Source of the DNA: Gemmatimonadota bacterium
GTDB taxonomy: Bacteria; JAAXHH01
Reading direction: 5' to 3'
DNA length: 64,000 nucleotides
Assembly (NCBI GenBank): GCA_009837395.1
Contig: VXTP01000015.1
Span: 124,001 to 188,000, forward strand
Positions 1 to 64,000 of this stretch are shown in pieces (position 1 is the first letter of the stretch; each line of letters starts with the position of its first letter). The position numbers and the translations under genes were made by a program. The notes beneath the pieces are model-generated. The model searched no databases, was not told where the DNA came from, and worked only from the letters and a program-made list of their open reading frames with translations.

Positions 1-300
1 GCCACCGAGGACGAGATCGCGAACGCCTCCGCCCGCGGCGACCTGACCGGTCTCTACAACTGTCCGCACACGGGCGTCGCGCTGGCCGCGCTCTTCAAGA
101 TGGTCGAACAGGGCGAGATCCGGTCCACGGACCGCGTCATCATCATCTCCACGGCGAACGGACTGAAGTTCACCGATTTCAAGGTCGGATATCATGAAGA
201 CCGGCTGGACGGCGTCAACGTGAGACACGGACAGTCCCCCCTGGAACTGCCTGCCCGTTACGATGACGTGGTCCGGGCGATCGACCGGGTGCTGTCATGA
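1..300 (+). CDS. thrC: Threonine synthase, C-terminal fragment
   Basis: The frame is open from the first base to the TGA at 298-300, so only the last 99 residues are present. The peptide contains [11 protein letters not shown] and the ending [15 protein letters not shown], which match the C-terminal end of PLP-dependent threonine synthases. These convert O-phosphohomoserine to threonine in the cytoplasm. The catalytic lysine region lies upstream of the window. The stop codon overlaps the ATG of the next gene (ATGA), suggesting translational coupling. The call rests on C-terminal motifs only. Confidence 0.85.
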
Positions 301-1847
301 AAACGAAACCGACACCCGGCGCGGCCGTCTTTCCCACCGCCGCCGCCATGAAAGCGCCGTCCGCTCCCGCTGCCGGTATCCTGCTGTCGGTCCTGGTGCT
401 GGCCCTGCTCGTGCTCGCCTGCGGCGGTCCCCTGCAGTTCCGTGGGGGGCCTTCCGGGCCGGAACGCAGCCTGGCGGAGGACATAGGCCGGATCCTGGAC
501 CATCCGGACCTGGCCCCCATGTCCGTTGGCGTGAAGGTCGTTTCACCGGTCACGGGCCGGGTACTCTTCGCACGGCATTCCGAAGGGCTGTTCCATCCCG
601 CGTCCAATACCAAGCTGTTCACCGCCCTGGGCGTCCTGCGGACCATGGGCCCCGACTACCGCTACCTGACGAGCGTCTTCGCGGACGGAGACGCCTATGC
701 CGCAGACGACACGCTGCACACGTCGCTGTACCTGCTCGGGCGCGGGGACCCCATGCTGGAATCGGCGCACCTGGACAGCCTCGCCGGCCTGGTCGCCGGG
801 TCGTACGGCGCACGGGTCATCGCGGGCGACATCGTCGTCGACGACGCCTACCTGGACCGCGTACCTTACGGCGAAGGGTGGATGTGGGACGACGTGCAGT
901 ACAGTTACTCCGCCTCCCTGAACGCGCTCTCGGTAAACGGAAACAGCGTGAAGATCGGCATTTCGCCCGGGGCCGCCGTCGGCGCGCCCGTAACGGTCCG
1001 GGTCGATCCGCCGACGACGTCCGTATCCTTTGTCGTGGAGGCCCTGACGGCGGCGGCGGGGGATACCTCGTCCGCCGAACCGCTCAGGATCGAGCGGGAC
1101 TGGCCGTCGCGGTCCAACCGGATCACCATATCCGGCCGGGTCGCCATGAACGCGGGCGAGCGGGAGTACTTCCGGTCTGTCGAAACGCCCGGTCTGTACG
1201 CGGGGAAACTGTTCCGGGACAAGCTGCAGGCCCGCGGCGTTCGCGTGACGGGACCGGTCCGAAGGGGCGTCACGCCAACCCGCGCCCGGACGGTGGCGAC
1301 CTACCGTTCACCGCCGGTGACCGGGGCCCTGGCCCGCCTGCTCAAGTACAGCCACAACCTTACGGCGGAACTGCTCATCAAGACCATGGGACGCCACACG
1401 ACGGGCGAGCCGGGCTCGTCCGCCGACGGGCTGGCCGCCCTGCGTCAGGTCCTGGCGGACTATATCGGCCTGGACCCCGATGCCTACCGGTTCGCGGACG
1501 GTTCCGGGCTCTCGTGGTACAACTACGTATCGCCCGACCAGGTCGCGGCACTGCTGACGGCGGCGTACCACGACCCCGAAATCGGCGACGACTTCCGGGA
1601 GGCGCTGCCCGTCGCCGGGGTGGACGGAACCCTGGCCAACCGGATGAAGGATACGGCGGCCATGGGCAATCTCAGGGCGAAGACCGGCACGCTGACCGGC
1701 GTGAGCTGTCTGAGCGGCTACGTCCATACCCTGGACGGCGAGCCCCTGGTCTTCTCGATCATGATAAACAACTTCGTCGGCCCGGCGTCGACGGCGCGCC
1801 GGGCGCAGGATGCAATCGGCGTCCTGCTCGCGGGATTCAGCCGCTAG
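297..1847 (+). CDS. dacB: D-alanyl-D-alanine carboxypeptidase/endopeptidase, PBP4 type (peptidase S13)
   Basis: This 516-residue serine peptidase should trim or cleave peptidoglycan cross-links in the periplasm. All three penicillin-binding signatures are visible: SNTK at residues 103-106 (nucleophile Ser103), SHN in the middle, and KTG near the C-terminus in AKTGTLTG. The N-terminus has a hydrophobic stretch ending LVLAC (Cys42), so it is probably a lipoprotein. The start at 297 overlaps the thrC stop; an internal ATG at 348 would give a more ordinary signal peptide ([10 protein letters not shown]) and is a real alternative. Length fits the PBP4/DacB family. Confidence 0.9.
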
Positions 1848-1896
1848 TGACCTGTGTGTAACGCTGCATGTGACACTATTCGGGAAGGAACCTGAT

Positions 1897-2367
1897 ATGG
1901 CGAAGTCCAGGGATCCTCACGTGGAAGGCAAGGTCAACCGGGCGCACTACTCGAGCAAGACGGAACTGTCGGCGCGCCTGTTCGCCGTGCTGGACCTGAC
2001 CACGGAGGACCGGGGCCTGAGCCTGATCCCCCAGCTTTCCCGGGCGGTACGGCGGGGCGATGTCCTCGAACTCATCTGCACCGACGAAGAAGACGCCGGA
2101 CCGGGTTCGAACGTGGACCGTGCCGCCTATATCGGATTCGCGGAAGTTTCGGAAGCGGGGCTGCTGCTGTGCGGGGACGCGGTCTCCGTCCGGGAGGAAG
2201 AAATCGGGGCGATAACGGGGTTCGACGAGACGCACCTGCCCAACCACCTGAACGTCGTCATCCGATCGAAGCGTCTCGTATCGGGCCGGGAGATGGAACT
2301 GCCCCTGGACGAGTTGATCACCTTCTCCGGGATTTGCGCGGACCCGGACCGGGGCATCGGATTCTAA
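1897..2367 (+). CDS. Hypothetical protein, small acidic
   Basis: This is a 156-residue soluble protein with no signal peptide or membrane segment. I do not recognise the family with certainty; it faintly recalls small uncharacterised DUF6917-type proteins, but I could not test this. The start at 1897 is chosen over an in-frame upstream start at 1810 because a good ribosome site (GGGAAGGAA, 1882-1890) lies just before it and the upstream start would lie inside dacB. The gene is convergent with rsgA and their stop codons overlap (2364-2367). Confidence 0.65.
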   Translation: MAKSRDPHVEGKVNRAHYSSKTELSARLFAVLDLTTEDRGLSLIPQLSRAVRRGDVLELICTDEEDAGPGSNVDRAAYIGFAEVSEAGLLLCGDAVSVREEEIGAITGFDETHLPNHLNVVIRSKRLVSGREMELPLDELITFSGICADPDRGIGF

Positions 2368-3323
2368 CGACCATCCAGTTCTTTACGCAACGCGACGTAG
2401 CTGTCGTATCGCTCACGTGTCACGTCGCCCGCTGCCACGGCGGCTCGCAGTGTACAGTCCGGTTCGTGGACGTGCGTGCAGTCGTGGAACCTGCAACCCG
2501 CCAGGTGACCGCGCATTTCGGGGAACAACTCCGGTAGTTCGCGCGGCGACACGTCCCACAGGCTGAATTCCCGGATCCCCGGAGAGTCGATCACCAGGCC
2601 CCCCGCATCGAGCCGGTGCGCGGCGAGATAGGTGGTGGTGTGCCGGCCGCGGCCCGTCGTCCGGTTCACCTCGCGGACCCGCAGTCCAAGGCCGGGTTGC
2701 ATGGCGTTCAGCAGGGAAGTCTTCCCCGCTCCGGACGGGCCCGCGATCGCGGAAACCCGGTTCCGAAGCGTGGCTTTCAGCAGGTCGACTCCTTCCCCCG
2801 TCACGGCGCTGGCCGGGATGACGCGGAAACCGCACCGTTCGTAGATCGCCGCGATGTCCGGGTCCCCGTCCTTCGACAGATCGATCTTGTTCAGGCAGAT
2901 GACCGGGGCGAGGTTGCCGGCCTCCGCGGCCACGAGCAGCCGGTCCAGCAACTGCTGGTTCGGACGCGGGTCCCGCACCGAGAAGACGGCGACGAGATGG
3001 TCGGCGTTGGCGATCATGATCTGTTCCATGCGCCGCTTGCCGGGGGCGAGACGGGAGAGTTTGGAGCGGCGCGGGAGCACTTCCTCTATAGCGCCGGTCT
3101 CGCCCTGGTCCTCCACGACGCGCACGCGATCGCCGATGGCCACGGGATTCACGGCGTCGATACGGCCGACCTGCTCGACGGAGTGATGCTGGTCGTCCCG
3201 TTCCGGATAAATCAGCGCCTTCTTCATCCTGCTGCGCAACGCGCAGGCGAAGATCCCGTGCCGGGTCTCCACGTCGAACACGCCCCGGTGTTCCCTGATT
3301 ACGATGCCTTCGGTCGGTTTCAC
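2364..3323 (-). CDS. rsgA: Ribosome small-subunit-dependent GTPase A (RsgA/YjeQ)
   Basis: RsgA is a GTPase that checks late maturation of the 30S ribosomal subunit. The circularly permuted GTPase order is clear: G4 NKID at residues 145-148 comes before G1 GPSGAGKT (195-202) and G3 DSPG (246-249). The C-terminal zinc knuckle has Cys277, Cys282, His284 and Cys290. The N-terminal OB-fold region precedes the G domain. It starts with GTG at 3323. Length 319 aa is typical. It is separated from holA by about 46 bp and is probably co-transcribed with it. Confidence 0.95.
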   Translation of the reverse strand: MKPTEGIVIREHRGVFDVETRHGIFACALRSRMKKALIYPERDDQHHSVEQVGRIDAVNPVAIGDRVRVVEDQGETGAIEEVLPRRSKLSRLAPGKRRMEQIMIANADHLVAVFSVRDPRPNQQLLDRLLVAAEAGNLAPVICLNKIDLSKDGDPDIAAIYERCGFRVIPASAVTGEGVDLLKATLRNRVSAIAGPSGAGKTSLLNAMQPGLGLRVREVNRTTGRGRHTTTYLAAHRLDAGGLVIDSPGIREFSLWDVSPRELPELFPEMRGHLAGCRFHDCTHVHEPDCTLRAAVAAGDVTRERYDSYVALRKELDGR

Positions 3324-3369
3324 AATCGCGGCGCCCGTGGCGCCTGGCCGGCCCTCCGTGTCTTTGCCG

Positions 3370-4380
3370 CTATGCCGCGTGCCCGGTGCACAACGTATAC
3401 AACAGCCGCCGCATGACGTGTTCGGGCGGCAACGCGCTGGATTTCAGGGCGGTATCGGCTTCGTAGAGCGCCTCGAACCCGCTGAGCAGATCCCGTCCCG
3501 CCAGCAGCCTGGACTGGGCGGCATAGCGGTTGTAGAACCGGTTGAACCCCCATCCCAGCTGCAGCTTCTTCTTGATGTCGTCGTCCGTCCGACGGTCCCT
3601 TTTCAGGAACCTGATCTTCCAGAGGATCACCAGGTGGCGGACGAAGAGCGCCACGATGGCCTGGGGCGCGTCTCCGCCGTCTATCGCACGCTCGTAGGCC
3701 ACCAGCGCCCGGGCCAGGTCCTTCTCGCCGACGGCTTCGGCGATGTCGAACACCGTCCCCGCGCGAACGGGCCCGAGCGTACTCTCCACGTCGCCGGCCG
3801 CAATCGCATCCCGGCCGCCTACGAACACGGCCAGTTTCTCCACCTCTCCGGCCAGTTCCCCCAGGTCCGTCCCCACGATGGCCTGCAACTGGTGCGCGGC
3901 CTCCGGGGTCAGCCGCTTTCCGTACCGCTTCGCCTGCTGCTGAAGCCACGAAGGGACCTTCTCCGGAAACAGGGGGTAGAACACCACCGTGACCGCCGAG
4001 GCCGCAAGCCGTTCGTACAGCCTGGTCTTCAGGTTCACCCGGGGCGTCTCGAGCACAAGGACCGTACTCGGCACGGGCCGTTCCGCATAGTCCGCCACGG
4101 CTTCCTTGTCCTTCTGCGGCAACTTGTGGAAATCCCTGACGACGACCAACCGGCGGTCGGTCATCATGGGCACGAGGGAGGCGGCGGTCAATATCGCCGC
4201 GGCGTCGCTTTCGTCGCCGCGAAGCACGTCCATGCAGAACGCCTCCGTCCCCGGCTCGACGATCCGGGCGACCAGCGTATCCACGGCTTCTTCCTTCCGG
4301 TACGCCTCGTCGCCGGAGAAGAAGTACACCGCTTCGATCCGGCCACGGTCTATTTGCTGAATCAGCTGCTCGGGGTTCAT
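3370..4380 (-). CDS. holA: DNA polymerase III subunit delta
   Basis: The delta subunit of the clamp loader opens the beta sliding clamp. The 336-residue protein starts MNPEQLIQQIDRG and has the FFSGDEAYRKEE segment typical of HolA, where the Walker A loop is degenerate. It also has the family pattern VLETPRVNLKTRLYERL and a helical C-terminal domain. The start at 4380 is preferred over in-frame starts up to 4428 because GAGGTG lies 6 nt upstream. It is divergent from the TIGR02757 gene across a 216-bp gap. Confidence 0.92.
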   Translation of the reverse strand: MNPEQLIQQIDRGRIEAVYFFSGDEAYRKEEAVDTLVARIVEPGTEAFCMDVLRGDESDAAAILTAASLVPMMTDRRLVVVRDFHKLPQKDKEAVADYAERPVPSTVLVLETPRVNLKTRLYERLAASAVTVVFYPLFPEKVPSWLQQQAKRYGKRLTPEAAHQLQAIVGTDLGELAGEVEKLAVFVGGRDAIAAGDVESTLGPVRAGTVFDIAEAVGEKDLARALVAYERAIDGGDAPQAIVALFVRHLVILWKIRFLKRDRRTDDDIKKKLQLGWGFNRFYNRYAAQSRLLAGRDLLSGFEALYEADTALKSSALPPEHVMRRLLYTLCTGHAA

Positions 4381-4491
4381 TAGAGCACCTCGCCGCCGGA
4401 CCTCGGCCATCCTCTGCAGGAGCGGCACAGGGCCGGCACAGGACCGGTGAAGGCCCAGCGCAGGACCGGCGCGGTACGGGTACGAATCGGG

Positions 4492-4520
4492 TTACGGAAG
4501 TCGCACCTTGCGAATATATT
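4492..4520 (+). promoter_or_regulatory. Possible promoter for the TIGR02757 gene
   Basis: A good -10 box (TATATT, 4515-4520) lies in the divergent holA/TIGR02757 gap. The -35 box 17 bp upstream (TTACGG) is weak. The position, about 77 bp before the start codon, is sensible. Confidence 0.4.
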
Positions 4521-4596
4521 CAAGTCAAGCCGCATACGCCATCTCTTAACCGGACCCAGGCTTCGAAAACCTGGCCCGCAACACGGACGATTCACC

Positions 4597-5406
4597 ATGA
4601 CGCGTATCGACTGGACCGCGATCGGAAACCGGCTGGAAGCCCTGTACCGTTCCTTCGATCCTTCCATGATCGCGCCCGATCCGCTCGAAGTGGTAAGACG
4701 CTTCGAACGTCCGGAGGACCAGGAGATCGCCGGGCTGGTCGCGGCTTCGCTGGCCTACGGCCGGGCGGAAACGATCACGGACGCGGCCGGCGACGCGTTG
4801 CGGAGGATGGGAGGCGCGCCCTGGGACTTCGTCATGGGTTTCGACCACGGGCGGGACGGCGTGCAATTCGACGGATTCGTATACCGGTGGACGCGGGGAC
4901 GGGACCTGTCGACGCTGGCCGCGGTCATGGGGAAGGCCCTGCGGCGGTACGGCTCCCTCGGCGCGCTCTTTGCCGCGGGCCACCGCCCTTCGGATACCCA
5001 CACGGGTCCGGCGCTTGCCCATTTCTCCGGTACGCTGCTCGGATACACGCGGGAGGACCATCCCGGGGAGCGGCACGGGAAGCAAACGGGGATCCGCTAC
5101 CTGTTGCCCTCCCCGGTATCGGGCAGCGCCTGCAAGCGGATGAACCTCTACGTCCGGTGGATGGTCCGGCGGGAAGACCCGGACCTGGGCCTCTGGCCGC
5201 GTATACATCCCGCCCGCCTGGTGATGCCGATCGACACCCACGTGGCGCGGATTTCCAGGCGGCTGGGCCTGACGTCCCGAAAGCAGGCGGACTGGAAAAT
5301 GGCCGAGGAGGTCACGCGGGCGCTACGTAGATTCGACCCGGAAGACCCGGTGAAGTACGACTTCGCCCTTTGCCACTGGGGCATGCTGGAGTACAGGAAC
5401 CGTTGA
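4597..5406 (+). CDS. TIGR02757 (DUF2400) family protein
   Basis: This 269-residue protein matches the TIGR02757 family of unknown function. Recognisable pieces are the N-terminal QEIAGLVAASLAYGRAETI, the central LFAAG segment, GSACKRMNLYVRWMVRR and the C-terminal MPIDTHVARISRRLGL. The ending resembles helix-hairpin-helix DNA glycosylase folds (KRMNLYLRWMVR followed by DTH), which is known of this family, but no activity has been established. The start is set at the ATG at 4597 because upstream in-frame sequence does not look coding. Confidence 0.85.
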   Translation: MTRIDWTAIGNRLEALYRSFDPSMIAPDPLEVVRRFERPEDQEIAGLVAASLAYGRAETITDAAGDALRRMGGAPWDFVMGFDHGRDGVQFDGFVYRWTRGRDLSTLAAVMGKALRRYGSLGALFAAGHRPSDTHTGPALAHFSGTLLGYTREDHPGERHGKQTGIRYLLPSPVSGSACKRMNLYVRWMVRREDPDLGLWPRIHPARLVMPIDTHVARISRRLGLTSRKQADWKMAEEVTRALRRFDPEDPVKYDFALCHWGMLEYRNR

Positions 5407-5584
5407 ACGGCCCGGCCGGCGCGTCCAGTGCCACCGTTTCGTTTCTGCTTGCCGGGCGCGGAGGCCTCTTCCTATTTTACCGTGATTTATCGCAGCAAGA
5501 CAACAATGAATACCCGGGCAGCGGCCCACCCGACAGGCGCTTGGGCAGCGGCCTTTCCAACAGGTGCCCGGACACGGAGGGATC

Positions 5585-6853
5585 ATGTTAGACCAGCGAT
5601 TCGTCAGGAATAACCCCGACGTGGTAAAACAGGCGGCGGCGAACAAGAACGAGCGGGTCGACGTCGACGGGTTCCTCGACCTGGATGCCCGGCGGCGGGA
5701 ACTGCTGCAGACGAGCGAGTCGCTCAAGCAGCGGCGGAACACCGTGTCCGACGAAATCGCCCGGATGAAACGCGACGGCGAAGACGCTTCCGCCCGGATC
5801 GAGGAGATGCGGGAGGTGTCCGCGCGCATCAAGGGTATCGACACCGACCTGGCCGGACTCCAGGACAGCCTGCAGTCCGTGCTAGAGCGCCTGCCCAACA
5901 TACCCCATCCCTCGGTGCCGGTCGGCGCCGACGAAAGCGCCAACGTGGAGGTACGCCGCTGGGGGTCCACGCCCGAGGTGGAGTTCGAGCGCAAGGCCCA
6001 CTGGGACCTGGGCGAATCCCTCGACATCATCGACTTTCAACGGGCGGGCAAGATATCGGGCAGCCACTTCGTCCTCTTCAAGGGCGAGGGCGCGCGGCTG
6101 CAGCGCGCATTGATCCAGTTCATGCTCGACCTCCACATCCAGAAACACGGATACACGGAAGTCATTCCGCCCTACATCGTAAACCGACAGAGCATGTTCG
6201 GCACGGGCCAGCTGCCGAAGATGGAAGAGGACATGTACCGGACCGACCTGGACGACCTGTTCCTCATCCCCACGGCGGAGGTCCCGGTAACCAACATGCA
6301 TCGCGACGAGATCCTCTCCGAGGACGACCTGCCCATCTACTACACGGCCTACAGCCCCTGCTTCCGCCGCGAGGCAGGTTCCTACGGTCGGGAGACCCGC
6401 GGCCTGATCCGGGTGCACCAGTTCGACAAGGTGGAGATGGTCAAATTCGTCCGTCCCGAGACCTCCTACGATGAACTGGAGACGCTGGTGAACGACGCGG
6501 AGGAAGTGCTGCAGTTGCTTAACATCCCCTACCGCGTGGTCTCGCTGAGCACGGGCGACCTGAGTTTCGCGGCGGCCAAGTGCTATGACCTGGAAGCCTG
6601 GGCGCCCGGGGTGGACCGGTGGCTGGAGGTCTCTTCCTGCAGCAATTTCGAGGACTTCCAGGCGCGGAGGAGCGGGATCCGGTACCGGAACAAGGCCGGT
6701 AAGAGCCAGTTCGTGCATACCCTGAACGGATCGGGCATGGGCATGGCGCGGACCCTGATCGCGGTGCTCGAGCACTACCAGACCGGGCGCGGCAGCATCC
6801 GCATCCCGGAGGTGCTGATCCCCTACATGGGCGGACTCAAGGAAATCGGGTGA
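5585..6853 (+). CDS. serS: Serine--tRNA ligase
   Basis: This 422-residue class II aminoacyl-tRNA synthetase charges tRNA-Ser (and tRNA-Sec if present). The N-terminal coiled-coil tRNA-binding arm covers roughly residues 25-105. Motif 2 (CFRREAGSYGRETRG, about residues 258-272) and motif 3 (GSGMGMARTLIAVLE, about 381-395) are intact. The ATG at 5585 is chosen because GGAGGG (5576-5581) sits just before it and SerS proteins usually start MLD. Its stop overlaps the GTG start of tsaE by 4 bp. Confidence 0.97.
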   Translation: MLDQRFVRNNPDVVKQAAANKNERVDVDGFLDLDARRRELLQTSESLKQRRNTVSDEIARMKRDGEDASARIEEMREVSARIKGIDTDLAGLQDSLQSVLERLPNIPHPSVPVGADESANVEVRRWGSTPEVEFERKAHWDLGESLDIIDFQRAGKISGSHFVLFKGEGARLQRALIQFMLDLHIQKHGYTEVIPPYIVNRQSMFGTGQLPKMEEDMYRTDLDDLFLIPTAEVPVTNMHRDEILSEDDLPIYYTAYSPCFRREAGSYGRETRGLIRVHQFDKVEMVKFVRPETSYDELETLVNDAEEVLQLLNIPYRVVSLSTGDLSFAAAKCYDLEAWAPGVDRWLEVSSCSNFEDFQARRSGIRYRNKAGKSQFVHTLNGSGMGMARTLIAVLEHYQTGRGSIRIPEVLIPYMGGLKEIG

Positions 6854-7386
6854 ACGCTTCGATACATGGGGACGCGCAGTCCCGGCCCGTACGGCGCAGT
6901 TTCGACACGGACGGTCCCGGTCAGACTGCGCGGGTCGGGAGACGGCTTGCGGCGTGGCTGGCGCCGGGGGACACCGTGCAGGTGTCCGGCGACCTGGGCG
7001 CGGGGAAAACCTGTTTTATCCAGGGGATCTGCGCGGGCCTCGACATCACGGAACCGGTCACGAGTCCCACCTTCACCCTCGTGAACGAATACTACGGTCA
7101 GTCTGGTCAGTCTGGTCAGCCTGGTCAGCCTGGTCAGCTTGGCCGGGTTCCCGTGGCCCACTTCGATCTCTACCGCCTGGACGACCCCGAGTCGGTGCTG
7201 GACCTCGGCTTGGAAGAATACCTGGACACGTGCGTCTGCCTGGTCGAATGGGGAGACAAGTTCCCGGGGATCATGCCGTCCGACGCGGTAACGGTGAATA
7301 TCGAAATCGGAGCGGGAACGCGGAGAACGCTGGAAATCGCGGGCGGTAGCGAACTGGTGTCCGATCTGGAGGCAGCGGTGCGGTGA
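6850..7386 (+). CDS. tsaE: tRNA threonylcarbamoyladenosine biosynthesis ATPase TsaE
   Basis: TsaE is the ATPase partner of TsaB/TsaD in making t6A at position 37 of ANN-decoding tRNAs. The Walker A loop GDLGAGKT is at residues 47-54, followed by the family block TSPTFTLVNEY and then HFDLYRLDDPES. Oddly, the loop between the last two blocks carries a Gln/Gly repeat (residues 83-97) made by five 9-bp DNA units. It starts with GTG inside the serS stop (GTGA). At 178 aa it is slightly longer than usual, explained by the repeat. Confidence 0.93.
   Translation: MNASIHGDAQSRPVRRSFDTDGPGQTARVGRRLAAWLAPGDTVQVSGDLGAGKTCFIQGICAGLDITEPVTSPTFTLVNEYYGQSGQSGQPGQPGQLGRVPVAHFDLYRLDDPESVLDLGLEEYLDTCVCLVEWGDKFPGIMPSDAVTVNIEIGAGTRRTLEIAGGSELVSDLEAAVR
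7096..7140. repeat. Five 9-bp units inside tsaE
   Basis: Five consecutive copies of GGTCAGYYT (7096, 7105, 7114, 7123, 7132). In the gene frame they encode GQS/GQP/GQL, a flexible loop between two conserved TsaE blocks. Confidence 0.95.
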
Positions 7387-7456
7387 ACCCTCTGACGGGT
7401 TGGTTGCCGATCTGGAGGCCGCGGCACAGGCGGCACAGGCGGCCCAGGTGGACCGC
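7361..7456. repeat. Duplicated tsaE tail plus 9-bp array in the tsaE-lon gap
   Basis: The 18 bp at 7361-7378, in the last codons of tsaE, recur at 7407-7424 with one change, now outside the gene. They are followed by GCGGCACAG-type 9-bp units (7421-7456). No gene is seen here; the region separates two convergent genes. Confidence 0.8.
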
Positions 7457-7462
7457 TGACCG

Positions 7463-9880
7463 CTAGACCGGCTTGATGGACGGTTGGGCGACAGACTGGG
7501 CGGGGAGCAAGGCGGGCACGCGGGACTCCACGACCGTCATGCCCATGGTCCGTTTGAGGACTTCGTCCATGGTCGATACGGGGATGATCTCGATCCCGTC
7601 CTTCACCTCCGGCGGCACGTCCACCAGGTCCTTCCGGTTGCGGAGCGGAATCGCCACTTCCTTGATGCCGGCCCGGAGCGCGGCGATCAACTTCTCGTTC
7701 AGTCCGCCGATGGGCAGGACGTTCCCCCGGAGCGTGATCTCGCCCGTCATGGCGATGTCGCACCGGACCGGCACGCCGGTCAGCGCCGAACAGAGCGCCG
7801 TCGCGATCGTGATGCCGGCGGAAGGTCCGTCCTTGGGGATCGCGCCTTCGGGCATGTGCACGTGGATCTCGACGTTCTTGTAGAAATCCGGCTCGAGTCC
7901 CAGCGAGGCCGCCCTGGACCGGGCGTAGGTGAGCGCCGCGTGGGCCGACTCCTGCATCACTTCTCCCAACTGGCCGGTCAGCGTCAGTCTCCCGGCGCCG
8001 CGGCGGTTCAGGACACTGACCTCGATGGTGAGGATGTCGCCGCCCGACTGCGTCCACGCGAGCCCCGTGGCGATCCCCACCGAGTCCTGTTTCACCACTT
8101 CGGAATCCAGGTAGCGCGGAACGCCGAGATAGCCTGAAAGCTGGTTGCGCGTCACCTGCATCCGCTTGCCGGACTTTCCTTCCACCACCTTGCGGGCCAG
8201 CTTGCGGCAGACCGCGGCGATGTGGCGCTCCAGTCCCCGGACGCCGGCCTCGCGGGTATATTCCCGGATGACGGCCAGCAGGGCGTCCTTCCTGAAGGTG
8301 ACCCGTTCCTTCGTCAGTCCGTGGGCCTTGATCTGCTTCGGCACGAGGAACTCCTTCGCGATGGCCAGTTTCTGCGTTTCGAGATAACCGGGCAACTCGA
8401 GGATCTCCATGCGGTCGTTCAGTGCCGGAGGGATGGTTTCGGTGGTGTTGGCCGTCGTGATGAACAATACCCGGGACAGGTCGTAGTCCACCTCAAGATA
8501 GTGATCGTTGAAGGCATTGTTCTGTTCGGGATCCAGCACCTCGAGCAGGGCCGACGCGGGGTCGCCGCGCACGTCCCGGCCGAGCTTGTCCACCTCGTCG
8601 AGCAGGATGACGGGATTGACGGACCTGGCGCGGCGCATCGCCTGGATGATGCGTCCGGGCATGGAACCGATGTAGGTCCGGCGGTGCCCCCTGATCTCGG
8701 CCTCGTCGTGCACGCCGCCGAGGGACATGCGGACGAACTTGCGGCCCATTGCGCGCGCGACCGAACGGCCGAGGGACGTCTTGCCCACGCCGGGCGGGCC
8801 GACCAGGCACAGGATCGGTCCCTTCAGGTGCCGCGTCAACTGGATGACCGACAGGTACTCGAGGATGTGTTCCTTGGGTTTTTCCAGCCCGTAGTGATCG
8901 GCGTCGAGCACGGACGCCACCCGGCCGATGTCCCGGCTGTCCCGCGTGCGTTTCCTCCACGGGACTTCGACGAGCCATTCCAGGTAGTTCCGGATCACCG
9001 TCGCTTCGGGTGAAGTCGGGTGCATCTGCTGGAGCTTTTCCAGCTCGTTCATGGCCTTTTCGTGGGCCTCTTTGGGCATCTTCGCGTCCGCGATCTGCTG
9101 GGCCAGGCCGTCCGGGTTCTCCGGCAGGTCCTCCAGCTCGCCCAGTTCCTGCTTGATCACGCGCATCTGTTCCTGGAGAAAGAACTCCCGCTGCGACTTG
9201 GTGATGCGGTCCCGGACTTCCCCGTCGAGCTGGTTCTTGATCTCCAGGATCTCCAGTTCCGTGGCCAGGAGGGCCGCCAGTTCATCGAGCTGTTCGATGA
9301 TCGACGGTGCTTCGATGAGCCGCTGCTTGACCTGGGGGCTCTGCTGGATGAAGGCCGACATCGTATCCACCAGGCGCTGGGCGTCGTCCATGTTCTGCAG
9401 GGACAGCAGGATCTCGTCGGGCGCCTGCTGGTTCAGCTTGATGTACTCCGTGAACTGGTCCACGACGGTCCGCAGTCGCGCCTGCACCTCCGCCTCGGTG
9501 TCCCCCGCCTCCTCCACCAGGGTGATCTTCACCCGCATGTAGGGGTCCGTGGACAGAAACCGGACGATCCGCGCGCGGACGATCCCCTCCACAAGCACGC
9601 GGATCAGGCCGTTGGGCAGTTTCACCACCTGCAGGATGCGGGCTACGATGCCGGTCCGGTGCACGTCCTCTTTCGCGGGCTGCTCGATATCGGGGTTCCG
9701 CTGGGCGGTCAGGAAGAGCAGCCGGTCGTTGTTGACCCCATGCTCCAGGGCCTTGATGGAAGCGTCCCGCGCAATGATGAGGGGGTATTCCATGTAGGGG
9801 AACACGACCACTTCACGGAGGGGAATGAGCGGCAGCTTGTCGTCGAATGTAATGGGTTCGTTGCGATTCAGGGTGATCAT
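7463..9880 (-). CDS. lon: ATP-dependent protease Lon
   Basis: Lon degrades misfolded and regulatory proteins in the cytoplasm. The 805-residue protein has the N-terminal substrate domain ([15 protein letters not shown]), a long helical region, the AAA+ Walker A GPPGVGKT (about residue 370) and Walker B region, and a C-terminal protease domain with the Ser-Lys dyad Ser687 (KDGPSAG) and Lys730. Start ATG at 9880. It closes the tig-clpP-clpX-lon block; the gap to clpX is 29 bp, so it is probably one transcript. Confidence 0.97.
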
Positions 9881-9909
9881 GGGATTCCGTTGATGCCGCG
9901 GGGTGGGGA

Positions 9910-11202
9910 TCAGGCGCTTTGCTTGCTTTCCTTGCCCTGAACGTAAACGGGCGGCGATTTCTCCGTGACGGTCTCCCCGGTGACGATCACTTCACTCAGG
10001 TCTTCCTGCGTCGGCGCGTTGAACATCACGTCCAGCATCACTTCCTCGAGGATGGACCGCAGCGATCGCGCGCCCGTCTTCTTGTCCATCGCCTCGTTCA
10101 CCACCGCCTGGAGCGACTCGTCCGTGAAGGTCAGCTTGACGTCTTCCATTTCGAGCAGTCGCTGGTATTGCTTCACGAGAGCGTTTTTTGGCCTGAGGAG
10201 GATTTCCATGAGGGCGTCGGCGTCCAGTTCACCCAGTGTGGCGATTACCGGCAGGCGGCCGATGATCTCCGGGATGAGGCCGTACTGCAGCAGGTCGTCC
10301 GGCTCGACCCGGGCGAGGAGTTCGCTTGTGTTGCGGCTCGCGGAATGCTTCGATACCCCGCCGAATCCGATGGTCCCTTCCGCGGTCCGCCGCTCGATGA
10401 TCTGGTCGAGGTCGTCGAACGCGCCGCCGCAGATGAAGAGGATGTTCCGCGTGTTGATCTGCACGAAGTTCTGTTCGGGGTGTTTCCGGCCGCCCTTCGG
10501 GGGCACGTTGGCGATAGTGCCTTCCAGCATTTTGAGCAGGGACTGCTGCACCCCTTCTCCCGACACGTCGCGGGTGATGGAGGGGTTGGCCGACTTGCGC
10601 GCCACCTTGTCGACCTCGTCGATGTAGACGATACCGCTTTCGGCTTTCGGCACGTCGTAATCGGCGGCCTGGAGCAGCCGGACCAGGACGCTTTCCACGT
10701 CTTCGCCCACGTATCCGGCTTCCGTGAGCACCGTGGCGTCCGCGATGCAGAACGGCACGTGGAGCATCTTCGCCAGGGTCTGGGCCAGGAGCGTCTTGCC
10801 GGTGCCCGTGGGACCGATCAGCAGGATGTTGCTCTTCTCGAGTTCCACGTCGTCCAAGCCGGCCTGGGCGGTCTGGGCGGTCTGGGTGGTCTGGGTGGTC
10901 TGGGCGGCGCCGTGCTGTATCCGCTTGTAGTGGTTGTACACGGCCACGGAAAGCACCTTCTTGGCCTGTTCCTGGCCGATGACGTATTCGTCGAGCGCCT
11001 CCTTGATCTCCGTGGGCAGCGGCAGATGCTCGACCGTCGACAGGGTACTGCGGCTCATCTCCTCCTCGAGGATCCCGTTGCACATCAGGATGCACTCGTT
11101 GCAGATGTACACGTTCGGACCCGTGATGAGGCGTTCCACCTCGTCGGCGTTCCGGTTGCAGAAGGAGCAGCGCAGGTCCCGCGGTGTCGATCGTTTCTTC
11201 AT
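9910..11202 (-). CDS. clpX: ATP-dependent Clp protease ATP-binding subunit ClpX
   Basis: ClpX is the unfoldase that feeds substrates to ClpP. The 430-residue protein has the N-terminal zinc-binding domain (Cys12, Cys15, Cys34, Cys37), Walker A GPTGTGKT (130-137), Walker B with IVYIDEVDK, and the IGF-type ClpP-docking region written TIGFGGVS. Residues 101-114 form a Thr/Gln/Ala repeat ([10 protein letters not shown]) between the zinc domain and the AAA+ core, created by 9-bp DNA units. The stop lies close upstream of lon and the gap to clpP is 9 bp. Confidence 0.97.
10864..10908. repeat. Five 9-bp units inside clpX
   Basis: Five consecutive CTGGGYGGT-type units (10864, 10873, 10882, 10891, 10900; the last ends in C). 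Read on the minus strand they encode a Thr/Gln/Ala run just before the AAA+ core. Confidence 0.95.
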
Positions 11203-11211
11203 GGTCCGGTC

Positions 11212-11835
11212 CTAGGCGGATTTGCCATTCAGCGACTCGGCGATAGCTTTGGAAGCGGCGGTTTCGACCACGTGGTCCACCAGTCCGTATTCCACGGCCT
11301 GTTCCGGCGACATCCAGAAGTCCCGGTCCGTATCCGCTTCGATCTTGTCCACCGACTGTCCGGTATGGTGAGCCATGATCTCGTTCATGGTACGCTTCAT
11401 GCGCAGCATTTCCTCGGCCTGGATCTCGATGTCCTTGGCCGTGCCGGCCATGTGGGGGATGGAAGGCTGGTGGATCAGAATGCGCGAATAGGGCAGGGCA
11501 TAGCGTTTGCCGGTCCCGCCCGCCGTGAGGAGGAAGGCGCCCATGCTCGCGGCCATGCCCAGGCAGTAGGTCTCCACGTCGGGCTGGATGAACTGCATGG
11601 TGTCGTAGATGGCGAGTCCCGCGGTGATGCTGCCGCCGGGGCTGTTGATGTACAGCTTGATGTCCTTTTCGGCGTCTTCGTACTGGAGGTAGAGCAACTG
11701 GGCGATCACCAGGTTCGCGATGGTGTCGTCGATCGGCATGCCGATGAAGACGATGCGGTTCTTCAGCAGCAGAGAGTAGATGTCGTAGGCCCGTTCCCCG
11801 CGGCCCGTCTGTTCAATCACCATCGGCACTAACAT
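11212..11835 (-). CDS. clpP: ATP-dependent Clp protease proteolytic subunit ClpP
   Basis: ClpP is the 14-subunit serine protease chamber. In this 207-residue protein the catalytic triad is visible: Ser97 in GMAASMGAF, His122 in ILIHQPS, and Asp172 in DRDFWMS. The N-terminal [10 protein letters not shown] matches the usual processed or axial-loop region. It sits between tig and clpX with gaps of 12 and 9 bp, the classic arrangement. Confidence 0.98.
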
Positions 11836-11847
11836 GATGCGCTCCTT

Positions 11848-13095
11848 CTACTCCGTTTGTATGTCGGCGTGCTCCACGAGGAATTCAACGACTTTCTCTT
11901 CCTTTAGATCCGCTTCGATGCGGTCCAGCCTCCCGTTCTCCCGGAAGAGCCTGCGGACCTGGTCGACCGAGGCCTGTCCCCTTGCCGCGACGGCCTCCAG
12001 CCGTTCGTCCAGCTCCTCCTGGTCCACCGCCAGCCCTTCCTGCTCCGCGATGGCGTCCAGGATGAGGTGGCGCATGATCTGGCTGTTCGCCACCGGGCGG
12101 TACTCCTGGCGAAGGGCGTTCTCGTCGACTTCGTCCCGGCCCCGCGTCGACCGGCGCGCGTCGGCCACGACCTGTTCGAGAAAGGCCGTCATCATGGATT
12201 CGGGCACTTCGAAATCGTGGGCGTCCACGATCTGCGTGACCAGGTCCCTGCGCAGCTCCAGGTCCGGTTCCCGCTCGATTTCCTCGCGGATGGACTGCTT
12301 CAGGGCGTCCAGGTTCTCCATGCCGATGTCCACGGCGAAATCGTCGTCCGCTTCCGGCAACTGCCTTTCCAGCACTTCGTGGACGTGCACGATGAAACAG
12401 GCCTCCTGGCCCGCCAGGGTTTCGTCGGGGTAATCGGATGGCAGTTCGGTCTTTACGGTACGGTCCTCGTCGGCCCGGACGCCGGTCAGCTGGGTATCGA
12501 ACCCCTCGCCCAGCCGTCCCGAACCGACCTGGAAGAACTGGTTCTCCTCCTTGCGCCCGATGATCGGCACCCCGCTGGCATCGGCGTGCTGAATATCGGC
12601 ACGGATGAAGTGATCCTTCTCCGCTTCCCCGTCGATCCGTACCACGCTGGCATAGCGTTCCCGCAACCTCTCGAGCCGCTCGTCCACATCCTCGTCCGTG
12701 GTGTTCACGGTCCGCCGGGTCACCCGCAGTTCCTTATACTGTTTCAGTTCGATGGCGGGCTTGACTTCCACGCTGGCCCGAAGTTTCAGGTCCTGCCCTT
12801 CGTCGAATTCGATCTCTTCGATCACGGGTTGGCTGATGGGCTTGATCTCCGCGCGCTCGTGGGCGCTGTTCAGATACTCCGGGATCTTCTTTTCCAGCAC
12901 TTCCGCGCGGATTTCATTGCCGAGTTGGGCCTTGAGCACGCTCAGGGGAACCTTGCCCCGGCGGAACCCGGGAAGGCGCACCTCTCTACTGTAACGCGCG
13001 TAGGCCTCGTTCAGTTCGGATTGAATCGCGTCGGAGGGCACTTCGATCTCCAGGACGCGTTTCCAGGGTTTGGGTTCGGAAACCGTATAGTTCAA
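11848..13095 (-). CDS. tig: Trigger factor
   Basis: Trigger factor is the ribosome-bound chaperone and prolyl isomerase. The 415-residue protein carries the ribosome-binding signature GFRRGKVP (in LPGFRRGKVPLSVL), a PPIase (FKBP-like) domain around residues 150-245, and the long helical C-terminal arms. The start is TTG at 13093-13095, preceded by GGGAG; the residues NYTVSEPKPWKRVLEIEVP follow. It is first in the tig-clpP-clpX-lon cluster. Confidence 0.95.
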   Translation of the reverse strand: MNYTVSEPKPWKRVLEIEVPSDAIQSELNEAYARYSREVRLPGFRRGKVPLSVLKAQLGNEIRAEVLEKKIPEYLNSAHERAEIKPISQPVIEEIEFDEGQDLKLRASVEVKPAIELKQYKELRVTRRTVNTTDEDVDERLERLRERYASVVRIDGEAEKDHFIRADIQHADASGVPIIGRKEENQFFQVGSGRLGEGFDTQLTGVRADEDRTVKTELPSDYPDETLAGQEACFIVHVHEVLERQLPEADDDFAVDIGMENLDALKQSIREEIEREPDLELRRDLVTQIVDAHDFEVPESMMTAFLEQVVADARRSTRGRDEVDENALRQEYRPVANSQIMRHLILDAIAEQEGLAVDQEELDERLEAVAARGQASVDQVRRLFRENGRLDRIEADLKEEKVVEFLVEHADIQTE

Positions 13096-13113
13096 GGCGA
13101 TCGCTCCCTGCGT

Positions 13114-13160
13114 CTGCCTGCCTGCTTGCCTGTCCGGTCCGGGTGGACCGGATGGACCGG
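13114..13160. repeat. CCTG/GGACCGG short repeats upstream of tig
   Basis: CTGCCTGCCTG-type and GGACCGGAT-type near-repeats fill the leader of tig. They have the same flavour as the 9-bp arrays inside genes. No coding potential seen. Confidence 0.65.
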
Positions 13161-13241
13161 GCTTAGCGCACTAACCGGCCGGCGCCGTGTAGACCGGCCG
13201 CGGACCCGAAGCGTCGCGGCCGCCGTTCATAAAGCCGTCGT

Positions 13242-13270
13242 AATTAACGGTGGAGGGGGTGGTGTGTCAA
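13242..13270 (-). promoter_or_regulatory. Possible promoter for the tig-clpP-clpX-lon cluster
   Basis: On the minus strand, TTGACA (13270-13265) is followed after 17 bp by TTAATT (13247-13242). The -35 is perfect and the -10 is weak. It points at tig, whose start codon is about 150 bp further on. Confidence 0.45.
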
Positions 13271-13274
13271 CGGA

Positions 13275-13294
13275 AAAGCACCCCGGATCCGGGG
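13275..13294 (-). terminator. Probable terminator after tRNA-Leu
   Basis: CCCCGGATCCGGGG (13281-13294) is a perfect 14-bp palindrome. On the minus strand it is followed by TGCTTTT, giving a compact intrinsic-terminator shape directly downstream of tRNA-Leu. Confidence 0.6.
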
Positions 13295-13318
13295 CCTTTG
13301 ACAAAACCCGGGGCAAGA

Positions 13319-13399
13319 TGCGAGGGGGGGGAGTCGAACCCCCATGGGTTGCCCCACTGGATCCTAAATCCAGCACGTATACCAGTTCCGCCACCCTCG
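13319..13399 (-). tRNA. tRNA-Leu (anticodon UAG)
   Basis: The minus strand folds as a class II tRNA. The acceptor arm GCGAGGG (13399-13393) pairs with CCCTCGC at the other end. The anticodon loop TTTAGGA has TAG at 34-36, a variable arm TGGG/CCCA is present, and the T loop is TTCGACT. The discriminator base is A (13319), as required for leucine; CCA is not encoded. It lies about 54 bp downstream of the S41 peptidase gene. Confidence 0.95.
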
Positions 13400-13452
13400 C
13401 GAAGCCCGCGTACTTCGTTGCCCGGGTCTCTGCCGGCGGTTTGCCGCCGCCT

Positions 13453-15135
13453 CTATTCCGCGGGATCGTCACCGAGCAGCTTCCGGTATTCCCGTTCGTC
13501 ATTCAGGATCTCCAGGGACGCCCTGATCTGGGGGTCGTGCCTGGCGGCGAAGGCATAACGGCCCGCCGTGCCCCAGAGTTTCGCACTGATCTCCGTACCG
13601 ATGCGGGCCACGAGCAGGTCCCGGTGCCTGGTGTACTCCAGTTCGCGCTGACGGTTCAGTTTGCCCCGCAGGTCGGCAAGCGATGCCATCACGTCGTCGG
13701 CCGGCGCACGGTCCCGAACGATCTCTTCCAGTTCGTCGAGCGACTGTTCCGCCACGGAGGTGTAGGTGAAGGACCGCGTCTCTACGAACCGGCGAAAGGC
13801 TTCGATCATCTCGTCCGTGACGTCGAAAGCAGCCTGGTCCGCTTCGGGGTTGTTCGACACGTAGTGGATGGCGAACTTGATGAACATGCTCTGGTTGTTC
13901 AGGGCGCGGATCAGGTTGGGGTATGCCGGGACCTCGATCTCCACGTCCGGCGCGATACCGCCGCCGCCGTACACGGTCCGTCCGATTCTCGTCTCGTACG
14001 ACGTACTGTCGGACCCGTCCGTTTCACCCGCCGCGGAATCCGACGCGACGCTTTCGTCCTCGCGCTCCCCGGTCTTCTGGATGAGCCTGCCGCTCGGTGT
14101 GTAGTACCTCGCCGTCGTGATCTTCAGGGCCGTCCCCTGGTTCATGGGGAATATCTGCTGCACCGAAGCCTTGCCGAAGGTCGGCTGGCCGGCCACGACG
14201 CCGCGGTCCCAGTCCTGGATCGCTCCGGCGACGATCTCGGACGCGCTGGCGCTGAATCGGTCGACGAGCACCACCAGCGGCGCGTCCTCCAGCGTGTAGG
14301 ATTCCGGCGCGTGGTACGACCGCTGATCCGAACCGGGCCTGCCCATCGTGTACACGATAAGACGGTCCTCCGGCAGGAACTTCCCGGCCACGTCCACGGC
14401 CTGTTCCAGCAAGCCCCCCGGGTTGCCCCGCAGGTCCAGCAGATACCCGCCGGCGCCTTGCGCCTGAAGCTGCTTCAACGCCTGTTCCACCTGCATGGAG
14501 GCGTCTTCGGTAAACTGGTTCAGCTTGATGTAGCCGGTATCGCCTTCCAGCATGCCCACGAAAGGAACCACCGGTATGGTGATGATGGCCCGCGTCACCG
14601 TGAAGTCGATGAACGCGTCCTCGCCTTCCCTGCTGACCGAGATCTTCACGGAAGTCCCGGGACTTCCCCGGAGGAGGTCCGCCGCCTGCGACACGTCGAT
14701 GTCGGCCGTGGACGATTCCTCGATCCGCACGATGCGGTCGCCGGTCTGCAGGCCGACGTCGAAGGCCGGCGTGTCGTCAAACAGCGCGACGACGACCAGG
14801 GCGTTCTCCTGCTTCTGGATCCTGATGCCCAATCCACCGTACTTCCCCTGGATCTGCATCATTTTCATCTCGTCGCTCTGCTTTTTCGCCAGGAACTCCG
14901 TGTAGGGATCGAGCGTGCCGAGCATGCCGCGGATGGCCGCGTCGATCGCTTCTCCTTCGTTCAGGTCGTCCACGTACTTGGCGCGGATGCGGTCCACGAC
15001 TTGCTGCAGCAGTTTCAGGTCGTACTGCTGATCGCCGATCGCCTGCGCCCGGTCGTGCCTGATGACCCATACGGCGCCCAGCAGACCGATGAACACCAGC
15101 AAGGCCAGGGTGATCTTCCTGTTTTTAGCCCACAT
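13453..15135 (-). CDS. S41 family carboxy-terminal processing peptidase
   Basis: This 560-residue protease should act in the periplasm, trimming C-termini of envelope proteins. It has an N-terminal membrane anchor (residues about 8-26), a PDZ domain (about 85-165, with YGGLGIRIQ) and the S41 core. The likely nucleophile is Ser297 in SASASEIVAG, with Lys322 in PTFGKASVQ 25 residues later, the spacing known for CtpA. The C-terminal 180 residues form a helical extension seen in CtpA/Prc relatives from FCB-type bacteria. tRNA-Leu follows it. Confidence 0.93.
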   Translation of the reverse strand: MWAKNRKITLALLVFIGLLGAVWVIRHDRAQAIGDQQYDLKLLQQVVDRIRAKYVDDLNEGEAIDAAIRGMLGTLDPYTEFLAKKQSDEMKMMQIQGKYGGLGIRIQKQENALVVVALFDDTPAFDVGLQTGDRIVRIEESSTADIDVSQAADLLRGSPGTSVKISVSREGEDAFIDFTVTRAIITIPVVPFVGMLEGDTGYIKLNQFTEDASMQVEQALKQLQAQGAGGYLLDLRGNPGGLLEQAVDVAGKFLPEDRLIVYTMGRPGSDQRSYHAPESYTLEDAPLVVLVDRFSASASEIVAGAIQDWDRGVVAGQPTFGKASVQQIFPMNQGTALKITTARYYTPSGRLIQKTGEREDESVASDSAAGETDGSDSTSYETRIGRTVYGGGGIAPDVEIEVPAYPNLIRALNNQSMFIKFAIHYVSNNPEADQAAFDVTDEMIEAFRRFVETRSFTYTSVAEQSLDELEEIVRDRAPADDVMASLADLRGKLNRQRELEYTRHRDLLVARIGTEISAKLWGTAGRYAFAARHDPQIRASLEILNDEREYRKLLGDDPAE

Positions 15136-15254
15136 GAACCCAACTCCTGTGACGTTAAGCCGTCACGCTTCGTATTGGGGACCGCGTCAACGAACGACGG
15201 TCCGCCTTCCCGTTTTCCCGCGCACCGGGGATTTCCCGGATCCCGGAACCTTCC

Positions 15255-15854
15255 TCACCCCTTCGATGTCCTGCGTATGTGGAACAGGCGGGTGATGGCC
15301 GTGTAGTTCGACACCACGGCAATCAGGACCAGGGCGACGGGCAGGTACGTTTCCCCAAGCAGCGCGCCCAGCCCGAGACAGACGATCCGTTCCGGCCGCT
15401 GCATGAGTCCCACGGTGCATTCCTGGCCGAGTCCCTCCGCGCGTGCGCGTACGTAACTGACCATAAGGGAGCCGCTGATCGCCATCACGGACGCCAGCAC
15501 CCAGTAGGCGTTCAACGCGCTGTCTGCCGCGTTGAAGAGATAGAAGGCGATGATGCCGATGAATACGGCGATCTCAGCGTAGCGGTCCAGCGTGGAATCG
15601 AGGAGCGCCCCGAAGGTGCTTCGGGTGCCCGTCTCCCGGGCGAGATGCCCGTCCAGCACGTCGCAGCTGCCGCCGATGAACATGACCAGGCCCGCCCACC
15701 TGAAAGCACCGAGTCCGAAAAGACAGGCCGAGACCAGGGTGATCCCGAAGCCGATTATGGTCAGCGCGTTGGGATGTATCCCGAATCGCACGGACGTACG
15801 GACGAAGGGGCCCAGCATGTTCACGTACCATGTCTTCACTTTCGAACTCAGCAT
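15255..15854 (-). CDS. CDP-alcohol phosphatidyltransferase family membrane protein
   Basis: This 199-residue integral membrane enzyme should join a CDP-activated lipid to an alcohol acceptor in phospholipid synthesis. The full signature is present: Asp65, Asp68-Gly69, Ala72-Arg73, eight residues, Gly82, then Asp86 and Asp90. Several hydrophobic helices flank it. The acceptor (glycerol phosphate, inositol phosphate or other) cannot be read from sequence. The start at 15854 is chosen because GGGAG sits 6 nt before it, and because a promoter at 15991-16019 lies inside the longer open frame, which would therefore not be transcribed. Confidence 0.9.
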   Translation of the reverse strand: MLSSKVKTWYVNMLGPFVRTSVRFGIHPNALTIIGFGITLVSACLFGLGAFRWAGLVMFIGGSCDVLDGHLARETGTRSTFGALLDSTLDRYAEIAVFIGIIAFYLFNAADSALNAYWVLASVMAISGSLMVSYVRARAEGLGQECTVGLMQRPERIVCLGLGALLGETYLPVALVLIAVVSNYTAITRLFHIRRTSKG

Positions 15855-15990
15855 GGCAAACTCCCGCATCGGGCCGCGGCGCGTTCCCGCCTGCTTCCTG
15901 CTCCGTCTTACCCGCCTTGCGGCATACCGCGCAACCGGGTCGACGGACGGAACCCGGCGAGGGTTTTCATTGCCGGATACATGTTGCGGA

Positions 15991-16019
15991 AATATAGCCG
16001 GGGCGCCCCTCGCAGTCAA
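15991..16019 (-). promoter_or_regulatory. Promoter for the CDP-alcohol phosphatidyltransferase
   Basis: On the minus strand, TTGACT (16019-16014), a 17-bp spacer and TATATT (15996-15991) make a strong sigma-70-like promoter. The spacer contains the 10-bp palindrome GGGGCGCCCC (16000-16009). It leaves a leader of roughly 130 bp. Confidence 0.75.
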
Positions 16020-16073
16020 GTAAAAGTCATTGCGTGCCCGGGGGAAAGGCGTCCCTTCCACCCCGCTTTTCGC

Positions 16074-16102
16074 TTGACATCGACCGGTGCGATTCGTAAA
16101 TA
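16074..16102 (+). promoter_or_regulatory. Promoter for hrcA
   Basis: TTGACA (16074-16079), 17 bp, then TAAATA (16097-16102). It is divergent from the promoter at 15991-16019. I looked for a CIRCE operator (TTAGCACTC and its inverted copy) here and did not find one. Confidence 0.65.
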
Positions 16103-16188
16103 GAGAATCAGTTTTTTGCGGGCTTCGCCGCTTCCGAATCGGACCCTTGACCGTCCTCCTTTCAGACCATGCTGTCCGCAGGATCGAA

Positions 16189-17220
16189 ATGGCATACACC
16201 CTTCAGACCGACCGGGACAAGGACATACTGCGGAACCTGGTGGAACACCACGTGTCCACGGGCCAGCCCGTCGGTTCCCGTTCGATCGCCAGCCAGGGAC
16301 CGCTCGACGTCAGTCCGGCGACGGTGCGCAATACCATGGTGAACCTCGAGGACGCGGGCTACATCACCCGCCCTCATCCCTCCGCCGGCGGGGTGCCGAC
16401 GGACAAGGGTTACCGGTATTACGTGGACGCCCTCCTCCGCATGCGGCCCATCAACAAGCGGGACCGGGAACGGATCCATCTCGAACTGGAGAACGACTGG
16501 CTCAGCGTGCAGGAGCTGCTGAGCCATACCGCGCAGATTCTCGGCCTCGTATGCCGGGAAGTCGGCGTGGCGCTGGCGCCGAAACTGTACGACGGCCGGC
16601 TCGAACGGGTAGAGTTGATCCCGGTCGCCCGCCGCAAGGTGCTGCTGGTGCTGACCCTCGCTTCCGGAATGGTCAGGAGCATCGTCGCCGAACTCGATGC
16701 CGATATCCCCAAAGACCGGCTGGACAGCGCGAGCTGGTTCCTGAACGAGCGGCTGTCCGGCTGTTCCCTCAGGGAGATCCGGGGCCAGCTCGACGAACGC
16801 CTGGAAGACGCGCCGCAGTCCAGGCGGAAGATCGTGCAGCTGTTCATCCAGTACAGCGAATATCTCTTCGATTTCGAGGAAAACGAAAAGACCCATATCG
16901 GCGGCACGACCTATATCGTGTCGCAGCCTGAGTTCGTGACGGACTACACGAAGCTGTCGTCGCTGCTGCAGTTTCTCGAACACAAGCGGACGGTGGCGCA
17001 CTGGCTGAGCGAGCGCCATCACGACAACCGGATCGCCGTCACCATCGGGCGCGAGAACGGTCAGCGCGAAGTGACCTCGTGCAGCGTGGTTACTTCGACC
17101 TACCGAATCGGCGACATGACGGGCGTGATCGGGGTGATCGGCCCGACCCGCATGCCCTACGCGCGACTGATGTCCGTCGTCGGCTACACGGCGAGGTACC
17201 TGAATACGAAATTCGCTTGA
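16189..17220 (+). CDS. hrcA: Heat-inducible transcription repressor HrcA
   Basis: HrcA represses chaperone genes by binding CIRCE operators with help from GroEL. The 343-residue protein has the winged-helix N-terminus (TGQPVGSRSIA, then SPATVRNTMVNLEDAGYI and HPSAGGVPTDKGYRYYV), a GAF-like middle and the C-terminal IGVIGPTRMPYAR. Start ATG at 16189 with AGGA upstream; an in-frame start at 16087 would lie inside the promoter. It heads an hrcA-grpE-dnaJ block; dnaK is not in this window. Confidence 0.96.
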   Translation: MAYTLQTDRDKDILRNLVEHHVSTGQPVGSRSIASQGPLDVSPATVRNTMVNLEDAGYITRPHPSAGGVPTDKGYRYYVDALLRMRPINKRDRERIHLELENDWLSVQELLSHTAQILGLVCREVGVALAPKLYDGRLERVELIPVARRKVLLVLTLASGMVRSIVAELDADIPKDRLDSASWFLNERLSGCSLREIRGQLDERLEDAPQSRRKIVQLFIQYSEYLFDFEENEKTHIGGTTYIVSQPEFVTDYTKLSSLLQFLEHKRTVAHWLSERHHDNRIAVTIGRENGQREVTSCSVVTSTYRIGDMTGVIGVIGPTRMPYARLMSVVGYTARYLNTKFA

Positions 17221-17416
17221 GTCCCAGGGGTTTTCGCACCGGACCGGTTTACCAGCGGACGTGAGCGATCACGCCCGCTTCGTTTTGATATGCCGGTCGC
17301 GTCCGGGCGCTACCTTTCGAAACGGGCGGAACCGAAGGAACAGTCGCGCGAACTGAACGGGTGGAACCGAAACGATCGTCCGAACTGAATTCCGGCGTAG
17401 TGACAGGAGGTTTGAG

Positions 17417-18292
17417 GTGACTATGGGTAAGGAAGAAAAAGCCGCACTCGAGTCTGCGGCGTCGCCCGGTGAAGAAGCCGAAGAGACCGGGACCACGGAG
17501 GAAGATAACGACCCCGCGGCCGGAGAGGATTCCGCGGAAGGGACCGATTCCACGGCCGGGGTCGATTCTACGGCCGGGGCAGATTTTGCGGACGAGCCAG
17601 ACCATGACGCTGGAGCGGGTAACGGACCGGCGGCTGGACCGGACCATGGCGCCGGAGCGGGTAACGGACCGGCGGCCGGGGCGGAGGATCAGTCCGGTGG
17701 GGCCGCGTCCGGCACCGTAGTGGAATCCGGGAAGCCATCGGATGAGGATGCGGTCGATGGGGAGGAAGATGAGCAGGCCAGACTGTCCGAGGAGGTCCTG
17801 CTTTACAAGGACCGCCTGGTACGTCTGGCCGCCGAGTTCGACAACTACAAAAAGCGGACCGGCCGCGAGTTCACCGCGCTGGTAAAGAACGCGGGTGAAT
17901 CGCTGATCACCGAGTTGCTGCCCATTCTCGACAACATCGAAAGAGCCCTCCAGGCTCCGCAGACCTCCGACGAGACCCGGTCCTTCGCCCAGGGTTTCGA
18001 AATGATCCGGCAACAATTCCTGGAGAAACTGGAGAAGGCGGGGATGAAGGAGATCGCCGCCGAGGGATCGTCCTTCGATCCCACTCGACACGAAGCCGTC
18101 ATGGCCGTAGAAAACGACGAACATCCGGCCGACACGGTAATCAACGTGGTCGAAAAGGGCTACACGCTTAATGAAAAGGTCCTGCGCGCGGCCAAGGTCA
18201 TCGTGACGCGCACGCCAGCGAAATCACCGGACCATGCGGATCGGGCGGAGCAGGCAGACCAGGCGGGGCAGGCCGACCAGGCGGAAACGTAG
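17417..18292 (+). CDS. grpE: Nucleotide exchange factor GrpE with extended repetitive N-terminus
   Basis: GrpE exchanges nucleotide on DnaK. The recognisable core begins around residue 118 (EEVLLYKDRLVRLAAEFDN, then YKKRTGREF) and includes LLPILDNIERAL and the C-terminal beta domain (DPTRHEAVMAVEN). About 115 residues before it are acidic and low-complexity, including a tandem 14-residue repeat; the last 20 residues are another Gln/Ala repeat. At 291 aa it is about 100 longer than usual. GTG at 17417 fits AGGAGG (17405-17410) best; ATG at 17423 is the alternative. Confidence 0.93.
   Translation: MTMGKEEKAALESAASPGEEAEETGTTEEDNDPAAGEDSAEGTDSTAGVDSTAGADFADEPDHDAGAGNGPAAGPDHGAGAGNGPAAGAEDQSGGAASGTVVESGKPSDEDAVDGEEDEQARLSEEVLLYKDRLVRLAAEFDNYKKRTGREFTALVKNAGESLITELLPILDNIERALQAPQTSDETRSFAQGFEMIRQQFLEKLEKAGMKEIAAEGSSFDPTRHEAVMAVENDEHPADTVINVVEKGYTLNEKVLRAAKVIVTRTPAKSPDHADRAEQADQAGQADQAET
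17600..17683. repeat. Two 42-bp tandem units in the grpE N-terminus
   Basis: Units 17600-17641 and 17642-17683 differ at only a few bases and encode DHDAGAGNGPAAGP and DHGAGAGNGPAAGA. Confidence 0.9.
18237..18281. repeat. 9-bp array at the grpE 3' end
   Basis: Five GCGGACCAG-like 9-bp units (18237, 18246, 18255, 18264, 18273) encode the AEQADQAGQADQ tail just before the grpE stop codon. Confidence 0.85.
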
Positions 18293-18331
18293 AACCAGGA
18301 CGGTAACCAGACGTGGGGATCCTATTATAAG

Positions 18332-19483
18332 ATGAATAAACAGGACTACTACGATACCCTGGGCGTGGCGCGCTCGGCATCCGAGGACGAGATCAAGAAG
18401 GCGTACCGGAAGCTGGCCATGCGGTATCATCCGGACCGGAACCCGGACGACAAGGCGGCGGAAGATAAATTCAAGACCGCCGCCGAAGCCTACGAGGTGC
18501 TCAGCGATCCGGACAAGCGCACGCGGTACGACCGGTTCGGCCATCAGGGCGTGGCCAGCGACTTCGGATCGGGCGGCTTCCAGTGGACGGACTTTTCACA
18601 CGCCGGCGACTTCGAGGACATCCTGGGAAACCTGTTCGGGGGCGGCATATTCGGCGACCTCTTCGGCGGGCGAACCCGTGGGAGGGCAAGCAACCGCGGC
18701 GAGGATCTGCGGGTGAACCTCAAGCTGACCCTGGAGGAACTGGCCCAGGGCGTCAGCAAGACGATTCGCATCAAGCGTTACGTGCCCTGCGACAGCTGCG
18801 AGGGTGTCGGTGCCGCCGACCGGGACGGCGTGCGGACCTGTCCCACCTGCCACGGTCAGGGCCAGGTGCAGCAACGCGCGAACTCCCTCTTCGGCGTCGT
18901 GATGAACGTGACGACCTGCCCGAGCTGCCAGGGCCAGGGGAAGACCATAGACCGGCCCTGCAGCGCGTGCGAGGGGCAGGGCAGGCAGGTGAAGACCGTT
19001 ACGGTCAAGGTGGATATCCCGACCGGCGCCGGCGACGGAAACTACATGCGTCTCCAGGGCCAGGGCCACGCGGGGATTCGCGGCGGACCGGCGGGCGACG
19101 TGCTCGTCGTCATCGAACAGGAGCACCACGAGTTCTTCGAACGGCAGGACGATGACGTCATCTACGTCATGCCGCTCAGTTTCAGCCAGGCGGCCCTGGG
19201 TGACCAGGTCGAAGTCCCGACCCTCTCGGGCAAAGTCCGTCTCACCATCCCCCCCGGTACCCAGTTCGGCAAGGTGTTCCGGCTGCGGGGCAAGGGCATG
19301 CCCCACCTCAATGGATACGGCCAGGGCGACCAGCTCGTAAAGGTCATCGTGTGGACGCCCACGGAACTCACCGGCCAGGAAAAGGAACTGTACCAGGAGT
19401 TGTCCCGCCTGAACAGCGGGAAGACGCCGGAGAACGACCGGGGATTCTTCAACCGGATCCGGGACGAGTTGTTCGGCGACTAA
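18332..19483 (+). CDS. dnaJ: Chaperone protein DnaJ
   Basis: DnaJ is the Hsp40 partner of DnaK. The 383-residue type I protein has the J domain with HPD at 33-35, a Gly/Phe-rich linker, four zinc-binding CxxCxGxG repeats ([32 protein letters not shown]) and the C-terminal substrate domain. The gap after grpE is 39 bp. No strong ribosome site is seen; GGGGA lies about 13 nt upstream. Confidence 0.97.
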
Positions 19484-19533
19484 AGCCGCCGCGGAAACTC
19501 GAACTCCGATCCGCGTCCATCCGATCCTCGCCT

Positions 19534-20532
19534 ATGCGCCACTGGGTTGAAGTTACCATAGCGGTCTCGCCCGAAACCGAAGAAGCGATCGTCAATGCCT
19601 TCTGGGAACTGGGGTCCAGCGGGGTCCAGCAATCCGGGGGCGGAAGTACCGGCGCATCCGACCGTGTGACGGGCTTCTGGCCCGATCGACCCGGCGTGGA
19701 CGAGAAGCTCCACCGGGTCGCCCGCCTGTGGGAGGAACTTCACAACCTGGGCATGGCGGAAGGTCCATGCCGGATTTCCACGGGCAGGGTCTCCGAAGAC
19801 GACTGGTCCGGGAAATGGAAAGCGCAGGTGGGGCCCGTCCGGGTCTCGGAGGGGCTCATGGTCGCTCCGCCGTGGTCCGAGGTGTCCCGGCCTGAGGCGC
19901 CAGGGTCCGAGGCGCCAGGGTCCGAGGCGCCAGGGTCCGGGCCGTCCCTGCCCGGCCGACCGCTCGTGGTGCGGATCAATCCCGGCACCGGGTTCGGCAC
20001 GGGCAGCCACGAAACCACGCAACTGTGCCTGCGACAACTGGAAAAGCGGATCAGGCCGGGAGACCGGGTGCTCGATGTGGGATCGGGTTCCGGCGTGCTC
20101 TCCATCGCCGCGGTCCTCCTGGGCGCCTCCCGGGCTACGGGTATCGATATCGATCCCGAGACCCTCGGAAACGCGCGGGAGAACGCCCGGTTGAACGGGG
20201 TGGCCGGCCGGGTCGACCTACATGTCGGCCGCATGGATCATCCCGCGGTGAGCGGCCGCTACCGGGTCGTGGTCTCCAATATCAGCGCGGCCAGCCTGAC
20301 CGCCATGCTTCCCGGATTCGCAGCCCACCTTCACCCCGGTGGCGAACTGATCCTGTCCGGTCTGCTCATCGAAGAAGCCGGGCCATTCGAAGCCGCGCTG
20401 GCCAGCGGGGGTTTTTCGCTGATCGAGCGAGAGACCCAGGGCGTCTGGTGGGCCGGCGTGGCGAACCCGGCAACGAGCCGGACGGCAAGCCCGGCAACGG
20501 ACCGGACGGCGAGCCATGATCGGCGGAACTGA
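19534..20532 (+). CDS. prmA: Ribosomal protein L11 methyltransferase
   Basis: PrmA methylates ribosomal protein L11 using S-adenosylmethionine. The 332-residue protein has the family block INPGTGFGTGSHETTQL and SAM motif I (VLDVGSGSGVLSIAAVLLGA). An Ala/Pro/Gly/Ser insert (three EAPGS repeats) separates the N-terminal domain from the catalytic domain, and the C-terminus carries a short PATSRTAS-type repeat. Start ATG at 19534; its stop shares one base with the rsmE start (TGATG). Confidence 0.93.
   Translation: MRHWVEVTIAVSPETEEAIVNAFWELGSSGVQQSGGGSTGASDRVTGFWPDRPGVDEKLHRVARLWEELHNLGMAEGPCRISTGRVSEDDWSGKWKAQVGPVRVSEGLMVAPPWSEVSRPEAPGSEAPGSEAPGSGPSLPGRPLVVRINPGTGFGTGSHETTQLCLRQLEKRIRPGDRVLDVGSGSGVLSIAAVLLGASRATGIDIDPETLGNARENARLNGVAGRVDLHVGRMDHPAVSGRYRVVVSNISAASLTAMLPGFAAHLHPGGELILSGLLIEEAGPFEAALASGGFSLIERETQGVWWAGVANPATSRTASPATDRTASHDRRN
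19894..19938. repeat. Three perfect 15-bp units in prmA
   Basis: GAGGCGCCAGGGTCC is repeated exactly at 19894, 19909 and 19924, encoding EAPGS three times in the linker between the two PrmA domains. Confidence 0.95.
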
Positions 20533-21275
20533 TGGAATACAGCTACGTGCCCCCGGAACGGATCACGGGGAATACGGCCTTCGTTGCCGACAAGGACGAA
20601 CAGCATCACCTGGCCCGCGCATTGAGGAAGAAACCGGGGGACGCCGTGCATTTTGTGGACGGTGAAGGCTGGATCTACGACGGCGTGCTCGTAAGCTTGA
20701 AACCGGAGATTGAAATCGAGATCCGGGACCGCCGGAGAGACCGCGAGACGGATTCGCCCGAAGTCACGCTCGCGCCGTCGCTGCTCAAGGGGACGCGGCT
20801 GGACACCGTCGTCGAGAAGGCGACGGAACTGGGTGTCTCGGCCATCCTTCCCATGCGAAGCGCACGGACGGTGGCAGGCGGCAGACCGGCCGGCGGACCG
20901 GCCGGCCAGCGGCTGGACCGCTGGCGGCGCATCGCCCTGAGCGCGATGAAGCAGTCGCTGCGCGCCCGGTTGCCCCGGATCGAACCGGTCATGAGCTTGG
21001 AGGACGTCGTGGGGACCGCGGCATCCTACGACGTGGCCCTCATCGCCTGGGAAGAGGAAGGGGAAAGGCGCCCGGGCCTCGCAACCGGCCTCGACGCGAA
21101 GGCAAGGCGCGTCCTGCTGATGATCGGTCCCGAGGGAGGTTTCGCCGGAGAGGAGATCGCCATGGCCCGTGAGGCGGGCATGGTGACGGTCTCCCTGGGA
21201 CGCTCGCGTCTGAGGTCCGACACGGCGGCGATCGCGGGACTGGCCCTGCTCATGGCGGCGCTGGACGCCCCGTGA
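20532..21275 (+). CDS. rsmE: 16S rRNA (uracil-1498-N3)-methyltransferase
   Basis: RsmE methylates U1498 of 16S rRNA. The 247-residue protein shows the family order: N-terminal PUA-like part with HHLARALRKKPGD, the block LLKGTRLDTVVEKATELGV, and the SPOUT knot IGPEGGFAGEE with LGRSRLRSDTAA. It follows prmA with a one-base overlap, a pairing common in many bacteria. Confidence 0.95.
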   Translation: MEYSYVPPERITGNTAFVADKDEQHHLARALRKKPGDAVHFVDGEGWIYDGVLVSLKPEIEIEIRDRRRDRETDSPEVTLAPSLLKGTRLDTVVEKATELGVSAILPMRSARTVAGGRPAGGPAGQRLDRWRRIALSAMKQSLRARLPRIEPVMSLEDVVGTAASYDVALIAWEEEGERRPGLATGLDAKARRVLLMIGPEGGFAGEEIAMAREAGMVTVSLGRSRLRSDTAAIAGLALLMAALDAP

Positions 21276-21394
21276 CCGAGGCCACCGGGAGTCATCGCCC
21301 GATAACCACGGCTCCCGAAGTCATCGCCACTTGCCCGAAGCCGCCCGAAGTCACCGCCCCGTGTCAAGCACAAGGCGCAATGGAGGACGATAAC

Positions 21395-21739
21395 ATGCCC
21401 GAGTGTCTGTTCTGCCGGATCGTCGCCGGATCACTGCCCACCGAATTCGTCTACGAAGACGAGCACGTCGTGGCCTTCCGGGACATTAACCCCGCCGCCC
21501 CGGTACATATCCTGGTCGTGCCGCGGGCCCATATCGAAACGGTCGCCGACCTGGGCAGCGATGGGGACGGAGTCATGAGCCGACTCACGGCGGCGGCGAA
21601 CCGGATCGCCCGGGAAGCCGGCGTCGACGCCGGCGGATACCGGCTGATCGTCAATTGCGGCCGGGACGGAGGCCAGACCGTTTTCCACCTCCACATGCAC
21701 CTGCTCGGAGGACGCAAAATGCCCGAACTGGCCGCTTGA
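21395..21739 (+). CDS. HIT family protein (HinT-like purine nucleoside phosphoramidase)
   Basis: This 114-residue histidine-triad protein probably hydrolyses AMP-linked phosphoramidates. It has CLFCRIVAG at the N-terminus, the [15 protein letters not shown] block, and the triad HLHMH with His98, His100 and His102. The ATG at 21395 follows GGAGG at 21382-21386. The stretch 21276-21394 is open in frame but consists of imperfect GAAGTCATCGCC repeats and is not typical of the family, so it is left out. Confidence 0.93.
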
Positions 21740-21792
21740 GCGGCGATGGGCGGGACGATGGGCGCGTATCGGGACCAAACGAATTAATCTCC

Positions 21793-21821
21793 TTGCTTTT
21801 TCAACCGGTCCGTGGCATATT
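21793..21821 (+). promoter_or_regulatory. Probable promoter for rpsU
   Basis: TTGCTT (21793-21798), 17 bp, CATATT (21816-21821), about 74 bp before the rpsU start in a locally AT-richer stretch. Confidence 0.55.
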
Positions 21822-21894
21822 AGGTAGGCTTGAACAGAGACGGAGAGTAAGACTTGGTTCACCCGATTCGAGAGGCATGAGAGGGGGTGTGAGG

Positions 21895-22092
21895 ATGCCA
21901 GGTATTCGTGTCAGGGAAGGAGAACCGTTCGAAAAGGCCCTGCGGCGTTTTACCAAGACTTGCGAGAAAGTCGGCATCATGTCAGAAATACGCAAGCATC
22001 AGCATTTCGAGAAGCCAAGCGCGAAACGCAAGCGCAAGCTGAACGCGGCGAAGCGGAAGAATCAGAAGCGGCTCCAGCAGGAAAAATACTGA
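21895..22092 (+). CDS. rpsU: 30S ribosomal protein S21
   Basis: This is a 65-residue basic protein of the small subunit, involved in initiation. The sequence [19 protein letters not shown] with CEKVGI and a Lys/Arg-rich tail is diagnostic. GAGGGGG and GAGG lie before the ATG at 21895. It is followed by a yqeY-like gene after 16 bp, a common neighbour of rpsU. Confidence 0.97.
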
Positions 22093-22108
22093 TCGACCGG
22101 AGCAGGTC

Positions 22109-22591
22109 ATGGCGCTTAAAGAGCGTTTGACGGAAGATATGAAGTCGGCACTCAGGAACCGGGAGACCGTACGCCTCGGCATGGTCCGCATGATACGCGC
22201 GCAGATCAAGAACCGGGAGATCGCCAAGGGGAGCGACCTGGTGGACGAGGAAGCGGTCGAGGTGGTCTCTTCCCTGATCAAGTCCCGGAAAGAAGCGCTG
22301 GAATTCGCCGTCAAGGGCGATCGACAGGACCTGGTCGCGCAGGCCGAAGAAGAACTGGAGATCCTTGCGTCCTATCTACCGGAACAGTTGTCCGAGGAAG
22401 AGATCAGATCCGTGGTCCGGGAAGTCATCGAACAGTCCGGCGCCGCGGGACCGGGAGACCTGGGCAGGGTCATGGGCGCGGTCATGCCCCGGGTAAAGGG
22501 CCGGGCGGACGGCAGGCTCGTCAATACCATCGTGCGGGAATGCCTGGCCGGCCTGGCCACGCAGGACGTGCAGTCCATGCAGACCGGATGA
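22109..22591 (+). CDS. GatB/YqeY domain-containing protein
   Basis: This 160-residue protein matches the YqeY family, which resembles the tRNA-binding tail of GatB. The N-terminus has LTEDMKSALRNRETVRLGMVRM and the middle has ILASYLPEQLSEEEI. The C-terminus has the expected GRVMGAVMPRVKGRADGR. Role is unclear; it usually lies between rpsU and dnaG or cvpA, as here. Confidence 0.92.
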   Translation: MALKERLTEDMKSALRNRETVRLGMVRMIRAQIKNREIAKGSDLVDEEAVEVVSSLIKSRKEALEFAVKGDRQDLVAQAEEELEILASYLPEQLSEEEIRSVVREVIEQSGAAGPGDLGRVMGAVMPRVKGRADGRLVNTIVRECLAGLATQDVQSMQTG

Positions 22592-22629
22592 TTCCCTCAA
22601 AATCGCGGTCAGCGGCGGTCCTGATTTCG

Positions 22630-22664
22630 AAGCCTCTCCGATTTCCCGGGGAGGCTTTCCGTGT
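22630..22664 (+). terminator. Possible intrinsic terminator after yqeY
   Basis: AAGCCTCTCC (22630-22639) pairs with GGGGAGGCTT (22648-22657) with one G-T wobble, followed by TCCGTGTTTT. It sits just before cvpA, so it may attenuate rather than stop transcription. Confidence 0.55.
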
Positions 22665-22673
22665 TTTGATGCC

Positions 22674-23207
22674 ATGAACTGGATTGATATCGCCATCGGG
22701 ATACTCGTATTCTTCCAGGCGGCAACAGGCTTTCGCAAGGGATTGGCACGGAGCCTGCTCGACCTGGCGGGAGTTGTCGCGGCGGTGGTCATATCTCTGA
22801 CCCAGTTCGGCCTGGTGTCCGATTTCCTCAGCCGCTTGACCGGCATTTCCACCGGCTGGCTGCACTGGTTCAGCCTGTTCGCCTGCCTGGTCCTGTCGCT
22901 CGCGTTGGTCAACGCCGTGACCGGCGTGGCCGGCCGGTCGTTACGGGACGCTTCGAAGTCCCTGCTCGACCGCGCGGCCGGCTTGCTGCTCGGCGGCGCG
23001 CGCGGTTGCGTCATCGCGAGCCTGCTGTTGATCCTTTATGCATTCATGCCGTTCTCCGGTACGGCGAAGACCCAGCTCGACCGGTCGTCCCTGGCGTCTG
23101 AGATCATGCCCATCATACCGGCGATCATCGATACCGTCATGGACAGCGTGGCGCCCGGTTCCCCGCCTGTCATGGAGAAACTGGAACAGTACCTTACCGG
23201 GCGGTGA
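22674..23207 (+). CDS. CvpA family membrane protein
   Basis: This 177-residue inner-membrane protein has four predicted hydrophobic helices. The N-terminal NWIDIAIGILVFFQAATGFRKG matches CvpA, the colicin V production protein family, whose direct role is unsettled. The stop TGA overlaps the GTG start of mutS2 by 4 bp; this cvpA-mutS2 order is common in other bacteria. Confidence 0.9.
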   Translation: MNWIDIAIGILVFFQAATGFRKGLARSLLDLAGVVAAVVISLTQFGLVSDFLSRLTGISTGWLHWFSLFACLVLSLALVNAVTGVAGRSLRDASKSLLDRAAGLLLGGARGCVIASLLLILYAFMPFSGTAKTQLDRSSLASEIMPIIPAIIDTVMDSVAPGSPPVMEKLEQYLTGR

Positions 23208-25723
23208 CGATTCGGGAACGACTGTACATGAAACCCGGAATACCTTCCCACACGCTGAAAGTACTGGAATTCGACGCCGTCAGGACCATGTGTTCGGAGC
23301 GGACGGTCTCCGCGTCGGGCCACCGCAGGGCCATGTCCCTGGAACCGGGCAAAGACGTCGTCGTGATCCGGAACAACCTGCAGACCGTCACCGAGATGCG
23401 CGGATTCCTGGACCAGGCCGAAACGGTTCCCCTGCGGGGCATCAAGGACATCGGCGTTGCCCTGGAACAGGCCGGCGTGGCCGGTGCGAGGATGGAACCC
23501 CAGATCCTGCTCGACGTGGCCGACACACTCCGGGTAAGCCGACGCATGCGGGCGTTCGGCCAGCGGTTGCGTAACCGTTCCACGGCCCCCCATGTCGCGT
23601 CGCTCACGGCCGGGCTGGGAGACTTCCAGGAGATCGAATCCTCGATCGGGCAGGCCATCGACGGCGACGGCAACATACGCGACCACGCAAGTCCCGGGTT
23701 GCGGCGCATCCGCACGGACCAACAGACCATGCGGGAGCGCGCGCGGAACTGGCTGCAGCGGTTCATCCAGTCGGAAGCCGGTGCCAGAGCGCTGCAGGAG
23801 CCGGTCATCACCATGCGGGACGGGCGGTACGTGGTCCCGGTACGCATGGACCACCGCGGCCAGGTGCAGGGCGTGGTCCACGACCAGTCGGCCAGCGGCG
23901 CCACGGTATTCATAGAACCCATCGGCGTCGTCGAATTCAACAACCGGCTGCGCGAACTCATCGTGGCGGAAGGCCGTGAGATCGAGCGTATCCTGCTGTC
24001 CCTGACCGACCAGGTACACCAGCAGGTGGAAGCCATAACCGTCTCGTACGGCCTGCTGGGCCAGCTCGACTTCTTTCACGCGGCGGCCGTGCTTTCCATC
24101 GACCTCCGGGCCGCGCCGCCTCGGTTGAATACCGAAGGACGCATCGTCCTGCGCAACGCCCGGCACCCCATCCTACAGCTGTCCGACCAGTGCGAAACCG
24201 TTGTCCCGTTGAACCTGGAGGTCGGGGAGAGCGCGCAGACGCTCGTGATCACCGGTCCCAACATGGGCGGCAAGACGGTCGCCCTGAAGTCGATCGGCAT
24301 CCTGACCATGATGGCCCAGGCCGGACTGCACATACCGGCGGACGACGACACCGAGATCGCCGTGTTCGACACCATCTTCGCGGACATCGGGGACGAGCAG
24401 TCGATCGAGGCGAACCTGAGTACCTTCTCGGCCCACCTGGTGCATATCCGGACCATACTGGACGAGGCCGGCGATGACACCCTGGTGCTCCTCGACGAGC
24501 TGGGCGCCGGCACGGATCCGTCGGCGGGATCGGCCATGGGCATGGCCATCCTGGAGTCGCTGACCCTGCGGGGGACCGTCACCGCGGCCACGACCCACTT
24601 CGATACGCTCAAGGCTTTCGCCACCCGGACCGAGGGGGTGGAAAACGGTTCGATGATCTTCGACGTGGACACCCTTACGCCCTCCTACCAGTTCAGGCAG
24701 GGCATCCCCGGCGCCAGCTACGCGCTGGAAATCGGAAGCCGGCTCGGCATGCCCGGTGACGTGCTCGAGCGCGCCTCCCGGTTCATGGGCACCGCCGAAA
24801 AGCGCCTGGACGAAGTCATCATGGAAGTGGACCGGAAGCACGAACTGCTGGTCGCCGCGCAGGAGCAGGCGGACCGGCTTCGCGCCGAACTGGATGGACT
24901 GAAACGTACCTACGAGGACCGGATCGCTTCCTACCGGCAAAAGGAACGCGACACGCTCGCTGCCGGCCGGGAGAAGATGGAACGGCTGATGAAAGACGCC
25001 CAGGCCGCCATCGACCAGGCGGTGGCATCGGTCCGCAGGGAACAGGCCGCGGCTGCGGCCGTCGAGGCATCGCACAAGACGGTCGGTGACCAGCGCGCGC
25101 AGCTTCAGCACCTGCTCGATTCCATTGATTCCGGAATCTCTTCCGCTGAAGGAGACGCCGGGGAGGCCGCCGCGGACACGTTGGACGCCGCCGCGGAGGC
25201 CGCCGCGGACACGTTGGGCACCGCCGCGGCACGCGCCGGGGAGGCCGCTGCGGAACCTGCCGGGGAGGCCATTTCTGCGGGCGACGAGGTGTGGGTGGCG
25301 TCGCTGGGACAGGCGGGGAGCGTGATCCAGGACCAGGGAGACCGGCTGCGCATCCGGACCGGCAGAATGGAGATCACGGCCCGGCGATCCGAGGTCCGTC
25401 TCCACAAACCCGACCCCGCGCCATCAAGCGGAAAACCGGCAGGCCGCGTGGAAGTGCGGATGGACCGACCCCGCGCTGCTCTGACGGAACTGGACGTGCG
25501 GGGCTTCCGCGTCCGGGAGGCCATCGACGCCGTGGATCGCTACATCGACCAGACCGCCCTTGATGACCTCAACGAAATCCGTATACTTCATGGTAAGGGT
25601 ACAGGGGCCCTGAGCAGCGCGATTCAGGAGTTTCTGCAACAACATCCCCTGGTCAAGTCCTCCCATTTCGCCGAACAGCGCGACGGGGGGACCGGGGTGA
25701 CCATCGTGGAGATGAAGGATTAA
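23204..25723 (+). CDS. mutS2: Endonuclease MutS2
   Basis: MutS2 is a MutS-like ATPase with a nuclease domain that acts on branched DNA and collided ribosomes. The 839-residue protein has Walker A GPNMGGKT (351-358), Walker B LVLLDELGAGTDPS, a long coiled coil, and the C-terminal Smr domain with LDVRGFRVREA and HGKGTG. The linker before the KOW/Smr part carries Ala/Glu-rich repeats (33-bp DNA units). GTG at 23204 overlaps cvpA; ATG at 23228 is an alternative. Confidence 0.95.
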   Translation: MTIRERLYMKPGIPSHTLKVLEFDAVRTMCSERTVSASGHRRAMSLEPGKDVVVIRNNLQTVTEMRGFLDQAETVPLRGIKDIGVALEQAGVAGARMEPQILLDVADTLRVSRRMRAFGQRLRNRSTAPHVASLTAGLGDFQEIESSIGQAIDGDGNIRDHASPGLRRIRTDQQTMRERARNWLQRFIQSEAGARALQEPVITMRDGRYVVPVRMDHRGQVQGVVHDQSASGATVFIEPIGVVEFNNRLRELIVAEGREIERILLSLTDQVHQQVEAITVSYGLLGQLDFFHAAAVLSIDLRAAPPRLNTEGRIVLRNARHPILQLSDQCETVVPLNLEVGESAQTLVITGPNMGGKTVALKSIGILTMMAQAGLHIPADDDTEIAVFDTIFADIGDEQSIEANLSTFSAHLVHIRTILDEAGDDTLVLLDELGAGTDPSAGSAMGMAILESLTLRGTVTAATTHFDTLKAFATRTEGVENGSMIFDVDTLTPSYQFRQGIPGASYALEIGSRLGMPGDVLERASRFMGTAEKRLDEVIMEVDRKHELLVAAQEQADRLRAELDGLKRTYEDRIASYRQKERDTLAAGREKMERLMKDAQAAIDQAVASVRREQAAAAAVEASHKTVGDQRAQLQHLLDSIDSGISSAEGDAGEAAADTLDAAAEAAADTLGTAAARAGEAAAEPAGEAISAGDEVWVASLGQAGSVIQDQGDRLRIRTGRMEITARRSEVRLHKPDPAPSSGKPAGRVEVRMDRPRAALTELDVRGFRVREAIDAVDRYIDQTALDDLNEIRILHGKGTGALSSAIQEFLQQHPLVKSSHFAEQRDGGTGVTIVEMKD
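25163..25228. repeat. Two 33-bp units in the mutS2 linker
   Basis: 25163-25195 and 25196-25228 are near-identical and encode EAAADTLDAAA and EAAADTLGTAA. GCCGGGGAGGCC sequences recur on both sides. Confidence 0.85.
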
Positions 25724-25755
25724 GCGCGTTCGCGCGCTGACGCCGCACTTTTTTC
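25723..25755 (+). terminator. Possible terminator after mutS2
   Basis: AGCGCG-TTCG-CGCGCT (25723-25738) is a perfect stem with a TTCG tetraloop overlapping the stop codon. A run of six T follows about 11 bases later, so the shape is plausible but not ideal. Confidence 0.5.
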
Positions 25756-25864
25756 GCGGTAACGCCGCAACGGCCGGTTCGGTACGGGGCGTCCGGTACA
25801 GGCCGTGGCAAACGGACGATCCATCTTCGATATCAATAAATGTGCTCGAGACAGGAGGACAATC

Positions 25865-26446
25865 ATGGCCTTTACGCTGCAACTGGGCGAATCCGCGCCG
25901 GGTTTCACGCTGCCGGCGACGGACGGCAGGACCTACAGCCTGGACGATTTCTCGACCGCCGAGACGCTGGTGGTGTTCTTCACCTGCAACCACTGTCCCT
26001 ACGTCACCGGATCCGATGAAGTGACGCGCGTTTCCGCGGAGAAATTCGGGTCCCGCGGCGTCCGGTTCGTCGGGATCAATTCCAACAGCGAAGTCACCCA
26101 TCCCGACGACGATTATGATCACATGGTCGCCCGGATGAACGTCCATCGCTTCCCGTGGGTCTACCTGCGCGACCTGAGCCAGGATACCGCGCGGGCGTAC
26201 GGCGCTCTGCGGACCCCCCACTTCTACGTCTTCGACCGCGACCGCACCCTGGTCTACACCGGCCGCGGCGTCGACAGTCCCCGGGACGCGGACGGCATAA
26301 CGGTGAACGACCTGGAAGCGGCCCTCGACGACGTGACGGCGGGCCGTCCCGTGCGGACGGCGCTCACCAACCCCATCGGGTGCAACGTCAAGTGGGAGAA
26401 CCAGGACGCGCACTGGATGCCGCCCGAGGCGTGCGACCTGGTGTGA
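25865..26446 (+). CDS. Thioredoxin-fold protein (AhpC/TSA-like) with CxxC
   Basis: This 193-residue protein has a thioredoxin-like fold of the peroxiredoxin-related family. The redox motif CNHC in [10 protein letters not shown] and the C-terminal GCNVKWE are hallmarks of this widespread uncharacterised subfamily. There is no signal peptide, so it is cytoplasmic. CAGGAGGACAATC precedes the ATG at 25865. Substrate unknown; thiol-disulfide exchange is inferred from the motif. Confidence 0.88.
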
Positions 26447-26497
26447 GGACCCTGAACAAGCCCGCCCCAGGCCGGCGGGAAACGCGGGGAGAGCGCC

Positions 26498-28291
26498 TTG
26501 GCGCGGATACCGGAAGAACTCGTCAATTCGATCCGGTCGCAGGCGGACATCGTGGACGTCGTGTCCGACTACGTCACGCTGCGCAGATCGGGTAAAAACT
26601 ACATGGGGCTCTGTCCGTTTCACGACGAGAAGACCCCTTCCTTCAGCGTCAACCCGGAACGCCAGATTTTCCACTGCTTCGGTTGCGGGAAGGGCGGCAG
26701 CGTGTTCACCTTCCTCATGGAGCACGAGAACGTCACGTTCGTCGAAGCGGTCCACCATATCGCCCGCCGCCTTCATATCACCATACCCGAAACACAGGGG
26801 GAACGGGAGGCCGGCAGCGAGGCGGAAAGCCTGGCGCGCGTGACCCGGTTCGCCGCCCGGTTCTTCCACGACCGGCTGCTGAACAGCGATCGGGAATCCG
26901 TCGTCCGTCAGTACGCCGAACGGCGCGGACTGTCCGAAGAGACGATAAAGTCCTTCGGGCTCGGCTACGCGCCCGATTCCTGGAACGACCTGCTAAGCGC
27001 TGCCCGGGAAAAGGGCATCGGCGCGGACTGGCTCGTCAAGGCCGGACTGGCCAAGACGGGCGAGCAGCGTACCTACGATGCCTTCCGGAAACGGCTCATC
27101 TTTCCCATCCAGGCGCCGAGCGGCCGCGTGGTCGGATTCGGCGGGAGAGCGCTTTCCGACGAGGACCAGCCCAAGTACCTCAATTCACCCGAATCCCCCA
27201 TCTACCGGAAGAGCCAGGTGCTCTACGGGCTGTACCAGGCCCGGGACGCGTTGCGGCGGCAGGGGCAGGCGCTGGTCGTGGAAGGATACATGGACCTGCT
27301 CGGCCTGCATGAACAGGGGATTCAGGGTGTGGTCGCCCTGTGCGGAACGGCGTTGACGCGGGAACAGGCCCGGCTCCTGGCGCGGTACGGGCAGCAGGCG
27401 TATCTCGTCTACGATTCGGACCAGGCCGGCGTGCGGGCGACCTGGCGCGCCATCGAGCCTCTGGTGGAAAGCGGTCTCTGGACCCGTATCGTGCGGCTGC
27501 CGGAGGACTACGATCCCGACTCCTACGTGCGGGAACACGGGCCGGAGGGGTTCATGAAACTCGTCGAACAGGCCGATTCCCTGGCCGATTTCATGGGCTA
27601 TCATGCCAATCTCCAGGCAGCGGGCGATCGGGACGAGGTATTCCGGACGCTGGCCGGCCTGATCCGGAAGACGACGAACCTGGTCCACCGGGAAATGTAC
27701 CGGGAAGAAGCCGAACGCAGGTTTCCGGCGCTGCAGGGCCTGCTGGCCTCTGAACTGCGGCATCCTACCGGACCGGGCGGACCGGGCGGTTCGAGCACCG
27801 TGGGGCGTGATCGCCACGCGCCTTCCGCCGCGCCGGCGCGGGACGGCGACGAGCGGGTGGAACGGGACCTGGTCCAGCTCATGCTCAGCGACCGGACCAT
27901 CGCCGAACTCGTCGAAGGCCAGCTGGAACCGCAGGATTTCAAGTATCCCCTGTACCGCCGGATCGTCGAACAGTGTCTCGCCGGACTGGGCGGCGAGAAT
28001 GCCTACGATCTTTCCGGCCTGATCGATACCATCGGCGACGAAGAGGCCGCGCGGGTGATCACGGAACTGATCAACACGTCGGACTCCGGCGTGCACCTGG
28101 AGCAAAGAGCCCGGGACCATATCGTCCGGATCAAGCAGAAACGGCTCAAGGAAAGCATGGCCCGCCTGATGGAACAGATCAAGCAGATGGAAACGGGGGG
28201 GCGAAGCAGCGAATTGAACGACGCCATGGCCACCTACATGGAACTCAAGCAACAGGAAAAAGTCCTGCTGCGGTCGGCCCGCGGCGACTGA
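26498..28291 (+). CDS. dnaG: DNA primase
   Basis: DnaG makes RNA primers for replication. The 597-residue protein has the zinc-binding site Cys39, His42, Cys60, Cys63, the RNA polymerase core, the TOPRIM domain (VVEGYMDLLGLHE, then YLVYDSDQAG) and a C-terminal helicase-binding domain. Between TOPRIM and the C-terminal domain lies a short GPGGPGGSS linker from the 9-bp repeat family (27771-27788). The start is TTG at 26498 after GGGGAGAG. Confidence 0.96.
   Translation: MARIPEELVNSIRSQADIVDVVSDYVTLRRSGKNYMGLCPFHDEKTPSFSVNPERQIFHCFGCGKGGSVFTFLMEHENVTFVEAVHHIARRLHITIPETQGEREAGSEAESLARVTRFAARFFHDRLLNSDRESVVRQYAERRGLSEETIKSFGLGYAPDSWNDLLSAAREKGIGADWLVKAGLAKTGEQRTYDAFRKRLIFPIQAPSGRVVGFGGRALSDEDQPKYLNSPESPIYRKSQVLYGLYQARDALRRQGQALVVEGYMDLLGLHEQGIQGVVALCGTALTREQARLLARYGQQAYLVYDSDQAGVRATWRAIEPLVESGLWTRIVRLPEDYDPDSYVREHGPEGFMKLVEQADSLADFMGYHANLQAAGDRDEVFRTLAGLIRKTTNLVHREMYREEAERRFPALQGLLASELRHPTGPGGPGGSSTVGRDRHAPSAAPARDGDERVERDLVQLMLSDRTIAELVEGQLEPQDFKYPLYRRIVEQCLAGLGGENAYDLSGLIDTIGDEEAARVITELINTSDSGVHLEQRARDHIVRIKQKRLKESMARLMEQIKQMETGGRSSELNDAMATYMELKQQEKVLLRSARGD
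27771..27788. repeat. Two GACCGGGCG units in dnaG
   Basis: Two perfect 9-bp units (27771 and 27780) of the GGACCGGGC family encode GPGGPG in the linker of primase. Confidence 0.75.
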
Positions 28292-28309
28292 AATGGCCCC
28301 ATCTTTTGC

Positions 28310-28338
28310 TTGACGATGATCCTCCGTTCGCCTATATT
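28310..28338 (+). promoter_or_regulatory. Promoter for the two tRNA genes
   Basis: TTGACG (28310-28315), 17 bp, TATATT (28333-28338). It lies about 40 bp before the first tRNA and just after dnaG. Confidence 0.8.
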
Positions 28339-28377
28339 GGTCGCGCTTGTCGGACATGCTGACTGGGCGTCTAACAT

Positions 28378-28451
28378 GGGCCTGTAGCTCAGTTGGTTAG
28401 AGCATCCGACTCATAATCGGACGGTCCCAGGTTCGAGTCCTGGCGGGCCCA
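28378..28451 (+). tRNA. tRNA with CAU anticodon (elongator Met or Ile2)
   Basis: A 74-nt cloverleaf. The acceptor GGGCCTG (28378-28384) pairs with CGGGCCC with one T-G pair; the D arm is normal and the T loop is TTCGAGT. The anticodon loop CTCATAA has CAT at 34-36. It could be elongator tRNA-Met or the lysidine-modified tRNA-Ile that reads AUA; sequence alone does not settle which. It lacks the initiator-type acceptor mismatch. CCA is not encoded. Confidence 0.92.
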
Positions 28452-28457
28452 TTTGCC

Positions 28458-28531
28458 GGGCGCTTAGCTCAGCCGGTTAGAGTGCCACGCTCACATCGTG
28501 GAGGTCAGTGGTTCGAGTCCACTAGCGCCCA
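28458..28531 (+). tRNA. tRNA-Val (anticodon CAC)
   Basis: A 74-nt cloverleaf 6 bp after the previous tRNA. The acceptor GGGCGCT pairs with AGCGCCC, the discriminator is A, and the anticodon stem is CCACG/CGTGG with loop CTCACAT, giving CAC at 34-36. CCA is not encoded. Confidence 0.93.
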
Positions 28532-28557
28532 TCGGTTGAAAAGGTTTACGACGAAAA

Positions 28558-28588
28558 ACGGAGGCTTTCCTGAAGTCTCCGTTTTTTA
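28558..28588 (+). terminator. Intrinsic terminator after the tRNAs
   Basis: ACGGAG (28558-28563) and CTCCGT (28577-28582) pair, extended inward by a G-T pair and CTT/AAG, followed by a run of six T (28582-28587). It ends the tRNA transcript 14 bp before the HAD gene. Confidence 0.85.
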
Positions 28589-28601
28589 ATTTGGTTCTGC
28601 C

Positions 28602-29429
28602 ATGTATCGTCTCCTCGCCCTGGACATCGACGGCACGCTGCTCGACGGCAGGCGGGAAATGTCCGATGCCACGGTCGACGCCGTTCGCTACGCGGCCGGC
28701 CGCGGCGTCCGCGTCACGGTGTGTACCGGGCGAAGCCTGCCCTCCGCCGAGGAGGCCGTGCGGCATCTGCCGCTGAACACCCCCTACGTACTGAACAACG
28801 GCGCCTTGATTTACGACGCCCCCGGTCGTCGCGCAAGGTATCTGCGAAACCTGCCGAGCCATCTTGCAATGAACGCCGTCCGGGTCTTTCGCGGCATCGG
28901 GTTTCATCCCATCGTGTACGGCCCCCTGCCCGAAGTGCAGTACTTCTATTATGACTCCTTCGATCCGGACAACCACGCGTTTATAGATTATGCAAAGCAG
29001 AATGCCGACCGCGTTCACCGGGTAGACGACGTCTGCGCCTTTCTTCGGCAGGACATTGCCTGCATTACGGTCGCCGAGCGCAACGAACGGGTCTATTCCC
29101 GGGAATCCTACATAAGGTCCCAATTGACGGATACGGGGGTGGTCTTCGAAATCAGCCCGTGGGATCCTGGCTACCATGTCATTACGGTGATGCCCTACGG
29201 CGTGTCCAAGGGGGACGGGCTGCGCAGGCTGGCCCGGTTGCTCGGGATCGGCCTCTCCGAGGTCATGGCCGTGGGGGACAACCTGAACGACCTGGAAATG
29301 CTCGACGTCGCGGGCCTGGGCGTGGCCATGGGCAATGGTCCCCCCGAAATCCGCGCCCGGGCGGATCATATCACGGCTTCGGTGGACGAAGAGGGCGTCG
29401 CCCGGGCTATCGAGCGCTTCATCAGGTAA
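28602..29429 (+). CDS. HAD-IIB (Cof-type) sugar-phosphatase-like hydrolase
   Basis: This 275-residue cytoplasmic phosphatase belongs to the HAD superfamily, Cof subgroup. Motif I is LDIDGTLLD with the nucleophile Asp at the first D; the cap follows, and motifs III/IV are the KGDGLRRL lysine and GDNLNDLEML. The substrate is unknown; the family acts on small sugar or nucleotide phosphates. The next gene is a paralogue, 18 bp away. Confidence 0.9.
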   Translation: MYRLLALDIDGTLLDGRREMSDATVDAVRYAAGRGVRVTVCTGRSLPSAEEAVRHLPLNTPYVLNNGALIYDAPGRRARYLRNLPSHLAMNAVRVFRGIGFHPIVYGPLPEVQYFYYDSFDPDNHAFIDYAKQNADRVHRVDDVCAFLRQDIACITVAERNERVYSRESYIRSQLTDTGVVFEISPWDPGYHVITVMPYGVSKGDGLRRLARLLGIGLSEVMAVGDNLNDLEMLDVAGLGVAMGNGPPEIRARADHITASVDEEGVARAIERFIR

Positions 29430-29447
29430 TTTGAAAGAGTTACGGGC

Positions 29448-30278
29448 ATGGCCTACGACCTGATCGCCATCGACATCGACGGCACGTTGCTGAACTCGCG
29501 CCGCGAAGTCTCCCCGGTAACGGGCGAGGCGCTTCAAAGGGCCGTCTCGGCCGGGAAGCGCGTGGCGCTCTGTACCGGGCGAAGCCTGAACTCCGGGCGG
29601 GCCGCGGCGGAACAGGTGCCGTCCTCCACGACGTTGGTGTTCCACAGCGGCGCGCTCATACTCGAGCACCTGGACGGCCCGCTGCTCCGGGCGGTAAACC
29701 TGCCCAGGGGCCTGGCGGCCGACCTGGTCGATTTCTGCAGGCGGCGCGGTCACGACCCGCTCGTCTATGAACCGGTCCCGGAAAGCCGGTATATCTGGTT
29801 CGAACACCCCCGTTCGGCGAACGGCTGGCGGGAACGCTACCTGGAGGCCAATGCGGACAAGGCTTTTCAGGTGGACGGCCTGGATCAGGTGCTGCACCGG
29901 GACCCGGCGCAGATCGCGGTGGCCGGAAGGGGATCGTCTATGCATGAATTGAAGGCGGAGCTGGCGGATTACGGCGACCGGATCGGCGTCATACTGTCGC
30001 GCAGCACCCTGGTGGGCGACTACTGGTGCATGGAGATCGTACCGGCCGGCGTGTCCAAGGCGAAGGCCCTCGCCTTCCTCGGTGAACGCTACGGAATCAA
30101 TGCGGAGCGGATGATCGGCATCGGCGACAATTTCAATGACCTGGACATGATCGAATACGCCGGCCTCGGCGTGGCCATGGGGAACGCGCCCGACGACGTG
30201 CGGCGCGCGGCGGACCTGGTCGCGCCGGACAATGACGCCGACGGGGTCGCCCACGTCATCGACACCTGTCTGCTGTGA
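29448..30278 (+). CDS. HAD-IIB (Cof-type) hydrolase, paralogue of the preceding gene
   Basis: This 276-residue protein has the same layout as its neighbour: motif I IDIDGTLLNSR, the lysine in GVSKAKALAFL, and GIGDNFNDLDMIEYAGLGVAMGNAPDD. It shares CTGRSLNSG with the upstream copy (CTGRSLPSA). The pair most likely arose by tandem duplication followed by divergence, perhaps with different substrates. Confidence 0.9.
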   Translation: MAYDLIAIDIDGTLLNSRREVSPVTGEALQRAVSAGKRVALCTGRSLNSGRAAAEQVPSSTTLVFHSGALILEHLDGPLLRAVNLPRGLAADLVDFCRRRGHDPLVYEPVPESRYIWFEHPRSANGWRERYLEANADKAFQVDGLDQVLHRDPAQIAVAGRGSSMHELKAELADYGDRIGVILSRSTLVGDYWCMEIVPAGVSKAKALAFLGERYGINAERMIGIGDNFNDLDMIEYAGLGVAMGNAPDDVRRAADLVAPDNDADGVAHVIDTCLL

Positions 30279-30284
30279 GCGCTT

Positions 30285-30306
30285 CCCCGGTCCGGCCGGT
30301 CCGGGG
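30285..30306 (+). terminator. GC-rich hairpin after the HAD genes
   Basis: The 22 bp at 30285-30306 (CCCCGG-T-CC-GGCC-GG-T-CCGGGG) form a near-perfect palindrome with one T-T mismatch. A T run (30319-30324) follows 13 bases later after a small AATCA/TGATT hairpin. It could end the HAD operon. Confidence 0.45.
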
Positions 30307-30439
30307 AGAATCATTTGATTTTTTAACGGATTTCCCTATCTTCCTGTATAACCCTGTTGACGCAGACGACGAGATAAGGCGACAGATGGTGTCTGTACCG
30401 AGACAACGTGACCCGAACCGGGACAAGGAGATTTTCAAA

Positions 30440-31162
30440 ATGACTCGTATGGTTATGGCTACCGCGGCGCTTTCCGCGCTGTTGCTGCTGATCGGAACCG
30501 CAGCGCCCCTGCATGCCCAGCATGACGATCCGAACATGGAATGGGTGATGGACGGCCCCCTGTATGACCGTCTGGGCGGTGAAGAAATGATCATGGGCGT
30601 GATCGACGAATTCGTTGCCGCGGCCGTGGAAGAGGAACAGTTGAAGGGTCATCTCGAAGGGGTCGACCAGGATGCGTGGAAGGAGACCCTGCTGGCCCAG
30701 TTCACTTTCGTCTCCGGCGGTGAGATCGAATACGAAGGCAGCAGTTTCAAGGAGAGCCTGGCGGAGATGGGTATCGAGGAAGCATCCATGGAGACCGTCG
30801 CCGATCAACTGACGATCGCGCTGGAGCTGAACGAGGCCTGGCCGGAAGACGTGGATGAACTGCTGGTCGCCCTGGAATTGAAAGAAGCCGAATTGACCGA
30901 AGAGGAAATGGCCGAAGAGGGGATGACCGAAGGGGAGATGGAAGCAGGAAGCGGCCAGGACGGTGAGGCCGGGGACGCCGGCGGGGAAGCGACCGCGGAC
31001 AGCGAAGCAGGAGACTCCGGTGACGTAACCGTGGAAGCGGACGGCGAAGCCGGCGGAGATGCCGAAGCCAGCGAAACCAGCGACGCAGCGATGGACGCCG
31101 GCGGTGACGCCGCGGCCGGTGAAACCAGTGACGCCGCAACGGACGACGGCCCCCGCCATTAG
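30440..31162 (+). CDS. Exported truncated-globin-like protein without the haem-ligating histidine
   Basis: This 240-residue protein has a signal peptide (residues 1-26, ending LHAQ). A domain of about 100 residues beginning LYDRLGGEEMI then follows the group 1 truncated haemoglobin pattern, including GVIDEF, VSGGEIEYEG and the F-helix region FKESLAEMGI. In aligned globins the proximal His sits where this protein has Leu107, and the B10 Tyr is also absent (Val), so it probably does not bind haem. Residues about 155-240 are a highly acidic Glu/Asp/Ala/Gly tail. AAGGAG (30425-30430) supports the start at 30440. Function unknown. Confidence 0.75.
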   Translation: MTRMVMATAALSALLLLIGTAAPLHAQHDDPNMEWVMDGPLYDRLGGEEMIMGVIDEFVAAAVEEEQLKGHLEGVDQDAWKETLLAQFTFVSGGEIEYEGSSFKESLAEMGIEEASMETVADQLTIALELNEAWPEDVDELLVALELKEAELTEEEMAEEGMTEGEMEAGSGQDGEAGDAGGEATADSEAGDSGDVTVEADGEAGGDAEASETSDAAMDAGGDAAAGETSDAATDDGPRH

Positions 31163-31189
31163 ACGGACCCGCTTTTCCCGTTATTTCGC

Positions 31190-31230
31190 ATGACCGGACG
31201 ATGCACGGTGATCGTCCGGTCATTTATTTA
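31190..31230 (+). terminator. Intrinsic terminator after the globin-like gene
   Basis: A perfect 13-bp stem (31190-31202 with 31211-31223), 8-base loop, followed by TTATTTAT. It cleanly separates this gene from larC. Confidence 0.85.
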
Positions 31231-31242
31231 TGGGGCGTATGA

Positions 31243-32019
31243 ATGGCCATAGCTTACTTCGACTGCTTTTCCGGCATCAGCGGCGACATGATTCTTGGCG
31301 CGCTGGTGGACGCCGGCCTGGATTTCGACAGGCTGAACTGCGAACTGGAGAAACTCCCCCTGGACGGTTTCCGGCTCACCCGGAAGACCGTGACCCGGCA
31401 GCATATCGCGGGAACCAAGATCGACGTCCTCGTCCGGACCGCGGAGGGCCGTGAAATCATCGAAGGTCCAGGCGAATCCGGACCCTTCCACGACCACGGG
31501 GAAGCGAGGCACCTGGACGATTTGACCGCCATCATCGAAGGCAGCACGCTCGACGGGGCTGTCAGAAACCGGGCCATCGAGGTGTTCGATCACCTGGCAA
31601 CGGCGGAAAGCAAGGTGCACGGCATCTCGAAACAGGAAGTACACCTGCACGAAGTCAGCGGGGTGGACGCGGTCGTGGACGTCGTGGGCGCCTGCATCGG
31701 CCTGGCCCTGCTCGACATAGACCGGGTCTTCGCGTCGGCGCTGCCGGTGGGACGGGGTTTTATCCACTGCGCGCACGGCCGGATGCCCGTCCCCGCCCCG
31801 GGCGCGCTCGAACTGATGCGCGACATGCCGGTTTACCACACCGGGATCGAAGGTGAACTGGTCACCCCGACCGGCGCCGCTTTCCTTAAAGCCACGGCCA
31901 ACGGGCACGGGGTCCTGCCCAGGATGATATTGAGAAATATCGGTTATGGCGCCGGTACGAAGGACCTCCCGGAACACCCGAACCTGCTTCGGGTATGTAT
32001 CGGCGACGGTGTGGACTGA
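31243..32019 (+). CDS. larC: LarC family nickel-insertion protein, N-terminal half only
   Basis: LarC makes the nickel pincer cofactor of lactate racemase by inserting nickel using CTP. The 258-residue protein begins with the diagnostic FDCFSGISGDMILGAL and has HLHEVSGVDAVVDVVG, ending at the NIGYGAGTKDLPEHPN block. Full LarC is usually over 390 residues with a second domain that binds CTP; that domain (DDMNPE-type motif) is absent in all frames downstream, where hxlA starts 51 bp later. It may be a LarC1-type stand-alone protein. No larA, larB or larE is in the window. Confidence 0.85.
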   Translation: MAIAYFDCFSGISGDMILGALVDAGLDFDRLNCELEKLPLDGFRLTRKTVTRQHIAGTKIDVLVRTAEGREIIEGPGESGPFHDHGEARHLDDLTAIIEGSTLDGAVRNRAIEVFDHLATAESKVHGISKQEVHLHEVSGVDAVVDVVGACIGLALLDIDRVFASALPVGRGFIHCAHGRMPVPAPGALELMRDMPVYHTGIEGELVTPTGAAFLKATANGHGVLPRMILRNIGYGAGTKDLPEHPNLLRVCIGDGVD

Positions 32020-32070
32020 CCGGGTCGAAGCGTACCGGTTGTCCACCGCTGCCCATCGGACACGGCCATC

Positions 32071-32805
32071 ATGCTGCTCCAACTCGCCCTGGACACGCCG
32101 CACGCGGGTACGGTTCGTCGCCTGTTGGACGAGACCGCCGGCTACGTGGACATCATCGAGCTCGGAACGCCCCTGCTGATCCGTTACGGGGTCGACATCA
32201 TCGGCGAGATCAGGCTGGACCATCCCGGCAACAAGATCCTGGCGGACCTCAAGATCGCCGATGCCGGCGCCGTGGAAGCGGGCCTTGCCTTCGATGCGGG
32301 GGCGGACATTGTAACCGTGCTCGGTTCGGCCCATCCGGCCACGCTTCGGGAAGCGTGCGAGCGGGCGAAGCGGTCCGGCGGCAGGGTCATGGCCGACCTG
32401 ATCACCGCCCGTGAAGTGGACGAGGCGGTCTCCCTGGCCCGCAGGCTGGATCGGTCCGGCGTGGATTACATCTGTCTGCACACGGCTTTCGACGCCCGGA
32501 GACCGAGCGGACCCGTCGAACCGGGCGGACCGGGCGGGCCGGGCGGACCGGGCGAACCGGGCGGTCCGGGTAGACCGGGCGATTCAGCGCGAAACCTGGA
32601 AGGCATCGGCCAGGTCGGCGCAGCGGTCGAACGGGCGGGGCTGGCCGTCGCGGGCGGTCTGGATCCCACCTTGATCGAGCGGCTGATACCGCACGGCCCG
32701 GACATCGTGGTCGTCGGCGGTTACATCACCGGAAACCCCGATCCCGGTCGCGCGGTCCGTGCGATCCGGCAGGTCATGGAGAATGTGCATCGAGCCGATG
32801 GATAA
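32071..32805 (+). CDS. hxlA: 3-hexulose-6-phosphate synthase
   Basis: HPS joins formaldehyde to ribulose 5-phosphate, or runs in reverse to make pentoses. The 244-residue TIM barrel of the orotidine decarboxylase superfamily has the catalytic motif ADLKIADAG (Asp-x-Lys-x-x-Asp), GADIVTVLGSAH, and the phosphate-binding VAGGLDP and VVVGGYIT. Between barrel strands sits a collagen-like Gly-Pro-rich insert of about 23 residues from seven 9-bp DNA units. PHI (hxlB) follows with overlap, strongly supporting the assignment. Confidence 0.9.
   Translation: MLLQLALDTPHAGTVRRLLDETAGYVDIIELGTPLLIRYGVDIIGEIRLDHPGNKILADLKIADAGAVEAGLAFDAGADIVTVLGSAHPATLREACERAKRSGGRVMADLITAREVDEAVSLARRLDRSGVDYICLHTAFDARRPSGPVEPGGPGGPGGPGEPGGPGRPGDSARNLEGIGQVGAAVERAGLAVAGGLDPTLIERLIPHGPDIVVVGGYITGNPDPGRAVRAIRQVMENVHRADG
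32521..32583. repeat. Seven 9-bp units in hxlA
   Basis: Units of CCGGGCGGA type start at 32521, 32530, 32539, 32548, 32557, 32566 and 32575, encoding a PGG/PGE/PGR collagen-like loop. Confidence 0.95.
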
Positions 32806-33388
32806 CGAGAGGACCTCTCCCCCATTCGATATGATCGCCCGGTCCATCCTGGACGAACTCCGGCGGACGCTGAATCGGATCTCATGCGATGAGGTCGAAG
32901 CGCTGGTACGGGAAGTCACTGGGGCCCAGCGGATTTTCGTTGCCGGCGCGGGGCGTTCCGGGCTGGTCATGGGCAGCTTCGCCATGCGGCTGGCGCAACT
33001 CGGCCGGCCGGTCCACGTGGTGGGTGAAACGACCTCGCCGCCCATCCGGCCGGGCGATCTGTTGCTGATCGGATCTGGATCGGGGGTGACGGACCGCCTG
33101 GTCCACTATGCGGAGAAAGCCGCCGAGACCGGCGCGCGCGTGGCGGCGGCCACCGCCGACCCGGATTCTCCGGCCGCCCGGTTGGCGGACGTTGTCGTCG
33201 TCATACCCGCGCCCACGCCGAAATCATCGAAAGCAACCGGCGGTAAGGAACATCGGTCGCACCAGCCGATGGGCACGCTCTTCGAACAGAGCCTCGGGGT
33301 GATGCTCGATGCCTGCGTCTTGCTGCTCATGTCGCGGCTCGACGAAACCGGTCGGAGCATGTTCAAACGCCACGCCAATCTGGAGTAG
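32798..33388 (+). CDS. hxlB: 6-phospho-3-hexuloisomerase
   Basis: PHI converts 3-hexulose 6-phosphate to fructose 6-phosphate. The 196-residue SIS-domain protein has FVAGAGRSGLVMGSFAMRL, GETTSPPIRPGDLLLIGSGSG and the C-terminal GTLFEQ motif near the active site. The likely start ATG at 32798 overlaps the hxlA stop by 8 bp; an in-frame ATG at 32783 is possible. With hxlA it gives formaldehyde fixation or detoxification via fructose 6-phosphate. Confidence 0.93.
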   Translation: MDNERTSPPFDMIARSILDELRRTLNRISCDEVEALVREVTGAQRIFVAGAGRSGLVMGSFAMRLAQLGRPVHVVGETTSPPIRPGDLLLIGSGSGVTDRLVHYAEKAAETGARVAAATADPDSPAARLADVVVVIPAPTPKSSKATGGKEHRSHQPMGTLFEQSLGVMLDACVLLLMSRLDETGRSMFKRHANLE

Positions 33389-33420
33389 GCGCCGGTAGTT
33401 CGGGCAGGCGCCGGTAGTTC
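33387..33420. repeat. Direct repeat AGGCGCCGGTAGTTC
   Basis: Two identical 15-bp copies (33387-33401 and 33406-33420, period 19) begin within the hxlB stop codon, in the short gap between convergent genes. Confidence 0.9.
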
Positions 33421-33465
33421 CCGAGTGTGCCTGCGAACCCTGGCCGCGGGTCCGTGTCGCTGATG

Positions 33466-35085
33466 CTATGCCTTCGACAGGCGCTTGAGCACTTCCCGGT
33501 CCAGGACGGCCTTCAGGAATCCACACCAGTGGCCGTTGCGGTCTCTGTCCGCCGACCGGTAGGGATCGGTGCCCATGTACAGGGCGCCGCCGGCCTTGTG
33601 CGGCTTCAGGATCACCGCGGGCGAACCGTCGCCCCACCGTCCGATGACGCGCACGTCGTCGTCGATCTCCGCCGGCCGGACCCGCCACTGGTGCGCATCG
33701 AGCGCGGCACCCTCGGGCAGGTCGGGCCAGCCGGCGGTGAGCAGGATCCGGTCCGGATCGTTGAGGACGGACTCCGCCCGTATGCCGAACACGTGTGCCC
33801 GCCCGTCACCGTGACGCATCCCCTCGTCCAGGCGGAAGTCGTCGGCCGAACCCACGATCCATCCACCTGCCCGCATGTAACGAATCAACCGTTCGACGAC
33901 CGCGCCTTTGACCGTCGGACAGGGCGTGCAGCAGAGCCATTCACACCCGGAGAGTTTGTCTCCGTCCGATACCTGGTGATCGGACGCGTACCCCACCTCC
34001 CGCCCCGTGCTCTCTTCGAGGATGCCATGGGGTGTCCATACGTCCAGCACGGGCACGCGGCTCGCGAAGGAATCGTACGAAAGCAGGCAACGGTATTCCG
34101 TGGACGGCCCATTCGCGCGTTCCGTCTCCGTCACCGATCGACTCAGCGCGGAAATCGCCGTCCACTGCTCCGGGTTCGACTCCGCCAGGGACCTGCCCCG
34201 TATGGCCCGGCCTTCCCACCACGCGGTATCGTCCCAGTTATGCCAGCCAACGGCCGATACGCCCGGTGCGCAAGCCGCAGCCGTCCATTCCCGCAGCTCA
34301 CGCAGCGTAGCCTGGTACCGGCCCCGCATCATCTGCGATCCGACGACCATCCAGACGTCCTTTTCCGCCAGAGACCCGGCCGCGCACGCCGCCCAGCGGA
34401 TCAGTCGGCCGGTATCCGCCGCGGACCGGACCGGCGGGGATCCCGGATCGATGATGACGAAGTCCAGCGCGCGGGCCGTATGCTGGAAGTGGACCAGCGT
34501 TTCGGCCGGCAGGAGGGCGTCGAGATGGAAAGCCATGGTCGTCTTCAGGTTCGATTTCACCTTCTTCACGGCCCGGGCCACCTCTGCCGTATACAGCGCA
34601 TACTGTTCCATCTGCCAGATCCTGCGCCCGTGCCGGTATCCGTCTTCGGTCATTTCCATCGTCAACAGGCGGCCTTCGACGGACTCCATCACCTGTTGCC
34701 AGCGGTCCTCGGGGTACTCGCTGCCTCCCGTGGGCCCGTCCTCCAGCTGAAGCGCGTACAATCCCTTGCAGGACCCGAACACTTCCGACACGCGCCGCAC
34801 ATAGTCGAGGCGCCACGCCCGGGTGTCGGACAACAGGTACAGGGCCTTCGGGTTGCCGATGTGCAGGATGGACCGGAGGCCCGCGTCCGCCGCGGCGCCG
34901 ATCATTTCTTTCACCCGGTCCGTCTGGTCTTCCGAGGCCAGCTGGTTCCTCAGATCGAAACCGTCTCGGAAGACGACGAATTGAAATCCGCCGGCCTTGA
35001 GCTCGGCGAAGTCGTCGCGCCATCGGTCCGCGCGGTCGAACTCGTTATAGTACGTAAAGGCCTGCAGTCTTGATTTAGCGAACAT
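33466..35085 (-). CDS. Uncharacterised protein, barrel-like with C-terminal GATase-like domain
   Basis: This 539-residue soluble protein has no signal peptide. The N-terminal 350 residues look like a (beta/alpha)8 barrel of glycosidase type (FVVFRDGFDLR, YALQLEDGP, GVSAVGWHNWDDTAWWEG). The rest, with VERLIRYMRAGGWIVGSAD, resembles the class I glutaminase-like domain found after the barrel in GH42-type enzymes. I cannot name catalytic residues or a family. GAAGGGAG precedes the ATG at 35085. It is last in a minus-strand run behind tamA, 101 bp away. Confidence 0.7.
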   Translation of the reverse strand: MFAKSRLQAFTYYNEFDRADRWRDDFAELKAGGFQFVVFRDGFDLRNQLASEDQTDRVKEMIGAAADAGLRSILHIGNPKALYLLSDTRAWRLDYVRRVSEVFGSCKGLYALQLEDGPTGGSEYPEDRWQQVMESVEGRLLTMEMTEDGYRHGRRIWQMEQYALYTAEVARAVKKVKSNLKTTMAFHLDALLPAETLVHFQHTARALDFVIIDPGSPPVRSAADTGRLIRWAACAAGSLAEKDVWMVVGSQMMRGRYQATLRELREWTAAACAPGVSAVGWHNWDDTAWWEGRAIRGRSLAESNPEQWTAISALSRSVTETERANGPSTEYRCLLSYDSFASRVPVLDVWTPHGILEESTGREVGYASDHQVSDGDKLSGCEWLCCTPCPTVKGAVVERLIRYMRAGGWIVGSADDFRLDEGMRHGDGRAHVFGIRAESVLNDPDRILLTAGWPDLPEGAALDAHQWRVRPAEIDDDVRVIGRWGDGSPAVILKPHKAGGALYMGTDPYRSADRDRNGHWCGFLKAVLDREVLKRLSKA

Positions 35086-35108
35086 GTCTCCCTTCCCGGC
35101 GTATAACC

Positions 35109-35132
35109 GCGATTGAAATCGCGATTGAAGTC
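35109..35132. repeat. Tandem 12-bp repeat in the tamA downstream gap
   Basis: GCGATTGAAATC (35109-35120) and GCGATTGAAGTC (35121-35132). The first copy also forms the small palindrome CGCGATT-GA-AATCGCG. Confidence 0.75.
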
Positions 35133-35186
35133 GCGTCGGTTAATGGGTGATTGAAGGAATGGCGGAAAGGCGCCGTCGGGTCAAAA

Positions 35187-37082
35187 TCAGAACGCCTGTC
35201 CGAGACCGAAGTAGAAAAAAGTCCGGTCGTACTTTCTTGAATTGGGAGGGTCGATCTTGCTTTGATTGTGAAAACCCACGTCGCCCCGTATCAGCCCGAT
35301 CGGCGAACTCACACGGACTCCCGCCCCGTAACCAAGCAGGAGATCTCCGAAACCGAAAGAACCCACCGTCTTTCCTACCCCGCCCCAGTCCGCGAATACG
35401 GCCAGGTCAAACCGGGAGAAGGGTACCTGGATTTCATGCTGCGCGCTGATGGCGATCAGTCCGCCGTCGGGCTGGCCGATCCTGTTTATGCCGAACCCCC
35501 GCACCGATCGGTCGCCTCCGATGAACAGTCTGCTGTCGAGGGGTACGCGGTTTTCGTTCAGCGCCCTCACGTAGGCGAACGAGACCGCGGTGGAAAAATC
35601 CGGCGCGTTGGGAAAGGTCAGGTATTTGCGGGCTATGGCCCTCACCGTAAGTATCGAGTTCCGGTTGAGCGTGGAACTGCCGAGCAGGGGGCTGGCCACG
35701 CTGCTCTGGAATTGACCGAAGAACCCCGTCTTCGGATTCAGGATATCATCCCGCGTGTCGTACGTCACAAGCCCGGTCAGACTGCCTTCGCGCCTGGACC
35801 GGAGGCTGTCGACTTCCGAACCGCTTCGCAGGAGTTCGGCCAGTTCGTCGCTGAGCGACGACACCTCGATGTTCTTCAGCGTATAGGTCAGTTGACTGCG
35901 GTAGGTGCGGGAGAGTTCGCGGTTGACCGCCACGGACACGCCCGCTTCCTGCTCGGTATGGCTGATGCGGTCCTCGCGCCGGAAGAACGCGCGCAGGATG
36001 CCCGTCGTCCGGGTCCGGAACAACCACGGTTGCGTGACCCCCGACTCGATGTGCTGGAAGAGCGAACTGATCTGGCCGTTGGCGCCAATGGTGATCCCCC
36101 GGCCCAACAAGTTTCGGTATGCGACACTGAAGCTGCCCCTGAAGCGTTCGGCCGTGGCGAAGCCGGCGCCGAAACTCACCTCTCCCCCGGGCAATTCGGT
36201 GACCTCCACTACCAGGTCCCGCACCGTAGCTGAGGTGTCGCTCCTCAGGGGAGACAGGCGCACGCTGCGGAAAAGGCCCGTCTGGAAGAGCCGGGTCTGG
36301 CTCAACGATATCTTCGCGTTGTCGTAGAGTTCTCCCGGTTGGATCTCCAGTTCGCGGATCACTACGTTTCTGTGGGTCTTCCGCAGACCTCGGACCTGTA
36401 TCGCACCCACGCTGACGGGATGCCCTTCGATAACCCCGAAGTTGACGGTAACGGAATGGTCCTCCTCGTGCACTAAGAATTTCGAGTCCACCACCACGTC
36501 CAGGAGCGCCCGGCGATCGGCGAGACGCTGGATGTAGCGTTTGTCCGTCGCGGCGGAGAGTCGGAAGAATACCTGGCCCTCCCGCGTGATAAGGTTCTGC
36601 CGGATCTCGTCTTCGGACAGGTATCCGAAGCCGTTCAGATTTACCGCGCGCACGGTGTACCGCGGACCTTCGTCTATGACGATCCTGAGCGCGACCCGAT
36701 CCGTGTCAATCTCTTCGCGAACGTGCCGGACCCTTGCATCCAGAAAACCGCTGTTCTGGTAAAAGCTCTCGATCGCCGACAGGTCGGTCCGCCAGGTGGC
36801 GTTATTTATACGTCTGCGTTGCCAGAATCTGGGCTTTAGAAAACTGTCCGTTCTGGTTTCGATCAGACTGAGTATACGGTCGCCGGCGATGGTCGCGTTG
36901 CCTTCGACGACGATGCGATCGACGATGAGGGACTGCTGGGCGTCAACGGGGAAAGCGTACAGGATCGCCAGGAGAAACAGCGTCCGGTACGTACCGGAAT
37001 ACCGCGTCCGGGATGAACCGATACGACCCGATTCGGCAACGGTTGGCTTCGAGGGAAGCCTCATTCCCTTTACCATGTGCAT
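35187..37082 (-). CDS. BamA/TamA family outer-membrane protein
   Basis: This 631-residue Omp85-family protein inserts or exports proteins at the outer membrane. It has a signal peptide with a long basic leader (hydrophobic core about 33-45, cleavage near VDAQ), at least three POTRA domains (IVDRIVVEGNATIAGDRI, IVIDEGPRYTVRAVNLNG, GVIEGHPVSVGAIQVRGL) and a C-terminal 16-strand barrel with GDRSVRGFG (the lid-lock VRGF motif). The last residue is Phe, as expected for barrel recognition. The upstream tamB gene makes a TamA role likely; gap 48 bp. Confidence 0.9.
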   Translation of the reverse strand: MHMVKGMRLPSKPTVAESGRIGSSRTRYSGTYRTLFLLAILYAFPVDAQQSLIVDRIVVEGNATIAGDRILSLIETRTDSFLKPRFWQRRRINNATWRTDLSAIESFYQNSGFLDARVRHVREEIDTDRVALRIVIDEGPRYTVRAVNLNGFGYLSEDEIRQNLITREGQVFFRLSAATDKRYIQRLADRRALLDVVVDSKFLVHEEDHSVTVNFGVIEGHPVSVGAIQVRGLRKTHRNVVIRELEIQPGELYDNAKISLSQTRLFQTGLFRSVRLSPLRSDTSATVRDLVVEVTELPGGEVSFGAGFATAERFRGSFSVAYRNLLGRGITIGANGQISSLFQHIESGVTQPWLFRTRTTGILRAFFRREDRISHTEQEAGVSVAVNRELSRTYRSQLTYTLKNIEVSSLSDELAELLRSGSEVDSLRSRREGSLTGLVTYDTRDDILNPKTGFFGQFQSSVASPLLGSSTLNRNSILTVRAIARKYLTFPNAPDFSTAVSFAYVRALNENRVPLDSRLFIGGDRSVRGFGINRIGQPDGGLIAISAQHEIQVPFSRFDLAVFADWGGVGKTVGSFGFGDLLLGYGAGVRVSSPIGLIRGDVGFHNQSKIDPPNSRKYDRTFFYFGLGQAF

Positions 37083-37130
37083 TGCCTGACCGTTTGGTCC
37101 CCTGTCGTCCTTGCATGCAAAGGCGCAGGT

Positions 37131-40100
37131 TTACCGAAACCGGAATTTGACCCGGAGGTCTATGCCATTCTGAGGATGTTCGCCCAGTTGTTCGGAAAAG
37201 GTCTCGATAAACAGGAAATCCGTCAACTGGTAACCGACCCGCAGCGAGTATTCCGAAGATTGGAACAATCGGGTAAAGCTGACCCGGGCGCGCCGGTTGA
37301 TCCGCTTGCTGAGGGTAAGTTGTACCGGCGATCCGGCCTGAATGGCGCTGTTCATTGAGAAAGGATCGCCTTCGACCTGGACTTCGTCGAGATTAAGCAA
37401 GGCCTCTGCGAGTGCTTCTCCGGTCATCAAAAAGGCCCTGTTTCTCATGCCGGCGTATTCATCGGGCGTGCCCAGACTGGTGAGTCCGGCCGTGCCGAAA
37501 GTCAGCAGGGAGACGACCTCGGGACCGTAGATCACCTCGGGGCCGGCAAGCGACCGGGAACCCGAAGCCAGAATCTCCGTAGCGTTGTCGTCGCGCGGCG
37601 CTGCGCGCAACTGGGGTGTCACCGTCGACACCGGTCCGGACGCGAGCAGTTCCACTTCGTAATAGGTATCGTGAATGTCGCGCACGCGGGGCGCCCAGGC
37701 CTGAATGTTCAGGACCGGGTCGAGCTGCGCCACCGGGTACTCGATCAGCGCGGTAAAGCTTTCCAACGGTACGCGCCTGGTCAGGTCGATCCGTCCGGTT
37801 TCCAGTTCGAAGGTGGCGCCCAGGTACCTGATTACGCCGTCATCCTCGGCGACGGCGTTTCCGGTCAACAGGGGATTCTGCACCGTATTGCCGAGGGCCA
37901 CCCCGCCCTCGACGGTCAGTTGGGCGATATTGTTCTCGACGGCCAGGTCGGTCACGTCCACGGCTACGTCCAGCGCGATGCTTTCCAGGAACGGGTCGGG
38001 CGTGTCCTGCGGACGTATGATCGCGTTGTCGAGGAGCAATTCGCCGATATCCAGCGAATGTGTGACCACTCCGGTCACGACGATCGGATCGGCTACATTG
38101 TAAATCCGTGAACGGTCCCTGTTGCCGGTCCAGGCAAGCGATCCGTCGATTACAAGCATGGCCGAACCGAGCCGTTCCACTTCAGCCTGGCTGAAATCGG
38201 CATAGGCTTCGATTTCGGCGAAGGCCAGGTTGTCTGTCAAGAGGTCACCAGAAACCCGGACCGTGCCGTCCCCGGCGCGGAACGCTGTGGGTTTTAGCGC
38301 GAAGGCGCCTCCATCGACGTCGACCTGCAGCACGTCTGCCCGGAACATCGGTTCGAACTCACGGAAACGCAACGCCGCGTCCCGAACGGTGACCTGACCG
38401 ACCGACCGGGGTGAAGCGGGTGTTCCTCCGATGGACAGGCGGATGTCGGCCTTCCCCTCGATGCGTTCGAGATCGTACACGACGCCGCTCAGGAAAGACA
38501 GGTCGATGTCGTCTCCTTCGACGGTCAGGGCGATATCTTCCACACCGGTCGCATCGCCGGTCCTTTCAGTACGGGCCGGGTCATAGGGTATGGAGCCGTG
38601 AGCGGTTATGGTATCGCCGCCTTTGCGAATCCTCAGGTCCCGGATGGCGATTTCCCCGCCGCTATACACCATGTGGGCGGCGAGGCTGTCCAGGGAGGCT
38701 TGATTGTATCTCGGTTGATCCATGGAAACGCGGGCGTCTATGACCCGGGCGGAGGCCGGACCGGTGACTTCGATCCGGGTATTCACGTTACCGCCCAGGG
38801 GAAGGTCGAGATTCGCCAGTGCCATTACGGCGTCCATCCTGATCTGCTCACCCAGGATGACGAAATCGGACGCGCCCGCCTCCGTTCCGCCATCGACGTA
38901 CGCCAGGCGGCCGTGCATCGAAAGCCGGCCCCGCTCGTCACCGGGTTGGTTGATGCGGCGAAACGTGGCGGACATGGATTCCATATGGATGTGGGCCCCG
39001 TCGAAATGCAGCCTGACGGGTTCCGTATTCACCAGCTCGTTCTGGAGACCGAACAGTTTCAGCGAGTCCAGCGCCATGACTCCGTCGACGTCGCTGCGGT
39101 CCCGGACCGAACCGTTCACGTCGATCCTGCCCCGGATGTACCCGTCCAGATCGGCGGGAACCACCTCGAAGAACTCCCGCAGGGGCGCCACGGCCAGATT
39201 GTTCACGACCATGGACGCCGTGTATCTTTCGCCGGACGGAAGCGACTCCGGTTGGACCTCCGTCGCCCATCGCAGATCGACCGGATAGACAAGATCGATC
39301 TCCGATCGTCCCACCGGACTCTGCACGGATAGCATGGGAACCCGCAGCAACCGGTCTTCGTAAAGCGCCGATGCGGCCACCGTGCCAAGCAGGTTGGTTC
39401 TGTTTCCTAGTGTATAGCTCACGTTCGATACGGTCAGCTGGCTGTTCATCCTGGGATCCTCCGGCGTGCCCTCCAGGGAGATCACGCCGTCCATGGCGCC
39501 GCTGAACGTGCCGGCCGACACCAGGAAAGGCGAGAAGAACTCCAGCTGCACGCCTTCCAGGACGGTTTCAAGGTCGACCGGTCCGTCCGCGGCGAGACTC
39601 GCCGTACCGTCGACCGTTACGCGCCCGAAATCGCCCGCCAGTCTGAATTCGTCCACGGTAATGACCTGGTTCTCCAGCTTCACGGTGGAGGGAGCCGCGG
39701 AATGCAGTATCCGATCGTTCATCAATACATCCAACGAATCAAGGGAGACCGTTATGGTGGACAGGTCCGGATACCCGGCCAGTCCCACGGCGTGTACGCT
39801 CCCGCTGAACGTGCCGGTGCCGCCTTCGACCGGTCTCTTGGAGAGAATGGAAAGCAGCGGAGACAGCGAAGTCTGCAGCAGATCGACCCGCAGATCGTAG
39901 GGGTACTGCCCGGTCAGTTCGAGGGATCCTTCCGCGCGCACGGTGGGACCCGGCACCCGGTTCAGGATAAACGCCAGGCGGTCCGTGTCGATCGTCATTT
40001 CCAGATCGGTGTCGCCCAGGTCTTCGTTTTGAATCGCCAGGTTCCGGACGGTGCCCTTCCCCGTTGCGGACGGCTGTTGTATGGTGCCGGAAATCTCCCC

Positions 40101-41894
40101 CTGCATGCGGAGGATGGCATCCAGCCCCCACCAAGATTCGCTTTGGAGGTAGTCTCCGAGTCTGAGGTCATGCACGTTGAAGTATCCGGACACAGCCCGG
40201 TCGCCGGCCAGGTTCGTCCTCGCCCGGAGCTCCAGCCTGTCCAGTACGGCATTGATCGTCAGGTTGCGTCGCTCGTCCAGAAAACCTTCGACTTTCGTTT
40301 CGCCGAGGAGGACATCGCCATAGGCCAGATCGCTGACCCAGCCACCGAGCCGAACGGTCGGCCGCCGGAGCGTGCCCAGCAGGTAGAGATCCAGGTCGCC
40401 CGAACCGCGGAGTTCTTCGAAATCCAGCGGCGGGGGCAGCTTTCCGACGTCTTGCACGTCGACCGAACCGGTCAGCTGAATGTTCCCGTCCGTGCCGAGT
40501 TGTCCCTCGGTGTTAACCTGGAAAGACGCTTCCCGGAGGTCGGTCCGCAGCAAACCGCGCCGGTACGTGGCCGTCGCCGTTACCTCCCGCAACGGCAGGC
40601 CGCTTATGCTCACCAGGGCGGAAGAAGCGCTCAGATCGGCCCTGCGGGGCGCGTCGTCGAAGCCGTCGCCTTCCATTTCGAAGGCCAATTCCACCTCGCC
40701 CTCCAGTTCGCTTTCGTCGCCGACGAGGACCGTCGGCAGGGCGGGGAGCGCGATCCCGGGCGACTCCAGCTGCAGGCGGTATCCGGTAGATTCTCCACTG
40801 AAATCGAGCCGGCCCCGTCCCGATATCCATCCGGCCTCATGCCTGCCCCGAAACCGGTTGACCGTGAGCACGTCCCGCGCATAGGCCATATCCAATGCGG
40901 CCAGGTCGAAGGCGCCGTACTCCGATCGTACCACCGGCGACGTGAACCTGGCCTCGATGGCCGGATCGGACAGGCTGTTGCGCAGCGACCCGGTCATGGT
41001 GAAGGTCCCCGGCATGGTGTTTTCGAACCCGATGATTCGCAGTATGGCGCCGACTTGTCCGTTCGCGGCGAAATCCAGCGTGGCCGGATTCTCGTCCGCG
41101 GTCGATATCTCGCCGGTCACGTGGTATCTTATCGGTGGACCGTGGGCGGATTCCATGGTCAGGTCGTGAACCGTAAGGTCGTCCCCTTCGAAGTACACGT
41201 CCGCGCGCATATTCGTTGCCGCGTCTTCATAGCCCGCAATACGGTAAGCCACGTGCCCCGCGTCGATCTCGCCTTCCACCGTGAAAGGCCGGAGCACGGA
41301 GCCGATGAAACCGACTTCCCCGGCGCTCACCGCCGTGGAATCCCCGGGATCGTAATAGCGGAACGTGCCGTTCCGGATCCGCAGGTCGCGCAGATCGAAG
41401 GGCAGGCCGGACGTTCCTTCATCCGCTTCCCCGTCCTGCGCCGCTTCCCCGTCCTGCGCCGCTTCCCCGTCCTGCGCCGGGCCGCCGAACAGTAGATCCA
41501 CGGAATTCATCCCGCTGCCCGCGGCGTCTTCGATATAGGCCATGCGGAATCCGTCGATCCAGACGCTGTAGAGCGGCGCATCGCCCACCGCGGCGTCCCA
41601 GAGGTTGAAGTCTATCCTGATTTCGTCCGCACCCGCGACCTCCCCCCCGCCATGGACCTCCGCCAGGCGCAGGGAAACGCCCCGCATCGCCAGGTGCGTC
41701 CGCAAGCCGGTTTCGACGCGCTCGATCGCTACCTGTCCGTTGAGCCGGTCCTGGACGTTCCGCACCACGGCGCGGCGGATCTGGTCATTGCCCCAGCCGG
41801 TTCCCAGCAGGACGAGGACGGCCAGGCTTGCCGCCAGCGTCAGCGCGGCGAGCAGGCCCAGTCCCATGGTCCATATGTTCAGCCGTAGTTTCAT
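37131..41894 (-). CDS. tamB: Translocation and assembly module protein TamB
   Basis: This 1587-residue protein is a periplasm-spanning beta-groove protein of the TamB/AsmA type that works with TamA and may carry lipids to the outer membrane. The N-terminus has one membrane anchor (about residues 9-31, MGLGLLAALTLAASLAVLVL); the body is long repetitive beta structure and the C-terminus has the DUF490-type ending with FLFIETFSEQLG and RVKFRFR. The ATG at 41894 is preferred to 42005, which would overlap the upstream gene. A tandem EAAQDG repeat lies near residues 140-157. Confidence 0.9.
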   Translation of the reverse strand: MKLRLNIWTMGLGLLAALTLAASLAVLVLLGTGWGNDQIRRAVVRNVQDRLNGQVAIERVETGLRTHLAMRGVSLRLAEVHGGGEVAGADEIRIDFNLWDAAVGDAPLYSVWIDGFRMAYIEDAAGSGMNSVDLLFGGPAQDGEAAQDGEAAQDGEADEGTSGLPFDLRDLRIRNGTFRYYDPGDSTAVSAGEVGFIGSVLRPFTVEGEIDAGHVAYRIAGYEDAATNMRADVYFEGDDLTVHDLTMESAHGPPIRYHVTGEISTADENPATLDFAANGQVGAILRIIGFENTMPGTFTMTGSLRNSLSDPAIEARFTSPVVRSEYGAFDLAALDMAYARDVLTVNRFRGRHEAGWISGRGRLDFSGESTGYRLQLESPGIALPALPTVLVGDESELEGEVELAFEMEGDGFDDAPRRADLSASSALVSISGLPLREVTATATYRRGLLRTDLREASFQVNTEGQLGTDGNIQLTGSVDVQDVGKLPPPLDFEELRGSGDLDLYLLGTLRRPTVRLGGWVSDLAYGDVLLGETKVEGFLDERRNLTINAVLDRLELRARTNLAGDRAVSGYFNVHDLRLGDYLQSESWWGLDAILRMQGEISGTIQQPSATGKGTVRNLAIQNEDLGDTDLEMTIDTDRLAFILNRVPGPTVRAEGSLELTGQYPYDLRVDLLQTSLSPLLSILSKRPVEGGTGTFSGSVHAVGLAGYPDLSTITVSLDSLDVLMNDRILHSAAPSTVKLENQVITVDEFRLAGDFGRVTVDGTASLAADGPVDLETVLEGVQLEFFSPFLVSAGTFSGAMDGVISLEGTPEDPRMNSQLTVSNVSYTLGNRTNLLGTVAASALYEDRLLRVPMLSVQSPVGRSEIDLVYPVDLRWATEVQPESLPSGERYTASMVVNNLAVAPLREFFEVVPADLDGYIRGRIDVNGSVRDRSDVDGVMALDSLKLFGLQNELVNTEPVRLHFDGAHIHMESMSATFRRINQPGDERGRLSMHGRLAYVDGGTEAGASDFVILGEQIRMDAVMALANLDLPLGGNVNTRIEVTGPASARVIDARVSMDQPRYNQASLDSLAAHMVYSGGEIAIRDLRIRKGGDTITAHGSIPYDPARTERTGDATGVEDIALTVEGDDIDLSFLSGVVYDLERIEGKADIRLSIGGTPASPRSVGQVTVRDAALRFREFEPMFRADVLQVDVDGGAFALKPTAFRAGDGTVRVSGDLLTDNLAFAEIEAYADFSQAEVERLGSAMLVIDGSLAWTGNRDRSRIYNVADPIVVTGVVTHSLDIGELLLDNAIIRPQDTPDPFLESIALDVAVDVTDLAVENNIAQLTVEGGVALGNTVQNPLLTGNAVAEDDGVIRYLGATFELETGRIDLTRRVPLESFTALIEYPVAQLDPVLNIQAWAPRVRDIHDTYYEVELLASGPVSTVTPQLRAAPRDDNATEILASGSRSLAGPEVIYGPEVVSLLTFGTAGLTSLGTPDEYAGMRNRAFLMTGEALAEALLNLDEVQVEGDPFSMNSAIQAGSPVQLTLSKRINRRARVSFTRLFQSSEYSLRVGYQLTDFLFIETFSEQLGEHPQNGIDLRVKFRFR
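41425..41478. repeat. Three perfect 18-bp units in tamB
   Basis: Identical units at 41425, 41443 and 41461 encode AQDGEA three times in the N-terminal part of TamB. Confidence 0.95.
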
Positions 41895-41953
41895 CGTGCC
41901 ATACCGAGATGTGAAGTCCGAAGTCGTCAGACCGAAGCCGCCGGACCGAAGTC

Positions 41954-44260
41954 TCAATCGAACAGCTTGTGGACGAACCGGGTCCTCAGCGCCCTGGCCG
42001 CCCATTCCATGTTCCGTTCAATGTCCCGTCGCAGTCGTTCGCCCGGTCCCGCGCCGTCTCCCTCCTCGTATCCCAGGCGGCGGGCAAGGAACAGAAACTC
42101 CTGGGAAGACCAGTCCGGAAGGACGAGGTCCCGGGCATTGCCGCGCACCATGCGAAGGGCGTTGATCAGTCTTACGAGGAACCGGTATGCCCGGTCCAGC
42201 ATGCCACGCTCTTCGTCCGAAAGGAACCCGGCTCGGTTGAGGGCTTCCATGGCCTCCAGCGTGTTCGGTCCGCGAACGGAGTCGTTCCGGGCGCCGTAGA
42301 GGATCTGCAGGTCCTGCACGAAGTACTCGATGTCGATCAGGCCGCCGTAACTGTATTTGACGTTGATGGCGCCGGTTTCGACCAGTTCGTCGTTCTGCCG
42401 CTCGCGTAGATGGGTCCACGACCGGCCGTCGACCGGGGCTTCGTGGTACACGAAAGCATCACGTGCAGCCTCGACGTCCCCACCCAGGACCGGATCGCCC
42501 CCGATGGCGCGCAGCTTGATCAGCGCGTGGCGCTCGTAGGGCAGGGCGCCGCCTTTTTCATTGAAATACGCGTTGAACTTCTCCAGGGAGGAGGCCAGGG
42601 CGCCCTTTTCGCCGTAGGGCCGGAGCCGGAGGTCGATCTCGAACAGGCCTTCTCTCCGGGATTCGATGGTGCTGCAGATCATGCGCACGAGCCGCTCGTA
42701 GTACTCCGAATTCAACACGACGTGGGGGCCGCTCGTACTGCCCTGTCCGGCGTAGACGAACATCAGTTCGATATCCGAGGCCCAACCCAGTTCCCGGCCG
42801 CCGCATTTACCCAGTGCGCAGATGCTGAATACGCAGGGCTCGCCGGAGGGAAGCGTGGGCTCGCCGTACTGCCGGCGCTGCTCCTGGTCGCATATCTCAT
42901 ACGCAGACTCGAGGACCACCTCCGCCAGCGTGGTGAGTTCGCGGGAAAAGGCCTGGATGTCTTGCTTCTTCTCCAGGATCTGTCGCATGCTGATCCGGAG
43001 CATCTCCTTGTCCTTGTACCGGTTCAGCAACTCCTTGCGGCGGGCGTAACTTCCGACTTTCGACAACCGCGCGGCCAGTTCGCCTTCCATCTGCTCCCGA
43101 GACCTGACGATCCCGACCACCTTGATGTCCTGCAGCACGGGGAACAGGTTCTTGTACTGCATCCTGAGAAAGTCCTTCCACAGGAAATCGCTCGTGCCGA
43201 AGAGGGTTGCCATCGCGCTGATCACTTCCTGCTTCTCCAACTGGTCGAACATCTCCTCCATCGCTCGGCCGGGCGGTACGTTGGCCAGGACCTGGTCGAT
43301 CAACTGGTTGAAGTGTTCCAGGGCCTGGGCGGGATTCGGCGCCCGGGTCAGCAGATGGGTAAACTGCTTGATGAGGGTGATCACGAACCGCAGTTCATGG
43401 AGTTTCCTCGGGTCGGTAATCTTGCCTCCGCGCCGGTCGGTCACCTCGAGCGTGTCCTGCACCTCGGCTCCGGCGGCCGCGATATCGATCCTTCGAATGT
43501 TGATGTCGCGCAGCGCCAGGGCGGTCGAAAGGGCGTACAGGAACGCAGGGGTATCCTGGCCCGTGATATCGAGGCGGGTCGCCCCGGTCCCGGTATCGTT
43601 GTCGATCGCCACGCGCACCGGGAACATGGAGGAGCCCTCCGCGCCCTCCTCGTGACGAAGATAGTCCACGACGCGTTCGTTGATCCTTCGCTGCTGCGCC
43701 CCCGCGCTGTTCATCCGCAGGCTGTGCATGGCATCCTTGATTTCCCGCGTAATGGCGGGCCAGTCCGGAGGATTCTCCGACGACGCGTGCACGCGGAAGA
43801 CATCCACGATCTTACGCTGCGTCCTCAGCGAGGCCGAGGTGATGTCCGGCAGCGCGGCCGGCGTGCCCGGTCTTGCGCGGCGCCGCCGTCTCGGCCGCAG
43901 GGGCCGTTTGCGCCCATCAACCGCCGGCGACGCATCGGCGTAGGTGAACACGTCACCCCGCCGTATGCTCAGTCCATTAGACGCCAGTAGGCCCGAAAGG
44001 ATCGAGATTACCGTCAGATTGTCAAAAGCCACGATGGTCAGCCGCCACGTGGATTCGTCCAGGGACTCCACGTCGATCTCCGCGGCGTTGTCCGGTCCCA
44101 GCCCGTTGATCATTTCGATATGTCGCCGGACCACTTCAGGCTCGTAACGCTCGAAGTAGGCCGGCTCCATCCGGTCGAGATGATCCCGGACCAGCATATC
44201 CGGCAGATCGGTGCCCTTGAGCTGCTCCGAAAGTTCCGTAAAAGGGATCGTATTCGTCAT
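41954..44260 (-). CDS. ACT-ACT-GlnE-type nucleotidyltransferase fusion
   Basis: This 768-residue cytoplasmic protein probably modifies a nitrogen-metabolism protein. Two ACT-like domains come first (about residues 60-105, and 210-290 ending EVTDRRGGKITDPRKL, as in GlnD). A single GlnE-type nucleotidyltransferase follows (ICALGKCGGRELGWASDIELMFVY, about 485-505) with the GlnE helical C-terminus (SYGGLIDIEYFVQDLQIL). Normal GlnE has two transferase domains and no ACT; normal GlnD has HD and ACT at the C-terminus. Start 44260 is preferred; 44305 is possible. Target and reaction direction unknown. Confidence 0.8.
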   Translation of the reverse strand: MTNTIPFTELSEQLKGTDLPDMLVRDHLDRMEPAYFERYEPEVVRRHIEMINGLGPDNAAEIDVESLDESTWRLTIVAFDNLTVISILSGLLASNGLSIRRGDVFTYADASPAVDGRKRPLRPRRRRRARPGTPAALPDITSASLRTQRKIVDVFRVHASSENPPDWPAITREIKDAMHSLRMNSAGAQQRRINERVVDYLRHEEGAEGSSMFPVRVAIDNDTGTGATRLDITGQDTPAFLYALSTALALRDINIRRIDIAAAGAEVQDTLEVTDRRGGKITDPRKLHELRFVITLIKQFTHLLTRAPNPAQALEHFNQLIDQVLANVPPGRAMEEMFDQLEKQEVISAMATLFGTSDFLWKDFLRMQYKNLFPVLQDIKVVGIVRSREQMEGELAARLSKVGSYARRKELLNRYKDKEMLRISMRQILEKKQDIQAFSRELTTLAEVVLESAYEICDQEQRRQYGEPTLPSGEPCVFSICALGKCGGRELGWASDIELMFVYAGQGSTSGPHVVLNSEYYERLVRMICSTIESRREGLFEIDLRLRPYGEKGALASSLEKFNAYFNEKGGALPYERHALIKLRAIGGDPVLGGDVEAARDAFVYHEAPVDGRSWTHLRERQNDELVETGAINVKYSYGGLIDIEYFVQDLQILYGARNDSVRGPNTLEAMEALNRAGFLSDEERGMLDRAYRFLVRLINALRMVRGNARDLVLPDWSSQEFLFLARRLGYEEGDGAGPGERLRRDIERNMEWAARALRTRFVHKLFD

Positions 44261-44426
44261 GCCGAGGTTCCGAAGGTTTTGGTCAAGGGCACAATACGCC
44301 TTCATACATAATACATCCAACCTTTCGTAAACACAACCACGGAACACATTTAGGTACACGCGCAGGTACACGCGCCCGGACGTGCGCGTGCGTACGAGAC
44401 CGGGCGTGCGCGTGGGCGATAAGGCG

Positions 44427-44460
44427 TGGCCAGTCGCGGTCCGCGGACCGCGACTGGCCA
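44427..44460. repeat. 34-bp perfect palindrome
   Basis: TGGCCAGTCGCGGTCCG (44427-44443) followed without a spacer by its exact inverse (44444-44460). There is no T run on either side, so it is not a simple terminator. Confidence 0.95.
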
Positions 44461-44522
44461 GGCGGGATCGCCGGACCGAGAAGGCGGAACCACAATAAAC
44501 TTGCGGATCGTCTACTTTTTTC

Positions 44523-44550
44523 TTGACAGCCCCATGAAAGGTTATATTAT
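44523..44550 (+). promoter_or_regulatory. Promoter for the iron-uptake locus
   Basis: TTGACA (44523-44528), 16 bp, TATTAT (44545-44550). Strong match, 77 bp before the DtxR-type regulator. A metal-regulator operator is expected nearby, but I do not see a clean one. Confidence 0.75.
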
Positions 44551-44627
44551 TCGAAGCCATATTTGATAAGCCAAACTTTTTATAGTGCCGGCAATGCGAT
44601 GGTTGCCATAACGAATCGGACAGTGAG

Positions 44628-45158
44628 ATGGATGTCTGGAGAGAATTCGAGCACAACGAGATCACCCACAGCGGCGCGCACTACCTGATGACAGTCCAGC
44701 AGTTGATTGAAGAACAGGGCTATGCACGGGTTTCGGACGTGGCCCGGGAAATGCACATCACGCCGGGCAGCGCGTCGATCATGATCAAGTCGCTGCGTGA
44801 AAAGGGATACCTCGAGGAGGACAGGAACAGGTTTCTCCTGCTGTCGGATGAGGGAAACCGGCTGGCGCAGTCGGTATGGTCTCACCGCCAGATCCTCATC
44901 GCCTTTCTCAAGGGCGTCCTGCATATCGACGCGGAGCAGGCGGAGATCGACGCGTGCAAGATCGAGCACTTGATCAGCACGAAGACCGGGGAACGGCTGC
45001 TGCTCTTCCTGCAGTTCCTCCTCTCGGACGATCCCCACGGCAAGGCGTTTCTCAAGTCCTACTGGGACGCCAACGTGCTGGCGATCTGCGACTTCGAAAC
45101 CTGCGCTGTATGCGAGGAAGTGGGCGAATGCCTGGTCATCCGATCAGAGTCGGCGTGA
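44628..45158 (+). CDS. DtxR/MntR-family metal-dependent repressor with Cys-rich tail
   Basis: This 176-residue DNA-binding repressor likely senses ferrous iron for the feo genes after it. The winged helix is at residues 15-75 (YARVSDVAREMHITPGSAS). The metal site fits DtxR: His86, Cys110, Glu113 and His114; Cys at 110 is the DtxR (iron) form rather than the MntR (Glu) form. Unusually, the C-terminus has Cys154, Cys159, Cys162 and Cys168 (C-x4-C-x2-C-x5-C), which could bind zinc or an iron-sulfur cluster. No SH3-like domain. Followed by feoA after 102 bp. Confidence 0.88.
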   Translation: MDVWREFEHNEITHSGAHYLMTVQQLIEEQGYARVSDVAREMHITPGSASIMIKSLREKGYLEEDRNRFLLLSDEGNRLAQSVWSHRQILIAFLKGVLHIDAEQAEIDACKIEHLISTKTGERLLLFLQFLLSDDPHGKAFLKSYWDANVLAICDFETCAVCEEVGECLVIRSESA

Positions 45159-45260
45159 GAGACGCCGACTTTTTCAGGAAAGGGGACCTCAATCTATCTT
45201 CATTCACCGTTCAGTTCATGAGCTCGTAACGGCTTTTGACCTTATTCCACGGGATAATCC

Positions 45261-45524
45261 ATGTATTCCGAAATCCATACCAGTACCTCAGTACAGACGA
45301 TCTGCCTCGATGAATTGAAACCGGGCGAAAAAGGGACGATCCGGCAGATCAAGGGCACGGCGGGAGAGGAAGTACACCTGATGGAAATGGGTCTGCTTCC
45401 CGGGACGTCCGTCGTATTGATCAAGCGCGCTCCGATGGGCGATCCGATTGAAATCCGCGTTCGGAACTATCACCTGTCCATTCGATGCGCTGAAGCACGT
45501 TCGGTAATGGTGGAAAGAGGTTGA
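45261..45524 (+). CDS. feoA: Ferrous iron transport protein A
   Basis: FeoA is a small SH3-fold partner of the FeoB iron transporter. The 87-residue protein shows the family pattern LDELKPGEKGTIRQIKG, LMEMGLLPGTSVVLIKRAPMGDPIEIRV and a C-terminal LSIRCAEA. It lies before a PepSY membrane protein and feoB in the same direction. Confidence 0.93.
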   Translation: MYSEIHTSTSVQTICLDELKPGEKGTIRQIKGTAGEEVHLMEMGLLPGTSVVLIKRAPMGDPIEIRVRNYHLSIRCAEARSVMVERG

Positions 45525-45553
45525 ACTGGAAGGTAATCCAAACTGGAAGGTAA
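45524..45553. repeat. 13-bp direct repeat after feoA
   Basis: AACTGGAAGGTAA occurs at 45524-45536 (overlapping the feoA stop) and again at 45541-45553. Confidence 0.85.
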
Positions 45554-45559
45554 ATAAAA

Positions 45560-45600
45560 AGGACTATCGGTTCGGCTGGCTGGCTCTCCCCGATAGTCCT
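45560..45600. repeat. 11-bp inverted repeat between feoA and the PepSY gene
   Basis: AGGACTATCGG (45560-45570) pairs with CCGATAGTCCT (45590-45600), loop 19. No T run on the plus strand; on the minus strand TTTTTATTTA follows. It may attenuate the transcript or act as an mRNA processing or stability element. Confidence 0.75.
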
Positions 45601-45673
45601 CGGACCAGGGGGATTCGTACACATGGCGCGTACTTTCCGATCCCGGCCTTATTAGGGAATATACATCCCCTGG

Positions 45674-45701
45674 TTGCCACTGTCAATTCCAACGGTATAC
45701 C
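45674..45701 (+). promoter_or_regulatory. Weak possible promoter before the PepSY gene
   Basis: TTGCCA (45674-45679), 16 bp, TATACC (45696-45701). It would start transcription almost at the start codon, so it is doubtful, but it lies after the hairpin at 45560-45600. Confidence 0.3.
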
Positions 45702-45713
45702 GGGGGTTGTTTC

Positions 45714-46859
45714 ATGTTTCGGAAGTGCCTGTTCTGGTTGCATCTTTCGTCGGGCGTCGTTGCCGGCGCGGTCATACTGATGATGTCCGTGACCGGCGTG
45801 CTACTCACCTTCCAGCCTCAGATCGTCGACTGGGCCAACAGGAAATACAACACGGTCCAACCGCCCTACCCGGGCGCCGAAAGCCTGGAACTTGACGCCT
45901 TGCTGATGGCGGTAAGAAGCGTTGAAACGGACGCCGAACCGACGTCCATTACCCTCCGGTCGGATCCGGACAGGGCTTATGTCGTTCGCTTCGGACGTAC
46001 AAAGACGGTGTATGTCGATCCCTTTACAGCCGAAGTCCGAGGGCCGGGAAACGAGGCTGTACGCGATTTCCTCCGGGAGATCATGTACTGGCACCGCTGG
46101 TTCGGCGCGGAGGGAGAGAACAGGTTGGCCGCCCGTGCGGTAACGGGCGCCGGCAACCTGGCCTTCTGCCTGTTGACCGTAACGGGGTTCTTTATATGGT
46201 GGCCGCGCAGATGGACTTTAAAGTCGTTCAAGGCCATTGCTTTTCCGAACTTCAGGATCAAGGGCAGGAGCCGTGATTTCAACTGGCACAGCTCAGTCGG
46301 ATTCTGGTGCCTTCCCGCCCTGTTCCTGATCTCGCTTAGCGGGGTCGTGATTTCATACCGGTGGGCGGGAGACCTGGTCTACACGCTGACCGGTACCGAG
46401 CCGGTTCCCCGGTCATCGGCGTCCGTTACGGATCCGTCGATTCCGAAGGACGAACAGCCGGACCCGCATATTGCGCCCCTCGGGTCCTTCATAGACGCCG
46501 CGCGCACCCAGGTACCCGGGTGGGCGTACATCACGCTGAATCTGCCGAAGGATGGGTCGAAGACGACTACGCTGTCGATATCGGAAATGGACAATCGCAT
46601 ACCGCTGGCGCGTTCGACGCTGACCGTATCGACCCGGGACGCCCGGGTCGTCGACTGGGTGCCGTTTACCGGCGAGAACCTCGGCCGCCAGGTCCGGACG
46701 TGGCTGCGCTGGATTCATACGGGCGAGGCCGGTGGATGGCCGGGTCAACTGATCGCCGGCCTTGCGACCTTCGGTGCCGTCATCATGGTTTGGACGGGAC
46801 TGTCCCTGTCATGGAGAAGATTACAGCGGTATAGAGACACCCTGAAAGACGAGACTTGA
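45714..46859 (+). CDS. PepSY-associated transmembrane protein
   Basis: This 381-residue inner-membrane protein of the PepSY-TM (iron-regulated) family may reduce or handle iron siderophores. It has an N-terminal LFWLHLSSGVVAGAVILMMS helix, a PepSY domain, a second helix with FCLLTVTGFFIWWPRR, SLSGVVISYRW in the third, and a last helix near the C-terminus (AGLATFGAVIMVWTGLSLSW). It sits between feoA and feoB, an unusual place. The TM histidines seen (LHLSS, WHSS) could bind haem, as in related reductases. Confidence 0.85.
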   Translation: MFRKCLFWLHLSSGVVAGAVILMMSVTGVLLTFQPQIVDWANRKYNTVQPPYPGAESLELDALLMAVRSVETDAEPTSITLRSDPDRAYVVRFGRTKTVYVDPFTAEVRGPGNEAVRDFLREIMYWHRWFGAEGENRLAARAVTGAGNLAFCLLTVTGFFIWWPRRWTLKSFKAIAFPNFRIKGRSRDFNWHSSVGFWCLPALFLISLSGVVISYRWAGDLVYTLTGTEPVPRSSASVTDPSIPKDEQPDPHIAPLGSFIDAARTQVPGWAYITLNLPKDGSKTTTLSISEMDNRIPLARSTLTVSTRDARVVDWVPFTGENLGRQVRTWLRWIHTGEAGGWPGQLIAGLATFGAVIMVWTGLSLSWRRLQRYRDTLKDET

Positions 46860-46896
46860 TGCTGCGCAGTCTACACTGCCACAGTGAACCTTTCAT

Positions 46897-49107
46897 ATGA
46901 CCGAAACCACCGGGACTTCCGAAACCCGCAAATCCGTCATCGACGTGCTCCTCGTCGGCAACCCGAATACGGGCAAGACGTCCGTGTTCAATTCGTTGAC
47001 CGGACTCCGCCAGAAAACGGGCAACTATCCCGGCGTAACCGTGGAGAAGAAGACGGGTATCGTGACGGGGCCGGACGGCGCTACGCTTCGCCTGCACGAC
47101 ATGCCGGGGATGTACAGCCTTACCCCGAAGTCCCTCGACGATTCCATCGCCCGGGAGGTGCTGATCGGGGAGGCGGACGAGGAGCTGGACATCCGCCTCA
47201 TCGTGGTCGTGGCGGACGCCTCGAACCTCAACCGGAACCTCTACCTGGTCACCCAGCTCATCGACCTCGGCATCCCCGTCGCCGTGGCCATGAACATGAT
47301 GGACAATGCCGTCAGCAGCGGCGTCCACATCGACCTGGACGCCCTGTCCGAACAGTTACAGGTCCCGATCGTTCCGGTGGTCGCTTCCCGCCAGCAGGGC
47401 ATAGACGAACTGCGGAGGATGATGTTCGACCAGATCGGTCCGGAGGATCGGGATGCCCGGCCGGCCGGTTCGACGGGGTCAGCGCCGTCCTCGGTTTCCT
47501 TCGCCGAACGGTTTCCGCGGAGGCGGCTGCTGGGCGGCCTCCTCGACGAGGCGCTCGCCCCTGCGGCGGCGTGGTTCGGAGAACATACGAACCTGAACGA
47601 GGTGGCGCAGACCTCGGAAGCACTGCGCGTGACTTCGAGCGACCAGGCGCTGCAGACGTGGATGGAAGGCCGCCAGGACCCCTCCTGCAAGGAAGACCTG
47701 AAACGCATCGTGGAGCAGACTCGGGGCAGGCTGGACGAGTTGCAGGTTCCGTGGCGGATGCTGGAGACCATCCTGCGGTACGACCAGATCGACGATCTCT
47801 ATTCCAGGGTCGTGCGGGAGGATCGGGATGTCCAGGACAACCTGAGCGTCCGGCTGGACCGTGCGTTTACTCACCGGGTGGCCGGTCCGGTCATCGTCCT
47901 GGCCGTGTTCGCGCTGGTTTTCCAGTCCATATTCTCCTGGGCCGAAGCGCCCATGACGCTCATCGAGGACGGGATCGCCGCCCTGGGCGCCTTCGTCTAC
48001 CAGTTCCTGCCCGCCGGCATGCTGCGGGACCTGCTCGTGGACGGCGTCATCGCCGGCGTGGGCGCCGTGCTGGTCTTCCTCCCCCAGATCCTCTTCCTCT
48101 TCTTCTTCCTGGCCCTGCTCGAAGACACGGGCTACATGGCCCGCGTCGCCTTCATCATGGACCGGTTCATGAAGAGCATGGGACTGTCCGGCCATTCGGT
48201 CATGCCGCTGCTTTCGTCCTTTGCCTGCGCGATTCCCGGCATCATGGCGACCCGTACGATCAAGAACTGGAAGGACCGTCTCATCACCATCATGATCGCG
48301 CCGCTGATGAGTTGCAGCGCCCGCCTGCCCGTGTACATCCTGCTGATCGGCGCTTTCTTCCCGTCCATGACGATTCTGGGTGTATTCACGCTGCAGGGGC
48401 TTATGCTGTTCTCCATGTATATTTTCGGGATCGTCGTCGCCATCGGCGCCGCACTGGTGTTCAAGCGGTTTTTCATGAAGGACGCCGTTCCCACGAGTTT
48501 CGTCATGGAACTGCCGCCCTACCGGCGGCCCTCCCTGAAGTGGGTGCTCCTGCAGATGTTCGAACGGGCCAAGGTCTTCGTGACGGAGGCGGGCCAGATC
48601 ATCCTCGCCATATCGGTCGTCCTCTGGTTCCTGGCGTCCTATCCGCAACCCGACGACTACGATTCCATGACGTCCCGAACGCGCATACAGCAAAGTTACG
48701 CCGGCCAGCTCGGTCAGCTGATCGAACCGGCCATCGAGCCGCTCGGGTTCGATTGGAAAGTGGGCATCGGACTGATCACCTCCTTTGTCGCCCGGGAAGT
48801 GCTGGTCAGCACTATGGCCACAATATACAACGTGGAGGAGGCCGATGAGACCTCGGTTGATCTGAGGTCCTCGCTTCGAAGCGAGGTGGATCCCGAGACG
48901 GGCGAACAGGTCTATACGCCGCTGGTCGCCGTATCGCTCATGGTGTTTTTCGCGCTGGCCTGCCAGTGCATGGCCACGGTCGCCATTGTGAAACGGGAGA
49001 CCAACGGCTGGAAATGGCCCATCGTCATGGTCCTGTACATGACGGCCCTGGCCTACGTGGGGTCCCTGGTCGTCTACCAGGGGGGATTGTTTCTGGGGTA
49101 CGGATAA
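46897..49107 (+). CDS. feoB: Ferrous iron transport protein B
   Basis: FeoB is the GTPase-coupled ferrous iron transporter of the inner membrane. The 736-residue protein has an N-terminal G domain: GNPNTGKT (21-28), NYPGVTVEKKTG (G2), DMPGMYSL (68-75, in place of DLPG) and NMMD (133-136). The Gate domains and about eight helices follow (LVFLPQILFLFFFLALLEDTGY). A Pro/Ala-rich stretch lies between G domain and membrane part. It starts 37 bp after the PepSY gene. Confidence 0.95.
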   Translation: MTETTGTSETRKSVIDVLLVGNPNTGKTSVFNSLTGLRQKTGNYPGVTVEKKTGIVTGPDGATLRLHDMPGMYSLTPKSLDDSIAREVLIGEADEELDIRLIVVVADASNLNRNLYLVTQLIDLGIPVAVAMNMMDNAVSSGVHIDLDALSEQLQVPIVPVVASRQQGIDELRRMMFDQIGPEDRDARPAGSTGSAPSSVSFAERFPRRRLLGGLLDEALAPAAAWFGEHTNLNEVAQTSEALRVTSSDQALQTWMEGRQDPSCKEDLKRIVEQTRGRLDELQVPWRMLETILRYDQIDDLYSRVVREDRDVQDNLSVRLDRAFTHRVAGPVIVLAVFALVFQSIFSWAEAPMTLIEDGIAALGAFVYQFLPAGMLRDLLVDGVIAGVGAVLVFLPQILFLFFFLALLEDTGYMARVAFIMDRFMKSMGLSGHSVMPLLSSFACAIPGIMATRTIKNWKDRLITIMIAPLMSCSARLPVYILLIGAFFPSMTILGVFTLQGLMLFSMYIFGIVVAIGAALVFKRFFMKDAVPTSFVMELPPYRRPSLKWVLLQMFERAKVFVTEAGQIILAISVVLWFLASYPQPDDYDSMTSRTRIQQSYAGQLGQLIEPAIEPLGFDWKVGIGLITSFVAREVLVSTMATIYNVEEADETSVDLRSSLRSEVDPETGEQVYTPLVAVSLMVFFALACQCMATVAIVKRETNGWKWPIVMVLYMTALAYVGSLVVYQGGLFLGYG

Positions 49108-49176
49108 CCGTCGCTGGACCGCCTGGCAGTCGTCGGACCGCTTGGCTTTTAACCCGTCCGCCATTATCTTGCTATC

Positions 49177-49428
49177 ATGGACCTTCAAACTCTGATCGTC
49201 GCCATAGTCGTGGGGGTCGCGGCCGCGTCTGTCTTGCGCACCTTTACCCGGCAGTTCACCTCCCGGGACCAGAAGGGATGCGGAAGCTGCGCTCACGGCG
49301 GCTCGGTGCTGACCGGGCTGACCGGGCTGACCGGACAGACCGGGCAGTCCAGGCTGACCAGCGCATCGCGTGACGATGTACTGATCCAGGTAGAGCCGAT
49401 CCAGGTAGAGGAGTCCTTCCGGGAGTAG
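49177..49428 (+). CDS. FeoB-associated Cys-rich membrane protein
   Basis: This 83-residue protein has an N-terminal membrane helix (LIVAIVVGVAAASVL) followed by GCGSC, the pattern of the small FeoB-associated proteins. The rest is stretched by a Thr/Gly repeat (TGLTGLTGQTGQ) from 9-bp DNA units, so the original tail cannot be seen. Position directly after feoB (69 bp) supports the assignment. Confidence 0.8.
   Translation: MDLQTLIVAIVVGVAAASVLRTFTRQFTSRDQKGCGSCAHGGSVLTGLTGLTGQTGQSRLTSASRDDVLIQVEPIQVEESFRE
49311..49346. repeat. Four 9-bp units in the FeoB-associated gene
   Basis: GACCGGGCT-type units at 49311, 49320, 49329 and 49338, reading TGL/TGL/TGQ/TGQ in the gene frame. Confidence 0.9.
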
Positions 49429-49464
49429 CTTGCGCCTTAGAGGCAACGGTCGACATCCAATCAC

Positions 49465-50031
49465 ATGTCCGTATTCGATACGATCCGTAACAGACGGTCG
49501 ATTTACGAATTCAAGCCGGAACCGGTCCCCCGAGAGGTGATCGCCCGCGTGCTCGAAACCGCCGTGTGGGCGCCGAACCACAAGCTGACGGAACCCTGGC
49601 GCTTCCTGGTCGTCACCGGGAAGACCAAAGAGACCCTGGCGAACATCTACTGCAGGATCCAGCGGGCAAAGACGAAGTCGGACGATTCCGGCATCCTGCG
49701 GAAGGCCACGGAGAAGGGCTATGCCAAGATCATGTCCAAGCCCGTGATCATCGGTGTGGCCTGCAAGAAGGATGCGGACGCCTTTCGCGCCCGGGAGGAT
49801 TACGCGGCAACCTGTTGCGCCATACACAATATCGCCCTGGCCGCCTGGGAAGAAGGCATCGGCATGCAGTGGAGCACGGGAGGGCTGATACGGGATCCCG
49901 AGACGCTGGAACTACTGAAGATCGACGAAAGGGAAGAAGAGATCGTCGGGTTCCTCTACACCGGCTTTCCCGCGCAGGTCCCCGCCCAGAAAAGAGTGCC
50001 CGCCGCCGAACGGACCGAGTGGTTCGCCTGA
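49465..50031 (+). CDS. Nitroreductase family protein
   Basis: This 188-residue flavoprotein of the nitroreductase fold probably binds FMN and reduces quinones or nitro compounds with NAD(P)H. Recognisable elements: IRNRRSIYEFKPEPV at the N-terminus, APNHKLTEPWRFLVV (FMN-binding region) and GIGMQWSTGGL. No membrane segment. Start ATG 49465. The following 93 bp (50032-50124) contain imperfect TCAACCYGTCC repeats and no gene. Confidence 0.9.
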   Translation: MSVFDTIRNRRSIYEFKPEPVPREVIARVLETAVWAPNHKLTEPWRFLVVTGKTKETLANIYCRIQRAKTKSDDSGILRKATEKGYAKIMSKPVIIGVACKKDADAFRAREDYAATCCAIHNIALAAWEEGIGMQWSTGGLIRDPETLELLKIDEREEEIVGFLYTGFPAQVPAQKRVPAAERTEWFA

Positions 50032-50124
50032 CCGACCGGTCAACCCGTCCCTTCAACCCGTCCAAGTCAACCTGACCATCCCGTCAACCTGTCCTAATCA
50101 ACCTCGAAACAGCCTGGAGACGCC

Positions 50125-50697
<573 letters not shown>

Positions 50698-50704
50698 TCC
50701 ATCC

Positions 50705-51217
50705 ATGGCCGCCACTATCACGGAAATCAAGCACAACCCGGGCAAGCCCGACCAGTCCTTCCAGTGCGGCCTGCTGCACCACGGCGGCAGCCGCCTGGTC
50801 ATCTCCTACCGGTCCGACCGGCCGTACAGCCAGGGCGACATCCGGATCCCTGCCGGCACGCTGACCCTGGCGTACTACGAAGAGGGGCTTCCGTACGTCC
50901 TCTGGAAGATGATCGGACCCGCCGGCCGCCTCGTCGGGCATTACGTGCACCTGTGCGACCGGGTGCGGATCGGACCGGACCGCGTGGAATACGACGACCA
51001 GTTGCTGGACCTGTGGTTCTTCCCGGACGGCGGCTGCCGCGTGCTGGACGAGGACGAGTTGAAGCAGGCCTGCGACGACGGGCTGGTCGACGGGCAGACG
51101 GCAGATCGCATCAGGACGTCCGCCGCGGAAGTCCAGCGCGGCATACACCGGATCATGGAGGATTTCGACGCATTGCTGGACCATATCGGCATCGAATCGC
51201 ATTCGGAATACGCTTGA
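50705..51217 (+). CDS. DUF402 domain-containing protein
   Basis: This 170-residue protein fits DUF402, a phosphatase-like family related to nucleoside diphosphatases. It has YYEEGLPYVLWKMIGPAG, HYVHLCDRVRIG, EYDDQLLDLWFFPDGG and DEDEL, an arrangement with conserved acidic residues. The ATG at 50705 is preferred to 50468, which lies inside the previous gene in another frame. Biochemical role not established. Confidence 0.85.
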   Translation: MAATITEIKHNPGKPDQSFQCGLLHHGGSRLVISYRSDRPYSQGDIRIPAGTLTLAYYEEGLPYVLWKMIGPAGRLVGHYVHLCDRVRIGPDRVEYDDQLLDLWFFPDGGCRVLDEDELKQACDDGLVDGQTADRIRTSAAEVQRGIHRIMEDFDALLDHIGIESHSEYA

Positions 51218-51334
51218 CACGGACCGGCTTCAGCCTTAGATTTTAGTTACGGAAAACGTGGCGAAAGCGTGGCCTGTCCGGACAATCGGAAGTGGCCGGC
51301 GAATCGCACCGTACACGCATCGACCTTCCAATAT

Positions 51335-52300
51335 ATGCCATCATTGAAAAACACGGTCACGCAACGCCTGTCCGCCAAGGGCATCGATCCCCTCGCGCTC
51401 TACGGCCAGTTTGACTCCAGGCTGCGCGCCATCGAAAGCGAATTCGACGCCAAAATCACCGCCCGGGGTGAAGAGGTCGTGATCACGGGCAAGGCGGAAG
51501 AGGTAAGGCAGATCACCCGTGTGCTGCGCGAAATGATCAAGTCCGTCCAGCAGGGCCGGGCGAAGGAAGTGGATGACATCATCCGGGCAACGCGAACCGG
51601 GACGAAAAGCGGCGAAGACCAGGGATCGGGTTACGGCGAGTCCATCGACGTGCTCTCCCGGCGGGAACGGATCCGGGCTCGGAGTCCCAATCAGCAGAAT
51701 TACGTGGACCAGGTCCGCAAGTGCGATATCGTCTTCTCCATCGGACCCGCCGGCACGGGGAAGACCTACCTGGCCGTCGCCATGGCCATCTCGGCCCTCC
51801 GCCACGGGGAAGTCGACCGGATCGTGCTGGCGCGGCCGGCCGTTGAAGCGGGAGAGAGTCTCGGCTTTCTGCCCGGCGATCCGCGGGAAAAAGTGGACCC
51901 GTACCTGAAGCCGCTCTACGACGCGCTGCACGACATGATCCCGAACCACAAGGCCGGGCGGCTCATCGAGGACGGAACCATTGAAATCATCGCCATGGCG
52001 TACATGCGCGGCCGAACGCTGAACAACGCCTTCGTCATACTCGACGAGGCCCAGAACACGACGACCGCGCAGATGAAGATGTTCCTGACCCGCCTGGGCG
52101 CGAACTCCAAGGCGATCATCACGGGGGACATCACCCAGATCGACTTGCCCGAGGAGAAGGTTTCCGGACTGGTGCACGTGCAGGATGTGCTCGCGGACAT
52201 CCGCGGGATCTCCTTCGTATACCTGACGGAGACGGACGTGGTCCGGCACCGGCTCGTCCAGGACATCATCAAGGCCTATGAACGCCATGAAAACCCGTAA
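51335..52300 (+). CDS. phoH: PhoH family ATPase
   Basis: This 321-residue cytoplasmic ATPase of the PhoH/PhoL type, linked to RNA metabolism, often neighbours ybeY, as here. It has an N-terminal KH-like part (ALYGQFDSRLRAIESEF), Walker A GPAGTGKT (about residues 137-144), the conserved ARPAVEAGESLGFLPGD, the Walker B FVILDEAQNTT and ITGDITQIDLP. The ATG at 51335 is preferred to the start at 51269. No clear ribosome site is visible. Confidence 0.93.
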   Translation: MPSLKNTVTQRLSAKGIDPLALYGQFDSRLRAIESEFDAKITARGEEVVITGKAEEVRQITRVLREMIKSVQQGRAKEVDDIIRATRTGTKSGEDQGSGYGESIDVLSRRERIRARSPNQQNYVDQVRKCDIVFSIGPAGTGKTYLAVAMAISALRHGEVDRIVLARPAVEAGESLGFLPGDPREKVDPYLKPLYDALHDMIPNHKAGRLIEDGTIEIIAMAYMRGRTLNNAFVILDEAQNTTTAQMKMFLTRLGANSKAIITGDITQIDLPEEKVSGLVHVQDVLADIRGISFVYLTETDVVRHRLVQDIIKAYERHENP

Positions 52301-52318
52301 TTCCACCCGCGACGACAC

Positions 52319-52870
52319 TTGAATATCGAGATCGAGACCGTCCTGCCCGCGCCGGACATCCCGCGCGAGGCGCTGTGGACCGCAGTCTGCCGGGTACTCC
52401 GGGGTGAAGGCCGGGATCGTGCGGCCGTGACCGTGGTGCTGGTCGATGACCCCTATATCCGGAAGTTGAATCACAAGTACCGCCATCTGGATCGCGCGAC
52501 GGACGTGCTGTCGTTCGGAATGGACGACGATCCCGGATCCGAAGGGGAAACCCTGGGCGACGTTTACGTATCCGTCGACCGGGCCCGGGACCAGGCCGCC
52601 CGTCATCACGTGTCCATGGACGACGAGTTGCACCGGCTTGTCGTCCATGGGTGCCTGCACCTGCTGGGATATGACCACCACACCGCTTCGCAGCGCAAAG
52701 TGATGCGGGAAAAGGAACAGGTCTATTCCGCGGATGCGGCAGCCCGGGCCGACCTGGCCGAACAGGCCGTACTGGCCGACTTGGCTGGACAGGCTGACCA
52801 GGCTGGCCAGGCTGACCAGGCTGGCCGCGGGATTCCGGAAGGTCAAGTGGGAGAGAAACGTTGTGGATGA
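52319..52870 (+). CDS. ybeY: Endoribonuclease YbeY (rRNA maturation)
   Basis: YbeY is a metal-dependent RNase that helps mature 16S rRNA. The metal site is intact: HGCLHLLGYDH with His110, His114 and His120. The N-terminal part has NHKYRHLDRATDVLSF. The last 30 residues are the Gln/Ala repeat AGQADQAGQADQA, made of 9-bp DNA units, and are not part of the normal family length. TTG start at 52319; the stop overlaps the next start by 8 bp. Confidence 0.95.
   Translation: MNIEIETVLPAPDIPREALWTAVCRVLRGEGRDRAAVTVVLVDDPYIRKLNHKYRHLDRATDVLSFGMDDDPGSEGETLGDVYVSVDRARDQAARHHVSMDDELHRLVVHGCLHLLGYDHHTASQRKVMREKEQVYSADAAARADLAEQAVLADLAGQADQAGQADQAGRGIPEGQVGEKRCG
52787..52826. repeat. 9-bp units in the ybeY tail
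   Basis: GGACAGGCT, GACCAGGCT, GGCCAGGCT and GACCAGGCT at 52787, 52796, 52805 and 52814; a looser version (GGCCGAACAGGCC) lies just upstream. Confidence 0.9.
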
Positions 52871-54185
52871 CGACATTCCCCTATTGGTCGAATGGCTTGT
52901 CCTCATTGGCTGTACCCTCTACGCCATGCTCCTGACCGGAGCGGAATCCGCGTTTTCCAGCCTGCCTAAAAACACGCTCCAGGAACTAAAGGCCGCGCAC
53001 GAAGGCGGACAGTCCAACCGCGTTACCCGGTGGCTGGACAACCAGGAACGCCTGTTCACCACGCTGCTGATCGGGAAGATCATCACCACGGCCGGCGTCG
53101 TGATCTCCGTGGTGGCGCTGTTCCTGACCCCGCCACTCACCAACTCGTTCGGCTCGATACTGACCCTGACCCTTTCCGGGCTGTTCGCCATCGGGCTCCT
53201 GCTGGTGCTCATCGAATGGCTGCCCAGACTGCTCGTGTTGCACTACTCCGACCAGACCGTGCGCGTCTCCGCCGTACTCGTGCTCATCAGCTACTGGCTG
53301 TTCTGGCCGCTGATCACACCGCTGCTGCTCCTTAACCGGCGCATGGCGCGCGAGGGGCTCTTCAGCAGCGGGCGCAATCCATACTGGCTCGACGACGAAC
53401 TGCACCGGGTGCTCGAACTGGAAGAAACCCGCGAACTGAATCCCGACGACAAGGAGATGATCAGCAGCATCATCGAAATGCACGACACCAGCGTGCGCGA
53501 GGTGATGGTCCCGAGAGTGGACATGGTGTGCGCCGAACGATCCAGGCCCATTCCGGAACTCCTGGAGCTCATCCGCGAGATGGGACACTCCCGGATTCCG
53601 ATCTACGGCGATTCCGTCGACGATATCGTGGGCGTCGTCTACGCCAAGGACCTGCTCCAGCTGAGCGAAGACCCGGATGGGGAGAAGGACCTGGACGGGT
53701 TGCTTCGCCCGCCCTACGTCGTGCCGGAGACCAAGAAAGCCGCCGAGCTGCTGAAAGAGTTCCAGCAGGAGAAGATCCACCTGGCCATCGTCGTGGATGA
53801 ACACGGGACCACCGCGGGCCTGGTGACCCTGGAGGACCTGCTCGAAGAGATCGTCGGCGAGATACAGGACGAGTACGACGACGAAGATCCCATGTACGAG
53901 GCGACGCCCGACGGCTCCTACATCGTCCACGCCCGGCTCACCATCGATACGCTGAACGACATCCTGGACCTCGATATCACGCCCGACGGGTTCGAAACCG
54001 TCGGCGGGCTGATCTTCAACGAGCTCGGCCGGGTGCCCGAACCCGGTGAGGAAGTGCCGTTCCGGAACGCCCGGATCGTGGTGCAAGAAGTCGAAGGGCA
54101 ACGCATCATCAAGGCGGAGGTGACCCGGCTGCATCCCCGGACCGAAGAGGACGGCGACGGCGAGATGGAGGACCGCGTTGCCTAG
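52863..54185 (+). CDS. CNNM/HlyC-CorC family protein with two CBS domains
   Basis: This 440-residue inner-membrane protein is of the CorC/HlyC kind (probably ion or magnesium homeostasis). It has an N-terminal CNNM (DUF21) domain with about four helices (LVEWLVLIGCTLYAMLLTG, VVISVVALFL). Two CBS domains follow (REVMVPRVDMVCAE and KIHLAIVVDEHGTTAGLVTLED), then a C-terminal CorC-HlyC domain (FETVGGLIFNELGRVPEPGE). The GTG at 52863 after GGGAGAG is preferred to the longer open frame from 52734, which would encode a repeat-derived leader. It overlaps ybeY. Confidence 0.88.
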   Translation: MDDDIPLLVEWLVLIGCTLYAMLLTGAESAFSSLPKNTLQELKAAHEGGQSNRVTRWLDNQERLFTTLLIGKIITTAGVVISVVALFLTPPLTNSFGSILTLTLSGLFAIGLLLVLIEWLPRLLVLHYSDQTVRVSAVLVLISYWLFWPLITPLLLLNRRMAREGLFSSGRNPYWLDDELHRVLELEETRELNPDDKEMISSIIEMHDTSVREVMVPRVDMVCAERSRPIPELLELIREMGHSRIPIYGDSVDDIVGVVYAKDLLQLSEDPDGEKDLDGLLRPPYVVPETKKAAELLKEFQQEKIHLAIVVDEHGTTAGLVTLEDLLEEIVGEIQDEYDDEDPMYEATPDGSYIVHARLTIDTLNDILDLDITPDGFETVGGLIFNELGRVPEPGEEVPFRNARIVVQEVEGQRIIKAEVTRLHPRTEEDGDGEMEDRVA

Positions 54186-55719
54186 CCCACCTGGCCCACC
54201 TGGTCCGCCTGGCCCGCCTGGCCCGGACCGTCCGGACCGCCCCAACATCATCCTCATCATGACGGACCAGCAGCGCATCGATACGATCCGCGGCTGGGAC
54301 CAGCCCCACATGATCACCCCGGCCCACGACCGGCTGGTCGCCGAAGGGGTTTCCTTCCGGCAGGCCTACTGTCCGGGCGCCACCTGCGTGGCCTCGCGGG
54401 CCGCCGTATTCACCGGCATGTACCCCCACAACACGGGCGTCTACAGTTTCCAGCCCTGGGGAGACCACCGCAACTGGGTGCAGGACCTGGCGGAAAGCGG
54501 CTACTGGTGCGCCAGCATCGGCAAGATGCATTTCATGCCCCGGGACATCCCCGGTGGGTTCCACGAGCGGGTCGTCGTCGAGAATCCGACCGGGATGAGC
54601 CTGGCCAGCGGCGGCGCGGACGACGACTGGGGCCGGTACATGACCTTCCACGGCGTGGAGCGGCCCAACGACCGCCACCTGACGGACCCCGACTGGTGGA
54701 CCAGACTGCAGGGCGTGCCGTGGCACGAGGAGGAGCGCTTCCACAGCGACGTCTTCATCGGAAACTCGGCGCTCAACTGGATACGAAGCCACCGCGGCGA
54801 GAAGCCCTTCTTCCTCGAAATCGGATTCACGGGTCCCCACGAACCCTGGGATCCGCTCCCCCGTCACCTGAGCCTGTACGACAATGTCGAGATACCCATG
54901 CCGGTAACCCGGGAGAACGAACTGGCGGGAAAGCCGCCCCAGCATGAAGCGCTGAAGAAGATGTTCTCCACGGCCGGCCACGAATCCGGCATCAACATGT
55001 ACCTGGCCAACGACGAACGCATCGACCGCATGCGCCGCCACTACTACGCCAAGGTGACCACGGTGGACGAGAAGATGGGGGAGATCCTGGGCGCCCTGGA
55101 GGAAAGGGGTTACCTGGACAACACCCTGGTCATCTTCTGCTCGGACCACGGCGAGAACCTGGGCGACCACGCCCTGGCCTACAAGTGGCTGATGTACGAC
55201 ACCATCACCCACATCCCCCTCATCATCCGCTACCCGGACCGCCGGCGCCGGGGCGACCACGTGAGCGACCTGGTCTCCCTCATGGACCTGGGTCCCACCA
55301 TCCTCGAGGCGGCCGGCGTGCCTATCCCCACCTACCTGGAAGGGCGCTCTCTCCTGCCCTACGCCGACCCGGACGCATCCGTCACGCCGCGTGACTATGT
55401 CTTCTGCGAGGACAACTATCAGATCATGATGCGCAGCCCGACCCACAAGATGGTTTACTACATCGGCCAGGAGGAGGGCGAGCTCTACGACCTGGTGGCC
55501 GATTCCGCAGAGCTTTGGAACCGGTGGGACGACGATGCGTATACCGGGATCAAGGCGAAGATGAAGGAAGACCTGCTGGAATGGCTGGCGGCCAGCAACT
55601 ACTGGCACGCCGGATACAAGCGGGACCGCTCCGCGCACTACAACGTGCGGTGGCCCACCGGGGACAACGTCAACCTGCAGGGGCCGGCCGCGGAAGACGC
55701 GAAGAAGCCGGGGTTGTAG
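54178..55719 (+). CDS. Sulfatase family protein
   Basis: This 513-residue sulfatase-fold hydrolase may cleave sulfate or phosphate esters. The N-terminal PNIILIMTDQQRIDTIRG carries the metal Asp. The formylglycine position is Cys70 in CVASR (C-x-A-S-R instead of C-x-P-S-R). VIFCSDHGENLGDH carries the second metal site. No signal peptide. The TTG start at 54178 overlaps the upstream stop, and its first 20 residues are a Pro-Gly repeat (9-bp DNA units); a later ATG at 54260 is too close to the metal motif, so the true start is uncertain. Confidence 0.85.
   Translation: MPSPPGPPGPPGPPGPDRPDRPNIILIMTDQQRIDTIRGWDQPHMITPAHDRLVAEGVSFRQAYCPGATCVASRAAVFTGMYPHNTGVYSFQPWGDHRNWVQDLAESGYWCASIGKMHFMPRDIPGGFHERVVVENPTGMSLASGGADDDWGRYMTFHGVERPNDRHLTDPDWWTRLQGVPWHEEERFHSDVFIGNSALNWIRSHRGEKPFFLEIGFTGPHEPWDPLPRHLSLYDNVEIPMPVTRENELAGKPPQHEALKKMFSTAGHESGINMYLANDERIDRMRRHYYAKVTTVDEKMGEILGALEERGYLDNTLVIFCSDHGENLGDHALAYKWLMYDTITHIPLIIRYPDRRRRGDHVSDLVSLMDLGPTILEAAGVPIPTYLEGRSLLPYADPDASVTPRDYVFCEDNYQIMMRSPTHKMVYYIGQEEGELYDLVADSAELWNRWDDDAYTGIKAKMKEDLLEWLAASNYWHAGYKRDRSAHYNVRWPTGDNVNLQGPAAEDAKKPGL
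54186..54239. repeat. Six 9-bp units at the sulfatase 5' end
   Basis: CCCACCTGG-type units from 54186 to 54239 encode PPGPPGPPG at the N-terminus and also overlap the stop of the CNNM gene. Confidence 0.9.
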
Positions 55720-55784
55720 TTCGGCATCCCGACTGACACACACTCGTTCTCTCCAATTCGTAACGCGAGATCACGCGCTGAAAG

Positions 55785-55799
55785 TAGGGTAACACCCTA
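55785..55799. repeat. Short hairpin after the sulfatase gene
   Basis: TAGGGT-AAC-ACCCTA in the 162-bp gap before the beta-propeller lipoprotein. No T run follows. Confidence 0.5.
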
Positions 55800-55881
55800 T
55801 TGATGGCGGTGGTTCTTCGTGTTTTGTTGTCTGTTACCCAAAACTTGGGATCATGTGAGTGGATCATTCCGGGTGAACCCT

Positions 55882-56910
55882 ATGCATTCTTTATTGACGG
55901 TATTTGCCGTTACGACCGTGTTTCCGGAGTTATTGACGGGTTGTGCCGAGGAAAGAACGCTCGTTTTCGACGACATTTTCCGGGAAGAATCCCGGATTGT
56001 CCTGGATTCGCGCGACGAGTTTCTCATCGGGCCACTCCCCCGTATCGGCACGGTAACCGCGGGCGGAGACATCGTCATACTGGATATCACTCCCCGTACG
56101 GGGATCTACGACAGAACCGGGGCGGGCAAGGGCGTGATCGGCGGACCGGGCGATGGCCCGGGAGAGTACCGTAATCCGGTCTCGATAACCTCTCACAACG
56201 GGGATCTGTACCTGTACGACAGCATGTTGTCCCGTATATCCCGCTATGACAGGACATTCCGGTTCGTCAGTTCCATGCTGGTATCGGAGCTTCTGGATGA
56301 AATCGACTTCTCCGAAGAAGGCAGGCTGTACGGTTACTGGTCTACCCATCCCTCTGAACTGGTGTGCGAACTGGATGATGCAGGCCAGCTTTTGCGAAGA
56401 TTCGCGCCTCAATCTGAAAACCACAATGAAGCAGCCAGATCAGCGGGCGGGGGCGTGGTGATATCGGGGGGATTCCTCTACACCATATCGCCTTACGAGT
56501 ACACCCTTTCGAAGTATTCGCTGGATGGCGTCCTTGTCGACTCGGTTCAGGGTCGGTCGGCGTATTATGTCCCACCGCCGGAACAATTCGACGTACGTAT
56601 CCTGAACGACATTCCCCGTCTTGACGAGTACCATGACCAGTGGAGCCATATCCTTCAGATCCTGCGGATCGGTGACCGGGCCCTGGCCGTGGTGTTTGCG
56701 GCACCCGGTTATTCGCGGGCGTTCCTTGCCCTCTATGATTCAGACCTCAACCCAATCGCGGAAGATATCCAGTTGCCGGATTACACGAGGGCGCCCGGTG
56801 CGTTGTTCTCCCGCGGAGATCGGCTCTACATGCTGCTGGAACCGTCGGACGACCAGGCGAATCCATCGGTGGCCGTCTACACCCTGAGACGGTCTCTCGT
56901 CGATTTATAG
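55882..56910 (+). CDS. 6-bladed beta-propeller lipoprotein
   Basis: This 342-residue protein has a lipoprotein signal peptide (lipobox LLTGC, lipid Cys at residue 21). It then shows the NHL/6-bladed propeller style with GKGVIGGPGDGPGEYRNP. It is a distant relative of the five propellers at 58-63.5 kb (shared GPGE motif and blade rhythm) but clearly more diverged. ATG at 55882 follows GGGTGA; the upstream in-frame start at 55819 would bury the signal peptide. No enzymatic motif. Confidence 0.8.
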   Translation: MHSLLTVFAVTTVFPELLTGCAEERTLVFDDIFREESRIVLDSRDEFLIGPLPRIGTVTAGGDIVILDITPRTGIYDRTGAGKGVIGGPGDGPGEYRNPVSITSHNGDLYLYDSMLSRISRYDRTFRFVSSMLVSELLDEIDFSEEGRLYGYWSTHPSELVCELDDAGQLLRRFAPQSENHNEAARSAGGGVVISGGFLYTISPYEYTLSKYSLDGVLVDSVQGRSAYYVPPPEQFDVRILNDIPRLDEYHDQWSHILQILRIGDRALAVVFAAPGYSRAFLALYDSDLNPIAEDIQLPDYTRAPGALFSRGDRLYMLLEPSDDQANPSVAVYTLRRSLVDL

Positions 56911-56955
56911 GCCCGTTTCTCAATCACTTGCCTGGCTGAAGCACGGTGCTTTGCG

Positions 56956-56984
56956 GCTTGACAGAAATATTTGGAAACGGTAAC
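56956..56984 (+). promoter_or_regulatory. Possible promoter upstream of the efflux adaptor
   Basis: A perfect TTGACA (56956-56961) is followed by only weak -10 candidates (TAACGA, 56979-56984, spacing 17). It lies just before the triple repeat at 57009. Confidence 0.35.
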
Positions 56985-57008
56985 GATTTGATGTTTCCCG
57001 ATTTTTAA

Positions 57009-57059
57009 TGGTCCGATCCTCCATAATTGGTCCGATCCTCTTTCAATGGTCCGATCCTC
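57009..57059. repeat. Three direct repeats with 19-bp period
   Basis: TGGTCCGATCCTC occurs perfectly at 57009-57021, 57028-57040 and 57047-57059. The array ends 14 bp before the start codon of the efflux adaptor. Confidence 0.95.
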
Positions 57060-57073
57060 AAGGACGAATACCT

Positions 57074-58306
57074 GTGAAAATACGAGTAACAACCTTCGCT
57101 GTCTTGGTTGCGGTCGTCGTGACCTTCGCAGCCTGCCTGAGTGCGTGCACGGCAGATCCCGGGGAGGAAGCTGCCGAGGGGGTTGCCGAAGGGACTGCCG
57201 AGGTAAATCCATCTGAGAACACCGTGCAGCCCTTTCCGGTCGAGGCCGTGGTGGTGAGTCCCCGCACACTGACCCGTTCGATCGTCGCATCGGGCCGCCT
57301 CATGGCCATCCGGCGTACCGAGTTAAGTACCGGCGTCTCGGGCAGGGCAGCAGAAGTACGGGTCCGCGAGGGCGATCGCGTCTCTACGGGCGACCTGCTG
57401 CTGCGCCTGGACGATGCGCCGTTCAAACTGAGTGTCGAGAAAGCGGAAGCGGATCTGCTGGACAAGAGGATCGACTATGCGGTTTTCATCAGTGATACCA
57501 CCGCCGTCCTGAACTCGGACTCAACCTGGGTGATACGTGAACGCGATGCACTCGAAAAGGCTCGTCATGCATTTGAGCTTGGCGAAATCGATGACGGAAA
57601 ACTGAAGTCGGCGCAAAGGAACCTGGATGCCGCGGAATTACTCAGTGGTTCGCGGTTGGATCTCTTAGCGCTGAACTCGGGACTCATCCTGGCCGAAGTT
57701 GAACATGCCCGCGTGCGGTGGGAACTCGAGCAGACCTCCGTTCATGCTCCGTTTTCAGGCGTCATCGCAAAGCGGATGGTAGAGGAAGGACAGCAGGTGA
57801 GCTCGGGGGAGACCTGTTTCGAACTGATCGACCTCTCCAGGGTACGCGTCAGGGCCGCCGTGCTGGAAAGTGACCTGGGCGCCGTCGGCGTCGGTCACGG
57901 GATACGCATCAGCGTCACCACGTGGCCCGGCGAGTTCTTCGAAGGCAGGATATCCCGCATACACCCCACCGTCGACGAAGAGAGCGGGACGGCCATCGTC
58001 GAAGCGGAACTCGCCAACCCGGGAGGACGGCTCAAGCCCGGCATGTTCGCCGAGGTGCTTATCGAGGGTACGTCATACGAAAACCGGATCGCCGTGCCGG
58101 ACGAGGCCATCGTCAGCCGTGACGAACGCACACTGGTGTTTGTCATTCAAGGTGGAAGGGCGCAGTGGTCCTACGTCACTCTGGGGCAGGAAGGCGACGC
58201 CTGGAGGGAGGTGACCTCCGGGGTCAGCGAGGGCGACACGGTGGCCGTCACCGGCAACATCACCCTGGCCCACGACGTCCCGGTCCGGGTGCGGTTGAGG
58301 GAATAA
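57074..58306 (+). CDS. RND efflux periplasmic adaptor (membrane fusion protein)
   Basis: This 410-residue adaptor links an inner-membrane RND pump to an outer-membrane channel. It has an N-terminal lipoprotein signal (LSAC, Cys about 26), a first lipoyl-like half (GRAAEVRVREGDRVSTGDLL), a helical hairpin, the second half (TSVHAPFSGVIAKRMVEEGQQVSSGE) and the C-terminal barrel/MP region. GTG start at 57074 after AAGGAC. The matching permease begins only at 63521, after five propeller genes. Confidence 0.93.
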   Translation: MKIRVTTFAVLVAVVVTFAACLSACTADPGEEAAEGVAEGTAEVNPSENTVQPFPVEAVVVSPRTLTRSIVASGRLMAIRRTELSTGVSGRAAEVRVREGDRVSTGDLLLRLDDAPFKLSVEKAEADLLDKRIDYAVFISDTTAVLNSDSTWVIRERDALEKARHAFELGEIDDGKLKSAQRNLDAAELLSGSRLDLLALNSGLILAEVEHARVRWELEQTSVHAPFSGVIAKRMVEEGQQVSSGETCFELIDLSRVRVRAAVLESDLGAVGVGHGIRISVTTWPGEFFEGRISRIHPTVDEESGTAIVEAELANPGGRLKPGMFAEVLIEGTSYENRIAVPDEAIVSRDERTLVFVIQGGRAQWSYVTLGQEGDAWREVTSGVSEGDTVAVTGNITLAHDVPVRVRLRE

Positions 58307-58352
58307 GGCCTCCTGCCAGTATGGTGTATTCCAGAAGAAAGGCGATATCGTT

Positions 58353-59342
58353 TTGAAAAGGATTATCACCGTCGTTTCATCTATTGTATTAACTGCTGCT
58401 TTGGGTTCTGCGAATGCCCAACCATTCTCGATCGAGAAAGTCAGGGCGATCCCGCTTCAACTAGGAGATGAGTTTGTCGGATTAATCTCAGATCTGATTC
58501 AGGACACGGACGGACGGTACTATCTGACGGACTGGCAGCAGCATTCCGTTTGGATTTGTGACTCGGAAGGCAAACTGATCCGACGTGTCGGGCGGGAGGG
58601 AGCCGGTCCCGGCGAGTTGCAGCATCCCACCGGAACCGCTGTATTTGAAGATAAGGTTATCGTGCTGGATACCGGAAACGGCCGGGTAATGATATTCAAG
58701 AAGGATGGTACACATTCAAACGACTTCAGATTAGACTTCCTCCCAATGACATCAGGGATTCTGGTGAGCAAGGATGGCCGGATCGCGGTCAATTCTCTCT
58801 GGGAGCCAACACTCTTCACGGTTTACGATATGGATGGCGGCATCATTGGCAGCCGAGGTGAAAGAGTGCCGGACCAGGCGGTTGGTTATACCATTGGTGA
58901 TCAGCATTTCAGCCAGACACCGGACGGCCATATTCTGTACTCCACGGTCAAGGAATATCCCGTTTACAGAATGCAGTGGGACGGAACTGTTATAGCAACT
59001 TACGAAGCCGATTCCCCGGGTTACGGCAAGCTTACCTATCCGCCCGGCGCCATGTTTATAAACCACAAGGAGATCATGAAAATCTGGACGCCCATACTGC
59101 GAGCCCTCGTTGTCTCTGATCACGTACTCACGCAGCGAAAGAAGGAAAACGTCGAGAGCGACGGAACTATTGACTACTTCGGCGATCTCTTCACTATGGC
59201 CGGCGAACCTGTTCAACTCGCGATCGAACTTCCCATGCAATTCTATGCCGCTGATGGCAATCTCCTCTACGGCATCGACACGACGCCCGTGGACGAGGGG
59301 GAGGACAACCCGCATATCGTGGTTTATCGGTTGGTTGAATAG
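58353..59342 (+). CDS. Secreted 6-bladed beta-propeller, paralogue 1
   Basis: This 329-residue protein has a Sec signal peptide (ending SANAQ) and a 6-bladed propeller core. The conserved family core reads DGRYYLTDWQQHSVWICDSEGK followed by GREGAGPGEL; later blocks are NSLWEPTLFTVYD and TTPVDEGEDNPHIVVYRL. It starts with TTG at 58353 after AAAGG. Paralogue 2 is its nearest relative by shared blocks. Local base composition is visibly less GC-rich than in the housekeeping part. Binding partner unknown. Confidence 0.85.
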   Translation: MKRIITVVSSIVLTAALGSANAQPFSIEKVRAIPLQLGDEFVGLISDLIQDTDGRYYLTDWQQHSVWICDSEGKLIRRVGREGAGPGELQHPTGTAVFEDKVIVLDTGNGRVMIFKKDGTHSNDFRLDFLPMTSGILVSKDGRIAVNSLWEPTLFTVYDMDGGIIGSRGERVPDQAVGYTIGDQHFSQTPDGHILYSTVKEYPVYRMQWDGTVIATYEADSPGYGKLTYPPGAMFINHKEIMKIWTPILRALVVSDHVLTQRKKENVESDGTIDYFGDLFTMAGEPVQLAIELPMQFYAADGNLLYGIDTTPVDEGEDNPHIVVYRLVE

Positions 59343-59436
59343 TAGTTAGGTGAATTCGTGCTGTTAAAACCCCTTCTCCGTATGGTAAGTAAACCGTTTT
59401 AATCATTCGCTCCGAACCGAATAGGGAGATCAATGT

Positions 59437-60429
59437 ATGAAGATGATCACTGCTGTCCTTGTAGCCGGGTTGGCTTTGATACCCGTTTCAATCGTTTCTG
59501 CACAGACTTTCTCCATCGAGAAAACCGGCGATATTGCCCTGAATCTCGGTGATGAGATTACCGGACAAATCGGAGACCTGATTCAGGACACCGACGGGCG
59601 GTTTTACCTGACGGATTTTCAGCAGAATACGGTCTGGATGTGTGACTCGAAAGGCAGACTGATCAGGCGAATCGGCCGGGAAGGTTCCGGTCCCGGAGAG
59701 CTAAACTTTCCGAGTGGAACAACTGTATACGAAGACAAAGTCATTGTGCTCGACAAAGGTAACAGTCGAGTAGTGGTTTTCAAGATGGACGGGACGTATG
59801 TAAACGACTTCCGAGTAAACTTTTTTATGGCAACAGGGATTCTGGCGAGTAAAGACGGCCGTATAGCGGTTAATTCTCTCTGGGAGCCAACGCTTTTTAC
59901 CGTTTTCGATATGGATGGAAACATTGTAGGGAGTAAAGGTGAAAGAGTGCCGGATCAGTCGTTTTTTACAATGATGGGGGATCAGCATTTCAACCAGACA
60001 TCGGCCGGTCACATTCTGTACTCCACTGTTAAAGAATACCCCGTACTCAGAATGACATGGGACGGTACTGTACTTGCGGAATATGAGGCCGATTCCCCTG
60101 GATACGGGAAATTCGAATTCCCGTCCGGCGTTCAGTTTCCACATGTCAACGACATCTTGAAAACCTGGACCCCGATTCTGCGTCCGCTGGCCATTGGTGA
60201 TCACGTTCTGGTACAACGTAAAAAAGTAGATGTTGAGAATGGTATAAAATACTACGGCGACCTCTTCACCATGGACGGCACGCCGGTACAGTTGGCCATG
60301 GAACTACCCTTTCAGTTTTACGCGGTGGATGGCGATCTCCTCTACGGTATCGACACGACGCCGGTGAATGAAGGAGCGGACAACCCGCACATCGTGGTGT
60401 TCCAGCTGAGGGAAAGTGCAGGTCAGTAA
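59437..60429 (+). CDS. Secreted 6-bladed beta-propeller, paralogue 2
   Basis: 330 residues, signal peptide ending VSAQ. The core is the same as paralogue 1 but the marker reads DFQQNTVWMCDSKG, then REGSGPGELNFPSG. NSLWEPTLFTVFDMDG and TTPVNEGADNPHIVVFQL are nearly the same as in paralogue 1. AGGGAGA precedes the ATG at 59437. Its stop TAA overlaps the next ATG by one base (TAATG). The 94-bp gap from paralogue 1 holds no gene. Confidence 0.85.
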   Translation: MKMITAVLVAGLALIPVSIVSAQTFSIEKTGDIALNLGDEITGQIGDLIQDTDGRFYLTDFQQNTVWMCDSKGRLIRRIGREGSGPGELNFPSGTTVYEDKVIVLDKGNSRVVVFKMDGTYVNDFRVNFFMATGILASKDGRIAVNSLWEPTLFTVFDMDGNIVGSKGERVPDQSFFTMMGDQHFNQTSAGHILYSTVKEYPVLRMTWDGTVLAEYEADSPGYGKFEFPSGVQFPHVNDILKTWTPILRPLAIGDHVLVQRKKVDVENGIKYYGDLFTMDGTPVQLAMELPFQFYAVDGDLLYGIDTTPVNEGADNPHIVVFQLRESAGQ

Positions 60430-61424
60430 TGATGTCATTCCTCCGAGCTGTTTTTCTCATCCTGATTACAATTACAGTTACATCGGTCCATGCACAATCC
60501 TATGTGATTGAAAAAACCCAGGTTATCCCGCTCGAGCTGGGCGATGAAATCGTCGGTGAAATCGCCGATCTCACCCGGGACGCCGAGGGGAACTTCTACC
60601 TGCCCGACTGGCAGCAGCATATGATCTGGGTAGTGGACTCCCAGGGCAGGTTGATCCGGAAAATCGGGCAGGCGGGAAGGGGACCGGGCGAACTGACCAA
60701 TCCCCGCAGTGTGGCGTTGCACGATGGTAAGGTTTTCGTGCTTGATAACGACAACGACAGAATCTCCGCTTTTTCAATTTCTGGACAGCATCTTTCCAGC
60801 CATCGAATCGATGTGTACCTATCGACCGGCATGCTGATAAACGACGATGGCCACATCGCCGTTTCTTCTGTGCTGGCTCCGTCATTTTTCACGGTATACG
60901 ACACCGATGGCGCGAAGCTCTACGATGGCGGCAGCCGTGAGGTCGAGGCCAGGCCCGTCGGGGTCATCGGCGGATCCTATCAGCTGTTCCAGCACATATC
61001 CAGCACACCTAATGGAGACGTGCTTTTTTCGCCGGTGAAACGTTACGAAGTGTCGAGACTTCACTGGGATGGCACGGTGCTGGCAACCTATTCGGCGGAA
61101 CCTCCCGGATACACTCCTTTCTTCGTCACTCCAACGGGAAGTGGATTCAAGCTCGACAACACGTGGTCAAGGGTTGATCGGCCTATGGCTGTCGGCGATC
61201 ATGTTTTGATCCAAAGATGGAAAGTCCTGGAAGACGGCGAACAGAGATTTAAAGGCGATCTCTTCTTGGAGGACGGTAGCGTCGTCCAACTTGGCATTGA
61301 GTTGCCCTTCACTTTCATCTGCGCCGATGGTCGAACCCTCTACGGCATCGATACAGCACCTGTTGAAGAAGGTGAACCCAATCCGCATATCACTGTCTAC
61401 CGATTGAGCGGCGGGCCAGAATAA
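60429..61424 (+). CDS. Secreted 6-bladed beta-propeller, paralogue 3
   Basis: 331 residues with signal peptide ending VHAQ. It reads NFYLPDWQQHMIWVVDSQGR and GQAGRGPGELTNP; the ending is TAPVEEGEPNPHITVYRL. It is intermediate between paralogues 1/2 (NPHI ending) and 4/5 (PDWQQH and PVEEGE). The ATG at 60429 overlaps the preceding stop by one base; a second ATG follows immediately at 60432. Confidence 0.85.
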   Translation: MMSFLRAVFLILITITVTSVHAQSYVIEKTQVIPLELGDEIVGEIADLTRDAEGNFYLPDWQQHMIWVVDSQGRLIRKIGQAGRGPGELTNPRSVALHDGKVFVLDNDNDRISAFSISGQHLSSHRIDVYLSTGMLINDDGHIAVSSVLAPSFFTVYDTDGAKLYDGGSREVEARPVGVIGGSYQLFQHISSTPNGDVLFSPVKRYEVSRLHWDGTVLATYSAEPPGYTPFFVTPTGSGFKLDNTWSRVDRPMAVGDHVLIQRWKVLEDGEQRFKGDLFLEDGSVVQLGIELPFTFICADGRTLYGIDTAPVEEGEPNPHITVYRLSGGPE

Positions 61425-61465
61425 CCGTGATTGGTCCGTGCGGTCGAATCATCTGGAGGAGCTTG

Positions 61466-62455
61466 ATGAGATACGTATTACTATTCCTGGCAACCATGCT
61501 TCTTCAACACTGGACCACCCCCGCTTCCGCGCAGGACTACAGCCTCGAAAAAGTACGGGAGATCCCGATCGATCTGGGGGATGAAATCGTTGGTCAAATC
61601 TCCGATATCGCCCGGGACGGAGAAGGTAATTTTTACCTGCCCGACTGGCAGCAGCATACGGTCTGGGTAACGGATCCGGGCGGGAAGTTGATCCGGCGCA
61701 TCAGCCAGGAAGGATCCGGTCCGGGGGAGATGTCGAAACCTCAAAATGTTACGGTATTCGAGGACCGCATCGTGGTATTCGACAAGGAAAACTTCCGTGT
61801 GGCAACGTTCAACCTGGACGGAACCCACCTTGCTTCGTTCCGAATCGACAGACCCGGACCGGATAACATCATTTGTGGAAGTGAAGCGCGCTGCGCCGTG
61901 AGTTCCCTCATGGGCGAATCGCTGCTTACAGTGTACGACTCGAACGGCAACAAGAGTCACGATATGGGCAACCGCCCCTGGCCGCCGGACCCTCCCATTC
62001 CGGTCCGGATGGGCGGCTCGTTCCTGCACATGTCGCTCACCCCTGAAGGCCGCATTCTATACTCATCCGTCAAGACCTACCAGGTGTACGATATGGAATG
62101 GGATGGCAGTATCGTCGCGACGTATGCAGCCGAACCGCCAGGATACTATCCCATGGTGATTACGAGTCGGGAAACTGCGTCGGAAGAGTTGAATAGATCG
62201 ACCCGTATGTTTCGACCCCTGATTGTCGGTGATTTCGTGCTCGTACAGCGGGACAGAAACGGTCCGGACAATACCCGCGTCCGGCATATCGACCTGTTCG
62301 GAAGAGACGGAACGCTCATCCAGTTGGATATCGAGTCACCCCTTCATTTTGACCACGCCGAAGGCGATGATCTGTACGCCATCGACACGTCCCCGGTGGA
62401 AGAAGGGGAACTCAACCCCAGTATCGTGGTCTATCGACTGAGCGGCGGGCCATAA
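61466..62455 (+). CDS. Secreted 6-bladed beta-propeller, paralogue 4
   Basis: 329 residues; signal peptide ending ASAQ, then FYLPDWQQHTVWVTDPGGK, QEGSGPGEM, GESLLTVYDSNGN and SPVEEGELNPSIVVYRL. The blocks RPWPPDP and ETASEELNRSTRMFRPLIVG are shared almost exactly with paralogue 5. GGAGG sits just before the ATG at 61466; an upstream in-frame start at 61427 would add residues before the signal peptide. Confidence 0.85.
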   Translation: MRYVLLFLATMLLQHWTTPASAQDYSLEKVREIPIDLGDEIVGQISDIARDGEGNFYLPDWQQHTVWVTDPGGKLIRRISQEGSGPGEMSKPQNVTVFEDRIVVFDKENFRVATFNLDGTHLASFRIDRPGPDNIICGSEARCAVSSLMGESLLTVYDSNGNKSHDMGNRPWPPDPPIPVRMGGSFLHMSLTPEGRILYSSVKTYQVYDMEWDGSIVATYAAEPPGYYPMVITSRETASEELNRSTRMFRPLIVGDFVLVQRDRNGPDNTRVRHIDLFGRDGTLIQLDIESPLHFDHAEGDDLYAIDTSPVEEGELNPSIVVYRLSGGP

Positions 62456-62512
62456 ACTGGCATCCTATTTCTCGTGACTCAATACGTAACCCGTCGCGCC
62501 GGGGAGCACCGA

Positions 62513-63502
62513 ATGAGATTCGCTGTGATTATGCTGGCCATCGGTCTGATTTCGACGTGGACCGCACAGGTTTCCGCCCAGCACTACACCATCGAAAAAG
62601 TGCGGGAGATCCCGCTCGATCTTGGGGATGAAATCGTAGGTCTTATCGCCGATCTCGCCCGTGATGTAGAAGGTCATTTCTACATGCCGGACTGGCAGCA
62701 GCATACGGTCTGGGTAACGGATCCGAGAGGGAAGTTGATCCGGCGTTTCGGACAGGAAGGATCCGGGCCGGGGGAATTGTCGCGGCCGCGCAGTATCTCC
62801 GTTCTGGAAGACAGAATTGTCGTTCTCGATAGAGACAACGCCTGGATTTCGGTCTTTACTAAAGATGGAGAAAGTATGGCCACCTTTCGTATTGACCATT
62901 CACGACCGTCCGGTATGGCTGTTGGTCATGACGGACAGATCGTCGTGAGTGCCCTGGTAGGTGAATCGTTATTTACCGTATACGATTCGGAAGGGGTAAA
63001 AGTGAACGACGGCGGCAGTCGTCCCTGGCCGCCGCCTCCGGGAACGATGATCATGTTCTCCGGTCCAGTTCAGCATCTCTCGCTCACTCCAGATGGCAAT
63101 ATCCTTTATTGTCCTGTCAAACGGTACGAAATCCAGGAAATGAGATGGGATGGTAGTATCGTCGCGACGTACACAGCCGAACCGACAGGATACTCTCCCC
63201 TGGTGATTACGAGTATAGAATCTGCATCGGAAGAGTTAAACAAAGCGACCCGTATTTTACGACCCCTGATTGTCGGTAATTTCGTTGTCGTGCAGAGAGC
63301 AAGGAATCGAGGCGAGCCCGAGGAGGGTTCAATCTTCCATCTCGACCTGTTCGAACGGGACGGCACCCTTGTCCAGATGGATATCGAATCTCCATTGAGT
63401 TTCATCTACGCCGACGGCGATGATCTTTACGCCATTGACACGTCCCCCGTGGAAGAAGGGGAACTCAACCCCAGTATCGTGGTCTACCAGTTGAGAAACT
63501 GA
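62513..63502 (+). CDS. Secreted 6-bladed beta-propeller, paralogue 5
   Basis: 329 residues; signal peptide ending VSAQ, then FYMPDWQQHTVWVTDPRGK, QEGSGPGELSRP, GESLFTVYDSEG and SPVEEGELNPSIVVYQL. It shares long identical DNA stretches with paralogue 4 (for example 36 bp at 62690 and 38 bp at 63449). GGGGAG precedes the ATG at 62513. The permease gene begins 18 bp after its stop, so it is probably part of the same transcript. Confidence 0.85.
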   Translation: MRFAVIMLAIGLISTWTAQVSAQHYTIEKVREIPLDLGDEIVGLIADLARDVEGHFYMPDWQQHTVWVTDPRGKLIRRFGQEGSGPGELSRPRSISVLEDRIVVLDRDNAWISVFTKDGESMATFRIDHSRPSGMAVGHDGQIVVSALVGESLFTVYDSEGVKVNDGGSRPWPPPPGTMIMFSGPVQHLSLTPDGNILYCPVKRYEIQEMRWDGSIVATYTAEPTGYSPLVITSIESASEELNKATRILRPLIVGNFVVVQRARNRGEPEEGSIFHLDLFERDGTLVQMDIESPLSFIYADGDDLYAIDTSPVEEGELNPSIVVYQLRN

Positions 63503-63520
63503 GCCGGATCGGGACCGATC

Positions 63521-64000
63521 ATGAACCTACCCCAGATCGCCGTCCGGCGGCCCGTCGCCACGTGCTGCCTGACGTGCGCCGCCGTCCTCATCGGGTTCAT
63601 CGCACTAACCCGCCTGCCGGTCAACCTGCTGCCGCCCCTCGAGATACCGGCCATCACGGTATGGACGACGTGGGCCGATACGCCACCGGAGATCGTGGCC
63701 CGCGAGATTACCGAACCGATCGAGTCCGCACTGCGGAATCTGCCCGGTGCGATGCAGGTCCGTTCCATATCCCGCGAGGGCGAATCGCTCGTAACCGTCG
63801 AGCTCGACTGGGGCGCAGACCTTCAATCCACGCTGCTCGCCGCCCGGGAAAAGCTCGACACGCAGCGATTCCTCCTTCCGGCCGATAGCGATCGACCGGT
63901 CCTGCTGGATACGGACCCTGACCGCGCGCCCATGATGGGACTGGTGCTCGAGTCCGGAACGCGGAACGACGACGGTGCCACTTCCTCCCTGCAACGACTG
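63521..64000 (+). CDS. RND efflux transporter permease, N-terminal part
   Basis: The window ends inside this gene (160 codons present). It has the RND start PQIAVRRPVATCC, the first membrane helix, and the conserved LPVNLLPPLEIPAITVWT and PPEIVAREITEPIESALRNLPG of the AcrB/MdtB type. It pairs with the adaptor at 57074-58306 to form a tripartite efflux pump. It is probably translated with the propeller genes ahead of it. An outer-membrane channel gene is not seen. Confidence 0.93.
   Translation, partial: MNLPQIAVRRPVATCCLTCAAVLIGFIALTRLPVNLLPPLEIPAITVWTTWADTPPEIVAREITEPIESALRNLPGAMQVRSISREGESLVTVELDWGADLQSTLLAAREKLDTQRFLLPADSDRPVLLDTDPDRAPMMGLVLESGTRNDDGATSSLQRL

Follow-up and report, generated by a model that had tools for sequence, protein, structure and literature searches.

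Tandem PF17170 propeller genes between the adaptor and permease genes of an RND pump in a Latescibacterota genus

Analysis of a 64,000-nt window, i.e., the whole stretch of DNA considered here, revealed an RND adaptor gene (57074–58306), five tandem genes for secreted PF17170 propellers (58353–63502) and an RND permease gene (63521 onwards), arranged head-to-tail in one direction. The link between propellers and pump is not due to chance, because it recurs in distant lineages and the permeases involved fall into two exclusive clades. This points to a joint function of propellers and pump. Our leading interpretation, held with about even confidence, is that the propellers handle substrate in the periplasm as partners of a two-permease RND exporter, the Latescibacterota version of a wider kind that is often accompanied by propellers.

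Layout of the pump operon

The coordinates, strand and gene identities proposed in the first-pass annotation hold; adaptor, propellers and permease all match profiles. The features are:

55882–56910, forward strand: lipidated six-bladed propeller (lipobox LTGC; PF17170, 2.2e-11)
56958–56987, forward strand: promoter-like element TTGACA-18-AACGAT in the gap between the lipidated propeller and the adaptor (by eye, aligned in five species)
57007–57059, forward strand: 19-bp direct repeat with core TGGTCCGATCCTC, three copies, in the adaptor leader
57074–58306, forward strand: RND periplasmic adaptor (lipobox LSAC; TIGR01730, 2.1e-60; HlyD_D23, 4.3e-32)
58353–59342, forward strand: propeller P1, group A by tree (signal peptide, TTG start; PF17170, 6.5e-13)
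59437–60429, forward strand: propeller P2, group A by tree (PF17170, 2.5e-11)
60429–61424, forward strand: propeller P3, group C (PF17170, 2.5e-12; AlphaFold2 propeller model)
61466–62455, forward strand: propeller P4, group D by tree (PF17170, 1.6e-7)
62513–63502, forward strand: propeller P5, group D by tree (PF17170, 9.5e-7)
63521–64000, continuing past the window to position 190637 of contig C42, forward strand: RND permease 1, 1038 aa (ACR_tran, 2.1e-196)
C42:190660–193710, outside the window and directly after permease 1: RND permease 2 (ACR_tran, 2.9e-152)

The module consists of a lipidated propeller, a lipoprotein adaptor, a variable number of secreted propellers, and RND permeases 1 and 2. 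The five tandem propellers measure 329–331 residues, as annotated before, if P4 starts at 61466 and P5 at 62513, and the start codon of P3 shares one base with the stop codon of P2. We also confirmed the 18-bp spacing between P5 and the permease as well as the sixth, lipidated relative ahead of the adaptor, which likewise scores above the PF17170 gathering threshold. P5 and permease 1 share a reading frame as separate genes; a fusion of the two, suggested by open frame 1393, was dropped owing to an in-frame TGA at 63500–63502. The N-terminus of permease 1 within the window matches ACR_tran, and the full protein taken from the contig does so across residues 3–1020, so that an adaptor and a full-length permease, as in a tripartite RND efflux system, are both present (TIGR01730, ACR_tran). 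No gene for an outer-membrane factor was seen in C42:176001–196000; it may be encoded elsewhere. The second permease, just past the window, was absent from the first-pass annotation.

The −10 of the promoter-like element aligns with TATGAT and CATAAT in genomes G009 and G004, respectively. The element was not among the listed matches of a consensus promoter scan and is therefore a weak candidate. The TGGTCCGATCCTC repeat is present in three copies in G000, in two in G007 and G010, and in one in G009 and G004; a search of the genus allowing up to 3 mismatches detected the tandem form at no other site.

Conservation of the propeller–pump linkage

The pump is present in 6 of the 12 species of this genus of uncultured Latescibacterota. 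Searching related genomes for propellers between adaptor and permease, as proposed earlier, we found three to five of them in five of these six species, in the conserved order A-(A)-B-C-D-(D). In the sixth, G002, the pump is divergent and encoded at a different locus, where the adaptor and permease genes are adjacent and two lipidated propellers lie upstream. Neither scattered propellers nor a pump without propellers, the two cases named beforehand as speaking against a link, was encountered. All 21 tandem copies from the five species map to the adaptor–permease interval, in agreement with the proposal that the signal-peptide family expanded within the pump operon. The lipidated propeller was detected in 6/6 pump genomes versus 0/10 other genomes of the phylum; it lies directly upstream of the adaptor in five of the six, with MauE in between in G002, and is the ancestral partner of the pump. 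In pump-less species the genes that flank the module adjoin each other, or nearly so, indicating that the module is a discrete cassette.

A scan of an 84,980-species collection recovered the tandem subfamily in only two genomes, both from Latescibacterota and corresponding to G009 and G004, and a permease 1 search at E≤1e-160 gave no match outside the genus. The placement of propellers between adaptor and permease appears to be restricted to this genus.

Across all propellers dN/dS ranges from 0.03 to 0.37, and they are under purifying selection, while diverging faster than the pump genes. Between G000 and G007, dS is 0.67 for P5, 0.07 for P2 and 0.13 for the permease; such strongly unequal values point to allele exchange in the array.

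Propeller genes also adjoin RND genes in G180, G194, G338, G331, G444 and G002. In a neighbourhood count, RND-like permeases were found near 7/80 propellers versus 0/40 genuine cases in arbitrary windows, a difference that is borderline on its own; two weak matches in the 40 control windows resemble SecD/SecF or similar proteins and were not counted as genuine. Five of the seven neighbourhoods are good, the other two comprising a protein without signal peptide (G231) and an MMPL-like pump (G436). Some RND fragments are labelled MFP in the local reference set, which probably does not alter the RND-window counts materially. PF17170-like propeller matches were obtained in 139 of 384 sampled genomes; in the PF17170 search of 387 genomes at E≤1e-15, members scored low and few candidates were scored. 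Two genomes from the order of G331 (G454 and G457) encode secreted ORFs of 341–366 aa and MauE before the adaptor, and were left uncounted because Pfam calls no propeller in them.

Permeases 1 and 2 of the propeller-linked loci form two clades with support of 100/99 and 100/100, and both permeases of the locus described here fall inside the clades of the other propeller-linked pumps. The outgroups, a limited sample of seven further RND permeases from the host genome, E. coli AcrB, MdtB and MdtC, and three plasmid RNDs, all lie outside. The tally of clade members that lack propellers is incomplete, as the sequence covered stops short of the region upstream of the G450 pump and the upstream ORFs of G454 and G457 are not matched by PF17170. 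The association of propellers with this RND lineage extends to distant genomes and is thus broader than the first-pass annotation knew.

Propeller fold and possible roles

All six propellers exceed the PF17170 gathering cut-off of 22.9 bits (43.9, 49.0, 43.8, 47.1, 31.3 and 28.7). A related core motif is shared by the five tandem copies as noted before, but its form had to be corrected to (T/P)D(W/F)QQ(H/N)x(V/I)W: the exact DWQQHxVW occurs only in P1, P4 and P5, with DFQQNTVW in P2 and DWQQHMIW in P3. GPGE(L/M), previously taken as a mark of the five, proved to be a generic PF17170/NHL blade signature that the lipidated protein and distant propellers carry as well. The AlphaFold2 model of P3 is a propeller (pLDDT 81.7, pTM 0.81) that matches six-bladed NHL proteins down to 1e-12 and BF0058 with a TMq of 0.67; the model of the lipidated propeller, built from three sequences only, reached a pLDDT of 31.

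Many propellers are enzymes, and the tandem copies could be lyase- or lactonase-like NHL-fold enzymes in the periplasm, altering or detoxifying the compound that the pump exports. Paralogue diversity would suit substrate diversity, and peptidyl-hydroxyglycine amidating lyase and virginiamycin B lyase appear, besides BtuG, among the fold matches. The best ones, however, are non-enzymatic NHL domains and Bacteroides BF0058 (PDB 4raa, the nearest bacterial match), no enzyme family was matched in profile searches of the propellers, and of the residue types classically used for metal binding or acid-base catalysis, the tandem copies keep only one His (H189) and some D, E and K unchanged. We therefore regard an enzymatic role as unlikely. 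The alignment contains no invariant Cys or Met either, and with H189 as the only invariant His a metal is not an obvious choice of ligand.

It is less probable still that the propellers have a structural or assembly role, docking on the adaptor–permease stack and, e.g., standing in for an outer-membrane channel or forming a bridge to one. Their genes do sit between those for adaptor and permease in a locus that encodes no outer-membrane factor, but copy number varies from three to five, the G002 pump has no tandem propellers, and compared with G002 the adaptor gains no propeller-specific domain beyond an N-terminal linker. Moreover, the propellers evolve faster than the pump, and both G338 and Phocaeicola carry TolC as well as propellers.

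Slightly more improbable again are secreted NHL "eukaryotic-like" proteins that target a host or neighbouring cell, their only tie to the pump being a common operon. NHL proteins are indeed listed among the eukaryotic-like proteins of sponge-associated Latescibacterota (PMC12993501). Against this, every copy lies in this operon, and the same RND lineage is accompanied by propellers in distant genomes. Furthermore, no RND pump is known to export folded proteins. That the array went into a permissive site by duplication, with no functional tie to the pump, is very improbable: the abundance of PF17170-like propellers makes some adjacency expected, but gene order is conserved in two separated clades, the genes are under purifying selection, and linkage is complete for the lipidated propeller and clade-specific across lineages.

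In our leading interpretation the propellers would be exported by Sec. The lipid-anchored one would remain membrane-attached, whereas the soluble copies would bind or handle substrate in the periplasm and pass cargo to adaptor and permease. The four conserved groups A–D, with their duplications and fast mosaic divergence, may widen or tune the cargo range. A point against this interpretation is that the G002 pump, which lacks the array, presumably works without tandem propellers.

Relation to known systems

In the literature collection that we searched, no paper mentions the PF17170 family. With PF17170 (DUF5128) and BF0058 all six propellers share a family score above the gathering cut-off and the predicted six-bladed NHL fold, whereas the subfamily described here carries (T/P)DWQQHxVW, is lineage-restricted and soluble, and lies inside an RND operon. 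As in E. coli MdtABC, one operon encodes an adaptor and two RND permeases, but mdtA and mdtB are adjacent, and the permeases here fall outside the MdtB/MdtC clade and score far below the NCBIfam MdtB and MdtC cut-offs. CusF is a periplasmic accessory protein that is encoded with an RND pump and hands cargo to it (PMC6235853). CusCFBA and SilF resemble our locus in this pairing; CusF, however, is a small copper chaperone, in contrast to 330-aa propellers lacking invariant Cys or Met, in which the CusF-type Cys/Met/His ligand set is not conserved (one invariant His only). BtuG, a surface propeller lipoprotein that captures ligand for the transporter BtuB (PMC6143338, PMC10404256), is likewise a propeller partner of a transporter and among the fold matches, but works in TonB-dependent uptake at the outer membrane rather than in RND export.

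A further close parallel comes from Bacteroidales. In Phocaeicola massiliensis (OY726023.1), eight NVEALA peptides alternate with nine propeller-length lipoproteins upstream of a same-clade pump, resembling B. thetaiotaomicron BT0662–BT0669 as annotated in PMC10434189. Both permeases belong to the same two clades, and upstream propellers and a lipoprotein adaptor are shared. In contrast to the Latescibacterota array between adaptor and permease, the Bacteroidales propellers are lipoproteins encoded ahead of the pump, in a locus with signal peptidase, O-antigen-ligase-like and TolC genes; peptide, TolC and peptidase are absent from the Latescibacterota locus. No N(V/I)EALA motif was found in ORFs of at least 30 aa in seven stretches from the genus (the window, L022, L064 and L066–L069), a search that misses divergent peptides. 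The alternation of propellers with small secreted NVEALA peptides in the Bacteroidales relative suggests peptides or peptide-like molecules as the ancestral cargo class. More tentatively, and with our estimate leaning against it, these loci could represent a new export system across distant lineages, in which a two-permease RND pump has cognate propellers, joined in Bacteroidales by NVEALA peptides and a dedicated signal peptidase, and in Latescibacterota the propellers have turned soluble and shifted to the adaptor–permease interval.

The usual view of an RND pump is that of a three-part machine. If our interpretation is correct, up to six propeller partners encoded in one operon would extend the view of RND pump exports, and the orphan families PF17170 and NVEALA would gain a testable role through their link to these RND clades. 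As the Bacteroidales version resides in tractable gut bacteria, this role could be tested genetically.

Architecture and expression signals of the propeller-pump locus

Pfam and NCBIfam searches identified the genes of the locus as follows, all on the + strand and at the positions proposed in the first-pass annotation:

55882-56910, + strand, lipidated six-bladed propeller (PF17170)
57074-58306, + strand, RND adaptor
58353-63502, + strand, five six-bladed propellers (PF17170), P1-P5
63521 onward, + strand, RND permease 1

The intergenic gaps from adaptor to permease 1 are 46, 94, -1, 41, 57 and 18 bp. A second RND permease follows immediately on the contig, so that the unit comprises the lipidated propeller, the adaptor, P1-P5, permease 1 and permease 2. 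P2-P5 are 44-67% identical to P1, and the lipidated propeller 23%. Of the two motifs put forward as common to the five propellers, (D/P)DWQQHxVW describes them only approximately and GPGE(L/M) is generic.

Propellers and pump are probably co-transcribed. We observed a conserved promoter-like pair between lipidated propeller and adaptor. The leader of the adaptor gene contains a 19-bp direct repeat (57007-57059) that may be an operator; it is present in 3, 2, 2, 1 and 1 copies across five species. Promoter-like and terminator-like sites of the region showed no excess over chance expectation.

P5 and permease 1 (62513-64000) share a reading frame, with one TGA and six sense codons between them, and the same arrangement is indicated in two relatives, G007 and G010; translational readthrough into a fusion protein is conceivable, if unsupported. 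The window also carries G+C-rich 9-bp short tandem repeats (7096-7142, 32501-32581, 49308-49359, 50637-50692, 52783-52826 and 54180-54225), and those at 50637-54225 lie at gene ends or junctions and encode odd repeated tails, e.g., RTERTERT and PGPPGPPG.

A discrete cassette with an ordered array

Sixteen genomes of the phylum were compared, 12 of them from the genus (the named ones being MAGs, the rest multi-contig drafts). Adaptor and permease 1 are found in the host genome G000 and in G007, G010, G009 and G004, with a divergent version in G002. Tandem propellers are restricted to the first five, where they always lie between adaptor and permease, as the first-pass annotation had described for the host; this order was seen in this genus only. 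Propeller counts in G007 and G004 are minima, the array being split over contig ends. A lipidated propeller precedes the adaptor in all six pump genomes (G002 has two, separated from it by MauE and by an ORF for a small secreted protein) and was not found in the ten remaining phylum genomes.

The flanking sulfatase and TPR genes adjoin each other in G001, G006, G008 and G011, and an AAA/DUF4143 ATPase lies beside the sulfatase in G003, G005 (where the stretch read ends beyond the ATPase) and G002. Thus, the locus is a discrete cassette. Since the ATPase gene fills or adjoins the slot in several species of the genus (L096:12725-13918, L097:284-1408, L100:3441-4634 and L064:4136-5308, in stretches read from the compared genomes), this site is a possible hot spot for insertions. 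The species tree places the cassette in two separate clades, a distribution that could reflect either presence in the ancestor followed by repeated loss or transfer into one and the same slot. The G002 pump lies at a different locus and is too divergent for a vertical orthologue, as its permease is 67% identical compared to 95% for its corC.

A tree of 21 tandem propellers resolved four groups: A (P1 and P2), B (missing from G000), C (P3) and D (P4 and P5). The array order is A-(A)-B-C-D-(D) in every species, indicating that duplication and loss operate on a fixed order. All propellers compared are constrained (dN/dS 0.03-0.37). Synonymous divergence is uneven: between G000 and G007, dS is 0.13 for the permease, 0.34 for P4, 0.67 for P5 and 0.07 for P2, and between G009 and G004 it is 0.26 for the permease and 0.82-0.83 for propellers, which suggests allele exchange within the array. 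In a profile search of 384 genomes, the 21 tandem propellers matched below 1e-112 and all others above 1e-17, so that the subfamily stands apart.

Propeller-pump linkage in distant genomes

One rival explanation is that propellers and pump are adjacent by chance. Of 80 regions around distant PF17170-like propellers, 7 contain an RND-like permease; a control set of 40 arbitrary windows had no genuine example. The clear cases, together with the locus of G002 and one found from the pump side (G444), are arranged as follows:

Gene order at propeller-linked RND loci
G180: propeller, 3 bp, adaptor, permease, permease
G194: three propeller-like genes (two Pfam-confirmed), permease; contig cut
G338: propeller, TolC, adaptor, permease, permease
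G331: MauE, propeller, MauE, two propellers, O-antigen-ligase-like, adaptor, permease
G021: permease fragment, propeller
G444: propeller, adaptor, two permeases; a 133-aa gene separates adaptor and permease
G002: lipidated propeller, weakly ResA-like protein, lipidated propeller, MauE, small secreted protein, pump

Phylogenetic analysis of 33 RND permeases grouped permease 1 of propeller-linked loci in one clade (100/99) and permease 2 in a second (100/100). Both clades exclude seven further host RND permeases, three plasmid RNDs, and AcrB, MdtB and MdtC of E. coli. Because several loci were chosen on account of their propellers and few outgroup sequences were included, these clades can fairly be called enriched, not exclusive, for propeller linkage.

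In distant genomes, genes for MauE/DoxX membrane proteins are repeatedly found next to this RND lineage, in some cases along with thioredoxin-like proteins (L172:4664-16001, L069:12524-17633, L266:1136-11507 and L267:804-3448), which suggests a thiol-redox step.

The sole match of permease 2 in a plasmid collection (E<=1e-60) was Phocaeicola massiliensis, both permeases of which fall within the same two clades. Upstream of its pump (OY726023.1; L279:283-18961, L273:1659-12087), eight NVEALA-type peptides alternate with nine lipoproteins of propeller length, several of which were confirmed as PF17170 or PF15869, followed by signal peptidase I, an O-antigen-ligase-like gene, adaptor, permease 1, TolC and permease 2. 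This array appears to be a peptide export locus not described before, and no mention of NVEALA or PF17170 was found in the literature searched. B. thetaiotaomicron appears to carry a locus of the same kind, annotated as O-antigen ligase (BT0662), six-bladed propeller (BT0664), signal peptidase I (BT0667) and RND adaptor (BT0669) (PMC10434189).

A candidate role for the propellers

AlphaFold2, run on 11 sequences, gave a confident propeller for P3 (pLDDT 81.7); its best solved-structure matches are NHL six-bladed domains, the best bacterial one being BF0058 of Bacteroides. The invariant residues of the tandem family include one His, with no Cys and no Met among them. The propellers might alternatively be enzymes, a scaffold or host-directed proteins. 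Most likely, they handle substrate in the periplasm as partners of a two-permease exporter. CusF (PMC6235853) passes copper to an RND pump, and the propeller BtuG (PMC6143338) captures B12 on behalf of a transporter; each parallels half of this proposed role, but neither matches it in role and fold together. As partners of the exporter, groups A-D would have different specificities.
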